Shown: in pieces, positions 1 through 64,000 of the stretch
Layout: every line of letters begins with the position of its first letter
Position numbering within the stretch: the stretch's first letter is position 1
Origin: Weissella hellenica
GTDB taxonomy: Bacteria; Bacillota; Bacilli; Lactobacillales; Lactobacillaceae
Assembly (NCBI RefSeq): GCF_005405545.1
Contig: NZ_BJEG01000008.1
Span: forward strand, 1-64,000
Direction of reading: 5' to 3'
Length of the DNA: 64,000 nucleotides
Program-made: the position numbers and the translations under genes
The notes under the pieces: model-generated
What the model saw: the letters and a program-made list of their open reading frames with translations, nothing else
Database searches by the model: none
Told to the model about the DNA's origin: nothing

Positions 1-72
1 GAGGACTTGGTAATCCGAACCTCAAATTACATCAGTTGGTTTAATTCCGACAGAATTAGAACGAGTGTTTAG
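1..72 (+). mobile_element. possible 3' remnant of an IS3-family transposase
   Basis: Frame 1 reads a short tail containing YISWFNSDRIRTS before a TAG at 70-72. This resembles the end of IS3-family OrfB integrases, which often have a Y-I-x-W/Y-Y-N-x-x-R-I segment. The fragment begins outside the window and no terminal inverted repeat is visible, so this rests on one short motif. It would fit the accessory nature of the following restriction-modification island. Confidence 0.25.
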
Positions 73-255
73 AAAAAGATGTGCCATTTATTGACATAGG
101 AGCATTTCAATTTTTTTGAATTGCCCACAAGAAATATGAAAACCATTAATTGCAGATATTTGATCCATTATATTCTCTCCAACTGTTTGATATTAATTCA
201 TATGATAACACAGTTTCATGGTATAATATGAACAAAAAATTAGAAAGAAGATTTC

Positions 256-824
256 ATGAAATCTATAAATATTGATGAAGAAATGAGAACTTACGCAACA
301 GCTGAATCTCAAAAAAGACATACGCATATTAAACATCATTTTGAAGTTACTCATTTTTCAGACGCAGAAAGAGATGAAACAGGTTTTTAGGTGAATTTTC
401 TTGTTGTAAACTTTTAGGAATAGATTGGAAAGCGAACATAAGGGATAATTATTTAACTATTGACCATGGTGATAGTCATTGCAGTAAAGGTATATTTGAT
501 GTGAAAACTGAAACAATTCCAGAAAAATATTTCCAAAAAGTAGTTCCAAAGCAAATTAGCGCTGATCAATACTACGGCTGTCGTTGGATTAATGAGGATC
601 AAGTACCATTATTAAAGAAATATGATATCATTATATTTGGTGCTTTTTGTCGTGAAAATATATCGGAGTGGTATCCATTAGGATGGTTAGAAACTGCTTA
701 CATAACGAAGCATTATCGCATTTCTAGTGGTGATAATTATCATAGAACAGTAACACCTGCTTTGAAAATTAAAACTAGTGATCTAAAGTCAATTGACTTA
801 CTAGTAAATATCGAACGGATATAA
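256..824 (+). pseudogene. frameshifted PD-(D/E)xK-like nuclease candidate
   Basis: An ATG at 256 opens 44 codons that stop at 388-390. One base later in phase the reading continues to 824, so about 189 residues form one protein if a T is restored in the T5 run at 384-388. Across the junction the sequence reads GFLGEFSCCKLLGI, then GIFDVKTE: a G-E-F-x-x-x-K-x-L-G helix followed by a D-x-K strand, the arrangement of many small PD-(D/E)xK nucleases. It ends 4 bp before the HNH nuclease, so the two look co-transcribed. The nuclease assignment is inferred from motif spacing only. An intact downstream part could start at 501 but would lack the helix and the first acidic residue. Confidence 0.5.
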
Positions 825-828
825 TATA

Positions 829-2040
829 ATGATTTCAACTAATGATATTAATGTCTTTTTAAATAGCAATAATTATGATATAAGGAAAAGTGGCAATGCT
901 CGTTGGTTAGATCAAAAAGTTACATATGATGTGTCTTCTATTATCGCGGATTGTGTTTTAAATTACATTGATAGTAACGAAAACAGTGAGTTCACTTCTT
1001 CTGATATCTGGCATAGCGAGTACACGGCTAACAACATCTTGGCAATTTTTAATAAACCAGATGTTAATGAACAAAAAATGAAAAATGAGTACGATAAATT
1101 TTTCAGTCAGCCACTTCTTTTCCTTGCTTCTTCGAAAGTATTAACATTAACAAAAAAGGGTAAAAGAAATTTTTATAAATTAAATAATCGAGATATGTTA
1201 GAGTTCATTGCTGCCAGGGAATATAACTCATTCACTTTTACAACGATGTATATTGAAAAGGTAATGCGTGACAGTGATCTTTGGCCAGAATTTGAAAACT
1301 TTTTTGTAAATCAAGACAAGGACTCTTACAATAAATTAAAAGAAAGCTTTGGAAATTTTCTTCGTGAATACACCCCTATTAATGGTGAGCTGGAACCAAA
1401 TAGAATATTTACTAAAGTCATTAATCCCCTCGCAGTTTCCAGACGAAAATATGGAACAAAAGGTGGCCATATCAGTAAATCAATAATTTCATTATCTGAT
1501 TTACAATATAATCAACCTAACTTCAGAGATTTGCATACTAAAAAACCAAAGGATACGTCTCGGAGCGATTGGGCTACTCAGTTAAATCAATCAGTCAATA
1601 TTTTACGAACAACCTATCAAATTGGAAAAGTTAAAAAATTTCTTCATAACTACAATAAGGAATATCGAAATAATCAATCTGAAATACTAGATAATTGGAG
1701 CGTGGGATCAGCCACACAAATGCATCATATATTTCCAGTTGCGGATTATCCAGAAATTAGTGATGTAATTGAGAACTTAATTGCACTTACTCCAACGCAA
1801 CATTTAACAAAAGCTCATCCCAATAATAATACTCAGCGTATTGATAGATCTTATCAGAAATCGCTTTTGTTAAGTAAATTGGCTAACATAAAAGACAATT
1901 TATCTGGGAAAACACGCCCTAAAATATACGACTTTCAGCAATTCGTAAATGTCGTTGCCACAGGTTTTGATGTGGATTTAAATATTGAAGATGATGACTA
2001 TGAAATATTAATTAACATAATTAATCATTATTATATTTAA
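829..2040 (+). CDS. HNH-family restriction endonuclease
   Basis: A 403-residue protein whose C-terminal third holds an HNH core: QMHHIFP at about residues 298-303, then N316-L-I-A-L, H325 and H330, the usual spacing of the metal-binding beta-beta-alpha fold. The N-terminal 250 residues are not recognised and probably carry the recognition domain. It follows the broken PD-(D/E)xK gene by 4 bp and faces two DNA methyltransferase genes tail to tail, so it is most simply the restriction subunit of a type II system. There is no strong Shine-Dalgarno before the ATG, which may mean translational coupling to the upstream gene. The target sequence cannot be read from the protein. Confidence 0.75.
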   Translation: MISTNDINVFLNSNNYDIRKSGNARWLDQKVTYDVSSIIADCVLNYIDSNENSEFTSSDIWHSEYTANNILAIFNKPDVNEQKMKNEYDKFFSQPLLFLASSKVLTLTKKGKRNFYKLNNRDMLEFIAAREYNSFTFTTMYIEKVMRDSDLWPEFENFFVNQDKDSYNKLKESFGNFLREYTPINGELEPNRIFTKVINPLAVSRRKYGTKGGHISKSIISLSDLQYNQPNFRDLHTKKPKDTSRSDWATQLNQSVNILRTTYQIGKVKKFLHNYNKEYRNNQSEILDNWSVGSATQMHHIFPVADYPEISDVIENLIALTPTQHLTKAHPNNNTQRIDRSYQKSLLLSKLANIKDNLSGKTRPKIYDFQQFVNVVATGFDVDLNIEDDDYEILINIINHYYI

Positions 2041-2053
2041 AGCAGTAAATTGA

Positions 2054-2087
2054 AAAAGGCAAAGTCTAGAATTAGATTTTGCCTTTT
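2054..2087. terminator. bidirectional terminator between nuclease and methyltransferase genes
   Basis: AAAAGGCAAA and TTTGCCTTTT arms with an inner TCTA/TAGA pairing lie exactly between the two convergent stop codons, giving an A-tract/T-tract hairpin usable from both sides. Confidence 0.75.
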
Positions 2088-2090
2088 AGC

Positions 2091-3422
2091 TTATTTATAT
2101 AATCCAAAAAAGTAAACAGAGCTTTTATCAATATTTAGACTCCGAGTGCTATAATTTCTTGCAATTCTATAAAACAGTTCAAACTTTTTACTGCTTAAAA
2201 ATTTTAACTGTTTATCACTGATTTCTGAATTAGTCACTTTTTCGAGTATAGCTACTGATCCATTAACTATTGTGTTTTTGGGCTTTGTAACTACTCTTGG
2301 GTAATAAGTCATGTTGGGACTTAAATACACATCATCACGAGTTAGATACTTTGAAACGGTAAATGTAGATAATTCCGATTCATTGATATAACTGTCATAA
2401 CCTGGTATCTCAGTAAAACCTGAGCCATCGCGGTTGATATTCCGACTTTTTAGCACTCTTATTTCACCACAATCTTTCATAACTGACTTGGTTAACTGCC
2501 TGTCTCGAAAAACTTTAAAGACTCCAAACTCCATATGACTAGCTATATCTTCAAAAAATCTATCTCGATAAAGAAGCCACGAAGGATATTCTTCGCTAGT
2601 CAATATGTCTTGTTTTACAATATTCTGTAATTTTTTTGTTACTGAATATGTGTAGCTTAAGTTTTTTTTCTCTTCGGTACTAATAAATAATGCTATGGTT
2701 TCAATCAATACGCCTTTGAATCCTTTTTCGCCAAAATCCAATATTTTGTTGATAGCAAGCTTACTTATCCGCTTTCTTGTTTCTTTGAAATCAGCATTGC
2801 TTAAAAAATATTTAGGCATTATCATTACAATATTTGATCCGATAAGAGTTGATTGTTGAATGAAAAATCCAGATATATTTGTGGTGATAGTATCGTTGTA
2901 TTTCTTACTAAATTTATCTAATCCTGAAGTACTTGTTAATTTCATAAAAGGTGGATTACCAATAACAAGATCATAGTGCTGTGTGTACTCATTTGATAAA
3001 AAGTCATGAACAGTGTAGTTGATTACTACATTAGCTGGAATATTTCTATATTTATTCAGAGCTTTAGTTAATTCAATACTTTCAGGATCTATATCATTAA
3101 CATCGATAATTAGTTTTTTTGCGTTTACATAGTGATCAATTAAAATTTGAATAAAGTTGCCTACACCAACCGATGGCTCCAAAATATGAATAATTTCTTT
3201 ATCGATATTAGGCAAATGCTGACTAATTAATTCTAGTGTCTCTGGATCTGTATAATAGGCAGCTGTATCTGATCTATTGTTGTTAACCAATTCAGCAATT
3301 CGTGACAATTCCTCAAGGTTTAAATTTTTCGGATTGCCTTTAATAAAATTAAGGACCTCTGTTCTATCCTGTAACTTGTAAGCGGTTATTATTTTTTTTA
3401 GATTGTGATTTTTCGATATCAT
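2091..3422 (-). CDS. N6-adenine DNA methyltransferase (Eco57I/type II class)
   Basis: A SAM-dependent methyltransferase of 443 residues. Visible motifs are AAYYTDP (motif X region), EPSVGVGNF (motif I, SAM binding) and DLVIGNPPFMKL (motif IV, NPPF, typical of adenine-N6 enzymes). The ATG at 3422 is chosen because AAGGA lies 8 nt upstream; an earlier TTG at 3449 has no ribosome site. The start lies inside the end of the C5-cytosine methyltransferase gene (overlap about 59 bp), so the two are translationally linked. Having one adenine and one cytosine methylase with a single HNH nuclease suggests an asymmetric recognition site with a different mark on each strand (inference). Confidence 0.8.
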   Translation of the reverse strand: MISKNHNLKKIITAYKLQDRTEVLNFIKGNPKNLNLEELSRIAELVNNNRSDTAAYYTDPETLELISQHLPNIDKEIIHILEPSVGVGNFIQILIDHYVNAKKLIIDVNDIDPESIELTKALNKYRNIPANVVINYTVHDFLSNEYTQHYDLVIGNPPFMKLTSTSGLDKFSKKYNDTITTNISGFFIQQSTLIGSNIVMIMPKYFLSNADFKETRKRISKLAINKILDFGEKGFKGVLIETIALFISTEEKKNLSYTYSVTKKLQNIVKQDILTSEEYPSWLLYRDRFFEDIASHMEFGVFKVFRDRQLTKSVMKDCGEIRVLKSRNINRDGSGFTEIPGYDSYINESELSTFTVSKYLTRDDVYLSPNMTYYPRVVTKPKNTIVNGSVAILEKVTNSEISDKQLKFLSSKKFELFYRIARNYSTRSLNIDKSSVYFFGLYK

Positions 3423-4785
3423 ATAAAGTATCCTTGATATTTTTGGCAATTTTCTGCATTATTATAGTTGGTACAGCTTCACCAATGCTTTGACGAATAT
3501 TAATTTCATTTTTTTTCAAAAAAATTTCTTTTTCTCGTAAAGACATCGCATTTAAAGTTTCTTCACTCTCCATTGTCCACTTAAACGAAGAAGGAATGTT
3601 CATCATTCGCATTAATTCGCGTATACTAAAAACTCTATCATCTGTGGGGTGCACAGTATTCTGACTAGCCAAAATATCATTTCTTGTATGAACGCATGGA
3701 GCAACAGCGCTCCAACGCTGACGTGTATACTTATCGCCATTTTTATTTACATTTGGAATTAATTCTCCTGTTTTTGACACAGTATGAGGTCTCTTTAATG
3801 GATCTATGTTATCAAAAGCTGTTTCTCCTGGTTTAAGATCTTTAATCCAGTTGCGCATATCAGGACGATATTTTTTAAAATTGTGATATATATCTTTAGG
3901 ATCAACTTCCCCCATTGTCTTCAACGACTTTAAATCACCAATAACATTAAAAAGGTTCTTTTCTGGCTCTTGACTTGGATAAAGTGATTCAATATTTATT
4001 GATTGAGACAAATCTTTTCTAACGCCAATCACCACGGTACGAGTTCGACTACTATTTGCGCCAAAGTTTTTAAAATTAAAAATTTTTGATTCATAAACAT
4101 AATCTTCAGAAAGCCAATCTACAAACGCATCTTTAATCTTTTTTTCTACATCATGATCCATACATTTTGTAGTCATAAATGCTCTAACATTTTCTGCAAT
4201 AAAAAATTTGGGCTGTATTTTTTTTACAATCTCAAGAGCTTCAACCACAAGTGAATTTTTTACAATTGTTCCATCATTTTTTTTATGGTTAGCTACAGAC
4301 ATACCTTGACATGGAGCAGTAAAAATCACAGCGTCAATTTCATTAACAGATTCTTCCTTTTTAAAATAATCAATTGCGTTGTAAAGCTGGTCTTTTGTTT
4401 CATCTTGTGTAATGTCACCTAAAACATAGCCGTTATCATATTTAACTTTATCATTTGCTTTTTGAACATTTAACCGACGTTCTATTAATTCAGAAGTCGC
4501 TACTCCAAGAAATCCCTCTTGTTTAAAACCAAAACACCCTACTCCTGCGGAGCTAAATAAACTAACATAATTCAAGTTATTCACCCTCTTTTTATATTCT
4601 ACAATTTCTTCTAAACTGCAATCCAAACTATCACATATTCTAGCTAGAGCATCCATTGAGACGGTTTCGTTTTTTGATAATCTGGCAAGAGTAGAGTTTG
4701 TTAAGCCAGCTTCGTCTCTTAATGCTGTTTTGTTTAGATGACGACTATAAGCAAGATTCCATAATTTATCATAACAAAATACCAT
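3364..4785 (-). CDS. C5-cytosine DNA methyltransferase with N-terminal HTH domain
   Basis: About 473 residues. Residues 8-66 look like an XRE-type helix-turn-helix (KTALRDEAGLTNSTLARL). The catalytic part follows: YVSLFSSAGVGCFGF (motif I, about 74-88), TAPCQGMS with Cys160 as nucleophile (motif IV, PCQ core kept, Pro-Pro changed to Ala-Pro), ENV near 199-201 (motif VI), SSRTRTVVIGVR (motif VIII) and IGEAVP (motif X). Start set at the ATG at 4785, preceded by GGAGACTGTTG. Fused HTH domains in C5 methylases, as in the SsoII/EcoRII type, often repress their own promoter or control the nuclease gene; that role here is inferred. Confidence 0.85.
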   Translation of the reverse strand: MVFCYDKLWNLAYSRHLNKTALRDEAGLTNSTLARLSKNETVSMDALARICDSLDCSLEEIVEYKKRVNNLNYVSLFSSAGVGCFGFKQEGFLGVATSELIERRLNVQKANDKVKYDNGYVLGDITQDETKDQLYNAIDYFKKEESVNEIDAVIFTAPCQGMSVANHKKNDGTIVKNSLVVEALEIVKKIQPKFFIAENVRAFMTTKCMDHDVEKKIKDAFVDWLSEDYVYESKIFNFKNFGANSSRTRTVVIGVRKDLSQSINIESLYPSQEPEKNLFNVIGDLKSLKTMGEVDPKDIYHNFKKYRPDMRNWIKDLKPGETAFDNIDPLKRPHTVSKTGELIPNVNKNGDKYTRQRWSAVAPCVHTRNDILASQNTVHPTDDRVFSIRELMRMMNIPSSFKWTMESEETLNAMSLREKEIFLKKNEINIRQSIGEAVPTIIMQKIAKNIKDTLYDIEKSQSKKNNNRLQVTG

Positions 4786-4962
4786 CAACAGTCTCCTTTC
4801 TCAAAATACAGAATAAAATTTCTATAAATGCAGAATTAATTATACCATATCTTTGGTCTTATAAATGTTTTCAAAATAAAAAACCGTGCATCAAATTAAA
4901 AGCACAGCATACATCATGATGACATTTAAAATTAAAATATTGTAGACTTATTCATCTAACAA

Positions 4963-5256
4963 CTAGATTAGTAAGCCATGAATCTTTAAATCATCTATTA
5001 GTTCTTTACAATTAATACGACCAGCGATATTACCCACCCCTGCTGTCATATTATCTAGTAAACAATTAGGAACTCCAGTAAAACTAAAAAAATGTATTCG
5101 ATCTTCTGGTCCCCAAGCGTTTTGATTTTGATTATTTTCATGCGTAAAAGCTATATTGGTATTATTAGGATCAAGTAAATAATCAAACGCCCTTTGCTTG
5201 TCAGCCTCTGAATCAAAATGCACCTGTTTCTTTACTCCATAGTCAAGTTTACTCAT
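4963..5256 (-). CDS. small protein of unknown function next to the R-M genes
   Basis: A 97-residue protein starting at the ATG at 5256, chosen because TGGAG sits 9 nt upstream; upstream in-frame starts lack a site. It reads MSKLDYGVKKQVHF... with an Asn/Gln-rich stretch (ENNQNQNAWGPEDRIHFF) and a glycine-rich segment (MTAGVGNIAGRI). No family was recognised. It is transcribed in the same direction as the methyltransferases, about 170 bp upstream of the cytosine methylase, so it could be a passenger or accessory of the island. Confidence 0.55.
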   Translation of the reverse strand: MSKLDYGVKKQVHFDSEADKQRAFDYLLDPNNTNIAFTHENNQNQNAWGPEDRIHFFSFTGVPNCLLDNMTAGVGNIAGRINCKELIDDLKIHGLLI

Positions 5257-5766
5257 AAGCGGTATCTCCATATATCTATTTTCATTAACCAAAACTATTG
5301 TATCACTAAATTAATACAGAAAATTCAAAAATAGAATATAGTTTAAGCACTCATTTTTTAAATGTAGCACGCTAAAATGCATATTTTTAACTTGTTTCTC
5401 TATTTTTTAATAAAGCAAGATTTCACACATATGCTAATTTGCGACATAAGCCTTAGGCGCAACTTATATGCCACTATAAGTGCTCATCTCATCGGTCTTA
5501 TGATTTTCTTCAACACAGTACCAGACTTTTCTCTCTGTACCTGCGCTTGGATTGATCGTTGATAATCATATAAAATTAGGTTATTGAAAATAACTTTGAA
5601 TTTTGATTCTCATTAATAACGTTGTCGAAGGCATTATTTTATCAGTCAAGAGCATATTTGGTTTTCAATGTACTGAAACACAGCTAGTAAATCTAGTTGT
5701 GTTTTTTTCGTGCTGATTTTTAATGTTAATACTTTCTTAAGAAACATGCGTATTTGACAAAAAGAA
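5257..5766. other. AT-rich intergenic stretch
   Basis: No credible gene is seen. Short open frames here lack ribosome sites. The only structures are a hairpin with a T-run at 5676-5708 and, at the right end, the start of a long palindrome (separate entries). Confidence 0.6.
5676..5708 (+). terminator. Rho-independent terminator-like hairpin
   Basis: AACACAGCTAG pairs with CTAGTTGTGTT across a 5-nt loop and is followed by a T-run on the + strand. No gene that it would end is visible upstream, so an unannotated short transcript is possible. Confidence 0.5.
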
Positions 5767-5822
5767 TAAGCACAAGGAATGTTACAGAAGTATTTCAACT
5801 TCTGTTTCACTCCTTATGCTTA
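5767..5822. repeat. 56-bp interrupted palindrome
   Basis: TAAGCA...AAGGA...ACAGAAGT on the left is matched by ACTTCTGT...TCCTT...TGCTTA on the right, with a 6-nt central loop and small asymmetric bulges. There is no following T-run, so it is not an obvious terminator. It sits just upstream of the first antitoxin RNA promoter. Confidence 0.55.
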
Positions 5823-5887
5823 TAAGTTTATACTTTAAGAATAAGCTAAAATTTGGCCATTCTAACCCGTCGTGTTATAATTTATCT

Positions 5888-5993
5888 GTAAAAAAGCCCC
5901 GTGCTACCAACACGAGGCCCAGGTTACTTTAACGGTGACTGACTTAAATATATGTTTAGACCGCCTTGCCAGTCAAAGCATAGGGCGGTTTTT
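5888..5993 (+). ncRNA. type I antitoxin RNA, copy 1
   Basis: Promoter TTGGCC, 17 nt, TATAAT (5876-5881). The predicted RNA opens with a hairpin (AGCCCCGTG...CACGAGGC), has a second short stem around GGTTAC/GGTGAC, and ends in the shared terminator ACCGCC...GGCGGTTTTT at 5960-5993. It converges on the toxin gene 6002-6094 and overlaps the toxin mRNA 3' end, the layout of Fst/par-type loci. RNA ends are estimated from promoter and terminator positions. Confidence 0.65.
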
Positions 5994-6001
5994 AGTTTGT
6001 C

Positions 6002-6094
6002 TCACTTCTTATGGTGGTTGTCAATGTATGTCAACAACGCCAACAAGAAGGTCGCGAACAATATCGCTAAAGACATTGCATCGTGAACAGACAT
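6002..6094 (-). CDS. holin-like type I toxin peptide, copy 1
   Basis: A 30-residue peptide: MSVHDAMSLAIL, a hydrophobic membrane segment FATFLLALLTYI, and the charged tail DNHHKK. This is the layout of Fst/Ldr-like holin-like toxins of lactic acid bacteria, which insert in the membrane when unrepressed. The site AAGGAAG precedes the ATG at a long spacing. Its mRNA would start from a TATAGT box near 6202-6207 and carry a structured leader, as in the two sister copies. Differs from copy 3 at five positions. Confidence 0.8.
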   Translation of the reverse strand: MSVHDAMSLAILFATFLLALLTYIDNHHKK

Positions 6095-6321
6095 TTCTGG
6101 CTGATCTTCCTTTCGTTAGATTCTGGTGTCCATGAATATCATTCAAAGGCATCACTTTCTTCCTACTGGAAAGTCAGCCACCGCCTTTGACCTGTATCAC
6201 TACTATAACATAAAAGGTGTATCAAACACTGATACTATCGTGTTTGATATACTTTTCGTATTGGTCAATAATTGAATTTTAATTTTAAAAATCACCAATT
6301 TGCATCATCGTTTAACCAATC

Positions 6322-6462
6322 TTAAATTTGTTCCGATATATTTAACGCTTCATTTGGAACAAATTGAGAATAGAATTGAATATCTTTTACAGCATCCTCT
6401 ACTTGTCTACGCTCTTTGGCTTTTCGTATTGTTCTTTGTTTTCTTGACTCTTTGTTACTCAT
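6322..6462 (-). CDS. small basic protein, unknown
   Basis: A 46-residue peptide beginning at an ATG preceded by GGAGAG (MSNKESRKQRTIRKAKERRQ...). The N-terminal half is strongly basic, the C-terminal half acidic to neutral. No family recognised. It lies between the toxin-antitoxin locus and the immunity-like gene. Confidence 0.45.
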   Translation of the reverse strand: MSNKESRKQRTIRKAKERRQVEDAVKDIQFYSQFVPNEALNISEQI

Positions 6463-6556
6463 AAACTCTCCATCCTCAAAACAAACCCTTAGACATTTGG
6501 GACAGCCCATTGAATTATGTGAAAGTGATTCGTCACTTCTTGACTAATAATTCATT

Positions 6557-6826
6557 TTAGAACATTCGTAAGCCTAGGCCAAAACCATCCAAAATACCAC
6601 GTTGATTTATCATAGAAATAAGCTTTGTAACAGATGTTGGAACACCTTGATGTGATTTACGGACTACTTTTGAGATTCCCTCAGTAAAACGTGGTATTTC
6701 AAGGCCTTTTAGCTGATTTTTGGCTAATTTTGTCTGATAAGTAGTTAAAAAAATCCCTAATTCACTGTTTTTTCCTACATCATTAATGGCTAAAACGAAT
6801 TGTCTTGATAAATCTTTTTTTCTCAT
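6557..6826 (-). CDS. small helical protein, possible bacteriocin immunity protein
   Basis: An 89-residue, mostly helical, basic protein (RKKDLSRQFVLAINDV ... TKLISMINQRGILDGFGLG). Its size, lack of membrane segments and glycine-containing tail resemble the four-helix immunity proteins of class IIa bacteriocins (EntA-immunity type). No bacteriocin precursor with a double-glycine leader was found nearby, so it would be an orphan immunity gene. The match is by general character only; it may equally be an unrelated plasmid gene. Confidence 0.4.
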   Translation of the reverse strand: MRKKDLSRQFVLAINDVGKNSELGIFLTTYQTKLAKNQLKGLEIPRFTEGISKVVRKSHQGVPTSVTKLISMINQRGILDGFGLGLRMF

Positions 6827-6910
6827 GTTTCGCCCTTTCTTTATGTTTTATATCAATACCTTAATTCTACACCTTTGCATATAACGATTTGTATATTAAC
6901 TCTGTAAAAT

Positions 6911-8326
6911 CTATAAATGCCGTGATAGTGATTCATCGCTAACATTTTGTGATTGTTCAGTCGTAGTATCTTGTAACATCCGATGCATCTGTTGTAGTTC
7001 TTGGCGACTTTGTTTCGTCATCCGTTTTGCAATTTTATTTAATTTACCGACAGGTGCAGGTTTGTGTGGTGTCACCATTTTAGGATTTTCAGGTTGATCA
7101 TTACGTTGTTTAACCTTTTCAAAATTTCCTTTTGCCTGTTTGTGAAACTTACCATCGTTAATCTTCTGATCAGCTTTAAACTGTTCATTAAATTGCCGAT
7201 AAATCCCATTAGCTAACTCTTTACGTAGTCGTTTATCTTGTGCTTCTGACCATTTCTCTTGGCCTTTGTGTTGATTTCCATGCGTTTCTGCCATCATGCC
7301 ATCCATTTTTTGCGCAGTCGATTGAAAGGCTTGGTAATCATCTTTTAATTCATGAGTCAATAACTTATCAATCAGACCATTCATTTGTCGATTAGCTGGA
7401 GCCATTCGGCTTGTATCATCCGTCACCAACGTATCAGTGTTACCAACTTTCCAACGCCCCCGTAAATCTTGTGGTAAGACATCATAAATTTTCTGCAGGT
7501 CCGCCGTGTACTTGTGTGTCCGATCCAGCCTTGTAAAAGAATCTTGTTTAATTTGTGTGCGATAATTTCCTACCGCTTCATAAACATTTGCCCGTTTAAT
7601 TTTCGTAGCGTCTGATTCTATTTCATAACGAAATTTACTTTCAGCTTGGTGCTTTGCTTTAAAATCAATAACACCTTTTGGTTCACCATTTTTAAGTAAC
7701 ATACTAGGTCGCGTTTCTGGTGAAATCTTGGCGAACCAAATGTGCATGTTAAGATGGTCGGTATCTTGGTGCACGGCACCAAACCAAACCACATCATCAG
7801 GACCTTGTCCTAAAGGTTGTGACCCACCTTTTTCAAATAAATCGTGCACAATATGTTGTTCAGCCCGCTTTAATTTATCTTGATCTAATTGCTTTGTTTC
7901 TGGATCATACAGATTATTCTCAACCAACCAATCACCTCGTATTGAGAAGGCCATCTCATGCAAAATATTGCCATTTTCTTGTGCCAAGTTTAGTTTATTT
8001 TCCAGGTTATCCATCTGTCCATCGGTCATATTTAAAGTGTCACTATCAAACAGAGGGTGTTCATCACCCATAGCAGAAAAGCGAGAACTGTAACCAAAAC
8101 TATTACTTGTCTTCTGGGCCTGTTCAGCGTCCGTTATATCTACTAACGCTTGATTATTTTCATCCATCACTTTGGAACTTTTAGCAGCATAGGTACGGAC
8201 TAAATTACCAAACTGTTTACCTTCTTTCGTTGCCTGGGCAGCCGTTGTAAAATGCGTGGGTAATAAAACAGCCCCGGTTTTCTTTTCACCTGTTGCAAAG
8301 TTCGCAAAACCTCCCGTTTTAGCCAT
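6911..8326 (-). CDS. MobP2/MobL-type relaxase
   Basis: A DNA-nicking mobilization protein of about 471 residues. The key motif is VHQDTDHLNMHIWF (about residues 187-200), the three-histidine metal site of Mob relaxases. The region N-terminal to it contains conserved-looking AFSIRGDWL. After about residue 230 the protein is basic and helical, as in relaxase C-terminal tails. Start at the second ATG (8326), which is better spaced from AGGGGGTAA than the ATG at 8332. The catalytic tyrosine was not assigned; Y8-type positions are absent and candidates lie near residue 81. It closes a leftward operon after an RHH protein and a candidate oriT. Confidence 0.8.
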   Translation of the reverse strand: MAKTGGFANFATGEKKTGAVLLPTHFTTAAQATKEGKQFGNLVRTYAAKSSKVMDENNQALVDITDAEQAQKTSNSFGYSSRFSAMGDEHPLFDSDTLNMTDGQMDNLENKLNLAQENGNILHEMAFSIRGDWLVENNLYDPETKQLDQDKLKRAEQHIVHDLFEKGGSQPLGQGPDDVVWFGAVHQDTDHLNMHIWFAKISPETRPSMLLKNGEPKGVIDFKAKHQAESKFRYEIESDATKIKRANVYEAVGNYRTQIKQDSFTRLDRTHKYTADLQKIYDVLPQDLRGRWKVGNTDTLVTDDTSRMAPANRQMNGLIDKLLTHELKDDYQAFQSTAQKMDGMMAETHGNQHKGQEKWSEAQDKRLRKELANGIYRQFNEQFKADQKINDGKFHKQAKGNFEKVKQRNDQPENPKMVTPHKPAPVGKLNKIAKRMTKQSRQELQQMHRMLQDTTTEQSQNVSDESLSRHL

Positions 8327-8666
8327 GTACATTTACCCCCTGTGTTTTAGCATAGCCTGTCAATTCATCATGTACTTCTACCAACGTTTGAAAATCTTTA
8401 GATGGAAAACGAGTAACTGCACGTGCGACATATTTATGATTTGTTGATTTCAAAATTCTTGCACAAGCATGACTGCTTTGTTGGTACTGATCCATTAATA
8501 AATGAGAAAATTGTGCGATCCAATAACTTTTTTGTTGGTACTTCTTATCGATTTCCGTTTCCTGTTCCATCGGCATGTCTTGTAATGCTGCTTGGTCAGG
8601 ATGTAACCAATCTTCTTCATGTAATTTAGCCAAAGCAGATTCTAAATCAAATTGATTATTAGTCAT
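8319..8666 (-). CDS. mobilization-module protein of unknown function
   Basis: A 115-residue protein starting at the ATG at 8666 (GGAG 7 nt upstream), overlapping the end of the upstream gene by 8 bp and the start of the relaxase gene by a few bases. Such tight packing indicates translational coupling. It is soluble and helical (YQQKSYWIAQFSHLLMDQY, FQTLVEVHDELTGYA). No family recognised; a relaxosome accessory role is inferred from position. Confidence 0.6.
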   Translation of the reverse strand: MTNNQFDLESALAKLHEEDWLHPDQAALQDMPMEQETEIDKKYQQKSYWIAQFSHLLMDQYQQSSHACARILKSTNHKYVARAVTRFPSKDFQTLVEVHDELTGYAKTQGVNVHG

Positions 8667-9339
8667 GTTTAAACTCCATTCCTTCACCACGACGTCGGTG
8701 ACGTTTGTTAGCTAGATCATTTTTACGTCGTTTTTGATAAGCATTGTAATCTTTTGCATACTGACTACTTTCATCAATTTCCGACCGAATATTTGTTTGA
8801 ATGATTTCATCAATTTGTCGCGCCGGTCCGAAATCTTGCATATTTTCTAAGTAATCCATAGCAGCAATAAATGACGTCATTTCCTTTAAATCTGCCATCT
8901 GTTTATTAATTTGGTTTAACATTGGATCGGCGTCATTTATTTCATCCATACCTTTCAATAAATCACCATAAGACAACGTATTATTTTTAGGATTTAAGAT
9001 TACTTGATTCACAAAAAAGTTTAAAGCAAAACGATACATACCGGCATTATTATCACCACTAACACCTGTTTCTGGATGTTGCGCAAGCCAAGTTTTCAGT
9101 GTCTCACGATACCATACTTCTTGACGACTAGTTTTAATAGCAATTTGTCGTTTAAATAAATTTTCATCAGTTGGTTCATAGTCCAAAACTTCCGTCACGT
9201 TCATCAACCCACGTAATTCATCAGCAACGTGATCATCTAAGTTTTCGTCAGAATAGTTCTTAAACTTAGTTTGTAAATACTTCAGGCGATTTTGATTTTT
9301 ACTCTTTAGTTTTTGTCGAAATTCTCTTAATGTTTGCAT
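8659..9339 (-). CDS. mobilization-module protein of unknown function
   Basis: A 226-residue, strongly charged, helical protein beginning MQTLREFRQKLKSKNQNRL and ending in a very basic tail (KRRKNDLANKRHRRRGEG), suggestive of nucleic-acid binding. It sits 2 bp after the EndA-type nuclease gene and overlaps the next gene. No family recognised. Confidence 0.6.
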   Translation of the reverse strand: MQTLREFRQKLKSKNQNRLKYLQTKFKNYSDENLDDHVADELRGLMNVTEVLDYEPTDENLFKRQIAIKTSRQEVWYRETLKTWLAQHPETGVSGDNNAGMYRFALNFFVNQVILNPKNNTLSYGDLLKGMDEINDADPMLNQINKQMADLKEMTSFIAAMDYLENMQDFGPARQIDEIIQTNIRSEIDESSQYAKDYNAYQKRRKNDLANKRHRRRGEGMEFKHD

Positions 9340-9341
9340 GG

Positions 9342-10127
9342 TTAATTCTCCTTATCTTGTTGTAAAGCCGTCCCAGTGTAGTAATTAATTTGCCAGCCAG
9401 GTTGGCTATTAAATATATAAACATGAAACTTAATTTGATCATCGCCAACTGATTGTCCAGCCATTTCTATACCACGGGGTACTCGTTCAACATTACGATA
9501 TAACGGCGTCACCCGGTAACGGACAAAGTGCTTTGGTGACTGCTTCAAATAACTGGCTATTTGATTTTCAAATGTTTCCATCGAACCTTGATTGTCGTAT
9601 TCATGTATTGCATTCATTGCGCGTGTCCCTGTCACTAAATTACGAGCATCATTATTTAATCCTGTTAGTTGATAACCAATTAAATGTGACCGGTTATAAA
9701 GATAATCTTGTTGATCATTTTGGTTAAAGCGATACACGTGATAGCCAGGTGTTTTAACGGTCAATTTTTTTCTTTTCAGGGTTGGCATCTGTTCTTGATT
9801 CAATAAGGCATCAGCTTGTTGTGGTCGTCCTATCCAATCTCGATGTGCCAGTTTTTGCCAAGCACCTTGATCAATTTTCAATTCGCTTGTTGTAAAATTA
9901 GGTTGATTGTTGGTAACCGGAATAACTTGCTGTGTTGTGAAATCTTGTGCCACTAATTTTTTTTGCTGGTCTTCATGTTGTGGTAATTTTGGTGCAGCTG
10001 TCGACTGGCTAAATTGATTAAATATTCGATTCAAAATAACATCGCGCTTTACAAAAATCAGAACTGCCATAACACTCATAAAAATGATAATGAAGCGACG
10101 TAACCATCGTCGATTGTAACTGTACAT
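9342..10127 (-). CDS. membrane-anchored DNA/RNA non-specific endonuclease (EndA/NucA-like)
   Basis: A 261-residue protein with one N-terminal membrane segment (FIIIFMSVMAVLIFV, about 12-26), a low-complexity linker, then a beta-beta-alpha-metal nuclease domain: YNRSHLIGYQLTG corresponds to the DRGH-type catalytic segment with the histidine kept, followed by NDARNLVTGTRAMN, the Asn-bearing metal-site helix. The orientation (short inside N-terminus) places the nuclease outside the cell. Outside the cell it might degrade or nick DNA, as EndA does in streptococcal uptake. Its presence inside a mobilization operon is well known on lactobacillus plasmids, but its job there is unclear. SD GGAGTGAGG precedes the ATG. 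Confidence 0.75.
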   Translation of the reverse strand: MYSYNRRWLRRFIIIFMSVMAVLIFVKRDVILNRIFNQFSQSTAAPKLPQHEDQQKKLVAQDFTTQQVIPVTNNQPNFTTSELKIDQGAWQKLAHRDWIGRPQQADALLNQEQMPTLKRKKLTVKTPGYHVYRFNQNDQQDYLYNRSHLIGYQLTGLNNDARNLVTGTRAMNAIHEYDNQGSMETFENQIASYLKQSPKHFVRYRVTPLYRNVERVPRGIEMAGQSVGDDQIKFHVYIFNSQPGWQINYYTGTALQQDKEN

Positions 10128-10143
10128 CCTACCTCACTCCTTA

Positions 10144-10452
10144 TTAACCAATGGTGTCGTCATACATATATTTAATTAACTGTTCAATACTATTTTTCAA
10201 TGCCGTTAAATCATGTGAAATAGCATGTTGTGATTCGGTTGTGACATGCGTTAAAGTATTCAATTGTTTCGTCACATCTTGCAAAGGTTCCAATAAAATT
10301 TCCGTGGCGTTTGCTTGTTCTAAATTGGTAGCAAAGTTCTCAATAATGATTTGTAACAAAGCATTACGAGAAACATGATTGCGTTCTGCTTCATCATTCA
10401 ATACTTTGATTGTATGCTCCTTTAATCCTTCTACTTGGATAATATTTGTCAA
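10144..10452 (-). CDS. ribbon-helix-helix relaxosome accessory protein candidate
   Basis: Start is taken as the TTG at 10452, 8 nt after GGAGG, giving 102 residues that open NIIQVEGLKEHTIKVLNDEA..NHVSRNALLQ. That pattern, a short strand with alternating residues, then helix-turn-helix ending in SRNALL, is typical of Arc/MetJ-type RHH proteins such as MobC-like accessory factors. The C-terminal half is a likely coiled coil. It is the first gene after the candidate oriT, consistent with binding there to help the relaxase. Confidence 0.55.
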   Translation of the reverse strand: MTNIIQVEGLKEHTIKVLNDEAERNHVSRNALLQIIIENFATNLEQANATEILLEPLQDVTKQLNTLTHVTTESQHAISHDLTALKNSIEQLIKYMYDDTIG

Positions 10453-10539
10453 AATTAATTCCTCCATTGTTAAGTTCAATTTCAAACTTTTTGTCGTGGC
10501 TAAATAAAAATCAAAATCAATCAATAATAAATAACAGGT

Positions 10540-10710
10540 TAAGGGGAAATCCCAGGACGGCGTCCTGGAGTCCCGCTGTGGGAGGATTTATTGTCCTTGG
10601 TATCGCTTATGAAAACTAACCCTTTGGTAACCCTCTAGCTACACCTTTGGTAACCCCTTAGATACCCTAGTGATAACCCTCTGGCTACACCTTTGGTAAC
10701 CCCTTCATTA
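10540..10710. other. candidate origin of transfer (oriT)
   Basis: A non-coding, comparatively GC-rich segment between the terminator of the upstream genes and the RHH/relaxase genes. It holds a 17-bp palindrome CCAGGACGgCGTCCTGG (10552-10568), surrounding AAATCC/GGATTT arms, and two copies of a 32-bp direct repeat (10628-10659, 10674-10705). Palindrome plus direct repeats next to relaxosome genes is the usual make-up of an oriT. The nick site cannot be placed by eye. Confidence 0.5.
10628..10705. repeat. pair of 32-bp direct repeats
   Basis: TAACCCTCTRGCTACACC followed by TTTGGTAACCCCTT occurs at 10628-10659 and 10674-10705 with a single A/G difference, start-to-start 46 bp. Further partial TTTGGTAACC copies flank the first. 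The spacing, near four to five helical turns, suits cooperative binding of an accessory protein. Confidence 0.8.
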
Positions 10711-10712
10711 AG

Positions 10713-10756
10713 GTAAAAAAATTGCGGAATTACTGGTTATTAGGCAGCAATTCCGC
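10713..10756 (-). terminator. terminator ending the upstream half of the mobilization operon
   Basis: GCGGAATT (10724-10731) pairs with AATTCCGC (10749-10756); on the - strand the stem is followed by AATTTTTTT. It separates the SSB/membrane-protein genes from the oriT and relaxase genes, so the latter probably have their own promoter. Confidence 0.65.
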
Positions 10757-10812
10757 ATCGGTTATTGTCCTAGTTTAGGTACGTTAAGTTGTCCATTTTG
10801 TTGCTTTGTTTT

Positions 10813-11781
10813 TTACTTTTCTAACTGCTTGATTTTCTCCTTTTTACTATCAATTGTTGCTTTGGTATCTGAAATATTTTTCTTAAGATCCGTCATCTTT
10901 GATTGATAAGATTCAATCGTTTCATTAGCTTGTGCTTGTTCTTTATCGGCCATATCTGGCATCTGTTGCCGTGTTGCTCGAACATTTTCGGTTTGTTCTC
11001 TGATGGCTGCTTGCCACTCTTTAATGGCTGTTCGATTTTCTTTAATCGTTTGCTTTTGTTCTTGGATATTCGTGTTTGTTTGTGCCACAACTAATTGCTT
11101 TTTGGTGAGTACTTTTCGTTGCTTATTAACCGGTAACTTGTCATCGTTATTAATTACAATGGTTGCTACCTGATCACTTGTTTTTGCTGGCTTTTTTGCT
11201 GAATCTGACGACTCATCAACAGCCGTCTTAATATTTTCGGTATCAATACTTTTATCCGCAAATCCAACCCGCACATCTTGAAAATTAGTTTTTAATTTTT
11301 CAAATTGCACGACCATTGTATTCGTCGAAGTGGCAATAATATGATATTCAGATTGTCCATTTTGAATATAACGATCACCTGCAAATGACAACTTAAATCG
11401 TTTCATATTAATACCAGTTGTCAGCGTATCATCAGTGTTCCCAGTAAACTTAAAATGTAACTCTAACAAACCCGTTTCATCATTAAAGACCTTCTTTGTT
11501 AGCTGGACATTAGTGCCCTGATTACCAAACGCCATTGTCTGATTTAACTTAGTTGAAACGGTACTCGATGGTCGTGGCATTACCATTGAATAAATCAAAA
11601 TAGCAGCGGCAATACCAAGTAAACTTAGCAATCGTAAGGTCACAGTTTTTCGTTGTTGATCATAATGATTATAGCGTCGATTATCATGCTTAATCTGTCT
11701 GTGATACCACCATCGACTAAACCAGGTAGCACCTTCTTTTAAATGTGGTTTTTCACTGTATTTCACCTTAACATGCTGCAT
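10813..11781 (-). CDS. membrane protein with external coiled coil, mobilization module
   Basis: A 322-residue protein: basic cytoplasmic N-terminus (to about 45), one membrane segment (LRLLSLLGIAAAILIYSMVM, about 50-69), an external beta-rich domain (FKFTGNTDDTL, YHIIATSTNTMVVQFE), and from about residue 225 a long coiled coil rich in Gln, Glu and Lys (TNIQEQKQTIKENRTAIKEW). Strong AGGAGG site. No family recognised. Similar topologies occur in conjugation-associated surface proteins, but a transfer role is inferred from location. Confidence 0.6.
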   Translation of the reverse strand: MQHVKVKYSEKPHLKEGATWFSRWWYHRQIKHDNRRYNHYDQQRKTVTLRLLSLLGIAAAILIYSMVMPRPSSTVSTKLNQTMAFGNQGTNVQLTKKVFNDETGLLELHFKFTGNTDDTLTTGINMKRFKLSFAGDRYIQNGQSEYHIIATSTNTMVVQFEKLKTNFQDVRVGFADKSIDTENIKTAVDESSDSAKKPAKTSDQVATIVINNDDKLPVNKQRKVLTKKQLVVAQTNTNIQEQKQTIKENRTAIKEWQAAIREQTENVRATRQQMPDMADKEQAQANETIESYQSKMTDLKKNISDTKATIDSKKEKIKQLEK

Positions 11782-11790
11782 TTTAACCTC

Positions 11791-12195
11791 CTATCTGATC
11801 TCTAAATCATCAGCAACTAAACCGGCTAAACCTTGTAAAACATATTCGTCTGATTCATCATTTGCAATCACCGTTTCATCGTCAGTTACAACAGATTTAT
11901 CATGGTTACCAGTCGCCCAAGGCATGAATGAGGTAATCACATTTGTCGTTTGATAGTGGCTACTTTGTATATTAAAGTGCAATTCAATCGGCATACCCTT
12001 CTGATTCGCATATTGAGATAGTATCTCTGCCGTTTTGCCAAAGGCCACATAATAAATAAAATCTGTTTGCGATTTTTGACTTAAATAACGTTTAACTGCT
12101 AACCCCAAACGTACCATTTTTATATCTTTGTGCTCACCAACTGTTTGTAGCTCAAATTCTTTTAAAAGTCGTCCCACATGAATATTTGTTTGCAT
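11791..12195 (-). CDS. ssb: SSB-like single-stranded DNA-binding protein
   Basis: A 134-residue OB-fold protein. Residues about 7-110 follow the SSB pattern: HVGRLLKEFELQTV, RLGLAVKRYLSQKSQTDFIYYVAFGKTAEILSQYANQKG, then a strand pair ending in SFMPW. The C-terminus is acidic but does not end in the DDDIPF-type tip of housekeeping SSB, so it is a plasmid-type variant that may coat transferred single strands. SD AGAGGAGG. It lies within the run of small mobilization-module genes. Confidence 0.65.
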   Translation of the reverse strand: MQTNIHVGRLLKEFELQTVGEHKDIKMVRLGLAVKRYLSQKSQTDFIYYVAFGKTAEILSQYANQKGMPIELHFNIQSSHYQTTNVITSFMPWATGNHDKSVVTDDETVIANDESDEYVLQGLAGLVADDLEIR

Positions 12196-12218
12196 TGTTA
12201 ATTCCTCCTCTTAACCAG

Positions 12219-12545
12219 TTATTCATCAAAAAGTGTCCGAATGATAGGGTAGTCATCTTTCAATTTTGCAGCTAAATACTGTTCCAAATTTTGTTGTGTT
12301 TTTTGCACACGAAACAAGTCATTTTGTTGGATAATACGACCATTTGCAACTTGTTTTTCAACGACAAATAATTGTGTATTTTCTGCTACCACTACCTGTC
12401 CAATTAGTATCTCACTTTCATCAAGCAAGCTGACAAAATGTCCCACATCACTCAAACCATGTTCTGTTAATTGCTTTGCCAAATAAATATTTTGTTGCTT
12501 TGAAACCACTATCTGCTGCGTAAATAAATCTAATTGTTCCCACAT
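12219..12545 (-). CDS. small protein, mobilization module, unknown
   Basis: A 108-residue acidic protein (MWEQLDLFTQQIVVSKQQNIYL...), SD GGGGGTAG. No recognised family. In the same leftward transcript as the SSB-like gene, 23 bp upstream of it. Confidence 0.55.
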   Translation of the reverse strand: MWEQLDLFTQQIVVSKQQNIYLAKQLTEHGLSDVGHFVSLLDESEILIGQVVVAENTQLFVVEKQVANGRIIQQNDLFRVQKTQQNLEQYLAAKLKDDYPIIRTLFDE

Positions 12546-12564
12546 AATCTACCCCCACAACTGT

Positions 12565-12792
12565 TTAGTTATCCGGTTGTACTAATTGATTAAAAGGCAC
12601 CCCAGTCCGATTAATTTCTTGTTGGACTTGTACCAAAACTTGTTCTTCAATCCGATAAATCCAAATCGCTTGTTGTTGGATAACTAATTGCCCTTTCTCG
12701 GACAAAATCAAACGATTTAACCCGGCCATTGAATCAGCACTTAATAAAATATGTTGTCGCTGCCAATCCACTGCAATGTACTGAAAATCCAT
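12565..12792 (-). CDS. small protein, mobilization module, unknown
   Basis: A 75-residue protein (MDFQYIAVDWQRQHILLSAD...), beta-rich, preceded by GGAGGTAAAGGAG. No family recognised. It follows the next upstream gene by 5 bp and belongs to the same operon. Confidence 0.55.
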   Translation of the reverse strand: MDFQYIAVDWQRQHILLSADSMAGLNRLILSEKGQLVIQQQAIWIYRIEEQVLVQVQQEINRTGVPFNQLVQPDN

Positions 12793-12797
12793 CTCCT

Positions 12798-13082
12798 TTA
12801 CCTCCGCCCTCTAACTGTCTCAATTACAATTAAATCCTGTAATCTATTCCCTGCTCGTAACCCCACTATAATTTCAGACCAAGCCTTTTTAGATAATCGA
12901 CCTAACCAAAAAATTCCTGCTTTTTGTGCTTGCATTGCTAATATCTGCTTATGTAAATCTGACTGTGTTTCAGCAAATGCTTTAATGGTTGAAAAAGTCC
13001 CATCAAACGCTACATATATATAATTTATTGTATCGTGCGGCACACGATTTATTGTTTTTAATTGATCAATTGCTAACATCAT
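12798..13082 (-). CDS. first gene of the mobilization-module operon, unknown
   Basis: A 94-residue protein (MMLAIDQLKTINRVPHDTIN...), preceded by GGGAGAAAA; the second ATG at 13079 is equally possible. The segment YIYVAFDGTFSTIKAFAETQSD is well ordered, and the C-terminus is basic (VIETVRGRR). No family recognised. Confidence 0.55.
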   Translation of the reverse strand: MMLAIDQLKTINRVPHDTINYIYVAFDGTFSTIKAFAETQSDLHKQILAMQAQKAGIFWLGRLSKKAWSEIIVGLRAGNRLQDLIVIETVRGRR

Positions 13083-13720
13083 TTTTCTCCCGTTCTATCC
13101 AAACAATGGATAACAAAACGACCTTATTTCATGTAGTTATTAATCAATAGACCAGTGCTTAACAACTCAACAACAACGCGTAGCGTTAGTTAGGAGAGTT
13201 CGCCCTTGAACGAGCTATTCCAACAAAACACTAATTGCGATCAGAGTGATCAAAATCACTGTTTTGTCGTCCAATTACAAGAATTGGCACACGTTTAAAG
13301 CCAGCACTGCCCAGCTACAATCACAACATCATTTCGAGTTAAAAGGTCGAATTATGAACTAAGCACCATGAACCAAATTGTGACTGCCGTGTGACGCCAT
13401 TTTCAGTACGTCCACCCTGACCTTTTAACGCATTTGTTTGGTTGTCACCACCAGTGGCTATCAATTACACCACATTACTTTAAACGTTCGCTACGACGTT
13501 CTCTGGCACCTTTCTGACGACGTGTAGGCGATGCGAACCCCTTATTTGCTTATACAAGTTACGACGTCGCATTTTGTAACTGCTTAAAGCCATCTTGGTA
13601 TAGTCAAAAATCGCTACTATACCCCCTCAGTGGATCTTAGTAACGTCTTTTAACACCAGGTTATGACCTCTAATATGCACTCATTTCATTCATAACTTCA
13701 CATGATATGTCATAATATGT
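13083..13720 (-). other. long leader or decayed coding region upstream of the mobilization operon
   Basis: No intact gene of useful length. Read on the - strand it contains protein-like pieces in changing frames: MALSSYKMRRRNLYK (from about 13592), KGFASPTRRQKGARERRSER, TGGDNQTNALKGQGGRTENG and, near 13250-13330, RNDVVIVAG then GFKRVPILVIGRQNSDFD one base out of phase. Inverted repeats include GGTATAGT/ACTATACC (13597-13604, 13616-13623) and CAAAACA/TGTTTTG around 13230-13270. Either a degenerate plasmid gene set or a structured untranslated leader. Confidence 0.35.
13597..13623. promoter_or_regulatory. inverted repeat, possible operator
   Basis: GGTATAGT and ACTATACC are exact 8-bp arms around an 11-bp centre. 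It lies between the HTH regulator gene and the mobilization operon, so it may be the regulator's binding site or an RNA hairpin. Confidence 0.4.
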
Positions 13721-13726
13721 TATACT
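13697..13726 (+). promoter_or_regulatory. rightward promoter candidate
   Basis: TTCACA, 18 nt, TATACT on the + strand. It would drive a transcript running against the HTH gene; the 75-codon frame behind it (13728-13955) has no ribosome site, so a non-coding antisense RNA is possible. Confidence 0.35.
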
Positions 13727-13926
13727 AATGTATACATTAGGTTTGGTGCTAAAAAATGTCGCACTAAAACCAGCTCATTTTCTTCATTTTTTAAAAATGA
13801 TACTTGTACTTTCTGTTTTAAAAAGTATTGCCGTACTAATCGCAACAGAGGGTAATTTATTAAGTTTTGGAAGATCAATAACAGTTGATAACATCGGTCA
13901 TTTGCTAGATGAGATGTTATCTTCAG

Positions 13927-14169
13927 TTATTGATCTTTTTGTTCGTCATCACTAAACCAACGTGCAATGACTTCATCCGTCGACATATCAAGGGCTCGTG
14001 CAATTAATGCTAAATTTTTAATACGCGGGTTTCCCTGATCATACTCAATACGTTGAAAACTTGCATATGGAACATTTGCTGCCCTAGCTGCATCACCCAT
14101 CCGGTAATGATGAAATTTCCGCCAAGCTTTAACTGCTTGTCCCAAGGTTTCCTCGTCTTTATAATTCAT
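13927..14169 (-). CDS. XRE-family transcriptional regulator
   Basis: An 80-residue single-domain helix-turn-helix protein: KAWRKFHHYRMGDAARAANV then PYASFQRIEYDQGNPRIKNL, the two core helices of the Cro/C1 fold, with the usual LALIARALDMSTDEVI end. Start at the ATG at 14169 after GGAGGTGAG; a TTG one codon earlier is also open. Probably the regulator of the mobilization module. Confidence 0.75.
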   Translation of the reverse strand: MNYKDEETLGQAVKAWRKFHHYRMGDAARAANVPYASFQRIEYDQGNPRIKNLALIARALDMSTDEVIARWFSDDEQKDQ

Positions 14170-14252
14170 CAATTCTCACCTCCTCGCTCTTTAATATCGA
14201 TAATGGAAGTTCCTGTTAAAAAATTAACCGAACTTGTCGGTATTTAGAAACT

Positions 14253-14283
14253 AAAAAGCCTCCTTGTTGAACAAGAAGGCCTT
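14253..14283 (-). terminator. leftward terminator
   Basis: GGCCTTCTTGTT and AACAAGGAGGC form a tight hairpin on the - strand followed by TTTTTAG. It would block transcription entering the HTH gene from the right. Confidence 0.6.
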
Positions 14284-14300
14284 CACTGTCAGTTATTACA

Positions 14301-14328
14301 GGTTCAAGATTGAACCTATTTTTTTTAC
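14301..14328 (+). terminator. rightward terminator
   Basis: GGTTCAA-ga-TTGAACC followed by TATTTTTTTT on the + strand. With the leftward terminator next to it, it marks the right edge of the mobilization module. Confidence 0.7.
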
Positions 14329-14602
14329 TGGCAGCAAGAGAATAAATCCTATTAAATCAAGGACTCAGCACCTCTTGTTGCCTTTAATATAAATGTAATG
14401 CTTATATAATTAGCATTATTTTGAAGTGTTTTTGTTACTTATTAGGCTTAATTTGTAAATATTTAGTATTTTTTCAATTTAAAACGCTATTTTTATATTT
14501 TTTCTATAAATTATACCTTTTACGTATTTTAGTGCTTATTATTTTAACTGTACAAAAATTAAGCTCATCCGGCTATTTTTTACGCATAACTCATCAGCTC
14601 GT

Positions 14603-14860
14603 TTAATTAATGATATCTGCTAATATTTTCAGGCTTAAATACCTTGTAGCCCGTTTAAACATATAATTTGGTAATCTTGGGCCTTTTAACGATTTTGTCA
14701 ACGGTTTGCTGTTATGTGCTATATCATGACGTTAAAGATGCCTGTGCCTTTATCTTGTGCGCATTGCGATTAGCCGTTTCATCGAGAACACGTTCATATG
14801 GGAAATGTACAAACCAAGCCCACCTAATAACAAGATAAACTCCATTGTTTAATGTGATTT
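14603..14860 (-). pseudogene. decayed coding fragments, unknown family
   Basis: Two protein-like pieces on the - strand: one reads KKITLNNGVYLVIRWAWF then HFPYERVLDETANRNAHKIK and stops near 14729; another reads KGPRLPNYMFKRATRYLSLK and stops at 14603. The first has the look of a small toxin or exchange-factor domain, but no family can be named. No ribosome site or intact start. The rest of 14330-15180 is AT-rich with nothing supported. Confidence 0.35.
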
Positions 14861-15181
14861 TTTTCACATATAAATTATGCTACTGAGCCCTAATGTTACT
14901 GATTTTTTACCACCTTCCATTTGGCCATTAACACTTCATCGTTGTTCAAAATTATATAGATCTTTTTATTCTAGGTTACAACCGGGCAAAATGACTGATA
15001 ATGACGATGGTTTTTCTTTGCTAAAGCTCGTTTGTATTTATTTAATAGATCATTTATTTATTGGATCTTTTATAGTAAGTTGGTCACCTTATGTAATAAA
15101 AATGACCGTAGAATACGTTTCTCAGCATATTCATTGTACTAAAATAGTAAAAAACAGGTACACATTTTGAATTGTACAATT

Positions 15182-15531
15182 TTACCTCGTTAGGTTAAAA
15201 CTTGTCGTAATAAGTTTATCTAATTCGTTTTCGGAAATTTGCTCTAAGCGAACAGACAGCCAGTGAGTTTTATTCATATGGTACGCAGGTAAAATTCCGA
15301 AAATTCACTTAAACTTGCTACTTTTTCGGGACTTAATTTAACATCCATTATGTCTTCCTTACCAATATCAGCCTCACCTAATTTGTTTTTTTCAACGTCC
15401 ATGATAATCGCATACCATTTATGATTGTCCCCATGACGTAGAACTGCATAGCTAGGAAATTTTATCCAAAGATATTCAGGTTCTGTTTGATATTTTTCTT
15501 TTACGTAGTTAAAAACTTCTGTACGTTTCAT
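15182..15531 (-). pseudogene. frameshifted MmcQ/YjbR-family protein
   Basis: The first 85 codons (MKRTEVFNYVKEKYQTEPEYLWIKF-type start) match the MmcQ/YjbR (DUF419) fold, including HKWYAII and LSPEKV. They stop at 15274, but one base out of phase the expected family ending continues: ILPAYHMNKTHWLSVRLEQ to 15182. The lesion lies near 15285-15305, in the AATTTTCGGAATTTTA stretch. Restoring one base gives about 115 residues, the normal family length. Family function is poorly known. Its ribosome site is part of a threefold tandem repeat. Confidence 0.7.
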
Positions 15532-15535
15532 TTAG

Positions 15536-15589
15536 TGTATTCTCCTTGATTTATGTATTCTCCTTGATTTATGTATTCTCCTTGATTTA
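15536..15589. repeat. three tandem 18-bp repeats carrying the ribosome-binding site
   Basis: TGTATTCTCCTTGATTTA is repeated three times without interruption or mismatch. On the - strand each unit contains AAGGAG, so the yjbR mRNA has three Shine-Dalgarno copies 18 nt apart; the last lies about 10 nt before the ATG. Confidence 0.9.
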
Positions 15590-15819
15590 TAGCGTTAAAT
15601 TATAAGATACTAATTAATACAACCGTTTTTAATTAAATTTTTCTAAGGGATATACTTGGTTATCATCAAAAACATTTTCATCATTTTTCTCCAGTATACA
15701 CTAACTTCTTCCGCATCTGAATCTTTGACTATATTGAGATATTGAGGCTTGTTTTACTATAAATAAATAGGTTATCTCTTTTGAATTACAACCGTCTTTT
15801 AATTTTTTTGAATAGCTAT

Positions 15820-15885
15820 GTTATAGTTTACCCGTAAATTAAAAGACCTCGTGCTACCAACACGAGGTCCATTTTACTTAAAATC
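15820..15885. repeat. solo antitoxin-type promoter and hairpin
   Basis: TATAGT, then GACCTCGTG-ctaccaa-CACGAGGTC, closely matching the first 70 bp of the three antitoxin RNA genes (same loop CTACCAA). The rest of the locus, including the toxin and shared terminator, is missing. On the - strand the perfect 9-bp stem is followed by TTTTAATTT, so it can serve as the terminator of the dehydrogenase operon. Confidence 0.65.
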
Positions 15886-15948
15886 TATGTTCTAAAATAA
15901 GCCCATGCATTATTTTAGAATGCCAGTCTTGATTAATAACATATTTTT

Positions 15949-16815
15949 TTACTTCAAAAATTGTTGAGAAGCTTTCACAGTATAATCCCAAATTTGTTTC
16001 TGTCCGCTCGCAGAAATCCACTTTGGATCAACATTTTTTTCTTTCTTATCACTACCATAAAACTTACCAGACACGCCTTCAACATCAGGAGACGTAATCA
16101 AATATAGTCCTGCTGCTGCCGCGTCTGTAATTGACCATGAATATTGTCGATATTGTGCCATCACTTCTTTCATTTCTGGAATTTCACCAGAAATACGTTG
16201 TAACCCGGTATCCAATGCCGTACCAGGTTCTACAGAATTAACGGTCACATTTTTAATGTTTCTGTCTTGTAAATCTCTGTCAAATTCACGCATTAGCCAC
16301 CAAACATAGAGCTTTGATAAGCCATAAGCATCACCAAAAGTATAATGTTCCTTCAGTTCAATATCGTCTAGAATTGGATCAGTTTGTCGATAACTTTCTG
16401 AAGACTGTGTCACAATTCTAGCTGATGAACTTTTTTCAAGTAATGGTAATAATAATTTTGTCAGCAAGAACGGTGCAAACGTATTAATAGCAAAAGTTTT
16501 TTCATGTCCTTCAGAAGTCACTTCTCGTTCTTCACCAAACTGCCCCCCTGCATTATTATAGAGAACGACTAAATGATCAACCTGTCCTTTTACTTTGTCT
16601 GCGAATTCAGCAACTTCTGATAATAAAGAAAAATCACCTGTTATCATGCTTACATCTGTATTACCGAGCGCAACAATCTCATCGTACACTGCTTTGGTTC
16701 TTTCCGAATTTCTACCATGAATAATTAATTGGTAATTCTCTTTAGCTAAAGTTAACGCTGTTTCTCGACCAATTCCATTAGAAGCACCTGTGATTAAAAC
16801 AATTTTTTTACTCAT
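15949..16815 (-). CDS. short-chain dehydrogenase/reductase
   Basis: A 288-residue SDR of the retinol-dehydrogenase/WW-domain-oxidoreductase-like type. Visible: TGASNGIG near 10-17 (dinucleotide loop), HGRN at the end of beta-2 (NADP preference inferred), NNAGG, TQSSES with the catalytic serine, and YGLSK catalytic Tyr-Lys. Last gene of the TetR-headed operon; closely similar to the gene at 16876. The substrate is unknown. Confidence 0.8.
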   Translation of the reverse strand: MSKKIVLITGASNGIGRETALTLAKENYQLIIHGRNSERTKAVYDEIVALGNTDVSMITGDFSLLSEVAEFADKVKGQVDHLVVLYNNAGGQFGEEREVTSEGHEKTFAINTFAPFLLTKLLLPLLEKSSSARIVTQSSESYRQTDPILDDIELKEHYTFGDAYGLSKLYVWWLMREFDRDLQDRNIKNVTVNSVEPGTALDTGLQRISGEIPEMKEVMAQYRQYSWSITDAAAAGLYLITSPDVEGVSGKFYGSDKKEKNVDPKWISASGQKQIWDYTVKASQQFLK

Positions 16816-16875
16816 ACTTAAATATCCTTTCGAGATTCATTTTACAGAAATTTTGTTCTTTTTAATTTTTAACGA

Positions 16876-17757
16876 TTAGTTTTTTAAGTATGGTCTGACT
16901 ATGTCCATACAATAATCCCATACTTTTTGCTCATTTTCTTTAGAATAGTATTGACGATTTTCTTTTTCAATACGCCCTTTTTTATCAAAAAACTTACCAG
17001 TTAAGCCATAAAATTCTTTTGTGGTCGCCAGCTTCGCATTGGTTTCTCCTGGGACAGCTGGATCCAACATCATAGGACGCCACAAAATATAAATAAATTT
17101 CCAAATGGCAGGTCTTTTCGCAGCGGCTTCACTTCCTAAGTTAGTTAAAGCACTTCCTGGTTCCATACAGTTAACAGTCACGTTATTAATGCCTTTTTTT
17201 TGTAACTTATCGTTTAAATGCCACATAATCCATAAAACATATAATTTTGAAAGACCATAGGCACGGCTAAATTCATAGTTGTTTTCAAGTTCAATATCGT
17301 CTAAATATTTATCACTAGTCCCTTGGTTATAAGAAGCAGAAGAAACCGTAACAATTCTGCCATCTGAACTTTTTTCTAACAGGCTAAGTAAAGACTCACT
17401 CAATAATAATGGAGCAAAAACATTGATTGCCATAGTTTTTTCATTACCTTCAGAAGTTACCAATTGATCTTTGCCCATTTGAGAACCAGCATTATTGATT
17501 AAGGCATCCAAATGGTCATATTTCCCCTTAATTTCATTCGCTAATCGTTTAACTTCGGACATTAAGGACAAGTCTGCGACCACCGTATCAAGTTCTTCGT
17601 TACCTGACTGTTCTTTAATTTTAGCCAAAGCAATTTGAACCTTCTGTTCATTTCTGCCATGAATTATTACATGATAACCTTGCCGGGCCAAGGCTAAAGC
17701 GGTTTGATAACCAATTCCACTATTAGCTCCAGTTACTAAAACAATTTTATTAACCAT
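16876..17757 (-). CDS. short-chain dehydrogenase/reductase
   Basis: A 293-residue SDR with TGANSGIG, HGRNEQK, NNAGSQ, VSSASY and YGLSK motifs. Paralogue of the genes at 15949 and 19515, including the same C-terminal G-K-F-F-D-K-K and 'W-D-Y-C-M' endings. Sits 41 bp after the DUF998 gene in the same direction. Confidence 0.8.
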   Translation of the reverse strand: MVNKIVLVTGANSGIGYQTALALARQGYHVIIHGRNEQKVQIALAKIKEQSGNEELDTVVADLSLMSEVKRLANEIKGKYDHLDALINNAGSQMGKDQLVTSEGNEKTMAINVFAPLLLSESLLSLLEKSSDGRIVTVSSASYNQGTSDKYLDDIELENNYEFSRAYGLSKLYVLWIMWHLNDKLQKKGINNVTVNCMEPGSALTNLGSEAAAKRPAIWKFIYILWRPMMLDPAVPGETNAKLATTKEFYGLTGKFFDKKGRIEKENRQYYSKENEQKVWDYCMDIVRPYLKN

Positions 17758-17798
17758 TATCCTTCCTTTCTGTAATCTAAATTACATGAGAGACAAAA

Positions 17799-18416
17799 TT
17801 ATGATATTTTTCTGATTAAATAGCCTGCTAAAACAAAATCCCATAACATTATAGTGTACACTGAAAGTCTTTCAAAAGTAGCAGCATATTCCGTCATTGA
17901 GGTTATCAATAAACAAATGATAAAACTTAATAATCCTATTGCACCTAATAAGTAACTAAAATAAGTAAATTTTTTTGACCTCGCTTGTTGTGCAATGAAT
18001 TTTCCAATTAAAATCAAAAACACATTTCCGCCAACAATTGCCATCGTCGCACCTATACCATGAAACACAGCTCCCCACCATTGATAACCCGGGAAAAATC
18101 CAACTAATATAATCCCTAATCCCTCTATAGATGCAAGACTAAAAATAAAATTATTATGTTTGGTAAACAGTCCTTTAAGTAAATAGATTGCCAGAATAAA
18201 TAGAATACCATATAACACAAAACCAGTATTCATGACATAATATAAAGGCGAATCAATAGCACGTGTGATAATTGGAACACCCAGATCACTAATAAAATTT
18301 GATAAATAGTGATAATCTGGTTGCGTCCATGCAAGTGAACTAATGAGTTCACCTAGTAAATAAATCAGCGGTGCAATAACTAATAAAGTTGTTCAAAATT
18401 TAATTTTTTTATTCAT
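17799..18416 (-). pseudogene. DUF998-type membrane protein with an early nonsense codon
   Basis: From an ATG at 18416 (GAGG upstream) the reading is MNKKIKF, TGA (18393-18395), then in the same frame TTLLVIAPLIYLLGELISS and WTQPDYHYLSNFISDLGV, the hallmark start of DUF998 proteins, running to 17799. TGG (Trp) to TGA is the simplest change. The remaining frame has several membrane segments. A downstream start at the ATG at 18233 would lose the first helix and the conserved SNFISDLG loop. Total about 205 codons. Confidence 0.7.
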
Positions 18417-18522
18417 TATATATATTGATCCTCATTATCTTCATACTTAATCCAATCTTTTTGTCTAGTCATAACAAAATTAAATAATTAATTAGCAACA
18501 AGTGAAAGAAACCTTTGAAAAT

Positions 18523-18669
18523 TTATTTATCATCATCAACTGCTTCAAATTTATTTTTATAAAAGTTAGCACGCTCTGATAGGTTATAGATATCCTTGTT
18601 TTTTTCACTTAATTTATAAAGTAAGATTACGTTGCATAATGAGCTGACGATAAAAATAATTCTTTTCAT
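18523..18669 (-). CDS. 48-residue membrane peptide
   Basis: ATG at 18669 preceded by GAGAGG. The peptide has one N-terminal hydrophobic helix (RIIFIVSSLCNVILLY) and a charged, Asn/Lys-rich tail ending AVDDDK. It lies in the operon between an SDR gene and the DUF998 gene. No family recognised; the good ribosome site and one-way context support it. Confidence 0.5.
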   Translation of the reverse strand: MKRIIFIVSSLCNVILLYKLSEKNKDIYNLSERANFYKNKFEAVDDDK

Positions 18670-18690
18670 AATAACCATTCCTCTCAATTT

Positions 18691-19464
18691 TTAACTCCTA
18701 ATAGTTGCCCCACCATCCACATCAAATGTCATACCAGTTAAATAATGGCCTTCTGGTAAAGCAAGAAAGAGGCAAACACTCCCAACATCTTTTTGTGTAT
18801 CTCCCCAACGACGCATAGGAATTGCATTTACAATGGCTTCCGTAGAAGCTTTAGCCTCGGAATCATCATTAATATTTTCACTTTCCTGAGAAGGATTGAG
18901 TGGATTAACATTATTTAAATTAATATTATATGGTCCCCACTCCTTTGCGGCAATTCGAGTGATTGAACGTAAAGCAGCTTTATTTGAAGCATAAACTGCA
19001 TAATGGGGTGTATTAATTGTGTCTGCACCAGAAGCAAAATTAATAATAGTACCTTGACTTTCTTTTAAATAAGGTAAAGCTTCCTGCATTAAGCGCCATG
19101 CTCCAAACACACCAGATTCATAAACGGCAGTAATATCATCCGATGTAACATCTTCGACTTTAATATTGGCACGAAATGTTTGCGCACAATTAACCAAAAT
19201 ATTTAATTTCCCAAAATGGTCAATTGTTTGTGAAACAATCTTTTTTGCCGCACCATGATCGGTGTTATCTGCAACAATAACTAAAATTTTAGCATTAGGT
19301 GCTTCTGCTTGAATTTCTCTTTGCGTATTTAATAATCTTGATTCAGTTCGACCAGTTATAACAACGTGAACGCCTGCTTTTGCATAAGTCTTTGCTATAC
19401 CTAACCCAGCTCCTGAAGCAGCACCAGTTACAATCGCAACATTTCCTGCAATAGATGTAAACAT
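18691..19464 (-). CDS. classical short-chain dehydrogenase/reductase
   Basis: A 257-residue classical SDR, start at the ATG at 19464 after AAAGGA; an upstream frame start (19512) overlaps the previous stop. Motifs: TGAASGAGLGIA, TGRTESR (NADP-type arginine), CAQ in place of NNAG, FASGAD with the active-site serine, YASNK catalytic pair, and a DVDGGATI end typical of FabG-like enzymes. It differs from the other three SDRs of the cluster, which are of the longer type. The substrate is unknown. Confidence 0.8.
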   Translation of the reverse strand: MFTSIAGNVAIVTGAASGAGLGIAKTYAKAGVHVVITGRTESRLLNTQREIQAEAPNAKILVIVADNTDHGAAKKIVSQTIDHFGKLNILVNCAQTFRANIKVEDVTSDDITAVYESGVFGAWRLMQEALPYLKESQGTIINFASGADTINTPHYAVYASNKAALRSITRIAAKEWGPYNINLNNVNPLNPSQESENINDDSEAKASTEAIVNAIPMRRWGDTQKDVGSVCLFLALPEGHYLTGMTFDVDGGATIRS

Positions 19465-19514
19465 AACAATTTTCCTTTCTTTGGCTATCTGGCATGTTTT
19501 TGAAGCATGCATAC

Positions 19515-20378
19515 CTATTTAAGATACGGTGCCACAATTTCCATGCAATAATCCCACAATTGTTGTTCTTTTTCCGGCGTATATTCCTTATCCTGTGGCT
19601 TTTCTAATTGTTTTTTATTATTGAAAAACTTTCCAGTCACCCCTTTTACATCACCTGATGATGCAAGATATATATTAGTAACTGCTCCTTTTTCTGGTGC
19701 GGGCATGAAGCGTAAGGCAATTTTGTAAATCAAATTATTGATAAAGCCGTTATCACTGTCCTGTCCAAAATTAGTTGCAACAGCACCAGGATGCGAACAA
19801 TTAACAGTAATGTTATTAATTCCTTGTTTTTGTAACTCAGTAGCCAAATGTTGTGAATTCCAAATGACAAATAACTTCGAAATGCCATATCTGGCTTGAC
19901 CTGATGAAACATTTTCCAAATTTAGGTCATCCATATCCGGTTTCGCTTGTCGATGTGTCGCTGAGGACATATTGATGATGCGTCCATCTGAACTTTGCTT
20001 TAAACTTGGTAATAACAATTGATTTAATAAAAACGGTGCTAATACGTTCAATGCCATCGTATTTTCAATGCCATCAATTTCTCTACGGGTGTCATCTAGC
20101 ACAGCACCCGCATTATTAATCAAGATGTCTAGATGATGATATTTTTCCTTGAATTCATCAACCATCTTCTTAACTGCGGGTAACGAGAAAAGATTTGCTA
20201 GTACATAGTCTACTTGCGTATTACCTGATTTATTTTTAATTTCATGAACTGTTGCTTGTGCTTTTTCTTCGTTACGTCCGTGGACAATCACATGATAACC
20301 TTGTTTTGCAAGTTCAGTAGCAGTGATTTTTCCAATGCCATCTGTGGCGCCAGTTATTAAAACTATTTTATTATTCAT
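19515..20378 (-). CDS. short-chain dehydrogenase/reductase
   Basis: A 287-residue SDR: TGATDGIG, HGRNEEKAQ, NNAGAV, MSSATHRQ and YGISK. First enzyme gene after the TetR regulator, with a perfect palindrome (TAACTAaaTAGTTA) 20 bp upstream of its start. Paralogous to the genes at 15949 and 16876. Confidence 0.8.
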   Translation of the reverse strand: MNNKIVLITGATDGIGKITATELAKQGYHVIVHGRNEEKAQATVHEIKNKSGNTQVDYVLANLFSLPAVKKMVDEFKEKYHHLDILINNAGAVLDDTRREIDGIENTMALNVLAPFLLNQLLLPSLKQSSDGRIINMSSATHRQAKPDMDDLNLENVSSGQARYGISKLFVIWNSQHLATELQKQGINNITVNCSHPGAVATNFGQDSDNGFINNLIYKIALRFMPAPEKGAVTNIYLASSGDVKGVTGKFFNNKKQLEKPQDKEYTPEKEQQLWDYCMEIVAPYLK

Positions 20379-20397
20379 TAAAATCTCCCTTCAAATA

Positions 20398-20411
20398 TAA
20401 CTAAATAGTTA
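20398..20411. promoter_or_regulatory. probable TetR operator
   Basis: TAACTAAATAGTTA is a perfect 6+2+6 palindrome between tetR and the first SDR gene; TTAGTTAGTTA half-sites recur just upstream of the tetR start (about 21014-21025), suggesting that the regulator controls both itself and the operon. Confidence 0.55.
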
Positions 20412-20436
20412 GTTATAAAACAATAAAACAAACAAG

Positions 20437-20997
20437 CTATCTTCTAATAGCTTTGATAATCATGTTGCTTATTTTTCCCAATTCTTCTTGCGTAATATCC
20501 GGTTCTCTTTTTAAAATTAAAGTTGGCACCGTAAAGAAAGTTTCAAGGACGTCCCTTGAAATATCTACATATTCATCAGAAACTTGTATTCTTTCAAAAA
20601 GATCAGCTAATGGACCTTCCATAGTATTACCAAATTCAATCGCATGTTCATCTAACATTTCTTGGTTACTCCAAAGAGTACCCATGAAGTATGCTTGATC
20701 CGGATATTTACGATATTGTGTCACAGTATAGGCAATAGCTTGTTTAATTTGGCTATCGATATTTTGATCATGATCAATAGCCTCAGCTAGCCCAACATGT
20801 AAATTGATTTTAACCTCCTCATACAAACGACTTAATAGATCTGTTTTATCTTGATAGTGCAAATAAATTGTGGCCGGACTAACACCGGCATTCTTAGCAA
20901 TTTTAGCGGTAGTCATGTTAGAAAGACCTTCACTTTGACTTAAAGTAAGTACGGATTCCTTAATAGCATGAATTTTATTAACATCTGTTTTCCTCAT
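20437..20997 (-). CDS. TetR-family transcriptional repressor
   Basis: A 186-residue protein with the TetR N-terminal DNA-binding domain (LSNMTTAKIAKNAGVSPATI then YLHYQDKTDLL at about 25-55) and a helical ligand domain. It heads the leftward SDR operon and its ligand is probably a substrate or toxin handled by those enzymes (inference). Confidence 0.85.
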   Translation of the reverse strand: MRKTDVNKIHAIKESVLTLSQSEGLSNMTTAKIAKNAGVSPATIYLHYQDKTDLLSRLYEEVKINLHVGLAEAIDHDQNIDSQIKQAIAYTVTQYRKYPDQAYFMGTLWSNQEMLDEHAIEFGNTMEGPLADLFERIQVSDEYVDISRDVLETFFTVPTLILKREPDITQEELGKISNMIIKAIRR

Positions 20998-21132
20998 GCG
21001 TTAATTATGACTGATTAGTTAGTTAAAGTAAAGTGTTTTGTCTTTAGCGTTATAAGTTCGTATTACAGAATAAATGATTATGTTCATCACTCTGCTCATT
21101 TGGTTAATTAATTAAGTCATGCTATAATTTAC

Positions 21133-21244
21133 TTGTAAACAAAAAGCTCCGTGCTGGACACACGGAGCCGGGCTGCTTCAACGGTGGCTGATTTAACATA
21201 AAATGTAAACCGCCTTACTCGTCAAAGTTGAGGGCGGTTTTTAG
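21133..21244 (+). ncRNA. type I antitoxin RNA, copy 2
   Basis: Promoter TTGGTT, 17 nt, TATAAT (21123-21128). Hairpin AGCTCCGTG...CACGGAGC, where both arms have changed together relative to the other copies (compensatory), then the shared terminator ACCGCC...GGCGGTTTTT ending near 21244. The co-varying stem supports a functional RNA structure. Confidence 0.65.
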
Positions 21245-21250
21245 TTTGTC

Positions 21251-21343
21251 CTACTTCTTGTGGCGGTTGTCGATATACGTCAACAACGCCAACAAGAAGC
21301 TTCCAAACAGTATCATCAAGGATACTGTCTCGAAAACAGACAT
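21251..21343 (-). CDS. holin-like type I toxin peptide, copy 2
   Basis: 30 residues: MSVFETVSLMILFGSFLLAL then LTYIDNRHKK, one membrane helix and a basic tail. AGGAGG lies 11 nt upstream of the ATG. The 5' leader extends towards 21440 with the conserved GGCGGTGGCTAA segment. The most diverged of the three copies at the N-terminus (FET for HDT). Confidence 0.8.
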   Translation of the reverse strand: MSVFETVSLMILFGSFLLALLTYIDNRHKK

Positions 21344-21548
21344 GTTTAGCTAATCCTCCTTTCATTAGATTTTGAAGTCTACGAACACTCGTTCATAGGC
21401 ACCAACCCCTTTCGGAAAGATTAGCCACCGCCTTTTAACCCATAAATATATTTTAACATAAAGCCAGTTACTAACGCCTATATTATCAAACTTATGACTG
21501 GCTCTTTATGTCATCTAATCGTTAAAATTTTCACCCTTTGTTTAATTA

Positions 21549-22826
21549 TCAATTTTCTTCACGTAACTTGAAATCTAATTTAATAATTCTTAGTAAATAA
21601 GGCATACCAACTATCATAATAACCAACCAAGAAATCCCAGCAATCAGATAAACTACCGAACCATTCGTGGTTTGTTGAAAAATAAATGTAAATACTATCG
21701 TTCCAATTGGCATAATAATTGTGCAAGCTGTTGTCATAATGGTAGTTACACGTCCTAATATTTTCGTTGGTGTTGTTTTTTGAATATTGACTTGCGTTGT
21801 TATATTTAGCATAGCCACACCAAAGCCACCCAAAAACATAATAGTACCACCAATTATACTAATCAAATGCATATTTTTAGTTGTCAATAACAATGTTCCT
21901 AATAATATAAAGTAGAAACTACAAATAAATAAAGGCGTAATAATTTTAAATTTTTCACCCCTATTGTTCGGCCAAAAATTTAACAACAAAGCTGCAACTA
22001 ATCCACCTATTGCATTAAAAGTATCCAAAATACCAATTAGTGCGTTACCCAGTCTTAATTGCGTATTGATTGTATATGGTAGCCCGATATTGATTGCCGC
22101 AAAAATAAAATTTAAAAACACTGCAGCAAAAATTAATACTTTAATTAGTGGTCGTTTAGATACATAAATTAATCCTGCTTGAAAATTTTTTAACGAAGAT
22201 TTTTCTTCAACTACAGTATCAACATTAGAATCTTCGGTATAATAAAAATGCATTGTCATCACAATCAATACTGATAATAGTAATGCACTCACAGCTATCC
22301 AAACAAAAATACGAAACCCAAAAGCTGCATACAAGCCAACACCTAACATAGGCGCAAAGATATTTGCTAAAGAATTGGCGCCACTGGTTAATGAACTTAA
22401 CTGATGTATTTTTTGATTATTCACTAGTTCATGCACTGATGCAGCATAAGCCGTACTTGCAAAAACAGTTGCAATGGTATTCACAGCAACAAATATGCTG
22501 ATTGGAATAAATTTAAAAACACCTGTAAAATAATCAATCGTAAACACTAAAATTATTAATAGTAATACACGAATTAACATACTCATAAGAATGATTTGTT
22601 TATGCGGTAACCGATCAGTTAAGTTTCCTATCGGTACCATAAACAGCAAACTAATAATTGGTCCAATCGCTAATTCAACACCAAAGCTTAACGCTGAATG
22701 CGTTTGATTTAAAAGCATTAGCCCAAGACCATATGTAAACATATTACTACTTAATGAGCTAATTAAATTAGTCAAAACGTCTTTAAAGATTTGCTTATTT
22801 GATGCTCGTGTATTAATTGTCATCAC
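21549..22826 (-). CDS. MFS-type efflux transporter
   Basis: A 425-residue, 12-helix major facilitator of the drug-efflux/enterobactin-exporter-like group. The loop between helices 2 and 3 carries GNLTDRLPHK, the family signature G-x-x-x-D-R. Divergent from the Rgg-type regulator at 22930, with a palindrome between them, so it may be the regulator's target. Substrate not predictable. Confidence 0.75.
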   Translation of the reverse strand: MMTINTRASNKQIFKDVLTNLISSLSSNMFTYGLGLMLLNQTHSALSFGVELAIGPIISLLFMVPIGNLTDRLPHKQIILMSMLIRVLLLIILVFTIDYFTGVFKFIPISIFVAVNTIATVFASTAYAASVHELVNNQKIHQLSSLTSGANSLANIFAPMLGVGLYAAFGFRIFVWIAVSALLLSVLIVMTMHFYYTEDSNVDTVVEEKSSLKNFQAGLIYVSKRPLIKVLIFAAVFLNFIFAAINIGLPYTINTQLRLGNALIGILDTFNAIGGLVAALLLNFWPNNRGEKFKIITPLFICSFYFILLGTLLLTTKNMHLISIIGGTIMFLGGFGVAMLNITTQVNIQKTTPTKILGRVTTIMTTACTIIMPIGTIVFTFIFQQTTNGSVVYLIAGISWLVIMIVGMPYLLRIIKLDFKLREEN

Positions 22827-22894
22827 TCTATCTCCCTAATAAAATTTAATAATTTAACTTTATCAATAAATTAAGAGATAATATCATTAATTGA

Positions 22895-22910
22895 GTTGCA
22901 AATATGCAAC
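22895..22910. promoter_or_regulatory. palindrome between MFS and Rgg genes
   Basis: GTTGCA-aata-TGCAAC, a perfect 6+4+6 repeat just before the regulator's ribosome site; a candidate operator for the divergent pair. Confidence 0.45.
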
Positions 22911-22929
22911 ATATTATTAGGAGAATTAT

Positions 22930-23832
22930 ATGAATAAACTAGGTCCTACTATTAAAAAAATACGCATTATTAAAGGGTTATCCCAAAAGCAAGTATATAC
23001 AAGTATTATTTCACGATCATTTGCTAACCGATTTGAGAGTGGTACCAATGATATTCAAGCTGAAAAATTTTTAATGATTCTTGATAATTTAGGTATTTCG
23101 CCATCTGAATTTCAATACATTAATAATAATTATGAGCTACCTTTAACTGAACAATTATTAACTAAAGTAAATTACTTATATGAAACACATGCCTTTAAAA
23201 CGTTATCAGATTGGTTGAATCAATATAAAGAATCACACGATATTCCAATACAAATTGTTAGTGGTTATGCTGAAGTGTTATTAGCTGCGTATAGTCATCA
23301 CTATTTTCCCTTGTCAAAAAATATTCAGCTGCTAATACTTCACTTATTGAACGAAAAAAGTTGGACACTCCAAGAAATTAAAATGGTTAAAATTTTAATT
23401 CCTATCATTGCAGGTCATGAACAATTTAATGTTGCTATTGACACCATCACAGCTCGCATTGAAGAAAATTACAAACATTATTTAACAAAATATGCTGATC
23501 CCTTTCAAGTTTCTGATGAGTTAATCAATTACTACGGGGTTGTCCTACAGAACTATTTAAATACTAAAAATTACCAGGCAGCATATGATTTACGCAATAA
23601 ATTTAATACAGATGTTCTTTTCTTAGATTGGAATGGCCAAATTTCTAAACAACTATGGTTGGCTGTATGGGAACTATACTTTGGTGATTATGAATCCGGG
23701 AAAGCAACACTTATTAAAATAATTGACTTTAAATCAATGTTTCCAACCAGTTTTTCACTAAATATTGATGCCATATTTAAAATTCGGGTAGCAGATTCCA
23801 AGTCTTACCAATTTAGGCAAAAAAATAAATAA
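22930..23832 (+). CDS. Rgg/GadR/MutR-type transcriptional regulator
   Basis: A 300-residue protein: HTH at about 5-60 (IKKIRIIKGLSQKQVYTSII, SRSFANRFESGTNDIQAEKF) with the Rgg-typical S-x-S-F-x-R-F-E segment, followed by a helical repeat domain (LLTKVNYLYETHAFKTLSDW). Proteins of this type bind small peptides. No short hydrophobic pheromone gene was found adjacent. SD AGGAG. Divergent from the transporter. Confidence 0.75.
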   Translation: MNKLGPTIKKIRIIKGLSQKQVYTSIISRSFANRFESGTNDIQAEKFLMILDNLGISPSEFQYINNNYELPLTEQLLTKVNYLYETHAFKTLSDWLNQYKESHDIPIQIVSGYAEVLLAAYSHHYFPLSKNIQLLILHLLNEKSWTLQEIKMVKILIPIIAGHEQFNVAIDTITARIEENYKHYLTKYADPFQVSDELINYYGVVLQNYLNTKNYQAAYDLRNKFNTDVLFLDWNGQISKQLWLAVWELYFGDYESGKATLIKIIDFKSMFPTSFSLNIDAIFKIRVADSKSYQFRQKNK

Positions 23833-23857
23833 CTATATAATTATGAATTTTATACTG

Positions 23858-23890
23858 AACGCCTTTGAATTTAAGAAATTCAAAGGTGTT
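23858..23890. terminator. bidirectional terminator
   Basis: AACGCCTTTGAATTT and AAATTCAAAGGTGTT arms around a 3-nt loop, between the convergent regulator and GNAT genes. Confidence 0.7.
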
Positions 23891-23893
23891 TAA

Positions 23894-24358
23894 TTAGTTG
23901 CTTGTTATATTTTTTGTTAATAAAACCATATCCTGCAGTTCTACCCCATTAGAAAAAATTTTTTTATTATAACTATCAAAGAAATTTTTTCTAACTCCCT
24001 CAAATCGAAAACCATTTTTTAAATAAAATAGGATGTTTTGAACATCAGCATCGCCAGTTCCAACTAATACAACACTATATTGCGCTCTAACTTGTTCTAA
24101 AATATAAGCTATCATTTGAGAACCTATTCCTTGACCTTGGTTATTGAAGTCAACAGCAATATTTTTAAGTTCACCAATATTGCTGTTACTTGTTGGTACA
24201 ATCATCGCTACAGCCAGAGTTACATTATCTTGTTCTGCCAAAAAAAGTTGTCCCTGATTGATGTACTTATATACTTTACTTTCGTCTCCATCACCGATTA
24301 AAAGTAATCTCATATATTCACTACGCTTATTTCCTAAATATTCTGAGTATTTAATCAT
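23894..24358 (-). CDS. GNAT-family N-acetyltransferase
   Basis: A 154-residue acetyltransferase. VDFNNQGQGIGSQMIAYILE is the acetyl-CoA pyrophosphate loop (R/Q-x-x-G-x-G/A); VVLVGTGDADVQNILFYLKNGFRFEG is the following beta5-alpha4 region. SD AGAGG before the ATG. Acceptor unknown. Confidence 0.75.
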   Translation of the reverse strand: MIKYSEYLGNKRSEYMRLLLIGDGDESKVYKYINQGQLFLAEQDNVTLAVAMIVPTSNSNIGELKNIAVDFNNQGQGIGSQMIAYILEQVRAQYSVVLVGTGDADVQNILFYLKNGFRFEGVRKNFFDSYNKKIFSNGVELQDMVLLTKNITSN

Positions 24359-24453
24359 CTAGCACCTCTTTTATTTGTTAGAGACAATCAACAATACCAA
24401 TATCAAAGTTGAATAAAGCCAACATTCCAAGAAAATATCTACCCTAGATATAC

Positions 24454-24942
24454 CTATTTATCAACATCATTGATTATTTTATTATAATAAATATTTATGT
24501 CACCATTTTTAAGACAATGATCATTTTCACTTAAATAATCATGACTGCGCCACCACTTTTTTAAATCACTTGTACAAAAAGGTAGTTTTTTATTTTGATT
24601 ATACCGAACCGTTGTAGCAAAAGAAACGTCCAAGTAATAAACAAAAGCATGGTTATCATAACTACCAACTAATTTTTCTAACATAATGCCATAAACATCT
24701 TTTCGCAAAATTCCTTCTAAAATAACAAACTTATAGTGATCAAGTCCCCAGTTTACTAAAGACTCAATTAAACTAATAGCAGGTGTCCCAAAATGGTCGT
24801 CAGCATGCAATATATCCCGACGGATAACATCTTGCTGGAGTAATAGACAGTTATCATACCCCCAATATTGTTGTAATTTATTTGCTAAAACTGTTTTTCC
24901 ACTCCCAGAATTTCCTCTGATTAAAATAAAAATTGGCTTCAA
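24454..24942 (-). CDS. P-loop kinase-like protein
   Basis: A 162-residue nucleotide-binding protein with RGNSGSGKTVLANKL (Walker A, about 9-23) near the N-terminus, then QQDVIRRDILHADD, FVILEGIL (Walker B-like) and a basic lid region. It resembles small AAA/uridine-kinase-like or zeta-toxin-like kinases. Start is a TTG at 24942 with GAGGTGATAAA before it. The substrate cannot be named; no zeta-type antitoxin partner is adjacent. Confidence 0.65.
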   Translation of the reverse strand: MKPIFILIRGNSGSGKTVLANKLQQYWGYDNCLLLQQDVIRRDILHADDHFGTPAISLIESLVNWGLDHYKFVILEGILRKDVYGIMLEKLVGSYDNHAFVYYLDVSFATTVRYNQNKKLPFCTSDLKKWWRSHDYLSENDHCLKNGDINIYYNKIINDVDK

Positions 24943-25090
24943 TTTATCACCTCAAATTTGTTTTATTTATATCCAAAAGTTATGTGATGTACTCTGTTTA
25001 TCTTTATTATATACTACACAAAAAAGGGCCCAAACCTTAAGTTATGGTCTGCTTTTTACTTTTTTATACGCACTATGTTATAATGTATCC

Positions 25091-25200
25091 ATAAACAAAA
25101 AGCCCCGTGCTACCAACACGAGGCCCAGGTTACTTCAACGGTGACTGATTTTAATTAATTATTAAAACCGCCTTGCTCATCAAAGTATAGGGCGGTTTTT
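25091..25200 (+). ncRNA. type I antitoxin RNA, copy 3
   Basis: TATAAT at 25079-25084, hairpin AGCCCCGTG-ctaccaa-CACGAGGC, stem GGTTAC/GTGAC, and shared terminator AAAACCGCC...GGCGGTTTTT ending at 25200. Nearly identical to copy 1. Confidence 0.65.
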
Positions 25201-25208
25201 AGTTTGTT

Positions 25209-25301
25209 TTACTTCTTGTGGTGGTTGTCGATATACGTCAACAACGCCAACAAGAAGCTTCCGAACAATATCATTAAAGATATTGTATCGTGAACAGACA
25301 T
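25209..25301 (-). CDS. holin-like type I toxin peptide, copy 3
   Basis: 30 residues: MSVHDTISLMILFGSFLLAL then LTYIDNHHKK. AGGAGG lies 11 nt before the ATG. The mRNA probably starts after the TATAAT box at 25409-25414 (- strand) and has a leader of about 100 nt with an upstream ATG in another frame that would overlap the toxin start, plus a small palindrome ATGAATgttATTCAT; such leaders usually hide the toxin ribosome site. Confidence 0.8.
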   Translation of the reverse strand: MSVHDTISLMILFGSFLLALLTYIDNHHKK

Positions 25302-25634
25302 TTCTGGCTGATCCTCCTTTCGTTAGATTCTGGTGTCCATGAATAACATTCATAGGCATCACCCTCTTTCTAATAGAAAGTCAGCCACCGCCTTTAACCC
25401 GTTTGGATATTATAACATAAAAGAATGCCACGAGCACGATAGTATCAGTGTTTGTGGCATTCTTTTATGTTAACCATATTTTGAACTAAAAAATTCATTT
25501 CACAAATTCTCAATGCTTATTTACTTAAGAATGATCGTTTGCCGAAATAAAATGTCTTTCAGACCATATAAAGAAAGCAATTAAACACTTTTTAAACCAA
25601 CAATCATCATTTACAAAATGAAAACAAATTAAAG

Positions 25635-26590
25635 TTAAATAATAATAATTGGTCTTGGGTGGCTAGGTGCGTTCCAAGCTTCTTTAATATTTTCTAATTT
25701 AAATATGTTAGTAGCAACTTGCCAGTTATTTATAATTGCTAACTCAAGTACATTCTCAATTGCTGAAACTAATTCTTTACCACGAAGTGATCCCATTCCT
25801 GATCCCAATAAAGTTATTTTAGTTGACCTTAATAAAGCCCCAGGTAAATTAATATTTGAGGCTACTAATGTTCCTATTTGAACATAACGGATTTCTGATT
25901 GACGATTACTAAATTTATAAAGTGCTTGCATAATTTTTTCAGCAGTATCTCCCCATAAGTAATCTAAGACAATCGTAACATCAGCAATAATTTGACCTAA
26001 ATCTTCTATATATTGAGATTGACTTTTGCCTTCATAATCGTTTGATGCTAGATAAAAATCTGCACCAGCAGTTTGTAAAGCTTCTTTATCGCGACCTAAT
26101 GCAATAACTTTTTTGGCGTCCAAACCGTACGCCATTTTAATTGCTAGTGTCCCCGCTGTACCAGTAGCACCATTAACTAAAACAACATCATTTTCAGTAA
26201 TTTTAGCTCGATTTACCAATGCTGCATATGAACTCATTCCTGGATTAGCAATTGCGGCGGCGGTAATTGTATCTAGTCTTTCGGGTACCTTTACCATTCG
26301 ATGTTTATCAACAACTGTCTTTTCAGCTAATGCACCATATATTCCTTTTGACCCATTAAAAAATAATAACGTTCGCCACTATCAGATTCACCAACTCCTT
26401 CCATACCAGCAACTTTAGAAAATGCATCATCACTAGAATAATGATTTCCTAAAGACACACCTTTACTAACGATAGTTAATGCACTTGCTTTAACGTTTAA
26501 CATTAAAGCATCATCAGACAACACTGTAGGTTCTTGTATTTCTTTAATTACTAGTAAAATTCCTTTATTTGTAACAACTGCTGCTTTCAT
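25635..26590 (-). pseudogene. frameshifted zinc-type alcohol dehydrogenase/quinone oxidoreductase
   Basis: The N-terminal part (MKAAVVTNKGILLVIKEIQE..., GroES-like fold) runs from 26590 and stops at 26327. The Rossmann part (PGMSSYAALVNRA, then LVNGATGTAGTLAIKMA) reads one base out of phase from the same region to 25635. Restoring one T in the T6 run (- strand; 26358-26363) joins them as YYFF-NGSKGIYGALAEKTV. About 318 residues when repaired, normal for the NAD(P)H-quinone-reductase-like group. Divergent from a MarR regulator with shared operators. Confidence 0.75.
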
Positions 26591-26613
26591 ATAAAAATCC
26601 CCTTTTTATTTAC

Positions 26614-26661
26614 GTGCATTTTGCACATAAATAAGTGTAGCACAATCCGTGCAAAATGCAC
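26614..26661. promoter_or_regulatory. paired MarR operators
   Basis: GTGCATTTTGCAC (26614-26626) and GTGCAAAATGCAC (26649-26661) are 13-bp palindromes and exact reverse complements of each other. They lie in the 93-bp gap between the divergent dehydrogenase and marR starts, one near each promoter, so a single regulator can control both directions. Confidence 0.75.
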
Positions 26662-26683
26662 GTATTAAGTTTATAATAGCAAT

Positions 26684-27151
26684 ATGGAAACTAAAAAAAT
26701 GCAAGAAATATATACCGAAGTCATCAAACTAGTCACCTTTTTTAATAAACCGGAAAATGATAAATTTTTACTAGAAACAAATAACATTGAACTTGATTTT
26801 AAGTTATTCCCCTTATTTATAGCTATTTCTCATATGCAGCCTGTCACTGTTCAGAAATTAAGTAACTTTTCGGGACGTCCACATTCAACCATTAGTCGCC
26901 AAATTCAACGTTTAGAAACTAAAAATCTCATTCAAACCAAAACAAATAATCACGACAACCGTAGTCGGGTCATTACATTAAGTCTGGCTGGTGAAACTTT
27001 ATCCAGTGATATCAAAATCGCAAGATTTAAAACTATGGAACAAGTATTAAGTGACATCACAGAACAGCAAGAAGAGACAATTATTGATAGTTTAAAATTA
27101 CTAAACAAAGCCATTTTAAAAAATGCACCTACTAGTAAAAATAATGATTAA
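26684..27151 (+). CDS. MarR-family transcriptional regulator
   Basis: A 155-residue winged-helix protein: VQKLSNFSGRPHSTISRQIQ is the recognition helix region and NNHDNRSRVITLSLAG the wing with the family D-x-R-S/D motif. Divergent from the dehydrogenase; two matching palindromes lie between. The ribosome site is weak, in keeping with a low-level repressor. Confidence 0.8.
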   Translation: METKKMQEIYTEVIKLVTFFNKPENDKFLLETNNIELDFKLFPLFIAISHMQPVTVQKLSNFSGRPHSTISRQIQRLETKNLIQTKTNNHDNRSRVITLSLAGETLSSDIKIARFKTMEQVLSDITEQQEETIIDSLKLLNKAILKNAPTSKNND

Positions 27152-27172
27152 TCTCTTTAATCATATTTTGGT

Positions 27173-27209
27173 GGCGTTGGGACAAAAGAAGATGTCCCAA
27201 CGCCTTTTT
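27173..27209 (+). terminator. strong terminator of marR
   Basis: GGCGTTGGGACA pairs with TGTCCCAACGCC (12 bp) followed by TTTTT. Confidence 0.85.
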
Positions 27210-27297
27210 GGTTAAAATATATTAATTATAAACCTGTAAACATTGAGGCTTCAGACTCTTGTTTTTCACTCACTTCTTTCTCTCATACAATCAACGT

Positions 27298-27341
27298 AAA
27301 AAAGCTTGCGAATCTGACAAAAATCATCAGATTCACAAGCT
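27298..27341 (-). terminator. terminator of the DUF975 gene
   Basis: AGCTTGTGAATCTGA and TCAGATTCGCAAGCT arms with one mismatch, followed on the - strand by a T-run. Confidence 0.65.
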
Positions 27342-27443
27342 ATATTCCATAAATTTTTTAAGTCGATTTTATATTTTTTTACACCACTTGACATAGAAAC
27401 GTATTATCCTAGTTATACCACTAAATACTCGGATTTACTTTAA

Positions 27444-28154
27444 CTAGTTATTGTTAACTAAGCTGTTATAAAAGTTAACTTTTGCCATTTGATAATAAGG
27501 TCCTACCCAGATTACTAATAACCCTGCTGTTAGAACAACTAAAATCCACCAACCAATAAAACTAATCAATAATTTAAAGTACTGCCATTTATGACCATCC
27601 ATCAATTCACGGCTTCTAGAAATCGCTTCAATATAACCGATTGATTCACCGCTATCCACAGCATCACGATATATCAATATTGCTTGTGAATATGCTAATG
27701 ATTTAACAATACCAGGAACAATCAAAAGTACTGTCCATAGTACAGTCCAGATAGTTTGTAAAATCAAGATCACTATCGCCCCAATGAAATAAGAACCATT
27801 GGAAAAAATCGTTCCCCATTTTCTAATAGGTTGTGTGTAATCTTCACGATCTCTAATCGCATCAAGTACAACAAATAATAGACCACTTGTAATAATACTA
27901 AATACAAGCGTCGTAGTCATTGATAATGACGAACTACTGAAATTGTTGTTCGTAATCAATAAGGACTCGGCTTGCGAAGATGCGTTATTCGTTAGCAATA
28001 GCCCTCTATAAATTGCCTCTAAATCCAGTGCTAAAAAATCCAAAACACATTGTAAATAGAAATAGATAAAATACGGTATAAATAATATTAGAAAAAAACT
28101 TAAATGCTGCTTCAGTAGTTTTTTTGCATTTAATTTTAATTAACTATTATTCAT
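27444..28154 (-). pseudogene. DUF975 membrane protein with a nonsense codon at position 5
   Basis: From an ATG at 28154 (G-rich ribosome site upstream) the reading is MNNS, TAA (28140-28142), then in the same frame LKLNAKKLLKQHLSFFLILF, the standard DUF975 N-terminus, and on through several membrane helices with ISRSRELMDGHKWQYF to 27444. CAA to TAA is the simplest change. A restart at the TTG at 28043 would drop the first helix. An intact paralogue lies at 49921. Confidence 0.7.
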
Positions 28155-28186
28155 GATACATTCCCCCCATCTAGGCAATACGCAGA

Positions 28187-28393
28187 TTATTCATCTTCTT
28201 CATAATCAAATAAATCGCCTGGCTGACAATCCAACACTTGGCATAACTTATTTAAAGTAGAAAAACGAATACCTTTTGCCTTTCCTGTCTTTAAAATTGA
28301 TAAATTAGCGGGCGTAATGCCAATCTGTTCAGCTAATTCTTTTCCTGATATATGTCGCTTTAACATCATAAAATCTAACTTTGTTAAGATCAT
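28187..28393 (-). CDS. YozG-type HTH regulator
   Basis: A 68-residue Cro/C1 protein: KRHISGKELAEQIGITPANL and SILKTGKAKGIRFSTLNKL, with the CQPGDLFDY end typical of regulators that accompany DUF2975 membrane proteins. Start at 28393 after GGAG. Its ATG lies just behind the DUF2975 stop, a conserved pair. Confidence 0.8.
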   Translation of the reverse strand: MILTKLDFMMLKRHISGKELAEQIGITPANLSILKTGKAKGIRFSTLNKLCQVLDCQPGDLFDYEEDE

Positions 28394-28405
28394 ATCCTTC
28401 TCCAA

Positions 28406-28969
28406 CTAAACAAATTCATCATTTTCAACCTTCAGTTGCATACCTGAATTAAATACCTGATAAACAACATACAAAATAACAACAAATAATAATTCTGTTA
28501 GCCACAATCCGACACTATCATTTCGTCGAATGGCTGATACATGGAGGTCGTTAGATGCAATACAAGGATAAAGTAATACTAATTGCATGAATTGTGTTAC
28601 AACGGCTGTTATTGCTGCTAAAAATAACTTTTTTATATAACGTAAGTTAACGGTTGTAAAATAGTTTCCCTGTTGAATACTAGTAATTAATTTTCTAATC
28701 ATTATCATAATGATAAAAATCATGATAATGATTATTAGATGAATAATGATCGTTATACCACTTAAAAATTGTTGTCCTAATGTATTAGGTGTAATGATTT
28801 TGAAATAATACACAAAAAATTTACTATACATACTATTGCTAGCTGAGTTAATTGATCGAATTAGCCAATAAACATTTTGTAAGGCTGCAATCATTAATAT
28901 TAACTGCACTAACCATGTTAGGCCTTTAAAAATTGTTAACGACATATTTTTAATCTTAGATTTTGCCAT
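28406..28969 (-). CDS. DUF2975 membrane protein
   Basis: A 187-residue protein with four membrane segments; the central one (IIIHLIIIIMIFIIMIMIRK) is followed by LITSIQQGNYFTTVNLRYIKK, the family loop. Start at 28969 after GGGAG. Paired with the HTH gene behind it; function unknown. Confidence 0.75.
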   Translation of the reverse strand: MAKSKIKNMSLTIFKGLTWLVQLILMIAALQNVYWLIRSINSASNSMYSKFFVYYFKIITPNTLGQQFLSGITIIIHLIIIIMIFIIMIMIRKLITSIQQGNYFTTVNLRYIKKLFLAAITAVVTQFMQLVLLYPCIASNDLHVSAIRRNDSVGLWLTELLFVVILYVVYQVFNSGMQLKVENDEFV

Positions 28970-29348
28970 TTTTTCTCCCGCATTCAAAATTACTCTTTTT
29001 CGAATATAAATTATTGTAAAACAATAATTAGCGTTTGTAAAGAAATATATATCAGTACAGAATACAAAAAGTAAATAAGAATTAATTCTCAGGTTAACCC
29101 ACTATCGTTTTAGACTTTTGATACATTCATTCTTTTTTCAATAATTCACTCTAATAAAAATTGCTATACATCAAAATAAGAAAATATAGTGATTTATACA
29201 ATCAGTGTTTTGTTCTCCTTAAATTATTAAAAGGTCAACAAACTTTAAACATAACAACTACTTAAAGTTATAGATATTAAAAACAAAGAAGTAAATAACC
29301 TATAGTTATCAGGTTACCTACTTCTTCTATAAATTAAAATATAAAATT
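28970..29348. other. AT-rich gap
   Basis: No gene seen. It contains only the hairpin at 29284-29327 and AT-rich sequence upstream of the DUF2975 gene. Confidence 0.6.
29284..29327 (-). terminator. leftward terminator
   Basis: AAGAAGTA-AACCT and AGGTTA-TACTTCTT arms followed on the - strand by TTGTTTTTA, just behind the ElaA remnant. Confidence 0.55.
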
Positions 29349-29655
29349 CTATTTAATTAATTGCATATCAATATGTGGGGTTTGTTCATGGATATAGGGT
29401 TCGCCAATTACTGTAAAGCCCCACTTTTCATAAAAATGCTGTACTTCAATCTGGGCAATAATCCTAACTTCACCATTTTTGAAATTTTCATTCAGTACAT
29501 CAAAAATCTTTTCCATTAATTCATTTGCTAACCAATTTCCTTGAAAATCCTTTTTACACCAACTCTATCAAACACCGCTATGTTATTTTCTTTAAAAACA
29601 CGTGCATACGCAATAACATGGCCATCTTGCCACTTAAAATATATGATGGCCTGAA
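29349..29655 (-). pseudogene. 5'-truncated, frameshifted ElaA-type GNAT acetyltransferase
   Basis: The visible part reads AIIYFKWQDGHVIAYARVF, AVFDRVGVKK, then after a one-base slip in the T5 run at 29551-29555 (+ strand) FQGNWLANELMEKIF, IIAQIEVQHFYEKWGF and EPYIHEQTPHIDMQLIK. The R-V-x-V..G-x-x-L-M and F-Y-x-x-x-G-F..P-H-I-x-M motifs identify ElaA-type proteins. Roughly the first 50 residues are missing: the gene ends exactly where a solo antitoxin-type hairpin begins. Confidence 0.7.
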
Positions 29656-29710
29656 AAAAGCCCCGTGCTTTGAGCACGAGGCTTAGGGTTACTTAAGAGT
29701 AACCGATTTA
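29655..29710. repeat. solo antitoxin-type hairpins at a gene break
   Basis: AAAGCCCCGTG-ctttgag-CACGAGGCTT then GGTTACTTaagaGTAACC, the same hairpin order as in the antitoxin RNAs, but with no promoter, shared terminator or toxin. It abuts the truncated ElaA gene. On the - strand the first stem ends in TTTTTTC and can terminate the fusB transcript. Confidence 0.6.
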
Positions 29711-29736
29711 ATTCATAAAATTTATATTTTACTTTA

Positions 29737-30378
29737 TCAATTTTTAATTGTTGTCACAAATCTATCAAAAAGCACACGTTCATGTAGATTACGATTACAT
29801 TGTAAACTATCAACACAAATATAATTACCTTTTTTAGTATAGCGACCATCCCCATGACGCTTATTTAGGGCCAAAAACATCGTCACATTTTCTTCATGCT
29901 GACAAATCGAACAGTACCCTCGTACAATTGGGCTTGAAACATCCCCAACTAATCCTAAAAGTTCTTCTTGTTCATAGTACAAGATATATTTACGGCGTGT
30001 TGCAACATCATTCCAAGCAAAAAAAGTATACTCACGCCAATCCACTACTGATAAATCTGGTAACGTCAACTTCTTTGCCTTTTTAAATGTTTGCTGGATT
30101 TGCTTTTTGTTTGGTGTCGCAAAGGGTACGATAAACGCTTGTAACGTTTGCACCATCTTTTCAGTCGCACGGTGTCGTAATCGTCGATCCATGATATTTA
30201 AAATTAACTGTTCAACGATAGGCTCATCCCCAGGAATAGTTTCACGTATTTCTTCAGCGGCTAATTCCTGTAATGCACTTACCGTTCGTAAATCATTGAC
30301 CGATTGATATTGATGTACCAAGTTATCAACAATGTCATTAACTTTCATATACTGATAAGGTTGTATGGTTAGTGTCAT
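29737..30378 (-). CDS. fusB: FusB-family EF-G-binding protein (fusidic acid resistance type)
   Basis: 213 residues from the ATG at 30378 (AAAGGGAAAAATT upstream). The N-terminal helical half (PYQYMKVNDIVDNLVHQY...) and the C-terminal zinc-binding half with YCSICQHEENV and GNYICVDSLQCNRNLHE, four cysteine-type ligands, match FusB/FusC, which bind elongation factor G and release it from fusidic-acid-stalled ribosomes. Length equals the family's. A leader peptide and hairpins upstream suggest regulated translation. Chromosomal homologues in lactic acid bacteria may not give clinical-level resistance. Confidence 0.8.
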   Translation of the reverse strand: MTLTIQPYQYMKVNDIVDNLVHQYQSVNDLRTVSALQELAAEEIRETIPGDEPIVEQLILNIMDRRLRHRATEKMVQTLQAFIVPFATPNKKQIQQTFKKAKKLTLPDLSVVDWREYTFFAWNDVATRRKYILYYEQEELLGLVGDVSSPIVRGYCSICQHEENVTMFLALNKRHGDGRYTKKGNYICVDSLQCNRNLHERVLFDRFVTTIKN

Positions 30379-30385
30379 AATTTTT

Positions 30386-30468
30386 CCCTTTCTTTTCTTA
30401 CGATTTGAATCATTAGAAAGAAAGTTTTTTCTAGTGATTCGATTAACAGTCGTTAACCTTATCACTAG
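30386..30468 (-). promoter_or_regulatory. translational attenuator of fusB
   Basis: In the mRNA, CTAGTGAT...ATCACTAG (arms 30461-30468 and 30431-30438) with inner GTTAAC/GTTAAT pairing forms one hairpin covering the leader-peptide end. Downstream, CTTTCTTTC (30416-30424) can pair with GAAAAGAAAGGG, which contains the fusB ribosome site (30386-30392). Stalling on the leader would favour opening of the site. Confidence 0.5.
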
Positions 30469-30487
30469 CAGATACTATACGTATCAT
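30443..30487 (-). CDS. 14-residue leader peptide of fusB
   Basis: ATG preceded by a near-perfect AGGAGGTGATCAA site encodes MIRIVSASDKVNDC and stops within the attenuator hairpin. Such a strong ribosome site on so short a frame, 65 bp before fusB, matches the leader-peptide arrangement known for the staphylococcal fusB gene. Confidence 0.6.
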   Translation of the reverse strand: MIRIVSASDKVNDC

Positions 30488-30763
30488 TTGATCACCTCCT
30501 AGAGTTATCCTAGTTTATCAAATCTGTTTTAAAAAAACAAATCCCCCTTGCATATAAGCATTATTATTATAAAAATGCTTGGTAATCATTAAACTAACCA
30601 ATGATTTCATAATTTTACATAAGTCATTAGATTTGTTACGGTTGTATAGTAATTAATCATTAAAACATCGCTATTACGTAGCATTTTTCTATGCTAATAG
30701 CAAACATGGCACTTTTATCTAATAAACGAAATTTTAATTTATTTATCAAAGGAGAGAAATAAT
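30488..30763. other. divergent promoter region
   Basis: Holds the fusB promoter area on the - strand (TATAAT-like boxes near 30570) and, for the + strand gene, TATAGT near 30645 plus a double inverted repeat at 30670-30701 (GCTATTA-TAGCAT / ATGCTA-TAATAGC). No gene seen. Confidence 0.5.
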
Positions 30764-30930
30764 ATGAAAAAAGTTTTATCTAATAGCCATGGAGACCATG
30801 GGTTTGATTTTTATTTTCCTTATTATTTCCAAATTTATTTTCATTGACAGTAGCAAATAAAATTTATTTACTCGTCTTTTTTGTCACTGTTCTCATTGGT
30901 AACACTGTTAGGGCGTTAAGAAATAATTAA
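30764..30930 (+). pseudogene. decayed small membrane peptide
   Basis: AAAGGAGAG precedes an ATG that reads MKKVLSNS; a better frame then gives METMGLIFIFLII and, after a second slip, PNLFSLTVANKIYLL and VFFVTVLIGNTVRALRNN, ending at 30930. Joined, it would be a 50-55 residue two-helix membrane protein. Two single-base slips are needed. It has its own ribosome site and terminator. Confidence 0.45.
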
Positions 30931-30948
30931 CAAACATTTAATCACATA

Positions 30949-30977
30949 AAAAGCATGCTATCACGGCATGCTTTTTT
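30949..30977 (+). terminator. Rho-independent terminator
   Basis: AAAAGCATGC-tatcacg-GCATGCTTTTTT. Confidence 0.8.
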
Positions 30978-31023
30978 ACTAAATCAAATATCTTGTTTAC
31001 TTCAAATGCTTTAATTTTTATTT

Positions 31024-31473
31024 TTAATGCCAACCGTCTTCAACATACGAAATATGCTCCAAATAATTTTTAATGGCGACTTTACGATCCGCAATTAAAT
31101 TTTCTGGTAAATTATCTAAAGAAGCCCATATTAATGCTGCATTTTTATGAGGCTCTAAAATCTTTGGTTCACCTCGATAATTATCAAGTATAAAATAGCC
31201 GTTAAAATAAGGGGTGTTCGTATCTTGATAACGTTTATGCATGATAGATGAAAATGCTAAACTTTCTGGTTTTACCGCTAACCCAAGCTCTTCTTTCAAT
31301 TCACGAGATAATGCTTCACGCATAGACTCACCATCTTCAACATGACCCGCTGTTCCTAAATCATAGAAGCCATCCTTTGTACCTGTATGAACTCTTTTTT
31401 GTAATAAAATTCTATCATGTGTTTTATTCATAATTAATGCAAAAACGGCTGCCGTTGTTTTATATCTATCCAT
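31024..31473 (-). CDS. NUDIX hydrolase
   Basis: A 149-residue pyrophosphohydrolase with a complete Nudix box, GHVEDGESMREALSRELKEE then LGL (about 43-65), and the family's YFNGYF strand and ILEPHKNAALIW segment. The layout resembles the isopentenyl-diphosphate isomerase-like/YfcD subgroup. The substrate is not predictable. Confidence 0.8.
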   Translation of the reverse strand: MDRYKTTAAVFALIMNKTHDRILLQKRVHTGTKDGFYDLGTAGHVEDGESMREALSRELKEELGLAVKPESLAFSSIMHKRYQDTNTPYFNGYFILDNYRGEPKILEPHKNAALIWASLDNLPENLIADRKVAIKNYLEHISYVEDGWH

Positions 31474-31515
31474 ACAATAAATTCCTTTCTTACAAGTTAC
31501 CGTCCGTAAAGGCTA

Positions 31516-31640
31516 CTATATATATTTAATTAAAAATACTAGATCCATCGCTTCTTTAATATGCACTTCTGCGCGGCCCGTCAATCTATAACCACTCTTA
31601 GTATATAGATGTAATAATTTACTTTCTTGTTTAATGGTAT
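31516..31640 (-). pseudogene. C-terminal remnant of a GNAT acetyltransferase
   Basis: The - strand reads HTIKQESKLLHLYTKSGYRL then TGRAEVHIKEAMDLVFLIKY to a TAG at 31516. L-Y-x-K-x-G-Y...D-L-V-F-x-x-K is the usual GNAT ending. The upstream part is replaced by the purD terminator, so only the last 40 residues survive. Confidence 0.55.
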
Positions 31641-31641
31641 G

Positions 31642-31678
31642 CCAAAAGCAGCTAATTCTATAAAAAATTAGCTGCTTA
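31642..31678 (-). terminator. terminator of the purine operon
   Basis: AAGCAGCTAATT and AATTAGCTGCTT arms with a short loop, followed by TTTTGG on the - strand, 36 bp after the purD stop. Confidence 0.7.
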
Positions 31679-31713
31679 GTCTCATTTATTCAAACAAAAC
31701 ATGATAGTCTTGT

Positions 31714-32946
31714 TTAATCTAAATCATGAAATCCAATATCTTTACGGTAATAAAAATTAGCTAAGTTCAAATTAGCTAAGCTAGTATTAACAATTAATTG
31801 GGCATCTTTAAGTGTTGGTGCATGTGCAATCAAAGTAAAAATACGTCCGCCCGAACTATATAATTTTTGATTTTCTGCCACAACACCACCATAAAAGACA
31901 TTATCTGGTAAATCGGGTAACGCAATATGCTGTTGAGGATCACTTGGATAGCCCGGTGCAGCAACAACCGTTCCTAGATAGTAATCTTTATTTTGCCAAA
32001 TCATTTGTGGACTCTTACCAGCAATTAAATCAGTTATTGCGGTATAAAAATCACTCTTTAACTGTGGTAATAAAATTTGTGTCTCAGGATCACCTAAACG
32101 AACATTAAACTCAATGACTTTAATACCACCACTAGTTAACATACATCCAATATATAAGGTACCTGCATACATTAAATGTTCATTTTGTAAACCAGTCATA
32201 ATTGGTGCGACAATTGTTTTTTTAACTTGCGCAATAATATCATCCGTAATATGAGGAACGGGTGAATAAGCGCCCATCCCCCCTGTATTAGGTCCCTGGT
32301 CGCCTTCAAAAATTCTTTTATGATCCTGCGAGATAGGTAAAATAATTGGCTCAGGTCCACCAACAAATACCATTAATGAAAACTCTTCACCCACTAAATA
32401 GTCTTCTACAAGAACTTGATGAGATTTTTGGATGCCATCATGTAAAGCTGAAGATAATTCATCAGTGTCTTTGACAATTTGGACACCTTTACCACCTGCT
32501 AAACCATTCTCTTTAATGACTACTGGTAGTGATAACTGCTGGCTGTAATCTAAAGCCTGCGCCACATCAGTAAATACATTAAAATCTGCAGTCGGCACGT
32601 GATTACGTTTCATAAACTCTTTAGCAAACTGTTTATCACTTTCTAATCTGGCAGCGGCCTGATTAGGGCCAAAAACTTGAATGCCTTTCGCCGATAAAAA
32701 GTCAACAATACCATTAGCTAACGGCGCTTCTGGTCCGACAAAAACCAAATCTATCTGTTGTTGCACCGCAAAAATAGCTAATTTTTCAAAATCATTTTCT
32801 GAAATTGCTACTGTTTCAATACCGCTTATTTGCATGCCAGGATTCCCCGGAGCGCAAAAAACCGTCTGTACCTGTTGACTATGCAAAAAAGTTGTCGCAA
32901 TCGCGTGTTCACGTGCGCCAGAACCAATGACCAGAACATTAAACAT
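31714..32946 (-). CDS. purD: phosphoribosylamine-glycine ligase
   Basis: A 410-residue ATP-grasp enzyme making GAR from phosphoribosylamine, glycine and ATP. VLVIGSGAREHAIA opens the N-terminal domain, KENGLAGGKGV is the ATP-binding loop, and HKRIFEGDQGPNTGGMGAYS the conserved catalytic segment. Last gene of the operon, with AGGAGGG before the ATG, 14 bp after purH. Confidence 0.93.
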   Translation of the reverse strand: MFNVLVIGSGAREHAIATTFLHSQQVQTVFCAPGNPGMQISGIETVAISENDFEKLAIFAVQQQIDLVFVGPEAPLANGIVDFLSAKGIQVFGPNQAAARLESDKQFAKEFMKRNHVPTADFNVFTDVAQALDYSQQLSLPVVIKENGLAGGKGVQIVKDTDELSSALHDGIQKSHQVLVEDYLVGEEFSLMVFVGGPEPIILPISQDHKRIFEGDQGPNTGGMGAYSPVPHITDDIIAQVKKTIVAPIMTGLQNEHLMYAGTLYIGCMLTSGGIKVIEFNVRLGDPETQILLPQLKSDFYTAITDLIAGKSPQMIWQNKDYYLGTVVAAPGYPSDPQQHIALPDLPDNVFYGGVVAENQKLYSSGGRIFTLIAHAPTLKDAQLIVNTSLANLNLANFYYRKDIGFHDLD

Positions 32947-32960
32947 TAAAGTAAGCCCTC

Positions 32961-34490
32961 CTAATGTCTAAAATGGCGTACGCCAGTCGTTACCATTGCA
33001 ATACCATACTTATCGGCCATGGCGATTGAATCCTTATCATGGATACTACCACCTGGTTGTACAATAGCCTTAATATTATGTTGTGCTGCATACTTTACAC
33101 AGTCATCCATTGGGAAAAAGGCATCTGACGCTAAAATAGCATCTTCATAACCATCCTTTGCCATCGCTTTTTGTACGGCAATCTTGGTTGCATCAATACG
33201 GTTAGGTTGTCCCATACCGACACCTAATGTCTTTGTAGCCGTCGTAACAACAACAGCATTACTTTTTACAAACTTCACAACATGTTGCCCAAATTGTAAT
33301 GCTTTTAATTGCTCAGCTGTCGGCTGTTTCTTTGTCACGACTGTAAAACTTGGTGCTGCTTCAACTTGTCGGTCCGTTTCTTGTACAAGCAAACCACCAC
33401 TAACTGCAATAGTCTCAAAACGTTCCGCTTCATCAGCATGGCTCAAATCAGCTTGTAATAAGCGAATATTCTTTTTCTTACCTAAAATTTCTAAAGCTTC
33501 GGCACTAAATGACGGTGCAATTACAATTTCTAAGAAAATTTCATGCATCTTTTGTGCAGTTGCGGCATCAATTTCACGATTAACTGCGACAATACCACCA
33601 AAAATAGACATCGGATCTGATTCGTATGCCTCATCCCAAGCTTGTTCAATATTATCAGCAATACCAACGCCACATGGATTCATGTGTTTCATTGCCACCA
33701 CACAAGGTTCTGAAAATTCACTAACCATGTTCAAAGCTGCGTTAGCGTCTTTCAAATTGTTAAATGATAGTTCCTTACCATGCAATTGTTTTGTGATAAT
33801 TGACAACTTTGTAGGAATAGGATTACGATAAAACGCTGCTTTTTGGTGACTATTTTCACCATAGCGTAAACTTTGTTGCTTTTCATACGTTAACGTTAAC
33901 TTTTCAGGGAATGCTTCAGTTGTTAAGTAATTCGCAATTAGGGTGTCATATGCAGCAGTATGCTGGAATACCTTAGTTGCCAGTTCTTTTTTAAATGCTA
34001 AATCATTATGGCCAGCTTCTAAAAATGATACGACTGGTTCATAATCGGCTGGATCCACAACCGTCAAAACATCCGCAAAATTTTTGGCAGCTGCACGTAA
34101 CATCGACGGACCACCAATATCAATTTGTTCAATGGCTTCTACTTCAGTTGTATCAGGCTTTTCAATTGTTTCCTTGAAAGGATACAAGTTAACGACCACT
34201 AAATCAATTGGTGCAATGTCTACTTCACGTAATTGTGCCATATGGGCTGGGTTATCACGTTTTGCTAATAAACCACCATGAATTTTGGGATGTAAAGTTT
34301 TGACACGACCATCTAACATTTCAGGGAATCCTGTAATGTCTTCAACACCTGTTACCGCTAGTCCACCTTTTTCAAGTGCCTTTTTTGTACCCCCGGTTGA
34401 AATAATTTCAAAATCTAAGTCAATTAACTGACGTGCAAATTCAAGTAACCCAGTTTTATCTGACACACTTAACAACGCTTTTCTAGTCAT
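32961..34490 (-). CDS. purH: bifunctional AICAR formyltransferase/IMP cyclohydrolase
   Basis: A 509-residue protein catalysing the last two steps to IMP. The N-terminal MGS-like cyclohydrolase domain ([37 protein letters not shown]) is followed by the transformylase domain with [21 protein letters not shown] and [10 protein letters not shown]. Normal length. It starts 2 bp after the purN stop. Confidence 0.95.
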
Positions 34491-34492
34491 TT

Positions 34493-35077
34493 TTAGAATT
34501 CCCCTTTTTCTAATAGCTCTTTAACAATTGATGGATAAAATGTATGTTCTGTTTGATGAATTCTTTGTTCAAGATCCGCTAATTTATCCGTTTTATAGAT
34601 TGGTACTTTATGTTGTGCAATAATTTGACCAGAATCAATGCCTTCATCAACCCAATGAATCGTAACCCCAGTTTCTGAAACACCTGCTTGATAGGCATCT
34701 TCAATTCCATGACGACCAGGAAAATGAGGTAATAACGCTGGATGAATATTAATAATTTTGCCAGCATATGCCGCTAATAAAGTTGGCCCCACAATACGCA
34801 TATAACCAGCCAACAAAATAAAATCAATTTGTTCAGCCGCTAATTTTTTGATAATAGCTGCCTATGCTGCGGCCTTATCGGCATAGTCTTTAAAGTTAAC
34901 AACCAAACTAGGTACTTGTTCTTGCTTTGCCCGTTGTAAGACATTAACATTTTGATGATCACATACTAGCAAAGTAACTTTAACTGGCATTTTTTCATAG
35001 TCAAAGGCCTGACACAGCGCTGTAAAATTTGTGCCCTCACCCGAAGCAAAAATCGCTATTTTTTTGATCGTTGACAT
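34493..35077 (-). pseudogene. purN: GAR transformylase purN interrupted by an amber codon
   Basis: The gene is in frame from ATG 35077 (TIKKIAIFASGEGTNF) to 34493, 194 codons, the normal PurN length, but codon 72 is TAG (34862-34864) in the context DKAAA-stop-AAIIKKLAAEQ. The conserved core after the stop (LLAGYMRIVG, INIHPALLPHFPG, HWVDEGIDSGQ, with catalytic Asn-His-Asp) is intact, so decay is recent. A glutamate, glutamine or similar codon would need one substitution to become TAG. Restart at the TTG at 34816 gives only the C-terminal half. The start overlaps the purM stop by one base. Confidence 0.85.
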
Positions 35078-36093
35078 TACTGCAACTCACCTTTCAAATT
35101 AACTTGCCGTGTTCCCGGTATAATATGACCAATTTGATAGGCTTGTTCCCCTGTCTGCTGTAAAGCGTCCATAACAGCCTTAACATTTTTGGGATCAACT
35201 GCTAACACCATACCAATACCTAAGTTAAAAGTTTTCGTCATATCTGAAAACGTGAGTTGTCCAAGTTCTTGGAGTGAATGCATGATTTTGGGAAGTGGCC
35301 ACGCATCAACGTTAATTTCAGCATCTAATTCATCAGTTAAAATGCGACCAACATTTTCAATTAAGCCACCACCGGTAATATGAGCAATAGCATGTACTTG
35401 ATTTTGTTGTATCAACGGATAAACTGCATCCACATAAATGCGTGTTGGCTTCAATAATTCTGTCTGCAAATCTTGTTTGTGCCCGGGTAAAATATCCGTT
35501 AATGCATAATGATGCTGTTTAAATAAAATATCACGCACCAAACTAAAGCCATTTGAATGTAAGCCATTTGAAGCTAAGCCAATCAATACATCTCCAGCTT
35601 TGGTATTATCAGCTGTTAATAACTGCGCTTTATCAGCAATACCAACTGCAAATCCCGCTAAGTCATAATGCTGATCATGATACATATCTGGCATTTCAGC
35701 TGTTTCACCACCCAGTAGAACAGCGCCAGCTTGTCTAACACCTGCAACCACACCAGTCAAAATATCTTTGGCTTGTGTCGCATCTAAATGACCCGTACCA
35801 ATATAGTCTAGAAAAAATAATGGTTTCGCACCCTGTGCTAAAACATCATTGACACACATAGCCACCAAATCAATACCAACTTGTGTGTTTTGTTGCGCCT
35901 GAATAGCAACCAACAACTTGGTCCCAACACCATCGGTACCTGCAACCAACACTGGGGTTTGATACGATCCAATATCTAACGGAAACAACCCGCCAAATGA
36001 ACCTAGTGACTCGTTTTGTGTTAATTCCTTAATTTGGTTGACAAGTTGATATCCTGCATTTATATCAACACCCGCCTTTTTGTAGGCATCCAT
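35077..36093 (-). CDS. purM: phosphoribosylformylglycinamidine cyclo-ligase
   Basis: A 338-residue AIR synthetase: AYKKAGVDINAGYQLV start, LVAGTDGVGTKLLVA and GGETAEMPDMY (nucleotide-binding), and HITGGGLIENVGRIL. Normal length; in the operon between purF and purN. Confidence 0.95.
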   Translation of the reverse strand: MDAYKKAGVDINAGYQLVNQIKELTQNESLGSFGGLFPLDIGSYQTPVLVAGTDGVGTKLLVAIQAQQNTQVGIDLVAMCVNDVLAQGAKPLFFLDYIGTGHLDATQAKDILTGVVAGVRQAGAVLLGGETAEMPDMYHDQHYDLAGFAVGIADKAQLLTADNTKAGDVLIGLASNGLHSNGFSLVRDILFKQHHYALTDILPGHKQDLQTELLKPTRIYVDAVYPLIQQNQVHAIAHITGGGLIENVGRILTDELDAEINVDAWPLPKIMHSLQELGQLTFSDMTKTFNLGIGMVLAVDPKNVKAVMDALQQTGEQAYQIGHIIPGTRQVNLKGELQ

Positions 36094-36120
36094 TTTATGA
36101 TCCTTCCCTGTTGGCTTTAT

Positions 36121-37581
36121 TTATAATACTGTAGCGATTGTTTTTACATCACGATGATGTAATGCTTCTTGCTCTGCATCATATTGTTTTTGATAGTCAT
36201 ATAACGGCGTTGGATACTTACCATCAAAGTAAGCGACACATAAACTACCATTTGGTGCGCCTGTTTCTAAGCCCACTGCCTTTATCAGACTTGGGACACT
36301 CAAAAATCCTAATGAATCAGCACCAAATGTTTGGCACATTTCTGACAGCGTTTGATTGGCTGCAATTAATTCACTGGCATGTTGGATATCAATACCATAA
36401 AAACAGGGGTATTTTAGTTCTGGGGATGCAATTCGTAGATGTACCTCAGTTGCGCCTGCATCCTTTAACAACTTGACAATTCTGCGACTAGTGGTGCCTC
36501 TTACAATGGAGTCATCAACCAAAACAACTCGTTTTCCTGCCACAACACCCTTTACTGCCGAAAGCTTCATATTGACGCCTTGTTCACGTAATTTTTTAGT
36601 TGGTTGAATAAATGTCCGACCAGAATACTGATTTTTAACCAACCCCATCTCATATGGGAGTCCTGATTCTTGTGCGTAACCCATAGCGGCTGATAGTGAA
36701 GAATTCGGTATACCGATTACGATATCTGCATCGACAGCTTGTTCCTTAGCTAATAGAGCACCCATTCGCTTACGGGCAGAATGAACATTAACCCCATAAA
36801 TATCTGAATCTGGGCGTGCAAAATAAATAAATTCCATAGAACAAATTGCTAGTTGTGTATCTGCTGCATAAGTTGAGACTGATAATCCATTATGATCAAT
36901 TTTTAATAATTGACCAGGTTGTACATCACACAAAAAAGTAGCCCCAACCGCATTTAATGCACAAGTTTCACTACAAACGACAAAACCGCCATTTGGTAGT
37001 TTACCAACAACAAGTGGTCGAAAACCATTTGGATCAAGTGCTGCATAAAGACAATCTTTTGTTAAAAGCAAATAGGCAAAGCCACCTTTAATTTGGCGTA
37101 AAGCATCTTTTACTTGTTCATCTAACGTTGGCTCTTTACTTAGACGAATAAGATGCATGAGGTTTTCCGAATCTGAACTTGATTGATAGATAGCACCTCT
37201 GTCTTCCAACGTTTGACGAATTGTTTGTGCATTCGTCAAGTTACCATTATGTGCAAGAGCAAATTGTGTATCGCTAAAATTAAAAGGTAGTGGTTGAATA
37301 TTTTCTAATAAATTACTTCCTGCTGTTGAATAACGCACATGCCCAATAGCTGCTTGGCCCTGTAATTTTTCAAGCTCTACTGTATCAAACACATCATTTA
37401 GTAATCCTAAATCACGCTTCGTTCTCAGCTGACCATTATTATTAATTGTAATTCCTGCACCTTCTTGACCACGATGCTGTAGGGAAAACAAACCAGTATA
37501 GGTTAAGAATGCTGCGTCAGAGGTACCCCAAACACCAAAAACACCACATTCTTCATTTAAATGACTTACTTCAGACTGCAT
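36121..37581 (-). CDS. purF: glutamine amidophosphoribosyltransferase
   Basis: First enzyme of purine synthesis. Start at the ATG at 37581 (AAGGGG upstream) gives 486 residues with an 11-residue propeptide before CGVFGVWG; removal would expose the catalytic cysteine. The glutaminase domain has [18 protein letters not shown] and AHNGNLTN; the phosphoribosyl domain has [19 protein letters not shown], the PRPP loop. Overlaps purL by 16 bp. Confidence 0.95.
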
Positions 37582-39800
37582 GGTAAAGCCCCTTTCCAAA
37601 TATTCAATGCTTGTGAAACTGCTAGGTCAAAGGCCCCGTCTTGTGCGGTTACATGCAAATGATCATCGTCAGTTACTTGTCCTAAACGAGTTGCATCGTC
37701 ACCCACTAATTGTTCAAAGGCAACCTTATTTTCCGGACTTACTGACACAACAAAACGGGATTGTGTTTCAGCGAAAAATTGACGTACTGTTAATTCACTG
37801 GTTAAATTAACCCCTAACTGGTTTTTAAAGGTTGCTTCGGCAATTGCAACAATCAATCCACCTTCTGATACATCGTGCGCACTATTTAATAAATCGTTTT
37901 GAATGGCTTGTGTGACCAAATTTTGCATTTTAAGTTCGTTATCTAAGTCAAAATCAAATAATTGCCCTGATACTTTACCTGTTTGCATTTTTTGGATTTC
38001 TGAACCATTAAAATCATTATATGTTTGCCCGATAACATAAACGAAGTCACCAGCTTGTTTGAAATCTTGTGTTGTTATATGCTTTAAGCCTTGAATTAGC
38101 CCAACCATTCCAACCATTGGTGTGGGATAAATTGGTACATCATTAAATTCATTATGCAAAGAAACATTTCCTGATATAACAGCTGTCTCAAACATTTCAC
38201 ATGCTTCACTCATACCTTGTACAGCTTGGTCTAATTCATAAAATTGTTCTGGCTTTTCTGGATTTCCAAAATTCAAACAATCTGTGATACCAAGTGGTAA
38301 AGCTCCTGAAGCCACAATATTTCTAGCCGCCTCAGCAACAGCCATTTGTCCACCAACTCGCGGATTCAAGTACAAATAACGACCATTAACATCTGTTGTC
38401 ATGGCTAGTGCTTTGTCATGATGACGAACTCGTATAACTGCTGCATCCGAACCAGGCTTCACTAGCGTATTTGTTTGAACTTGTGAATCGTAGGTTTCGT
38501 ATAGACTTTCTTTAGAAGCAATTGTTAATTGTGCCAACATTTGCTGCAAAACCTCAGTAGCTGAAGAAATATCGGGAACAAATTGCGTTGCACTTGCTTG
38601 TTCAATCCGAGCGGGTATTTTACTTTCACGATGATAAACAGGTGCTTGTGAGGCTAATGCATCAACTGGCACATCAGCAACAATTTCACCATGATGAATT
38701 AATTGATAATGATCATTATCAGTCACATGACCAATATTAACAGCCTCTACACCATATTCAGCAAAGACTGCTAGTACTTCTTCTTCATAACCATTTTTGA
38801 CACACAACAACATCCGTTCCTGTGATTCAGATAGCATCATTTCAAATGGTGTCATGTCGGCTTCTCGCTGGGGCACTAAGTCCAAATCCAAAATCATACC
38901 ATTGCCACCAGCTTTTGATCCCATTTCTGCTGAAGAAGAAACTAAACCTGCTGCTCCCATATCTTGCATACCAATCAAAGCGTCTGCATGATTAGTACTA
39001 ATTTCTAAACACGCTTCCATAACTAACTTCTCAGTAAAAGGGTCACCAACTTGCACTGCAGAACGTTGGCTTTCATGTTCAGAATCAAATTGAGCTGATG
39101 CGAACGATGCACCATTAATCCCATCACGCCCCGTCTTAGCTCCAACATAAATAATACTGTTACCAACACCAGCTGCAGCACCAACTTGAATTTTATCCAA
39201 ATCCATCAGTCCAACGCACATGACGTTTACTAACGGGTTTTGTGAATAAGCATCGTCAAAGGCGATATCACCACCTACAGTTGGTACTCCAATACAATTA
39301 CCGTATGCAGCAATTCCAGCAACAACTTGGGAAATTAAATACCGATCAGCTGCTGTACGCGGTGTGCCAAATCGTAAACTATCTAAACTAGCAATTGGCC
39401 GTGCACCCATTGAAAAAATATCTCGTAAAATACCACCAACACCAGTTGTTGCACCTTGAAAGGGTTCTACAGCTGACGGATGATTATGACTCTCCGCTTT
39501 GAAAACAACTCCCTGACCGTTGCCAATATCAATAATCCCGGCACCTTCACCAGGACCTTTCACGACACGTTTACCCTTTGAAAAGAATTTTTTCAAAACC
39601 GGTTTTGAATTTTTGTATGAACAATGTTCACTCCACATACCTGAAAACAGACCAACCTCAGTATAATTGGGTAAACGACCAAGTACTTCATTTTTAATTA
39701 ATTGGTATTCATCATCTGAAAGACCTAGTGACTGGTAAAGTTTTTGACTTTCAATGGTGGCTGGTGAAATTTCTGTAGTTTGGACACCGACATTACTCAT
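37566..39800 (-). CDS. purL: phosphoribosylformylglycinamidine synthase, large subunit
   Basis: 744 residues, the small-type PurL that works with PurQ and Pur[36 protein letters not shown] and [14 protein letters not shown] are hallmark segments. Overlaps purQ by 8 bp and purF by 16 bp. Confidence 0.95.
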
Positions 39801-40479
39801 TAAAAGCTACCTCACGTTCCTTAACAAAGTTAATCATTGCTGTAAATATTTTCACACCATCATCAGATCCTAAAATTTTTTCAACTGCTCTTTCTGGGTG
39901 TGGCATCATGCCCAATACATTTCCTTGTTGGTTTGTAATACCTGCGATATCCGATAAACTACCGTTAGGGTTATTTTGATACTTAAAAACAATTTGATTA
40001 TTTTCTTTTAAACTTTTAAGTGTTTTATCATCACAATAGTAATTGCCATCACCGTGCGCAATTGGTAACGTAATCACCTCTTGATCATCATACAAATCAG
40101 AAAATGGGGTTTGATTATTTGTAACAATCAACTTTTGATCACGACATACAAATTGTGCGACTGTATTCTTTTGTAGCGTCCCCGGTAACAAGCCTGCTTC
40201 AGTTAGAATTTGAAAACCATTACAAATACCAATAACTGGCTTACCACTATCAGCAAATTCACGTAGAGCAGGAATGATTGGTGCAAAACGTGCAATAGCG
40301 CCACTACGTAAATAATCACCATAAGAGAAACCACCCGGTACAATGACAGCATCAAAATCAATTAATGATTCTGAATCATATGAAACTAAGGCTGCCTCTT
40401 CACCAAAAACATCAGTAATCGCATAATAAGCATCTAACTCACAATTAGATGCTGGAAATGCTAAAATCGCAAAGTTCAT
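39793..40479 (-). CDS. purQ: phosphoribosylformylglycinamidine synthase, glutaminase subunit
   Basis: 228 residues, class I amidotransferase: [32 protein letters not shown] with the nucleophilic cysteine, and [10 protein letters not shown] with the catalytic His/Glu. ATGA overlap with the purS stop. Confidence 0.95.
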
Positions 40480-40739
40480 GACAAATCCTCCGACTCACTA
40501 ATTTCATAGGTATAATTCTCCATGTTGTAGTTTGCCAACATACGATCACTGATTTCATTAACTTCTTTCTCAATTGCTTCACGCGTCATGCCATCTGCAA
40601 AAGTTAATTCAAATGACTTACCAACTTTTAATTGCGTAATATTATCATAGCCAAGGCGCCCAAGGGCCTGTTGAATAGCTTGAGCTTCTGGGTTTAGAAT
40701 TGATTCTTTATAATTCACAAAAACTTTAACGACTGTCAT
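40476..40739 (-). CDS. purS: phosphoribosylformylglycinamidine synthase, PurS subunit
   Basis: 87 residues ([20 protein letters not shown]...LGRLGYDNI), the small bridging subunit of the PurLQS complex. Between purC and purQ with 5 bp and -4 bp spacing. Confidence 0.93.
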
Positions 40740-40744
40740 AGCTA

Positions 40745-41482
40745 TTAAGCCTCCTCTGAATGTAGTAAACGTTGCAAAATTTCTTCATAAACGGGGACCA
40801 TGTCACCCAGCCCTTGTCGGAAAATATCCTTATCTAGTGACTGTTTTGTTTGCATGTCAACTAAACGACAATTATCAGGTGATAACTCATCTGCTAAAAT
40901 AACATCGCCTGTATTTGTTATCCCGAATTCAAGTTTGAAGTCGACCAGTTGAACGTTTATTTTTTCAAAAATTTTTATTAGATGTTGATTAACCTGCAAG
41001 GCAATCTGACGAATTTTTGAAATTTGCTCTCTTGTGGCAAGTTCTAGCGCTAAAGCATCATCATCATTTAAAAAAGGATCGTCTAATGCATCATTTTTAT
41101 AAAAGAATTCAATGACTGGTTGTGCAAATTCTTGTAAATATTCTGTCTGATAGCGTTTTACAAAGCTACCTGATGCACTATTACGAATAACGGTTTCCAA
41201 CGGAATAATTTTTACACGTTGTACCAATTGATCTGTTGGCCCAATCTGTTTAATAAAGTGATTCTCAATACCTTGATTGCGTAAATCCGTAAATAATTGT
41301 GTTGAAATAGCGCAATTTGTTTTACCCTTATCTGCCATTTGAACCTTACGTTTACCATTCAACGCTGTTACCTGATCAAGGTAGTGCACCCACAAAATAT
41401 CAGGATAATTAGTGGTATACATTTCCTTTGCTTTGCCGCGATATAACAATTCTTGTTTTTCAACTTCTGCCAATTCAGTCAT
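40745..41482 (-). CDS. purC: SAICAR synthetase
   Basis: 245 residues: LLYRGKAKEMYTTN (ATP loop), PLETVIRNSASGSFVKRY, VDFKLEFGI and LADELSPDNCRLVD. Normal length for the bacterial enzyme. Confidence 0.95.
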   Translation of the reverse strand: MTELAEVEKQELLYRGKAKEMYTTNYPDILWVHYLDQVTALNGKRKVQMADKGKTNCAISTQLFTDLRNQGIENHFIKQIGPTDQLVQRVKIIPLETVIRNSASGSFVKRYQTEYLQEFAQPVIEFFYKNDALDDPFLNDDDALALELATREQISKIRQIALQVNQHLIKIFEKINVQLVDFKLEFGITNTGDVILADELSPDNCRLVDMQTKQSLDKDIFRQGLGDMVPVYEEILQRLLHSEEA

Positions 41483-41484
41483 CG

Positions 41485-42606
41485 TTAATCTTCTCCCTTT
41501 AACATAGCTGTTGTTGCTAATAACTCATCAACATCCTTACCTACAACCGTAATATGACCTAATTTTCTTTGCGGTCTAATCCCACTTTTACCATAATCAT
41601 GAAAATGCCATTCGGGATGCTTATTGAATAATTCACGGGCTAAAGTTAAATCATTTCCCAATAAATTACGCATCACTGCTGGCTGTTCTTGCTTTATATA
41701 TGGTATTGGTAAACCGCAAATACTACGAATATGCGCTTCAAATTGTGAAATATTGCAAGCTTCAATTGTATAATGACCAGAATTATGTGGTCGTGGTGCC
41801 AATTCATTAACGACTAATTCATGATCATTAATGACAAAAAATTCAATGCCTAAGACACCATAAAGGTCTAGCTCATTCGCAATCTTTTCAGCATAAGTTT
41901 GCGCTTTATGCCGCAATGTATCAGAAAATTGATTAGCCGCAATTGTTGTATGTAAAATATGATTTTTATGTTGATTGGTTACCAAAGGAAAAGTATAAAT
42001 TTGTTTGTTAAGATCCCGCGTTACCATCATTGAAGCTTCTGCTTGAAAAGCCTGTCGCGCTTCTAAAATACATGGTACTTGTTCATACAATTGTGACGCT
42101 TTACTAATATCACTTGGGTTATTAATGTCTAACTGGCCATGCCCGTCATAACCACCACTAACTGTTTTCAAAAGTGCAGGATAACCTATTTTCTCAATAG
42201 CTACTTGTAATGATGATTCGTCCGTAACTGAGGCAAAATTCGTTACTGGGACTTGTATATTTTTCAAAAAGCTTTTTTCTCTTAAACGTTGACCACTAAC
42301 GTGTAATAAGTTGATTCCTTGCGGTAAGGACGTATACGCAGTTACCTTTTGCAACGTTTTTTCCGCTACATTTTCAAATTCGTAAGTTAACACCGCACTC
42401 CGCTGCGCAAGTTCTAATAATGCTGCTTCATCGTCATAGTCAGCTGTTATTTGAAAATCAGCAACTTGAGCTGCTGGTGCATCTAGAGTTGGATCTAAAA
42501 TACCAACTTTATATCCCATACTTTTAGCACTTAACGCCAACATTTGTCCTAATTGTCCCCCACCCACAATGCCAATGGTTGCTGGTGGCAAAATGGTTTT
42601 AATCAA
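41485..42606 (-). CDS. purK: N5-carboxyaminoimidazole ribonucleotide synthase
   Basis: ATP-grasp enzyme: IGIVGGGQLGQMLALSAKSM at the start, LLKTVSGGYDGHGQ, and NELAPRPHNSGHYTIEACN. Start taken as the TTG at 42606 (GAGG upstream, overlapping the purE stop), giving 373 residues; the TTG at 42624 is also open. Confidence 0.93.
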   Translation of the reverse strand: MIKTILPPATIGIVGGGQLGQMLALSAKSMGYKVGILDPTLDAPAAQVADFQITADYDDEAALLELAQRSAVLTYEFENVAEKTLQKVTAYTSLPQGINLLHVSGQRLREKSFLKNIQVPVTNFASVTDESSLQVAIEKIGYPALLKTVSGGYDGHGQLDINNPSDISKASQLYEQVPCILEARQAFQAEASMMVTRDLNKQIYTFPLVTNQHKNHILHTTIAANQFSDTLRHKAQTYAEKIANELDLYGVLGIEFFVINDHELVVNELAPRPHNSGHYTIEACNISQFEAHIRSICGLPIPYIKQEQPAVMRNLLGNDLTLARELFNKHPEWHFHDYGKSGIRPQRKLGHITVVGKDVDELLATTAMLKGED

Positions 42607-43090
42607 AACGTGCCTCACTTTCAATAGCCGCTTGGCGTTGTGTTTCTTTTAATGCAATTAACTTTTCTTGAACACTTGTTTGTGTAATCCCCAACATTTG
42701 TGCTGCTAAAATAGCTGCATTTTTAGCACCAGCATCCCCAATGCTAAGTGTTGCAACCGGTGCTCCTGCTGGCATTTGTACAATTGATAGTAATGAGTCC
42801 ATACCATTTAATGTTCGCGTTTTAATCGGAACGCCAATTACCGGTAATGTTGTATTAGCTGCAATCATTCCAGGTAAATGTGCTGCACCACCCGCACCTG
42901 CAATAATGACTTTTATACCCTTATTACGCGCATTTTCACCAAATTCTTGTAATTCATTCGGCATACGATGAGCTGATATGATCTTTTTTTCAAAAGATAT
43001 CCCTAACTTTTCAAGCTGTTCACATGTCAATTTCATTGTTGACCAATCTGAAATTGAACCCATTAATACTGCAACTTCATTTGCAACCAT
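42599..43090 (-). CDS. purE: N5-CAIR mutase
   Basis: 163 residues, class I PurE: VLMGSISDWSTMKLTCEQL, SAHRMPNELQEF, AGAGGAAHLPGMIAA. First gene of the operon; GGTGAGG ribosome site. Confidence 0.95.
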   Translation of the reverse strand: MVANEVAVLMGSISDWSTMKLTCEQLEKLGISFEKKIISAHRMPNELQEFGENARNKGIKVIIAGAGGAAHLPGMIAANTTLPVIGVPIKTRTLNGMDSLLSIVQMPAGAPVATLSIGDAGAKNAAILAAQMLGITQTSVQEKLIALKETQRQAAIESEARFD

Positions 43091-43139
43091 TTATTCCTCA
43101 CCTTTTAAATGCTTTATCACAATGTCTATTTTCACCTTC

Positions 43140-43192
43140 ATAATACTTAACTTTAAATAGTAAGTCAATGTTTTTCGTTCGTATTTATTCGG
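43140..43192 (-). promoter_or_regulatory. purine operon promoter with PurBox-like elements
   Basis: On the - strand TTGACT, 17 nt, TATTAT (-35 at 43163-43168, -10 at 43140-43145). Just upstream lie ATCCGAATAAAT and TACGAACGAAA, two CGAA-core elements like lactococcal PurBoxes, at the distance used by the PurR activator. Confidence 0.65.
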
Positions 43193-43463
43193 ATAAACGG
43201 TTTATTTATAGATTAAATATTTAATTTAGTTCGTTTTTTAAAGTAAGAGCACCACCGCTTTTAGATACTTGATCTAAAAAAAGAGGCAAAACGAAAATTA
43301 TTCCTTTCGCTTTGCCTCTTTTTTATTAATTAATTTTAATTAGTGATGCTTTTGATAGTACTATAACCTTTTATTCATACAAGACGGTCATAAACAGCTA
43401 TCTCTTACTAATTCATAAGCACTAATTGGTACAAACACTGTTAATATCATTCTTTTAAAACCA
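43193..43463. other. intergenic region left of the purine promoter
   Basis: Apart from the bidirectional terminator at 43276-43325, no feature was seen. Confidence 0.5.
43276..43325. terminator. strong bidirectional terminator
   Basis: AAAAAGAGGCAAA-CGAAA and TTTCG-TTTGCCTCTTTTTT, an extended stem with A- and T-tracts on both sides. Confidence 0.85.
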
Positions 43464-43835
43464 TTACCAGTTAAATTTCTTAGCAAGATAAAGTAAAATT
43501 AGCCACAAAATCACACCTGTCATTGTAAAGTATCCCAAAATAATTAAAGCGTCTTTTAACCCTGTCAACGGAAACCATCCACTAAATAATAGTATTGGAT
43601 AAATTGTTACCAACATACACAAAAAATGAATAATTGTCTTCTTAATCAAGGTCCACTGATCAATATCATAAATAATTGTAGCAAAACCAATAAATAACGC
43701 CATTAGTGCCACACATAAAACACTCTTCGCATTGGAAAAGTCATTTTGCAAATAAAGAACATACGCTATGATACTCATAATAATAAAAGGAATCCCACCA
43801 AAAATTGTCCCTTTAAGAAGTAACTGAACGCCCAT
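43464..43835 (-). CDS. DUF3021 membrane protein
   Basis: A 123-residue protein with four membrane segments (FGGIPFIIMSIIAYVLYL, VLCVALMALFIGFATIIY, IHFLCMLVTIYPILLFSGWF, GYFTMTGVILWLILLYL). DUF3021 proteins usually accompany a LytTR regulator; none is next to it here. Confidence 0.65.
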   Translation of the reverse strand: MGVQLLLKGTIFGGIPFIIMSIIAYVLYLQNDFSNAKSVLCVALMALFIGFATIIYDIDQWTLIKKTIIHFLCMLVTIYPILLFSGWFPLTGLKDALIILGYFTMTGVILWLILLYLAKKFNW

Positions 43836-43995
43836 TAGTAATCAACCTCCTGTTAATGTACACTCCTATTACACTAAAATTATACTATATAGGACGAAAA
43901 CACTGTTGTAACAGCATTTACATTAATTATTCAACATATAAAATATCTGACAGCGAGAATACTTTTATATTATTTGCAAGTACGACATTATTATC

Positions 43996-44310
43996 CTAAA
44001 AGCCTAGTACTTTCCCATGATATAAAGGGCTAACAATTCCTTCAGCATTATGATTTCTTAATTGAATAGTTACTGAAAACTGCTGATCAAAGGCTTGCAT
44101 CAAATGTTGACTAATCGACTCTTCAGACATCTCTTCATGGTCTTCACGCATCCTGTTATCCATACGATTTTTAGAATATTTACCAACATCCTCAGTATGA
44201 TCACTAAGGAAATAACCTTGCCATTTAACCATACCTCTATCTTGGTAATCATTTTGAAAAAAACGAGCTGCATTTATTAACTTATAGTGTAATTCATCCT
44301 GATTATCCAT
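43996..44310 (-). CDS. YolD-like protein
   Basis: A 104-residue protein starting at the ATG at 44310, which overlaps the polymerase stop (ATGGATAA). It contains DRGMVKWQGYFLSDHTEDVG, close to the DRG-x-x-K-W-x-x-x-x-L-x-x-H pattern of YolD-like partners of UvrX-type polymerases, and an acidic middle. Probably a polymerase accessory factor. Confidence 0.6.
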   Translation of the reverse strand: MDNQDELHYKLINAARFFQNDYQDRGMVKWQGYFLSDHTEDVGKYSKNRMDNRMREDHEEMSEESISQHLMQAFDQQFSVTIQLRNHNAEGIVSPLYHGKVLGF

Positions 44311-45631
44311 AAGCGTTACCACCGTTATGACCACCAACTAACCCCGCACGCTGCATCATTGTCCCACCTATACTTAGCGATGATAATTTTACTAAACTAG
44401 TGATACCAAATTTTTCTCTAATATCATCAACTACTTGATCAATTCTAGACGCATTAATTTGCTCTACAACCGGTGTTAATAAATCCAATTGCTCGTAACC
44501 TGCTGGTTGTAATTTACCAACCGATACACCCAAATTACGTACACTACCATCTGTATAGTGTTCCTCAAATAAATCAATTAAGGCAGTGCTAATGATATGT
44601 GACAAATTTGATGGTTCAATTTTCATTTGAACATTAAAACCATGTGTCTGTTTTTGCTCACCTGTTGCGTAAGCATAACCAACAAATAATGATACCGTAC
44701 CAGCTGCTAATTGCTTGGCACGTAAACGTGCAGCAACTTGTTCGCCAATTTCACGAATAACAACTTTAATTTCAAGCGCATCATTATAGTCGCGTGGTAA
44801 AACTTGGCTATTAGAAATATTTCTCGCTTTAACCTTATGTTTATGACTAACAATGCTACGATCAACTCCCCAAGCTAGCGCAAATAATTCTTCACCACGA
44901 ACACCTAATTTTTGTTTAAGATAATACGGGTTTGTCATAGCTAAGTCATACATTGAAAAAATGCCTAACCGATTTAATTTTTTTGCTGTTTTTAGACCAA
45001 TACTCCACACCTCATTCAATTTTGTAATGGGCCACAAATGTTCCGGTAAGGTTTCAAAATGCCATTCTCCAATTAAATCAAAATCGTGCTTTGCTTGAAT
45101 ATCTAAAGCTACTTTAGCCATTGCAATTGTGTCACCAATCCCAACTGTTACATATAATCCTAATTCTTTTTTTACTTTTAATTGAATAATTCGTGCTAAT
45201 TTTTTTAAGGTTAAATCTTTACCATAGATAAATTTTAAATATTTCCAGGAATCCGTTATATCAAGAATACTTTCATCAATGGAATATAAATGAAGATCCT
45301 CTTCAGCAACAAATTGACGAAAAATATCATTAACTTTTTTATTTACAGCAATATATCGATTCATTCGTGGCTGAACAATTAATAGTCGCAAATCTTTTAG
45401 CACGTCACGTTGGCGCATGACATTCTTAATACCCAATTCTTTTTTTGCACGAGGTGAAGCGGCTAATACGAGTCCGCCATTAGTGTTTTCCTGTTGACTC
45501 ATAACAACCAATAATGAAGTTAATGGATTTAACCCACGATCGGCACATTCCACACTAGCATAAAAGCTTTTTGAATCAATCACCATAACTTTCCTTCTTA
45601 GCTCATGACCAGTCACATCTGAAAAATTCAT
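44303..45631 (-). CDS. Y-family DNA polymerase (UmuC/UvrX-like)
   Basis: A 442-residue translesion polymerase: VMVIDSKSFYASVECADRGL (metal-site aspartate and steric-gate region), HLYSIDESILDI (catalytic S-I-D-E), and LNRLGIFSMYDLAM (thumb helix-hairpin-helix). The length suits the Gram-positive UmuC/UvrX group, not DinB. Upstream palindrome CGTTAG/CTAACG near 45683-45702 may be an SOS-type operator. Confidence 0.85.
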   Translation of the reverse strand: MNFSDVTGHELRRKVMVIDSKSFYASVECADRGLNPLTSLLVVMSQQENTNGGLVLAASPRAKKELGIKNVMRQRDVLKDLRLLIVQPRMNRYIAVNKKVNDIFRQFVAEEDLHLYSIDESILDITDSWKYLKFIYGKDLTLKKLARIIQLKVKKELGLYVTVGIGDTIAMAKVALDIQAKHDFDLIGEWHFETLPEHLWPITKLNEVWSIGLKTAKKLNRLGIFSMYDLAMTNPYYLKQKLGVRGEELFALAWGVDRSIVSHKHKVKARNISNSQVLPRDYNDALEIKVVIREIGEQVAARLRAKQLAAGTVSLFVGYAYATGEQKQTHGFNVQMKIEPSNLSHIISTALIDLFEEHYTDGSVRNLGVSVGKLQPAGYEQLDLLTPVVEQINASRIDQVVDDIREKFGITSLVKLSSLSIGGTMMQRAGLVGGHNGGNAYG

Positions 45632-45682
45632 AATCTTCCCTCCAATCTTAAATTATAAGTTTAACTGTATAACGTTAGTTTA

Positions 45683-45702
45683 AACCTAACGCATTAATTA
45701 AT
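45683..45702. promoter_or_regulatory. palindrome upstream of the polymerase gene
   Basis: CGTTAG-tttaaac-CTAACG lies in the gap between the divergent polymerase and tag genes, so it could control both DNA-repair genes. It does not match the CGAAC-type LexA box. Confidence 0.4.
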
Positions 45703-45820
45703 CAATCTCCGTTTACCAGTGATAAAATTTTTCCCTGTATACTGATCGTTGTTCGCGGTACAATTAATGAACACTAACAATTTCTCTTTGATGTCAACAT
45801 ATGATAAGGAGCAAATAATT

Positions 45821-46372
45821 ATGAAGCAGCGCTGCGATTGGGCACAACCTGGTAATCAATTATTAAAAGACTATCACGATTATGAATGGGGTACCCCAAC
45901 AACGGAAAGTAAACGACTTTTCGAGTTGTTAACTCTTGAAGCTTTCCAAAGTGGACTAAGTTGGCAACTTATTTTAAATAAACGAGAAAATTTTAAACAA
46001 GCATTTGATGACTTCGAATTTGAAAAAATCGCCCGTTATGATGATGATAAAATCAGTGACTTGATGCATAATAACGGTATTATTCGTAATAAGCGTAAAA
46101 TAGTAGCCACCATTAATAATGCCAAAATTATCCAAACAAAGTTTCCTAATAATCAATTTAGTGAATATATTTGGTCATTCACGGGGAATCATACAATTTG
46201 CCATCACTATGCCTCATCTGAAGCAATACCAAAATATGATCAACTAGCGCTAATTGTCAGTAAAAGTCTAAAAAATGCCGGCTTTTCATTTACCGGTCCA
46301 GTTACGACTTACTCATTTCTCCAAGCGTCAGGTATTATAAATGATCATCAGGTAAACTGTTTTAAAAAATAA
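45821..46372 (+). CDS. tag: DNA-3-methyladenine glycosylase I
   Basis: 183 residues from the ATG at 45821 (AAGGAG upstream). RCDWA at the start, YHDYEWGTP, LLTLEAFQSGLSWQLILNKR (HhH region) and the zinc residues Cys5, His17 and C-terminal His/Cys (HHYASS..., DHQVNCF) match Tag. Removes 3-methyladenine from alkylated DNA. Divergent from the Y-family polymerase. Confidence 0.9.
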   Translation: MKQRCDWAQPGNQLLKDYHDYEWGTPTTESKRLFELLTLEAFQSGLSWQLILNKRENFKQAFDDFEFEKIARYDDDKISDLMHNNGIIRNKRKIVATINNAKIIQTKFPNNQFSEYIWSFTGNHTICHHYASSEAIPKYDQLALIVSKSLKNAGFSFTGPVTTYSFLQASGIINDHQVNCFKK

Positions 46373-46383
46373 CCTAATAAATA

Positions 46384-46423
46384 ATAAAAGACGTCCAACA
46401 ATTTTAATGTTGAACGTCTTTTA
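46384..46423. terminator. terminator behind tag
   Basis: ATAAAAGACGT-CCAACA and TGTTGA-ACGTCTTTTAT arms; usable in both directions. Confidence 0.75.
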
Positions 46424-46442
46424 TGTCCCCTAGGTATAAACC

Positions 46443-46604
46443 CTACCATTCATTATGCTTAATCATCGCTGCCAAATCAGCTTGTGTTACTTCCTGTCTA
46501 GGTAGCGATCTAGTGGCTCTTTTAAATTCTCTATTTAACTTTTCTTGTTCAGCTAAAGCTTCGTTATCCGAAAATTCTGCATGTTTTCTATTTAAAGCTG
46601 CCAT
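46443..46604 (-). CDS. 53-residue protein, unknown
   Basis: MAALNRKHAEFSDNEALAEQ... ending AAMIKHNEW, charged and helical. Two ATGs in a row follow AAAAGGGGGC; the second (46604) is better spaced. It starts 28 bp after the gldA stop and is in the same direction, so it may be co-transcribed. Confidence 0.55.
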   Translation of the reverse strand: MAALNRKHAEFSDNEALAEQEKLNREFKRATRSLPRQEVTQADLAAMIKHNEW

Positions 46605-46631
46605 CATGCCCCCTTTTACAATAACTTATTC

Positions 46632-47723
46632 TTATTTACGAGATTTCACATAACAATCAACTGCTACAATAACATTTGCAACATCTTCAGCTGTCACTTC
46701 AAATGGCATTTGGTGAATCGTCTCAGAAGGAATAGTTGCTTGCTTACCAACATTCAAAAAATCTTCATAAGTAGCATCTTCTAAGTGTAGGTCTGCCAAG
46801 GTAGTTGGTAATCCAAGCGATTGATTAAAATCAATATACTTATCTAATACTTTCGCTGGCACGTTGTCCAACATTAATTCACATAAATAGCCATAAGCAA
46901 CTTTCTCACCGTGCATCATGGTTTCGCTTTCGCCAGATAATACAGTGAAACCATTGTAAATCGCATGCGCAGCTGCTAATCCAGAGCTTTCAAAACCAAT
47001 ACCACTTAATAATGTGTTGGCTTCAACAATTGTTTCCAATGCTGCTGTTACAACGTGTGCTTCAGCCGCTGCCACAGCTTCATGAGCATGCGCAAATAAA
47101 TTATCTTCACAAGTTTGTGCAATCGCTAATGAGGCTAATGTTGGGGCTTGACCAAGCATGGACTTATTGTGTCCCTTAGCAACATCTTGTGCTTCAATAT
47201 TAGTTGCCATCGCATCCCCAATACCAGCGATTAAACTTCTAACTGGCGCATTAGCAACAACTTTCGTATCTACCAACACAATATCTGGATTTTTATCATA
47301 GAAAGCATAATTCGTAAATTGTCCTTCTGGCGTATACAACACTGACAAAGCTGAACATGGCGCATCAGTTGAGGCTACCGTTGGTAAAATAGCTACTGGT
47401 ACTGCTAGTTTATCAGCAATATTTTTAGCTGTATCAAGTGTTTTACCGCCACCTAAGCCAATAATAAAATCATTATTTTCTTGCTTACCTATTCCAACGA
47501 CGCGCATAATTTCTTCTTCAGAAGCTTCGCCACCAAAGGTCACACGAGTTACCGTAAAATCACTTGATAAGGTTTGATTTAATTTTTTACCAACAATCTC
47601 CCAAACAATGTCATCACAAAGCAATATCGGTTGCTTCCCCAAATTCTCAAGATATTCTTTTGGCTGATCTAATACACCATTACCTTGTACATAATGTGCT
47701 GGACTTGAAAATGCTTTAATCAT
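46632..47723 (-). CDS. gldA: glycerol dehydrogenase
   Basis: 363 residues, iron/zinc-type dehydrogenase oxidising glycerol to dihydroxyacetone with NAD. GLGGGKTLDTAKNIAD binds NAD; metal residues lie in GIGDAMATNIEA (Asp), LAAAHAIYNGF (His) and MMHGEKVAYG (His). Normal length. A single gene with no dha kinase neighbour. Confidence 0.88.
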   Translation of the reverse strand: MIKAFSSPAHYVQGNGVLDQPKEYLENLGKQPILLCDDIVWEIVGKKLNQTLSSDFTVTRVTFGGEASEEEIMRVVGIGKQENNDFIIGLGGGKTLDTAKNIADKLAVPVAILPTVASTDAPCSALSVLYTPEGQFTNYAFYDKNPDIVLVDTKVVANAPVRSLIAGIGDAMATNIEAQDVAKGHNKSMLGQAPTLASLAIAQTCEDNLFAHAHEAVAAAEAHVVTAALETIVEANTLLSGIGFESSGLAAAHAIYNGFTVLSGESETMMHGEKVAYGYLCELMLDNVPAKVLDKYIDFNQSLGLPTTLADLHLEDATYEDFLNVGKQATIPSETIHQMPFEVTAEDVANVIVAVDCYVKSRK

Positions 47724-47953
47724 AATTTTCTCCCATAAAAGTATATTGTGATTTATTTCACTATATACAGTCTAACAATATCTGCGTTAGATGACTACTT
47801 ATATGCTTACTAACGTTCAAAATCACAACTCTCGCATGCCACTTAAAATTGTATATATTCAAATATTATTGGATAATAGCTATATTACAACAAAGATCAT
47901 AATAGCACTAACACCAAAAATATTTAATTCACAATTCACGGAGAACAATTAAC

Positions 47954-48694
47954 ATGCAAATTATTATTTCACCTGCCAAAAAAATGACAGTTGATCAAGA
48001 CGATTTCACACCAACTAATACGCCACACTACTTAGAAAAATCCTTACTAATTAAACGCAAACTATTATCACTTTCTTATGATGAACTAAAAAAATTGTGG
48101 CAAACTAGTGATAAATTAACAACTGAAAACTACAACCAACTTCATCACACAAATTCAAATAACGTATTAACACCCGCTATATTCAGTTATATTGGCATTC
48201 AGTATCAGTATATGGCGCCAAACGTTTTGAGTGAACAGTCATTAACTTATCTTCAGAAGCATTTATGGATTTTATCTGCTTTTTACGGTATATTACGTCC
48301 ATTTGATGGTATTGTGCCTTATCGTTTGGAGATGAAATCTCGGTTAAAAGTTAACGATAGTCGTAATCTTTATGAATTTTGGGGAGATACATTATACCAA
48401 ACGGTCCGTAACCAGGGACCTATTATTAATTTAGCATCTAAAGAATATGCACAATCAATATGTCCTTTTTTACAACCTGAGGACGAATTTATTGATGTTA
48501 TATTTGCACACATTGTATCAGGAAAACTAAAAATTAAAGCTACCGATGCTAAGATAGCTCGTGGTGAAATGGTGCGCTTTATTGTTGAAAATAAACTAAA
48601 AACTATTGATGAACTGAAACAATTTAAAACAGCTGTATATTCTTTTGATGCATCACAATCAACTGATCATAAATTAGTTTTTATCTATCAGTAA
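47954..48694 (+). CDS. yaaA: YaaA peroxide-stress protein
   Basis: 246 residues: MQIIISPAKKM at the start, FSYIGIQYQYM, LSAFYGILRPFDGIVPYRLE and NLASKEYA match YaaA/DUF328, linked in E. coli to lowering free iron in peroxide stress and binding DNA. Normal length; SD GGAGAA. Confidence 0.9.
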   Translation: MQIIISPAKKMTVDQDDFTPTNTPHYLEKSLLIKRKLLSLSYDELKKLWQTSDKLTTENYNQLHHTNSNNVLTPAIFSYIGIQYQYMAPNVLSEQSLTYLQKHLWILSAFYGILRPFDGIVPYRLEMKSRLKVNDSRNLYEFWGDTLYQTVRNQGPIINLASKEYAQSICPFLQPEDEFIDVIFAHIVSGKLKIKATDAKIARGEMVRFIVENKLKTIDELKQFKTAVYSFDASQSTDHKLVFIYQ

Positions 48695-48745
48695 ATTCAT
48701 CGCTACTACAATTTAAATCTTATCCTTTCACCTACACAAAAAACA

Positions 48746-48784
48746 TAAGAGCTATCACTTAAGCAGTAGCTCTTCTGTTTTTTA
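48746..48784 (+). terminator. terminator behind yaaA
   Basis: AAGAGCTA and TAGCTCTT stem followed by CTGTTTTTT. Confidence 0.65.
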
Positions 48785-48890
48785 ACCTTAATTGATTCGT
48801 TTTGCCAGTTATGTTTACTCAAACGAACAATGCCTTGATAATATGTCTTCTTTGAACATCCCCAACAAATACACGATTACTTGTGCTTTA

Positions 48891-49622
48891 TTATTTAACA
48901 ATAGCATATTCATCAATTGATTTATTATCTGAGTCTTTGAGTACTAACCAGCTATTAGTCCCACCAAAGTAAAGAAAAAGACCAACTTCATTAACACTTT
49001 TTAAAATAATATCTTCTGTCGTGATAGATTTTTCTATTTTATTTGCTTGTTCTTGACGTAACTGCGTCCCCATACGAGCATCTAAACCAACAGAACCATC
49101 TTTATTTAACGAATAATTTTTTCTTAAAATAGCCCCTTTAGCAATACGCAACTCCTGACGTTTTTGCCAAAAGACAGTTGCTTTGCTACCAAATGCATCT
49201 ACCATAAAAGTAACATCAGCAATCGATTTTTTCCAACGATGCTGGGTTTTGGCAGAAACTTTTGTTTTAGGAATTATCGCATACATAAATTGATCAAGCA
49301 GCAAAACTATTCCTTCTATATAATCAATGAGGTTTTGATTATCAGTAACTACACTAAGCTTTTTATTACTTACTGTTTTTTTAATGCTTTCTAATAACGC
49401 TGTTTCATCGATATCTTTAGGTGATATTAGTTGAATAACCGTTCCCACATCAGCTGGTTGTAAACTAGCTGATTGCAGATTTCTATTTTTAAAATTTAAA
49501 TAAACGCCTGACAATGGTTGACCATATTTGAAATTGTGGTGAATATATAGTCTACTCTGTTCATTGTTAAATACCAATTCAACGAAATCTGGTGTAACTG
49601 TCATTTCAGCCTGAATTTTCAT
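48891..49622 (-). CDS. hypothetical protein with a DUF4357-like C-terminus
   Basis: 243 residues. The C-terminal 100 residues (AKGAILRKNYSLNKDGSVGL, TTEDIILKSVNEVGLFLYFG, GTNSWLVLKD) resemble the DUF4357 fold often attached to restriction or DNA-repair proteins; the N-terminal half is not recognised. Single gene with its own promoter region. The function is unknown. Confidence 0.5.
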   Translation of the reverse strand: MKIQAEMTVTPDFVELVFNNEQSRLYIHHNFKYGQPLSGVYLNFKNRNLQSASLQPADVGTVIQLISPKDIDETALLESIKKTVSNKKLSVVTDNQNLIDYIEGIVLLLDQFMYAIIPKTKVSAKTQHRWKKSIADVTFMVDAFGSKATVFWQKRQELRIAKGAILRKNYSLNKDGSVGLDARMGTQLRQEQANKIEKSITTEDIILKSVNEVGLFLYFGGTNSWLVLKDSDNKSIDEYAIVK

Positions 49623-49920
49623 ATAATCTCCTTTTCATTTTAGAGAAGCACTAAATTAATCTTCTATTCTATAAGTTTTCAAATAAATAATTCATATAGC
49701 AGCTTGACATCAACAATGTTATTTAACTTTTATTAACTTTTTAATTGTAGCATAAACACGTTTTAAAAATCTGAAGTCTCAATACAATTTACATTTCTCC
49801 TCCAAAACAACTTTTATCCAGTTTACCTTTAAATATACAACCTGTCTCAAATGCAATCATACTTTACCTATGTTACCCTGTTAATATAATTAAGTGGTGT
49901 ATTATGAGGAGGTAATCAAT

Positions 49921-50802
49921 ATGGATCAGACATATAATCGTAAAACAATACGTAAAAAAATTAAACGTCAAGCTAAGGATGTTCTACACAGAGATTTATG
50001 GGGAAACGTCGGCTTAATTGCTCCTTGGATGATTGTTATTTATATAATATTCATCTATTCTTATGTTACAACAAGTATTACTACAGGGCAAAATGAGACA
50101 CCGACTGGTCAGGCAGTGTTTGAGGTACTATTTAGTTTTGTCTTTGCAATTATCACCGCATACACTATTTATGTTGCTGAATATCAGTCATTAAAACAAA
50201 TGCGTGATGAAACTACTACTGCCAAACCTGTAGAGTCATGGTTTAAAACGTATTTCACTAAAAAATGGCAAAAAACTATCTGGTTAAGCATCTGGATGAC
50301 ATTTCTTTTCTTAGTTGGTTGGGCCTTACTAATCAGTTTTGGTCGGACAGGTATCGGATTATCAAGTATTACAATGACTCTATATGCTCTAAACAACATA
50401 AGCATACCGACATTCCTTGTAGTAGCCTTTATCATCAGCTTTATAGTATTTGTCGTCTTTGGTATTATTTACCTGATGAAACAGTATAAGTATATTTTCA
50501 TCCCCTTTGTTGGTTTAGATAGTCCTTCAACAAAAGGATTTAAATTAGTCGCTAAATCACGTGAGTTGATGAAAGGTCATCGTTGGGAGCTTTTCGTCAT
50601 GCATCTTAGTTTCTTTTGGTGGATTTTGTTAATTGGTGTTACTTTAGGATTAGCTAGTTTCTATGTTATGCCTTACATATACTTAACATTAGCTGGTTAT
50701 TACGATGTTATAAACAACACTCAAAGAAATAAAGCAACAGAAGTAACGGATAAACAGGGTCCTATTAAAGCAATTGTCCTACAACCAAATTCAACGTATT
50801 AG
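49921..50802 (+). CDS. DUF975 membrane protein
   Basis: 293 residues from the ATG at 49921 after GAGGAGG. Five or six membrane segments, basic N-terminus (NRKTIRKKIKRQAKDVLHRD) and the family motif KSRELMKGHRWELFVMHLSF. Intact paralogue of the nonsense-broken gene at 27444. Confidence 0.7.
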   Translation: MDQTYNRKTIRKKIKRQAKDVLHRDLWGNVGLIAPWMIVIYIIFIYSYVTTSITTGQNETPTGQAVFEVLFSFVFAIITAYTIYVAEYQSLKQMRDETTTAKPVESWFKTYFTKKWQKTIWLSIWMTFLFLVGWALLISFGRTGIGLSSITMTLYALNNISIPTFLVVAFIISFIVFVVFGIIYLMKQYKYIFIPFVGLDSPSTKGFKLVAKSRELMKGHRWELFVMHLSFFWWILLIGVTLGLASFYVMPYIYLTLAGYYDVINNTQRNKATEVTDKQGPIKAIVLQPNSTY

Positions 50803-50811
50803 ATAGTTAAA

Positions 50812-50853
50812 GGGCGTTAATCTAACCAAATTTGGTAGATTGACGCCCTTTTC
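50812..50853 (+). terminator. terminator behind the DUF975 gene
   Basis: GGGCGT-AATCT...AGATT-ACGCCC with an inner ACCAAATTTGGT palindrome, then TTTT. Confidence 0.85.
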
Positions 50854-50980
50854 ATTTTACGCTATTTTATTTTTTAAGCACTCATAAATGACACTACCAT
50901 TATATGTTATCTCATATTGATTAGGTCCACTAATGCCTTATTAAAATTTAGCTACTACAATGAAGATGAAGGTTATTATT

Positions 50981-51297
50981 ATGCAAATGAGTTATCAAAT
51001 CGATTCAATGACATGTTTTAAGACTGGAATCACTTTTTCAATGATTTTAATCATCTAACACCATTTACTCAACAATTAAAGAGTGATGTTGTGGATTCAG
51101 ACAATCATTATGAAGTATCAGTTGATGTACCTGGTATTAATAAGGACGATATTAATCTAAGCTATCAGGGGAATACGTTAACGATTTCTGCTACAAAACA
51201 TGCTTCTAAAACTGATAAAGATGATCAAGGTAACATATTAACTCAAGAACATTCTGTAGGACACATTCTATTTCAATTGATTAATTTAAACAGCTAA
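50981..51297 (+). pseudogene. decayed Hsp20 small heat-shock protein
   Basis: The frame reads ANELSNRFNDMF, TAA at 51019-51021, then DWNHFFNDFNHLTPF and DNHYEVSVDVPGINKDDINL, SYQGNTLTISATKH: the Hsp20 alpha-crystallin start. The ATG at 50981 is one base out of phase with it. Beyond TQEHSVGH the sequence no longer follows the family and stops at 51297, with the second half of the domain missing. At least three lesions. Confidence 0.7.
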
Positions 51298-51345
51298 AAA
51301 AGGCCTGGCAGATACTGTTAAATCAGTAACTACCAAGCCTTTTTA
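51297..51345. terminator. terminator between hsp20 remnant and busAB
   Basis: AAAAGGCCTGG...TACTG / CAGTA...CCAAGCCTTTTT; interrupted stem, usable from both sides. Confidence 0.7.
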
Positions 51346-51362
51346 CCTTAAGAAAATGCTAA

Positions 51363-53093
51363 TTATTTAAACCAACTATCCACTTGTGATTGATGGTTCT
51401 TAATCCACTTATTAGCAGCTTTTTTTGGTGACATACCATCGTCCATATCAAGCATAACACTAGACATATCTTCCTTAGTCCAATGGAATTTATCTAGTGC
51501 CTTATAGGCATCTGGTTTATCTTCCTTCAATCCTTGACGAGCAATTGTTTTAATTGATTCCTCACTACCCATCGCCTTCTTAGGATCTTCCAAATATTTC
51601 AAATCATACTTTTGGAATATCCAGTGTGGCTGCCAACCAGTCACAATAATTTCTTGTTTAGCTTTGATTGCCTTACCCAAAGCAACTGTCATCGCACCAG
51701 TTGATGATTCGGAAAGCTTCCAACCTTTTTTATCTAGTCCATATGCTTTAATAGTATCCTTAGCTAGGCTTGAAATACCAGCACCTGGTTCGATACCTGT
51801 AATTTTCTTACCAGCTTGGTTTTGCAGATCTTCAATACTATTAACATCAGTCATATACTTAGGTACAGTCAGACCATTTGTCGCACCCTTCAAATTAGTT
51901 CCTAACATATCCAATTGGTCTTTATACTTCTTATATTGCGCCGCATGAGTAGTTGGTAACCAAGATGAAACAGAAACATCTGCTTCACCATTTGCAACTG
52001 ATTGCCAAACAATCGCATTATCTAATGATGTCATCTCTACATCATAGCCATGTTGACGTAACGCTTGTGCTAAGACGTTACTTGAGGCAACTTCAGAATC
52101 CCATTGCACGTAAGCAATTTTAATAGTTTCCTTTTGAGAACTAGCTGAAGTAATCGTTGTAACAATACCAGTTCCGACCATAACCATAAGTGTTACCAGT
52201 ATGGTCCAAAGTTTCCAATGACGTTTAGGGGTTGTCGAACTTTGTTTAGACGTTTGATTAATTTTTTGTGTTAATCGATCCATGATGATAGCTAAGACCA
52301 CTAATGAAATACCATTAACAAATCCCTTACCAACATCTGCACCTTGTACGGCCGATAGAATACCACGTCCAAGACCCGGTGCTCCAATCATGGAAGCTAC
52401 CACAACCATTGATAACGCGAGCATCAATGTTTGATTAATACCAGAAAAAATAGTTCCCTTAGCTAAAGGTAATTCTAGTTTGAACAATTTTTGCCAACCC
52501 GTTGACCCAAATGATTCAGCCGCTTCTACTAAATCTGTTGGCACTTGCTTAATTCCTAAACATGACATACGAACTGTTGGTGGTAATGCAAAGATAACTG
52601 AAGCAAATACACCAGGTACAACACCAATGCCAAAGAACGCTACTGCCGGGATCAAATATACAAAGGCCGGCATTGTCTGCATAAAGTCCAAAATGGGTTG
52701 GACAATTTTATTAACCATCTCATTTTTAGACATCCAAATTCCCAATGGGACTCCAATAATCACCGATAATAGACTGGCCATGATAACCAACGTAAAGGTA
52801 TTCATCAAATCAGACCACAAACCTTGGTTCGCAATAATTAGTAGTCCAACTAATGTAAATAATGGAAACCCCCATTTTTTATGCGACAAGACACCCACGA
52901 TCAATGTCATCCCAATAATAAATAACCAAATTGGAACTGCTGTTAATATATCTGTCATGGTATTCATTACGGTATTTCCACCCTTTTGAACACCATCAAA
53001 AAAACCGCTCAAATGATTAGTTAACCAATTAACACCACTATCAACCCATGAGTCTAGGGGGATTTTAGTGAATAAATTTGCTAAAACAAACAT
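51363..53093 (-). CDS. busAB: glycine betaine ABC transporter, permease-binding protein fusion
   Basis: 576 residues. Residues about 55-270 are the inner-membrane permease with the coupling loop EAAESFGSTGWQKLFKLELP LAKG; after a helix near 300 (LWTILVTLMVMVGTGIV) comes an OpuAC-type substrate-binding domain with aromatic cage residues in YVQWDSEV, SSWLPTTH and TGWQPHWIF. Uptake of glycine betaine or related osmolytes. The ATPase gene (busAA/opuAA), normally directly upstream, is not in the window next to it. A promoter overlapped by an inverted repeat lies upstream. Confidence 0.88.
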   Translation of the reverse strand: MFVLANLFTKIPLDSWVDSGVNWLTNHLSGFFDGVQKGGNTVMNTMTDILTAVPIWLFIIGMTLIVGVLSHKKWGFPLFTLVGLLIIANQGLWSDLMNTFTLVIMASLLSVIIGVPLGIWMSKNEMVNKIVQPILDFMQTMPAFVYLIPAVAFFGIGVVPGVFASVIFALPPTVRMSCLGIKQVPTDLVEAAESFGSTGWQKLFKLELPLAKGTIFSGINQTLMLALSMVVVASMIGAPGLGRGILSAVQGADVGKGFVNGISLVVLAIIMDRLTQKINQTSKQSSTTPKRHWKLWTILVTLMVMVGTGIVTTITSASSQKETIKIAYVQWDSEVASSNVLAQALRQHGYDVEMTSLDNAIVWQSVANGEADVSVSSWLPTTHAAQYKKYKDQLDMLGTNLKGATNGLTVPKYMTDVNSIEDLQNQAGKKITGIEPGAGISSLAKDTIKAYGLDKKGWKLSESSTGAMTVALGKAIKAKQEIIVTGWQPHWIFQKYDLKYLEDPKKAMGSEESIKTIARQGLKEDKPDAYKALDKFHWTKEDMSSVMLDMDDGMSPKKAANKWIKNHQSQVDSWFK

Positions 53094-53147
53094 TTTATAT
53101 CTCCTCCTTAGCTTATATGATTATCACTATAGTATTTATAATTTTTA

Positions 53148-53184
53148 AACTGACAACCTTATTATAAACACAAAGTTGTCAGTT
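53148..53184. promoter_or_regulatory. inverted repeat over the busAB promoter, BusR-like operator
   Basis: AACTGACAAC (53148-53157) and GTTGTCAGTT (53175-53184) are exact 10-bp arms 17 bp apart, enclosing the TATAAT box on the - strand. A TGACA-N21-TGTCA layout over a betaine-uptake promoter resembles sites of BusR, the c-di-AMP-responsive repressor. Confidence 0.5.
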
Positions 53185-53217
53185 AAGTCAAATGTTAATA
53201 ATCTAGCCTACCATATA

Positions 53218-53250
53218 AAAAAGCCTTGTGCCCTTAAACACAAGACTTAA
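53218..53250 (-). terminator. terminator of metQ
   Basis: CTTGTG and CACAAG arms with flanking AAG/CTT, followed by TTTTTTAT on the - strand. Confidence 0.65.
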
Positions 53251-53254
53251 AACA

Positions 53255-54082
53255 CTATTTTAGATTCCAAGCAGCATATTGTGAATTATCAAATAATTCT
53301 TTGATATCTGCTTTTGTTTCTTTTGTTTGGTAGGCTTTTACAATTTGCTTATATACCTTTTTATTAGCCTTATCTTTTGGTGCTGCAATTAGGTTAACGT
53401 ATGGGGCACTATTCTTCTTAAGGTTTTGTTCAACTAGAATGTCTTTATCCTTTAAATTAGCATCATGAGCAAAATTCCCATTAATAACACCAGCATCTGC
53501 CGTCTGCAACGCTGAAACTGCTTGACCAGCATCAACCTCTTTAATGTCTAACTTTTTCGGATTTGAAGTAATATCCTTAACTGTTGGATCCGTGACCTTC
53601 TTGTTATATTTAATTAACTTAGCTTGTACTAAAACATCTAAAGCACGTGCCTCATTAGTCGCATCATTTGGTACAACAATGCTAGCACCTTGTTTAATAT
53701 CACCGACTTTATCAACTTTCAGTGAATACATCCGCATTGGCACAATAACTGTTTTACCAATTGACTTTAATTTATTGCCTAATTTTTTATTTTGATCATC
53801 AAAAAATATTTTTGTCTGAAATGCATTCAAATCTAAACTACCGTCTGCCAACGCCTGATTTGGTTTAACATAGTCATTGAATTCCTTTAACTTAATTTTA
53901 ATACCATGCTCTTTTTGCGTCCGTTTACCAATGCGCTCCCATAATTCACGTGACGTATCACCAACAACCCCAATCGTGACTGTTTTAGTTTTAGCGGCAT
54001 TAGCTGTTACAATTGGTAAACCTGCTGAAGCAATTAGTAGTGCTGTCGCTGACACTACCCCAAATTTAATTCCATTTTTCAT
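53255..54082 (-). CDS. metQ: MetQ/NlpA-family substrate-binding protein
   Basis: 275 residues: signal peptide (KFGVVSATALLIASAGLPIV then TANAA), then TVTIGVVGDTSRELWERIG, ALADGSLDLNAFQTKIFF, VPNDATNEARALDVL and a NGNFAHDANLKD segment, the MetQ fold. There is no cysteine in the signal-peptide cleavage region, so it is not an ordinary lipoprotein. A T-box with a Met-type specifier precedes it. Its ABC partners metN and metP are not adjacent. Confidence 0.82.
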   Translation of the reverse strand: MKNGIKFGVVSATALLIASAGLPIVTANAAKTKTVTIGVVGDTSRELWERIGKRTQKEHGIKIKLKEFNDYVKPNQALADGSLDLNAFQTKIFFDDQNKKLGNKLKSIGKTVIVPMRMYSLKVDKVGDIKQGASIVVPNDATNEARALDVLVQAKLIKYNKKVTDPTVKDITSNPKKLDIKEVDAGQAVSALQTADAGVINGNFAHDANLKDKDILVEQNLKKNSAPYVNLIAAPKDKANKKVYKQIVKAYQTKETKADIKELFDNSQYAAWNLK

Positions 54083-54124
54083 AATGATATCTCCTATAAT
54101 TATTGTTCACTATTATTAAATTAC

Positions 54125-54415
54125 TAAAAAAAATCCCGTTGTATGACACTATACATGTCATACAACGGGACGATTAATTATCGTGTTACCACCCGAGTTC
54201 TGTTCATTAATTATCTGAACACTCAATTAAGTACGCGCAAAAATGCGGTAATACTCTAGCGCAATAACGGGCGCACCCGGAAATAACTTATTCTCATCAA
54301 CTCGTCATTTCACTCACTCTAAGGCCATTTTCACCATCCTCATTGATTGCATTCCACCAAACCGCAACTCTCTGAACAATTAAAGATTGATTACTTACCT
54401 CGTCTTCGTTGTTTA
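54125..54415 (-). promoter_or_regulatory. T-box riboswitch, methionine specifier
   Basis: Upstream of metQ on the - strand: a long Stem I region with AATG-rich loops, candidate specifier ATG at 54306-54308 in GTGAAATGACGAG, the T-box GGGTGGTAACACG (54182-54194), and a terminator CCCGTTGTATGAC...GTCATACAACGGG followed by TTTTTTT (54125-54172). Uncharged tRNA-Met would stabilise the antiterminator and switch metQ on. Confidence 0.85.
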
Positions 54416-54512
54416 TATTATATTTGTCGTTAAATAAAAAGTCAATAAGTTTAATTAGATAAAACTCATTTAAACACAACCAGCTAACAGCCATAAAATA
54501 ATCTTCTATAAT

Positions 54513-55184
54513 TTATGATGGTATTTGCTTATCTACTATGCGTAACCGTTCATCCAGTGTATAAATAATTGGCTTACCATTTGGAATCTTAATTTGATCC
54601 AATTGATCATCAGGTACATGTTCTAAATATTTAATCAATACCCGAAGACTACTACCATGTGCAACAACAAACTCATTACGGCCAAGTTGAAGCCTAGGTG
54701 CAAAGTTAATGTTCCAATAAGGCAATAGTCGTTCTTGCGTCATTACAAGACTCTCTGCTAATGGAATTGCCACACCAATCCGATCATAAGCCTGTTGGTG
54801 CTCTTGTTTGGTTAATGTTGGTGGAACATCTATAAATCCTCGCCGCCAACGTTCAACCTGTTTATGACCATATAGTTGCCGAGCTGTATCTTTATCTAAA
54901 CCAGCCAATGCACCATAATGACGTTCGTTTAAACGCCATGTCTTAAAAATTGGCATCCAATTAATATTTAAGACATCACAAACAATCAGAGCTGTCATAA
55001 TCGTGCGCTTTAACATTGATGTATGAACATCATCAATTTGAATACCCGTTTGTTTTAATGTTAGTCCTGCCTCATAGGCCTGTCTCTGTCCCTTATTTGT
55101 TAAAGAAGCATCTGTCCAACCTGTAAAAGTATTTTTCATATTTGCAGTACTTTCTCCATGACGCATTAAAATTAATTTAACCAT
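54513..55184 (-). CDS. gpmA: 2,3-bisphosphoglycerate-dependent phosphoglycerate mutase
   Basis: 223 residues from the ATG at 55184 (AAGGAG upstream). LILMRHGESTANMKNTFTGW with the phosphohistidine, TSMLKRTIMTA, RLNERHYGALAGLDK and VVAHGSSLRVLIKYLE. Interconverts 3- and 2-phosphoglycerate. Slightly shorter than the usual 228-250 residues. Some active-site neighbours differ from the standard enzyme, so it may be a paralogue. Confidence 0.85.
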   Translation of the reverse strand: MVKLILMRHGESTANMKNTFTGWTDASLTNKGQRQAYEAGLTLKQTGIQIDDVHTSMLKRTIMTALIVCDVLNINWMPIFKTWRLNERHYGALAGLDKDTARQLYGHKQVERWRRGFIDVPPTLTKQEHQQAYDRIGVAIPLAESLVMTQERLLPYWNINFAPRLQLGRNEFVVAHGSSLRVLIKYLEHVPDDQLDQIKIPNGKPIIYTLDERLRIVDKQIPS

Positions 55185-55415
55185 TGTCACTCCTTCATCT
55201 ATCTGGAATCATCCCCATATTTATATAGCATACAATAACAAACATTCGTGACCTAAACCTGTAATATTCGGTATCTTCACATAAAATATATTATTTTTTA
55301 TAAAATTCTTTCAATATCCTCGTTAATTTAAGGATTTTTTTGAAAAATGCGTTATTTTAGTTAAATGATTTACTTTTCAAGTCATTAAAAATTAAAGGAG
55401 TATCTAAAACCTTTT

Positions 55416-57362
55416 ATGATATCAACAGTTAAACAAACAAAACAAACTAGAATTCTTTGGGCTGACTACGCTAAATGTTTCGGGATTATTGCCGTTGTTG
55501 CAGGTCATGCTATCAACGATGTTGCCGGCCAAGGACTTGATATTGCCTATAATGCCATTTATTGGTGGCATATGCCACTATTTTTTATGATTGGTGGCTT
55601 TTTTCTCAAGAAAATAAATTTTAACCTTGAAGGTTGGCGTTATTTATTAGGTCATAAGATCAAGCCCTTATTAATCGCTTATCTACTAAATGGTTCAATT
55701 TTAATCATTCTTAGTCACTTTTTTAGACAACAATCTTGGGATTACACACTCGCTTATTTTGGACGTCTAATCTACGGCGGTAGTACTTTAAACAATTATT
55801 TGAGTGTTTTTTGGTACATGACGACTTATATGTTAGCTATTTTTATGACAACCATCTTATTGTCAGCAATTAAATCTATTTGGTGGCAATTTTTAATTGC
55901 GGGTGGTTTATTTATGTTAGGTATCGCTTTTCAAGATATAACATTCTTTGGACACACTGATTTTCCATGGAATGCGCAAATATCATTATTAGCTGTCTTT
56001 TGGATGTTATTAGGTCATTATCTATTCAAAGTTTTTCCAAAAATAAAGCCGTCTTATAAATTTACCTATGCCATTGTTGCAACGCTATTTTTTATTGGCC
56101 TTATCTATCTATACTCACAAGATAAACTTAATTTTGTGCTCTGGTTGAAATCTTCTAATATTCAAAGTGGTCTCCAAGCGCTCGTTATTCCACCCATCTT
56201 ATGTTTACTTGTTTTTATTATCTGTGAAGCGCTTGAACATCTGGGAGAAATGCCCCCCTTAATTTTTATTGGTAAACATACTGATACCATTATGTTTTAT
56301 CATCGTGCCGCTTTTGATATAACAACTTTAATGGTTTTTACAAATAATTGGTATTTTAGAATTATTATTGGCCTAGCAGCCCCCATTTTATTAGCCATCA
56401 TACTTCAGAAAATTAAAAGCACTACAAATTATCTAAAGTGGCAACAATACGTAAGTACGCATCAACAACAATATCTAAAGATAGGAATGCCAATATTGGC
56501 TAGTTTAATGTTGATTGGTTTGGCAAGTGTTGTATATCTTTATCACCAAACAAATCAAATTGTTAAGCATTACACAATGTCAAGCACCCCGACTATCTAT
56601 ATGCATGGCTGGGCAAGTAGTATTCGTTCTGAACAGGGATTAGTTAAAACAGCAACCGAACAACAAATCGCAACTGAAGCAATGATTATTCATGTTGATC
56701 ATCAAAATCAACTCCAAATACAAGGGCGCTTAACTGGTCAAAAGAATAATCCTATCATTTTAGTTCAGTTTGACGATAATCAGGTTGGTGAGGTTCGCTA
56801 TGCACAAGGACTATATCGCATTGTAAAATACTTACAACAAAAGTATGGTATTACTGAATTCAACGCAGTAGGTCATTCAATGGGCGCTTATGCTTGGGTT
56901 TATTATGGGATGCATTGGGGCGCTAACCCACAGCTACCACAAATTAATAAAATGGCACTTCTGGCCGGTCCTTATAATGGTATTTTAAATAAAGGACATC
57001 GTAACCAACCAACGAGTGGAAAATTAGCTAAACTTTGGACTGATAAGTCACATCAGAATCAACTCCAAGAAGATGGACGTCCTAAAATTATTCACGACGA
57101 GTATCAAGCATTATTGAAATACAGGCATGATTTTCCGACTAATACACGTGTCTTAAATATCTACGGTAATTTAAAAGATGGTAGCCAATCTGATGGCCTG
57201 GTCACTATACAATCTGTCAAATCTTTACGATACTTAGTTGCAAATAATGCCAAATCATATCATGAGTTTGTTGTTAATGGTAATACCGGTCAGCATAGTC
57301 GTTTACACACGGATAATCCAACTGTTAGTCATGAATTAAACCATTATTTATGGCATCATTAA
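55416..57362 (+). CDS. membrane acyltransferase fused to a DUF915 alpha/beta-hydrolase
   Basis: 648 residues. Residues about 10-340 form an acyltransferase-3-type membrane domain with about ten helices (LWADYAKCFGIIAVVAGHAI, WHMPLFFMIGGFFLKK). After a helix near 365-385 comes a DUF915 lipase-like domain: YMHGWASS, then VGHSMGAYAWVYYG with the nucleophilic Ser in G-H-S-M-G, SDGLVTIQS and a C-terminal catalytic His (GQHSRLH). The outer-face hydrolase could trim or transfer the group moved by the membrane part (inference). Weak ribosome site; single gene. Confidence 0.8.
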   Translation: MISTVKQTKQTRILWADYAKCFGIIAVVAGHAINDVAGQGLDIAYNAIYWWHMPLFFMIGGFFLKKINFNLEGWRYLLGHKIKPLLIAYLLNGSILIILSHFFRQQSWDYTLAYFGRLIYGGSTLNNYLSVFWYMTTYMLAIFMTTILLSAIKSIWWQFLIAGGLFMLGIAFQDITFFGHTDFPWNAQISLLAVFWMLLGHYLFKVFPKIKPSYKFTYAIVATLFFIGLIYLYSQDKLNFVLWLKSSNIQSGLQALVIPPILCLLVFIICEALEHLGEMPPLIFIGKHTDTIMFYHRAAFDITTLMVFTNNWYFRIIIGLAAPILLAIILQKIKSTTNYLKWQQYVSTHQQQYLKIGMPILASLMLIGLASVVYLYHQTNQIVKHYTMSSTPTIYMHGWASSIRSEQGLVKTATEQQIATEAMIIHVDHQNQLQIQGRLTGQKNNPIILVQFDDNQVGEVRYAQGLYRIVKYLQQKYGITEFNAVGHSMGAYAWVYYGMHWGANPQLPQINKMALLAGPYNGILNKGHRNQPTSGKLAKLWTDKSHQNQLQEDGRPKIIHDEYQALLKYRHDFPTNTRVLNIYGNLKDGSQSDGLVTIQSVKSLRYLVANNAKSYHEFVVNGNTGQHSRLHTDNPTVSHELNHYLWHH

Positions 57363-57574
57363 TGGCTACTAAAAATGTATTAATGATAAGCTTGAAATTT
57401 TAATAGCATAAACGCATTTCAAAAGTCTGAATCCTCAATGTCATGCTACAAATTTGGCTAAAATAAATCATAGGTAACTCATTTAATAGTGTTATAATAA
57501 TTAAAAATAAATGAGTTTTTATTTCATTTTATTCTAACTAAATTACTGAAATTTATTAAAAAGAGGTGCCAATT

Positions 57575-58351
57575 ATGAATAATCAAGAATTTGCGCAAAT
57601 ACTATATGATGCTGATACCAAACGACAAGCCTTATCACAAAGCGAATACGCTACTCAATTAGACAACGAGTCAGCTGCATATGATGTTCAACGTACTTTA
57701 ATGGCTTTAAAATCAGAAAAAATCGGTGGTTATAAAGTTTCTTTAACTAGTAAAGAAACACAAGCTATGTTTGATTCCGATATGCCACTTTATGGTGCGC
57801 AAGTTGTTAGTCATTTCAAACAAGGTCCAATAACGTTATCTGCCAATCAAGTCCTTGATCCCTTAGCTGAAGTTGAATTAATGTTTACTGCCAAAGAAGA
57901 CCTACTTCCCGAAGATTCCCTAAGCAAATTAATGAAAAAAACATTAATCGCACCAGCTATTGAAGTACCTGATTCACGTTTTTTGAATTGGTTCCCTAGC
58001 CTTTCCAAATATCTGGTTATTGCTGATGCAGCAGTTGGTGGGTACATCGTCTATGGTCAACAGGTGGAAACAATCGATTATTTTAAAACGCCTGATGAAT
58101 TAGCATCAGTTGCTACCGTTTTATATCACAATGGTAAAGAAATTAAAACGGGTAATGCAACCGAAGTGTTAGGTAATCCGTTATTGTCTTTGCAGTGGTT
58201 AGTAGCAAAACTAGCCAGTCAAAACCAGCAATTAACCGCTGGTCAACATATTTCAAGTGGTACTTTTCTCCTACCAGAACATTTAACTACGGGAAGTTGG
58301 CAAGCATCTTTTAGTCATCATTTAAGTGACGTTGTTGTGAACGTAAAATAA
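57575..58351 (+). CDS. 2-keto-4-pentenoate hydratase-type (FAH superfamily) protein
   Basis: 258 residues from the ATG at 57575 (AGAGGTG upstream). YDVQRTLMALKSEKIGGYKV, DPLAEVELMFTAKED (metal-binding glutamates), AIEVPDSRF and LGNPLLSLQWLVAKLA. Family members hydrate or decarboxylate keto-acids of aromatic breakdown; no such pathway is near, so the substrate is unknown. Confidence 0.75.
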   Translation: MNNQEFAQILYDADTKRQALSQSEYATQLDNESAAYDVQRTLMALKSEKIGGYKVSLTSKETQAMFDSDMPLYGAQVVSHFKQGPITLSANQVLDPLAEVELMFTAKEDLLPEDSLSKLMKKTLIAPAIEVPDSRFLNWFPSLSKYLVIADAAVGGYIVYGQQVETIDYFKTPDELASVATVLYHNGKEIKTGNATEVLGNPLLSLQWLVAKLASQNQQLTAGQHISSGTFLLPEHLTTGSWQASFSHHLSDVVVNVK

Positions 58352-58356
58352 TACAT

Positions 58357-58406
58357 AAAAATCATCAATCTACCAACTAAACATGGTCAGACTGATGATT
58401 TTTTAT
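58357..58406 (+). terminator. terminator behind the FAH-family gene
   Basis: AAAATCATCA and TGATGATTTT arms, then a T-run. Confidence 0.7.
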
Positions 58407-58424
58407 ATAGAATGAATTTTCCTA

Positions 58425-58458
58425 ATAAAAAACGAAGGCAAATGATTTGCCTTCGTTA
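58425..58458 (-). terminator. terminator behind thrE
   Basis: AACGAAGGCAAA and TTTGCCTTCGTT, perfect 12-bp stem followed by TTTTTATT on the - strand. Confidence 0.85.
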
Positions 58459-58468
58459 GCTTCTTTGA

Positions 58469-59803
58469 TTACCTGGCATGTCGCCAATCAGAATCCATAA
58501 GTATCCGTGCGACAATTAAACCTAATGGTAAGAATAAAACAATCATCATTGCTAAAATAAACCATTGACCGCCTGTTGCAATCTCACCAATACCAAGATA
58601 ATACATAGCCCTATACATATACAACCCTGGGACCATGATTACAATTGCCGGTACTGTTAACGAAATGCGTGGATAACCCATTCGTCTATGAAACAATGAT
58701 GCTAAAATACCAGCTGTCAAAGCACCAATAAACGCTGCTGCTGGTGCTGGTAATGAAGTTAAATCAACTAGCTCTAATCGCAATGTATTGGCAATTGCGC
58801 CAATGAATCCTGCCGTTGTTGCCATTTTAACAGGACTATTAAACATAATAGAAAAGCCAAAAACGCCACAAAAACTAGCAGGAATACGTAACAAACCTAT
58901 TAATAGCAGTGACAAATTAACTGGCAAAAAACCGTCAGGTGTTAAGTCACCAACTAATGCCACCAACCAGCCGACTAACGTTGCAATAATAATGATTGAT
59001 AATGCATGAATCAATCGTTCAATACCTGAACGCATGTCAGATTTTGCTATATCCAAACCACTTGTAATAAATGGAAAACCGGGGATGGCAAAAAGCATAG
59101 CCCCAATATAACCAGCTTCGTGAGCAACATTAATATTAAATAAAACTTCCAAACTACGAGACACCACAAGATAAGTTAAACAAGCAACTGCAACACCTGT
59201 TGCCAACCCTGCAAATAATGTCAATTGTTTACCATTCATTTTAGCCCGAGTGTAATTACCAAGCCCAGCACCAAAGAAAGTACAAAACATTTCAATTGGC
59301 CCACCGCCTAACAGAAAGACGAAGGAGCAACATGCTAATGCAGCGGCAAATCCTAATAAAATCGGCGTATAATTACCTTGCTTACCATTAATTTCATCTA
59401 ACTGTTGATGAATTGTCTTAACTTCTAATAACGCTCCTTCATCTTCAAACATCTGAACAAAGTGTTCCATATCTGTTAACTTATCAGTATTGACACCCGT
59501 TGATTTTAAAGATAATGATTCTGTATAGCTATTTTCAGCGTCCAAACAAGTGTATGAAATGGTTGTTAATCCACTATCTGCTGAACAATAAATATTTAAG
59601 ACTCGCGAAATGGCATTCATTGTAGCTCGAACACGCCAAGCACCTGTCCCGCATGAAAGCATAATTAACCCAGTCCGCCCAACAATCATTGTTTTTTCAC
59701 GCAAAGAAGCATTAATTGCTAATAAATGGGATTCTGTATCTGCCAACTCTCCCCATGGAATTTGCATATGATTTGTCAACAAACTATCATTATATTCTGC
59801 CAT
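58469..59803 (-). CDS. thrE: threonine/serine exporter family protein
   Basis: 444 residues containing both ThrE halves: the soluble and first membrane part (MLSCGTGAWRVRATMNAISR, GGGPIEMFCTFFGAGLGNYT) and the second five-helix part (FMLIVPG-type 'VPAIVIMVPGLYMYRAMYYL'). About ten membrane segments. Exports threonine or serine; single gene. Confidence 0.82.
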   Translation of the reverse strand: MAEYNDSLLTNHMQIPWGELADTESHLLAINASLREKTMIVGRTGLIMLSCGTGAWRVRATMNAISRVLNIYCSADSGLTTISYTCLDAENSYTESLSLKSTGVNTDKLTDMEHFVQMFEDEGALLEVKTIHQQLDEINGKQGNYTPILLGFAAALACCSFVFLLGGGPIEMFCTFFGAGLGNYTRAKMNGKQLTLFAGLATGVAVACLTYLVVSRSLEVLFNINVAHEAGYIGAMLFAIPGFPFITSGLDIAKSDMRSGIERLIHALSIIIIATLVGWLVALVGDLTPDGFLPVNLSLLLIGLLRIPASFCGVFGFSIMFNSPVKMATTAGFIGAIANTLRLELVDLTSLPAPAAAFIGALTAGILASLFHRRMGYPRISLTVPAIVIMVPGLYMYRAMYYLGIGEIATGGQWFILAMMIVLFLPLGLIVARILMDSDWRHAR

Positions 59804-59884
59804 TTTAAAACCTTCTTCAATTATTCTGTATTATATGATTTATTTATCATATATATATTAATCCCTATTGTTTTACAGAAATTC

Positions 59885-60730
59885 TTATAATTGTATCATT
59901 AACTGCTGTAATTGATTTACATAATCAAATTTTTGATTGATGCTTGCTAATAACTCATCATCATGGGTATGCGCAACACCATCAAATAAAATTTCTTGAT
60001 ACAAATTGGTATATGGTACACCAGCCTCTTTTGCTTGTGTTAACTCTTCATTTAGATCATACGCAATTTTTCTAAAGGTCACGTTCGCTAAGCCTTGATC
60101 ATCAATTTCTAAAATAGCATATTGTGCACGTCGGTCCTGATTTAAAATTGCGTGTTTAAAAAAAGGTTGTCCTATCGAACCAGGATTAATAATGAGTTGG
60201 TCCTGATTGCTATAGCGCAACATTTGATGATGTACATGTCCATAAATGGCAATGTCAATGTGTTTATCTAAAAACAATGCATCAAAATGATCTGTATCAG
60301 CTTCTGCTAATAAAGCCGGTCCAGAGTTTAAATCATTTAAGTTATGCGATAAATTAATTGATAAACCATTAACATTTCTAATCATATGAATTGGAAATGA
60401 CTGCAAAAATTGCTCATTTTTTTGACTCATATATTTTGCCACGTATTGACCTAACATCCCAATATACACATCTGATGGATCATCTAGATGATTACCAACC
60501 GTATGGTCTTTAACATTTAAAAAACAATCATCCCAATTACCACGAATATATACCGATGTGTTTAATTGCTTAAGTTTATCAAACAACACGTTCGTTGCCG
60601 GCCCCGGCATTACCAAATCACCCAAAAACCAACAGTCACTAATTTCTTGATTTTTCATATCATCAGCAACAGCGTTTAAAGCTGTTAAATTACCATGAAT
60701 ATCTGACAAAATGGCAATCCTTTTTTTCAT
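59885..60730 (-). CDS. metallophosphoesterase (YfcE-like)
   Basis: 281 residues with the calcineurin-like metal motifs LSDIHGNLTALNAV, FLGDLVMPGP, RGNWDD and YGHVHHQMLRY, and NPGSIGQPF. Longer than YfcE by a C-terminal helical extension. Phosphodiesterase with unknown substrate; 16 bp before oatA in the same direction. Confidence 0.8.
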   Translation of the reverse strand: MKKRIAILSDIHGNLTALNAVADDMKNQEISDCWFLGDLVMPGPATNVLFDKLKQLNTSVYIRGNWDDCFLNVKDHTVGNHLDDPSDVYIGMLGQYVAKYMSQKNEQFLQSFPIHMIRNVNGLSINLSHNLNDLNSGPALLAEADTDHFDALFLDKHIDIAIYGHVHHQMLRYSNQDQLIINPGSIGQPFFKHAILNQDRRAQYAILEIDDQGLANVTFRKIAYDLNEELTQAKEAGVPYTNLYQEILFDGVAHTHDDELLASINQKFDYVNQLQQLMIQL

Positions 60731-60746
60731 TATGGATCTATCCTCC

Positions 60747-62597
60747 TTACTTTTTTAAAGGTGTTTTTGCTGCCTGTTTCAAACCATCATTAACCGTTTG
60801 TGCATAAATAACATCACCTTCATGACGGCCAGCAAAATGAACGCCGTCCGTACCGGCAAAGACCTCTGGATGCTTCTGAGCCATCTTTTGCCAATCTGCA
60901 ATCGTGATAAAATTATATTTTTGTGGTAACGTACGTTCAAATTTTGCTAATTTAGATGAATTCCAAGTTTCGTCAGCACGACCATCATATGGTGTCACCA
61001 AAATAAGGCGATGTCCTGGCTTTAAATCATGAATTAGTTTTTCTAATTGCTCATTAGTACCCGCCAATGCATTTGTACCAATGCTTAATACAACATTTTC
61101 ACGCAACAAATGGTTCGCTTGTGCACGCATCATCACATCATAGCCTAACTGCATGGTACGTTCACCAGCTGCGTCAACCGTACTATCAGCAACATTTTTC
61201 TGTAAGTAATCTCGTGTACCAGCCGTCACGCTATCACCAATAATTGAAACACCCTTCGGAATTGTTGCCGCCTGCTTATGTTTATCTTTTGCTACTTGCT
61301 GTTGCTTAATATCGGCCAGAACAACTGTTTTGCTAGTTGTCATATTATCCCTGGCTTGATATAAACTACTAATCCATAGCTTTTGATCTAACTGCGTTAA
61401 ACCAGGCGCAGTCTTTATAACAGCAATCGCAACAACTAATAGTGATAAACCACCTGCAGCTAACCCTACCTTAATCGGTTTTAATAATGCTGTATTTTTA
61501 ATATCCCGTGGTTGTTTACCAGCCAAAAGTGGCTCAATAATATAGTATGATAAGGCTGAAAAAGGGACACCAATCATAATTGTCATGACCACTGCACTGA
61601 TTACATTCATGCGTTGTGAAAATATAACAAATAATGGCCAATGATACAAATACATACTATAACTAATGTCGGCAATAAAGGTTGCCCATTTAGGTTCATC
61701 AATATCTGGTGTTAAGTGATGCAGCGTTCTTGCTTTCACAATTGCAAAAGCTGTCACTAGACTAGCCACTAAAATACCACCTAAGTATGTTTTTTGACTA
61801 TCAAAATGCATAACAAATCCCAACATGGCTAAGAATACAACAGCCAAAACTAAACTAACGAGAGTTGGCATCAATCTAACCTGATTTAATGTTTGTTGAA
61901 AACGTTTAGGTACCGTTGCAATTCCCGTTAACGAAGCCGCTAATGCACCAATGAAGAATGGAAAACAGTGTGTCAAACTAGAGAAATAAACAGCCGAATA
62001 GTCAGTCAGATTAAAACTACGTAATCCCATCAATATCACGCTCATAGTAGCAAATACTAATGAGGTTAAAGCGATTGTTGACCGAAAAGAAACAATCATT
62101 TCTTTTTTATTACTACTAGAATTATGCATCCATTGCACAAATCCAGCAATAACTAACCCCCATAGGATGTAAAAGTGAACTTCAACTGCCAATGACCAAG
62201 TATGCACAAATAAATGTGGGATAAATTTGCTTTCGTAACTACCACCGTTTGCAATTTCAAAATAATTCGTGGTAAACCCCATTGCTGCCGCAATCTGCTT
62301 ACCAATCCCCGTAACATAGTCCGGACTCACTAAATATGTAAATGGTAATACAACCACAATTGCTAATAGTAATGGTGGTACAATCCGATTAAATCGACGT
62401 TGGTAAAATTTAACTAACTTAAATTGATGTGTTTTTGCAAATTCATCAATCATTAAAGCAGTAATTAGAAACCCCGAAAAAGTAAAGAAAATATCAACAC
62501 CAATAAAGCCCCCTGGATAACTATTTTGAAAAAAATGGTAAGTCAGCACCGACAACAAACCAGCAATTCTGATAAAACTAAACCATTTAATTCGCAT
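60747..62597 (-). CDS. oatA: peptidoglycan O-acetyltransferase
   Basis: 616 residues: acyltransferase-3 membrane domain (about 1-395) starting RIAGLLSVLTYHFFQNSYPG with GGFIGVDIFFTFSGFLIT and HTWSLAVEVHFYI, then an external SGNH domain with GVSIIGDSVTAG (Ser), VVLSIGTNALAG (Asn) and GTDGVHFAG (Asp-His). This is the OatA arrangement that O-acetylates muramic acid and gives lysozyme resistance; which sugar is modified is not certain. Overlaps the MORN gene. Confidence 0.85.
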   Translation of the reverse strand: MRIKWFSFIRIAGLLSVLTYHFFQNSYPGGFIGVDIFFTFSGFLITALMIDEFAKTHQFKLVKFYQRRFNRIVPPLLLAIVVVLPFTYLVSPDYVTGIGKQIAAAMGFTTNYFEIANGGSYESKFIPHLFVHTWSLAVEVHFYILWGLVIAGFVQWMHNSSSNKKEMIVSFRSTIALTSLVFATMSVILMGLRSFNLTDYSAVYFSSLTHCFPFFIGALAASLTGIATVPKRFQQTLNQVRLMPTLVSLVLAVVFLAMLGFVMHFDSQKTYLGGILVASLVTAFAIVKARTLHHLTPDIDEPKWATFIADISYSMYLYHWPLFVIFSQRMNVISAVVMTIMIGVPFSALSYYIIEPLLAGKQPRDIKNTALLKPIKVGLAAGGLSLLVVAIAVIKTAPGLTQLDQKLWISSLYQARDNMTTSKTVVLADIKQQQVAKDKHKQAATIPKGVSIIGDSVTAGTRDYLQKNVADSTVDAAGERTMQLGYDVMMRAQANHLLRENVVLSIGTNALAGTNEQLEKLIHDLKPGHRLILVTPYDGRADETWNSSKLAKFERTLPQKYNFITIADWQKMAQKHPEVFAGTDGVHFAGRHEGDVIYAQTVNDGLKQAAKTPLKK

Positions 62598-62961
62598 CGA
62601 TTAATTCTCCCTTCTTAAAGGTAACCCGATATTTATGTTTATCGATTGTTAGTACGCCCTTGCTATCTGGCAAATTATTTTTAAATGTGCCTTGATATTG
62701 CCAACTTTCATGAGAAATAAATTTTCCTTGCCCCTCAAACTTGCCATCAACAAAATGTCCGCGATATTGATCCTTATTTTTGAATTTAATCGTGCCCAAA
62801 CCATTAAATTTTTCCTTAAAAACATCCCCATGGTATACAATCTTGCCACTATCTAATGTAAGTTGTGCTCGTGGTTGCTGTCGTTCTGGTAATAAGCTAT
62901 AAATCGCTGCGATGATTAAAATGATTACAACTAAGCTCTGGAGTATATTTCTAATTTTCAT
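62587..62961 (-). CDS. membrane-anchored MORN-repeat protein
   Basis: 124 residues: one N-terminal membrane helix (LQSLVVIILIIAAIYSLL) followed by three MORN-type repeats (YHGDVFKEKFNGLGTIKF, YRGHFVDGKFEGQGKF, YQGTFKNNLPDSKGVL). Placed outside the membrane, just ahead of and overlapping oatA by 11 bp, it probably assists the acetyltransferase or binds the wall. Confidence 0.75.
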   Translation of the reverse strand: MKIRNILQSLVVIILIIAAIYSLLPERQQPRAQLTLDSGKIVYHGDVFKEKFNGLGTIKFKNKDQYRGHFVDGKFEGQGKFISHESWQYQGTFKNNLPDSKGVLTIDKHKYRVTFKKGELIDAN

Positions 62962-63070
62962 ACTCTAACTCCTCAAATCAATAATAGAATGAATTAATCT
63001 AATGTTACCATATCAACGCATCCTTGTACTTATTCTCAACATGGTCTTAATATTACTTAAACAATATACT

Positions 63071-63107
63071 AAAAGCCGCCGAATTCATTAAAAATTCAGC
63101 GGCCTTT
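63071..63107. terminator. terminator between dld and the MORN gene
   Basis: AAAGCCGC-GAATT and AATTC-GCGGCCTTT arms; the dld transcript would end here on the - strand. Confidence 0.6.
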
Positions 63108-63152
63108 AAATACTATTTTATTTTAATATTTCAATTTATTTATACTAATTAA

Positions 63153-64000
63153 TTAGTACTCTTCCCACCACTTACGCTTAGTAGTCTTTCCAATTCCAGG
63201 ATTGAAACTGTTAGTAGGGTCGTTCTTTTTGTAATGTTCAATCAAAGCTGGTGCTGCATCATACAAGTGACCAACGTTGTGCTCAGCGGGATAAATTGCA
63301 CCACGCTTATCGAACAACTTTAGCATTTCTTGCTTTAACTCATGTGCATCAACACCTGGCTTTAGGATATAGTCTTGGTGCATAACGTGATCTAAGAAGT
63401 GACCATAATATAACTTGTATTCAATCTTATCGTCAATTTCCTTTGGTAGTGTTTCAAACCAATCATCATCATTACGACGTAGCGCCACATCAATTGGCAA
63501 GATATCAATCTCATCCTGGTGCAATTCTTGGTAACGAATTGGCACTGATGCTGTTACATAACGGTGCAATGAAGCCTTGTTAGCCTCATCAGCATTAGCC
63601 TCAAAGAATTCCCCTTCTTCTTCTTTAAAGAATTCATTCAAGTATGTGCGAGCTTCGGCAATACCTTCACCAGACATCTTTAATTGTAGATAGTGTTGGA
63701 AGCGGTTAGCATAGTCTTCCATACGCTTTGGTAATTGGTTAGGGAACAAGTGTCCTGCACGCTGCAAGAAACGGTCTGGGAAGTATGGCTTAAACGTTGG
63801 TACATGACCTAGCAAACGTTCTGCTGAAGCCTTTAAACCAAACATTGTTGGCAAAATATCAGTACCAACCTTGTCAATAACCATCAAAGAATCCTTACCG
63901 TAAATCTTAGCTAAGTCATAGGCATCTTTATGCATGTACTCACCTGAAACAGGTAGGTTCTTGAAGTTGGCTAGAATGTGACGACGCATCTTTTCCAAAA
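63153..64000 (-). CDS. dld: D-lactate dehydrogenase (quinone), C-terminal part
   Basis: The C-terminal 281 residues of a Dld-type flavoprotein: DAYDLAKIYGKDSLMVIDKV, then the membrane-binding domain with YANRFQHYLQLKMSGEGIAE, EGEFFEANADEANKASLHRY and HNVGHLYDAAPALIEHYKKN, ending TNSFNPGIGKTTKRKWWEEY. The gene runs off the right edge. Oxidises D-lactate to pyruvate and passes electrons to quinone; typical of some lactobacilli and Weissella. Codon use is strongly optimised compared with neighbours. Confidence 0.88.
   Translation of the reverse strand, partial: LEKMRRHILANFKNLPVSGEYMHKDAYDLAKIYGKDSLMVIDKVGTDILPTMFGLKASAERLLGHVPTFKPYFPDRFLQRAGHLFPNQLPKRMEDYANRFQHYLQLKMSGEGIAEARTYLNEFFKEEEGEFFEANADEANKASLHRYVTASVPIRYQELHQDEIDILPIDVALRRNDDDWFETLPKEIDDKIEYKLYYGHFLDHVMHQDYILKPGVDAHELKQEMLKLFDKRGAIYPAEHNVGHLYDAAPALIEHYKKNDPTNSFNPGIGKTTKRKWWEEY

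Follow-up and report, generated by a model that had tools for sequence, protein, structure and literature searches.

A premature amber codon in purN of Weissella hellenica and a predicted dependence on purine salvage

In the stretch of Weissella hellenica DNA that we analysed (the window, 64,000 nucleotides), the purN gene for GAR transformylase is interrupted by an in-frame TAG and is conserved throughout the rest of its reading frame. The other genes of the pur operon are intact, no purT or other GAR transformylase was found in the genome, and genes for purine salvage are present. These observations are probably best explained by a recent single-base nonsense allele that would inactivate purN and leave the sequenced strain a salvage-dependent purine auxotroph. 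Most likely, this is an ordinary pseudogene, which requires no unusual biology and no new mechanism. The coordinates of the features discussed are collected in Table 1.

Table 1. The pur operon and the parts of the interrupted purN gene (window coordinates)
Feature	Position	Strand	Remarks
purE	42599..43090	-	intact; family model
purK	41485..42624	-	intact; family model; best genome-wide match to the purT model, far below cut-off
purC	40745..41482	-	intact
purS	40476..40739	-	intact
purQ	39793..40479	-	intact
purL	37566..39800	-	intact; family model
purF	36121..37599	-	intact; family model
purM	35077..36093	-	intact; family model; end overlaps purN start by one base, shared by the purM stop codon and the purN ATG
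purN (GAR transformylase)	34493..35077	-	TIGR00639 and PF00551; 194 codons, TAG at codon 72
N-terminal purN piece	34865..35077	-	71 residues; GAR-phosphate loop GEGTN
premature amber TAG	34862..34864	-	Glu at this site in 40/41 distinct homologs, gap in 1/41
C-terminal purN piece	34493..34816	-	from first usable TTG (codon 88); carries N110, H112 and D148
purH	32961..34490	-	intact; family model
purD	31714..32946	-	intact; family model

The interrupted purN frame and its relatives

The purN frame extends from M1 to F194, with the TAG as its single internal stop, and after this codon it is open until the stop following residue 194. The amber codon, which an earlier note on this DNA had reported, was thus found again at the same place, and it was also marked ('1 TAG') in our whole-genome search with PF00551, where purN scored 192.4 bits. 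When the TAG was translated as X, the match to the PurN model TIGR00639 covered residues 5-191 and reached 219.9 bits, above the family cut-off of 150.1 bits; as it stands, the gene is not one uninterrupted open reading frame. The active-site residues G13, G15, N17, N110, H112 and D148 are all kept in the reading frame and are divided by the stop. Since the GAR-phosphate loop (residues 13-17) lies upstream of the TAG and the catalytic residues lie downstream of it, neither piece holds the whole active site. What the earlier note called the active-site half is only the C-terminal half of the protein, and the loop precedes the stop.

Among named relatives, W. sagaensis and W. paramesenteroides are the closest; their PurN proteins are 87% and 80% identical in amino-acid sequence to that of W. 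hellenica, and where the pur operon is shared the DNA identity is about 85% and 80%, respectively. Codon 72 is GAA in W. sagaensis and GAG in W. paramesenteroides, so a single substitution, GAG to TAG, is enough to account for the stop at this near-invariant glutamate. All 19 invariant columns of an alignment of 41 homologs are kept in the purN frame, and among the 90%-conserved columns the TAG is the sole departure. There are no indels relative to either relative, and the differences from them fall mainly at third codon positions. The dN/dS of purN against the two relatives was 0.145 and 0.126, within the range of the remaining operon genes (0.05-0.15); selection on purN would thus have stopped too lately to leave a mark. 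For the N-terminal piece the ratio was 0.24 against W. sagaensis and 0.10 against W. paramesenteroides; being raised against only one relative, it does not consistently indicate relaxed selection. The absence of indels, the lack of any invariant-residue loss and a dN/dS like that of the operon rule out an older decay of purN. No stop was found inside PF00551 matches in 59 other genomes, and the premature stop is absent from the relatives. Measured against the species split, the stop in purN would then be young, or else it is not real. Because the remaining pur genes look maintained, the allele, if fixed, would be very young.

The absence of any further decay in purN is also what a sequencing or assembly error would produce, in which case the true codon is a sense codon and purN is intact. 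The draft assembly consists of 28 contigs, and two genes elsewhere in the genome are frameshifted, at least one of them at an A run. An error here would, however, have to be a substitution outside any homopolymer, in a genome of high completeness and low contamination (99.99% and 0.16%), and substitution errors in consensus sequence are usually rare. We consider an error at this base unlikely.

Translation past the amber codon

If the base is correct, translation of purN would be expected to stop after 71 residues, unless the amber codon is read through or suppressed often enough to supply full-length PurN. The fully conserved frame downstream of the TAG is compatible with readthrough, but such conservation is expected for any young stop, and PurN of the relatives has no internal stop. 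The earlier note had proposed a search for suppressor tRNAs; we detected 48 tRNA genes, and none has a CUA anticodon. At the end of contig C14 lies a truncated tRNA, which was considered as a suppressor and rejected, since its sequence reads as tRNA-Leu(CAA). The best match to PylS in the genome scored 22 bits, far below the cut-off of 178, so that neither a CUA anticodon among the tRNAs found nor PylS points to a recoded amber codon. The draft tRNA set lacks Ala and Ile tRNAs and is therefore incomplete; the missing tRNAs probably fall in collapsed rRNA regions, and a suppressor inside an assembly gap is conceivable. On balance, readthrough or suppression at a useful level appears very unlikely.

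Restart of translation beyond the stop would yield PurN in two pieces that reassemble into a working enzyme. A TTG-start frame of 107 residues is present downstream of the TAG, and engineered fragments of E. coli PurN reportedly complement each other. No Shine-Dalgarno-like sequence, however, precedes any of the candidate restart codons (TTG 88, TTG 89 and ATG 93), and a start at codon 88, the first usable one, drops residues 72-87, including the near-invariant L79. We found nothing decisive in the literature on split PurN or on purine auxotrophy in Weissella, and we regard a functional two-piece enzyme as extremely improbable.

The purine pathway and GAR formylation

The ten other genes of the operon are full length, have no internal stops and are under purifying selection (family models were applied to seven of them), which bears out the claim of the earlier note that the other pur genes are intact. 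An intact purB was found on contig C14. Lack of the formyl donor was rejected as a further defect, since Fhs, a source of 10-formyl-tetrahydrofolate, is encoded in the genome. Searched with Rfam, the operon showed neither a purine riboswitch nor any other RNA feature. Elsewhere in the window and on its minus strand, a T-box leader (RF00230, 115.9 bits) was found at 54163-54415 and two matches above the gathering score to the Listeria sRNA family rli28 (RF01492) at 21273-21465 and 25231-25424. An alcohol-dehydrogenase/quinone-oxidoreductase-like gene (26300-26590, minus strand) is split into frames of 87 and 220 residues by an apparent one-base frameshift near an A run at about 26344; a relative in genome G025 is a single frame of 322 residues.

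Mutants of E. coli lacking both purN and purT are unable to turn GAR into FGAR (PMC3261824). The earlier note had seen no purT in the window and had left open a copy elsewhere as a rescue. Our model search extended the absence to the whole assembly (a 1.81 Mb draft) and excluded such a rescue within it: the best match was purK, with 130 bits against a cut-off of 502, and all matches were purK and other ATP-grasp proteins. The only PF00551 match in the genome besides PurN is a 347-residue frame of the Fmt type, and there is therefore no PurU and no second PurN. No match to a plasmid copy of purN was found.

That an unrecognised GAR transformylase elsewhere makes purN dispensable seems scarcely credible: some archaea, a known purine prototroph among them, have a pathway that is otherwise complete without purN or purT (PMC3261824), but each member of the genus that we searched has both PurN and purH or lacks both. 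To our knowledge, no GAR transformylase of such a type exists in Lactobacillales. It is likewise very improbable that the strain is prototrophic despite the stop by any of these routes, whether a split PurN made by restart, readthrough or an unrecognised enzyme.

Salvage, pathway loss in the genus and comparison with known systems

A recent nonsense allele of purN remains the preferred reading. A change from GAG to TAG at the conserved codon 72 would end translation ahead of the folate-binding and catalytic parts, so that GAR would be left unformylated, with no purT as a backup. The strain would then need external purines, imported by permeases and converted by phosphoribosyltransferases. Genes for the hypoxanthine-guanine (HGPRTase) and adenine (apt) phosphoribosyltransferases are present, as are at least six loci for purine/uracil-type permeases (PF00860). 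With these enzymes and permeases, salvage should sustain growth where purines are plentiful. One of the several copies of the permease gene (contig C1:251539-252665; L196, G000) is frameshifted near FFAF.

When one genome was sampled per species, purN and purH were both missing in 8 of 28 Weissella species, so loss of the whole pathway is common in the genus. The remaining genomes have purN and purH without stops, except for the TAG described here and for G004, and W. hellenica is alone in the genus sample in having a stop inside purN. In G004, a genome that is 66% complete, the two genes were found only as broken pieces (contig C24, about 163300-165330), through either decay or poor assembly. 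The suggestion of the earlier note that the amber codon is an early step in loss of the pathway fits these data best, since such loss recurs in the genus, but it may overstate the case: the allele may be private to the strain, acquired in culture or polymorphic within the species, or the base may be an error. If the base is right, the stop would mark the first lesion to become visible in this pathway, which has disappeared altogether from 8 of the 28 sampled species, and a simple nutrient requirement is predicted. General understanding is unchanged by it.

The PurN orthologs of W. sagaensis and W. paramesenteroides occupy the same position between purM and purH and resemble the W. hellenica gene in their invariant residues and in the lack of indels; they differ in keeping Glu72, where W. 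hellenica has TAG. The allele is also similar to the recent nonsense pseudogenes known from nutrient biosynthesis in lactic acid bacteria, with a single stop in a single gene of a pathway that a rich diet makes dispensable and that has been lost repeatedly in the genus. In comparison with those pseudogenes, only one gene has been hit here, and the rest of the operon is as yet without decay.
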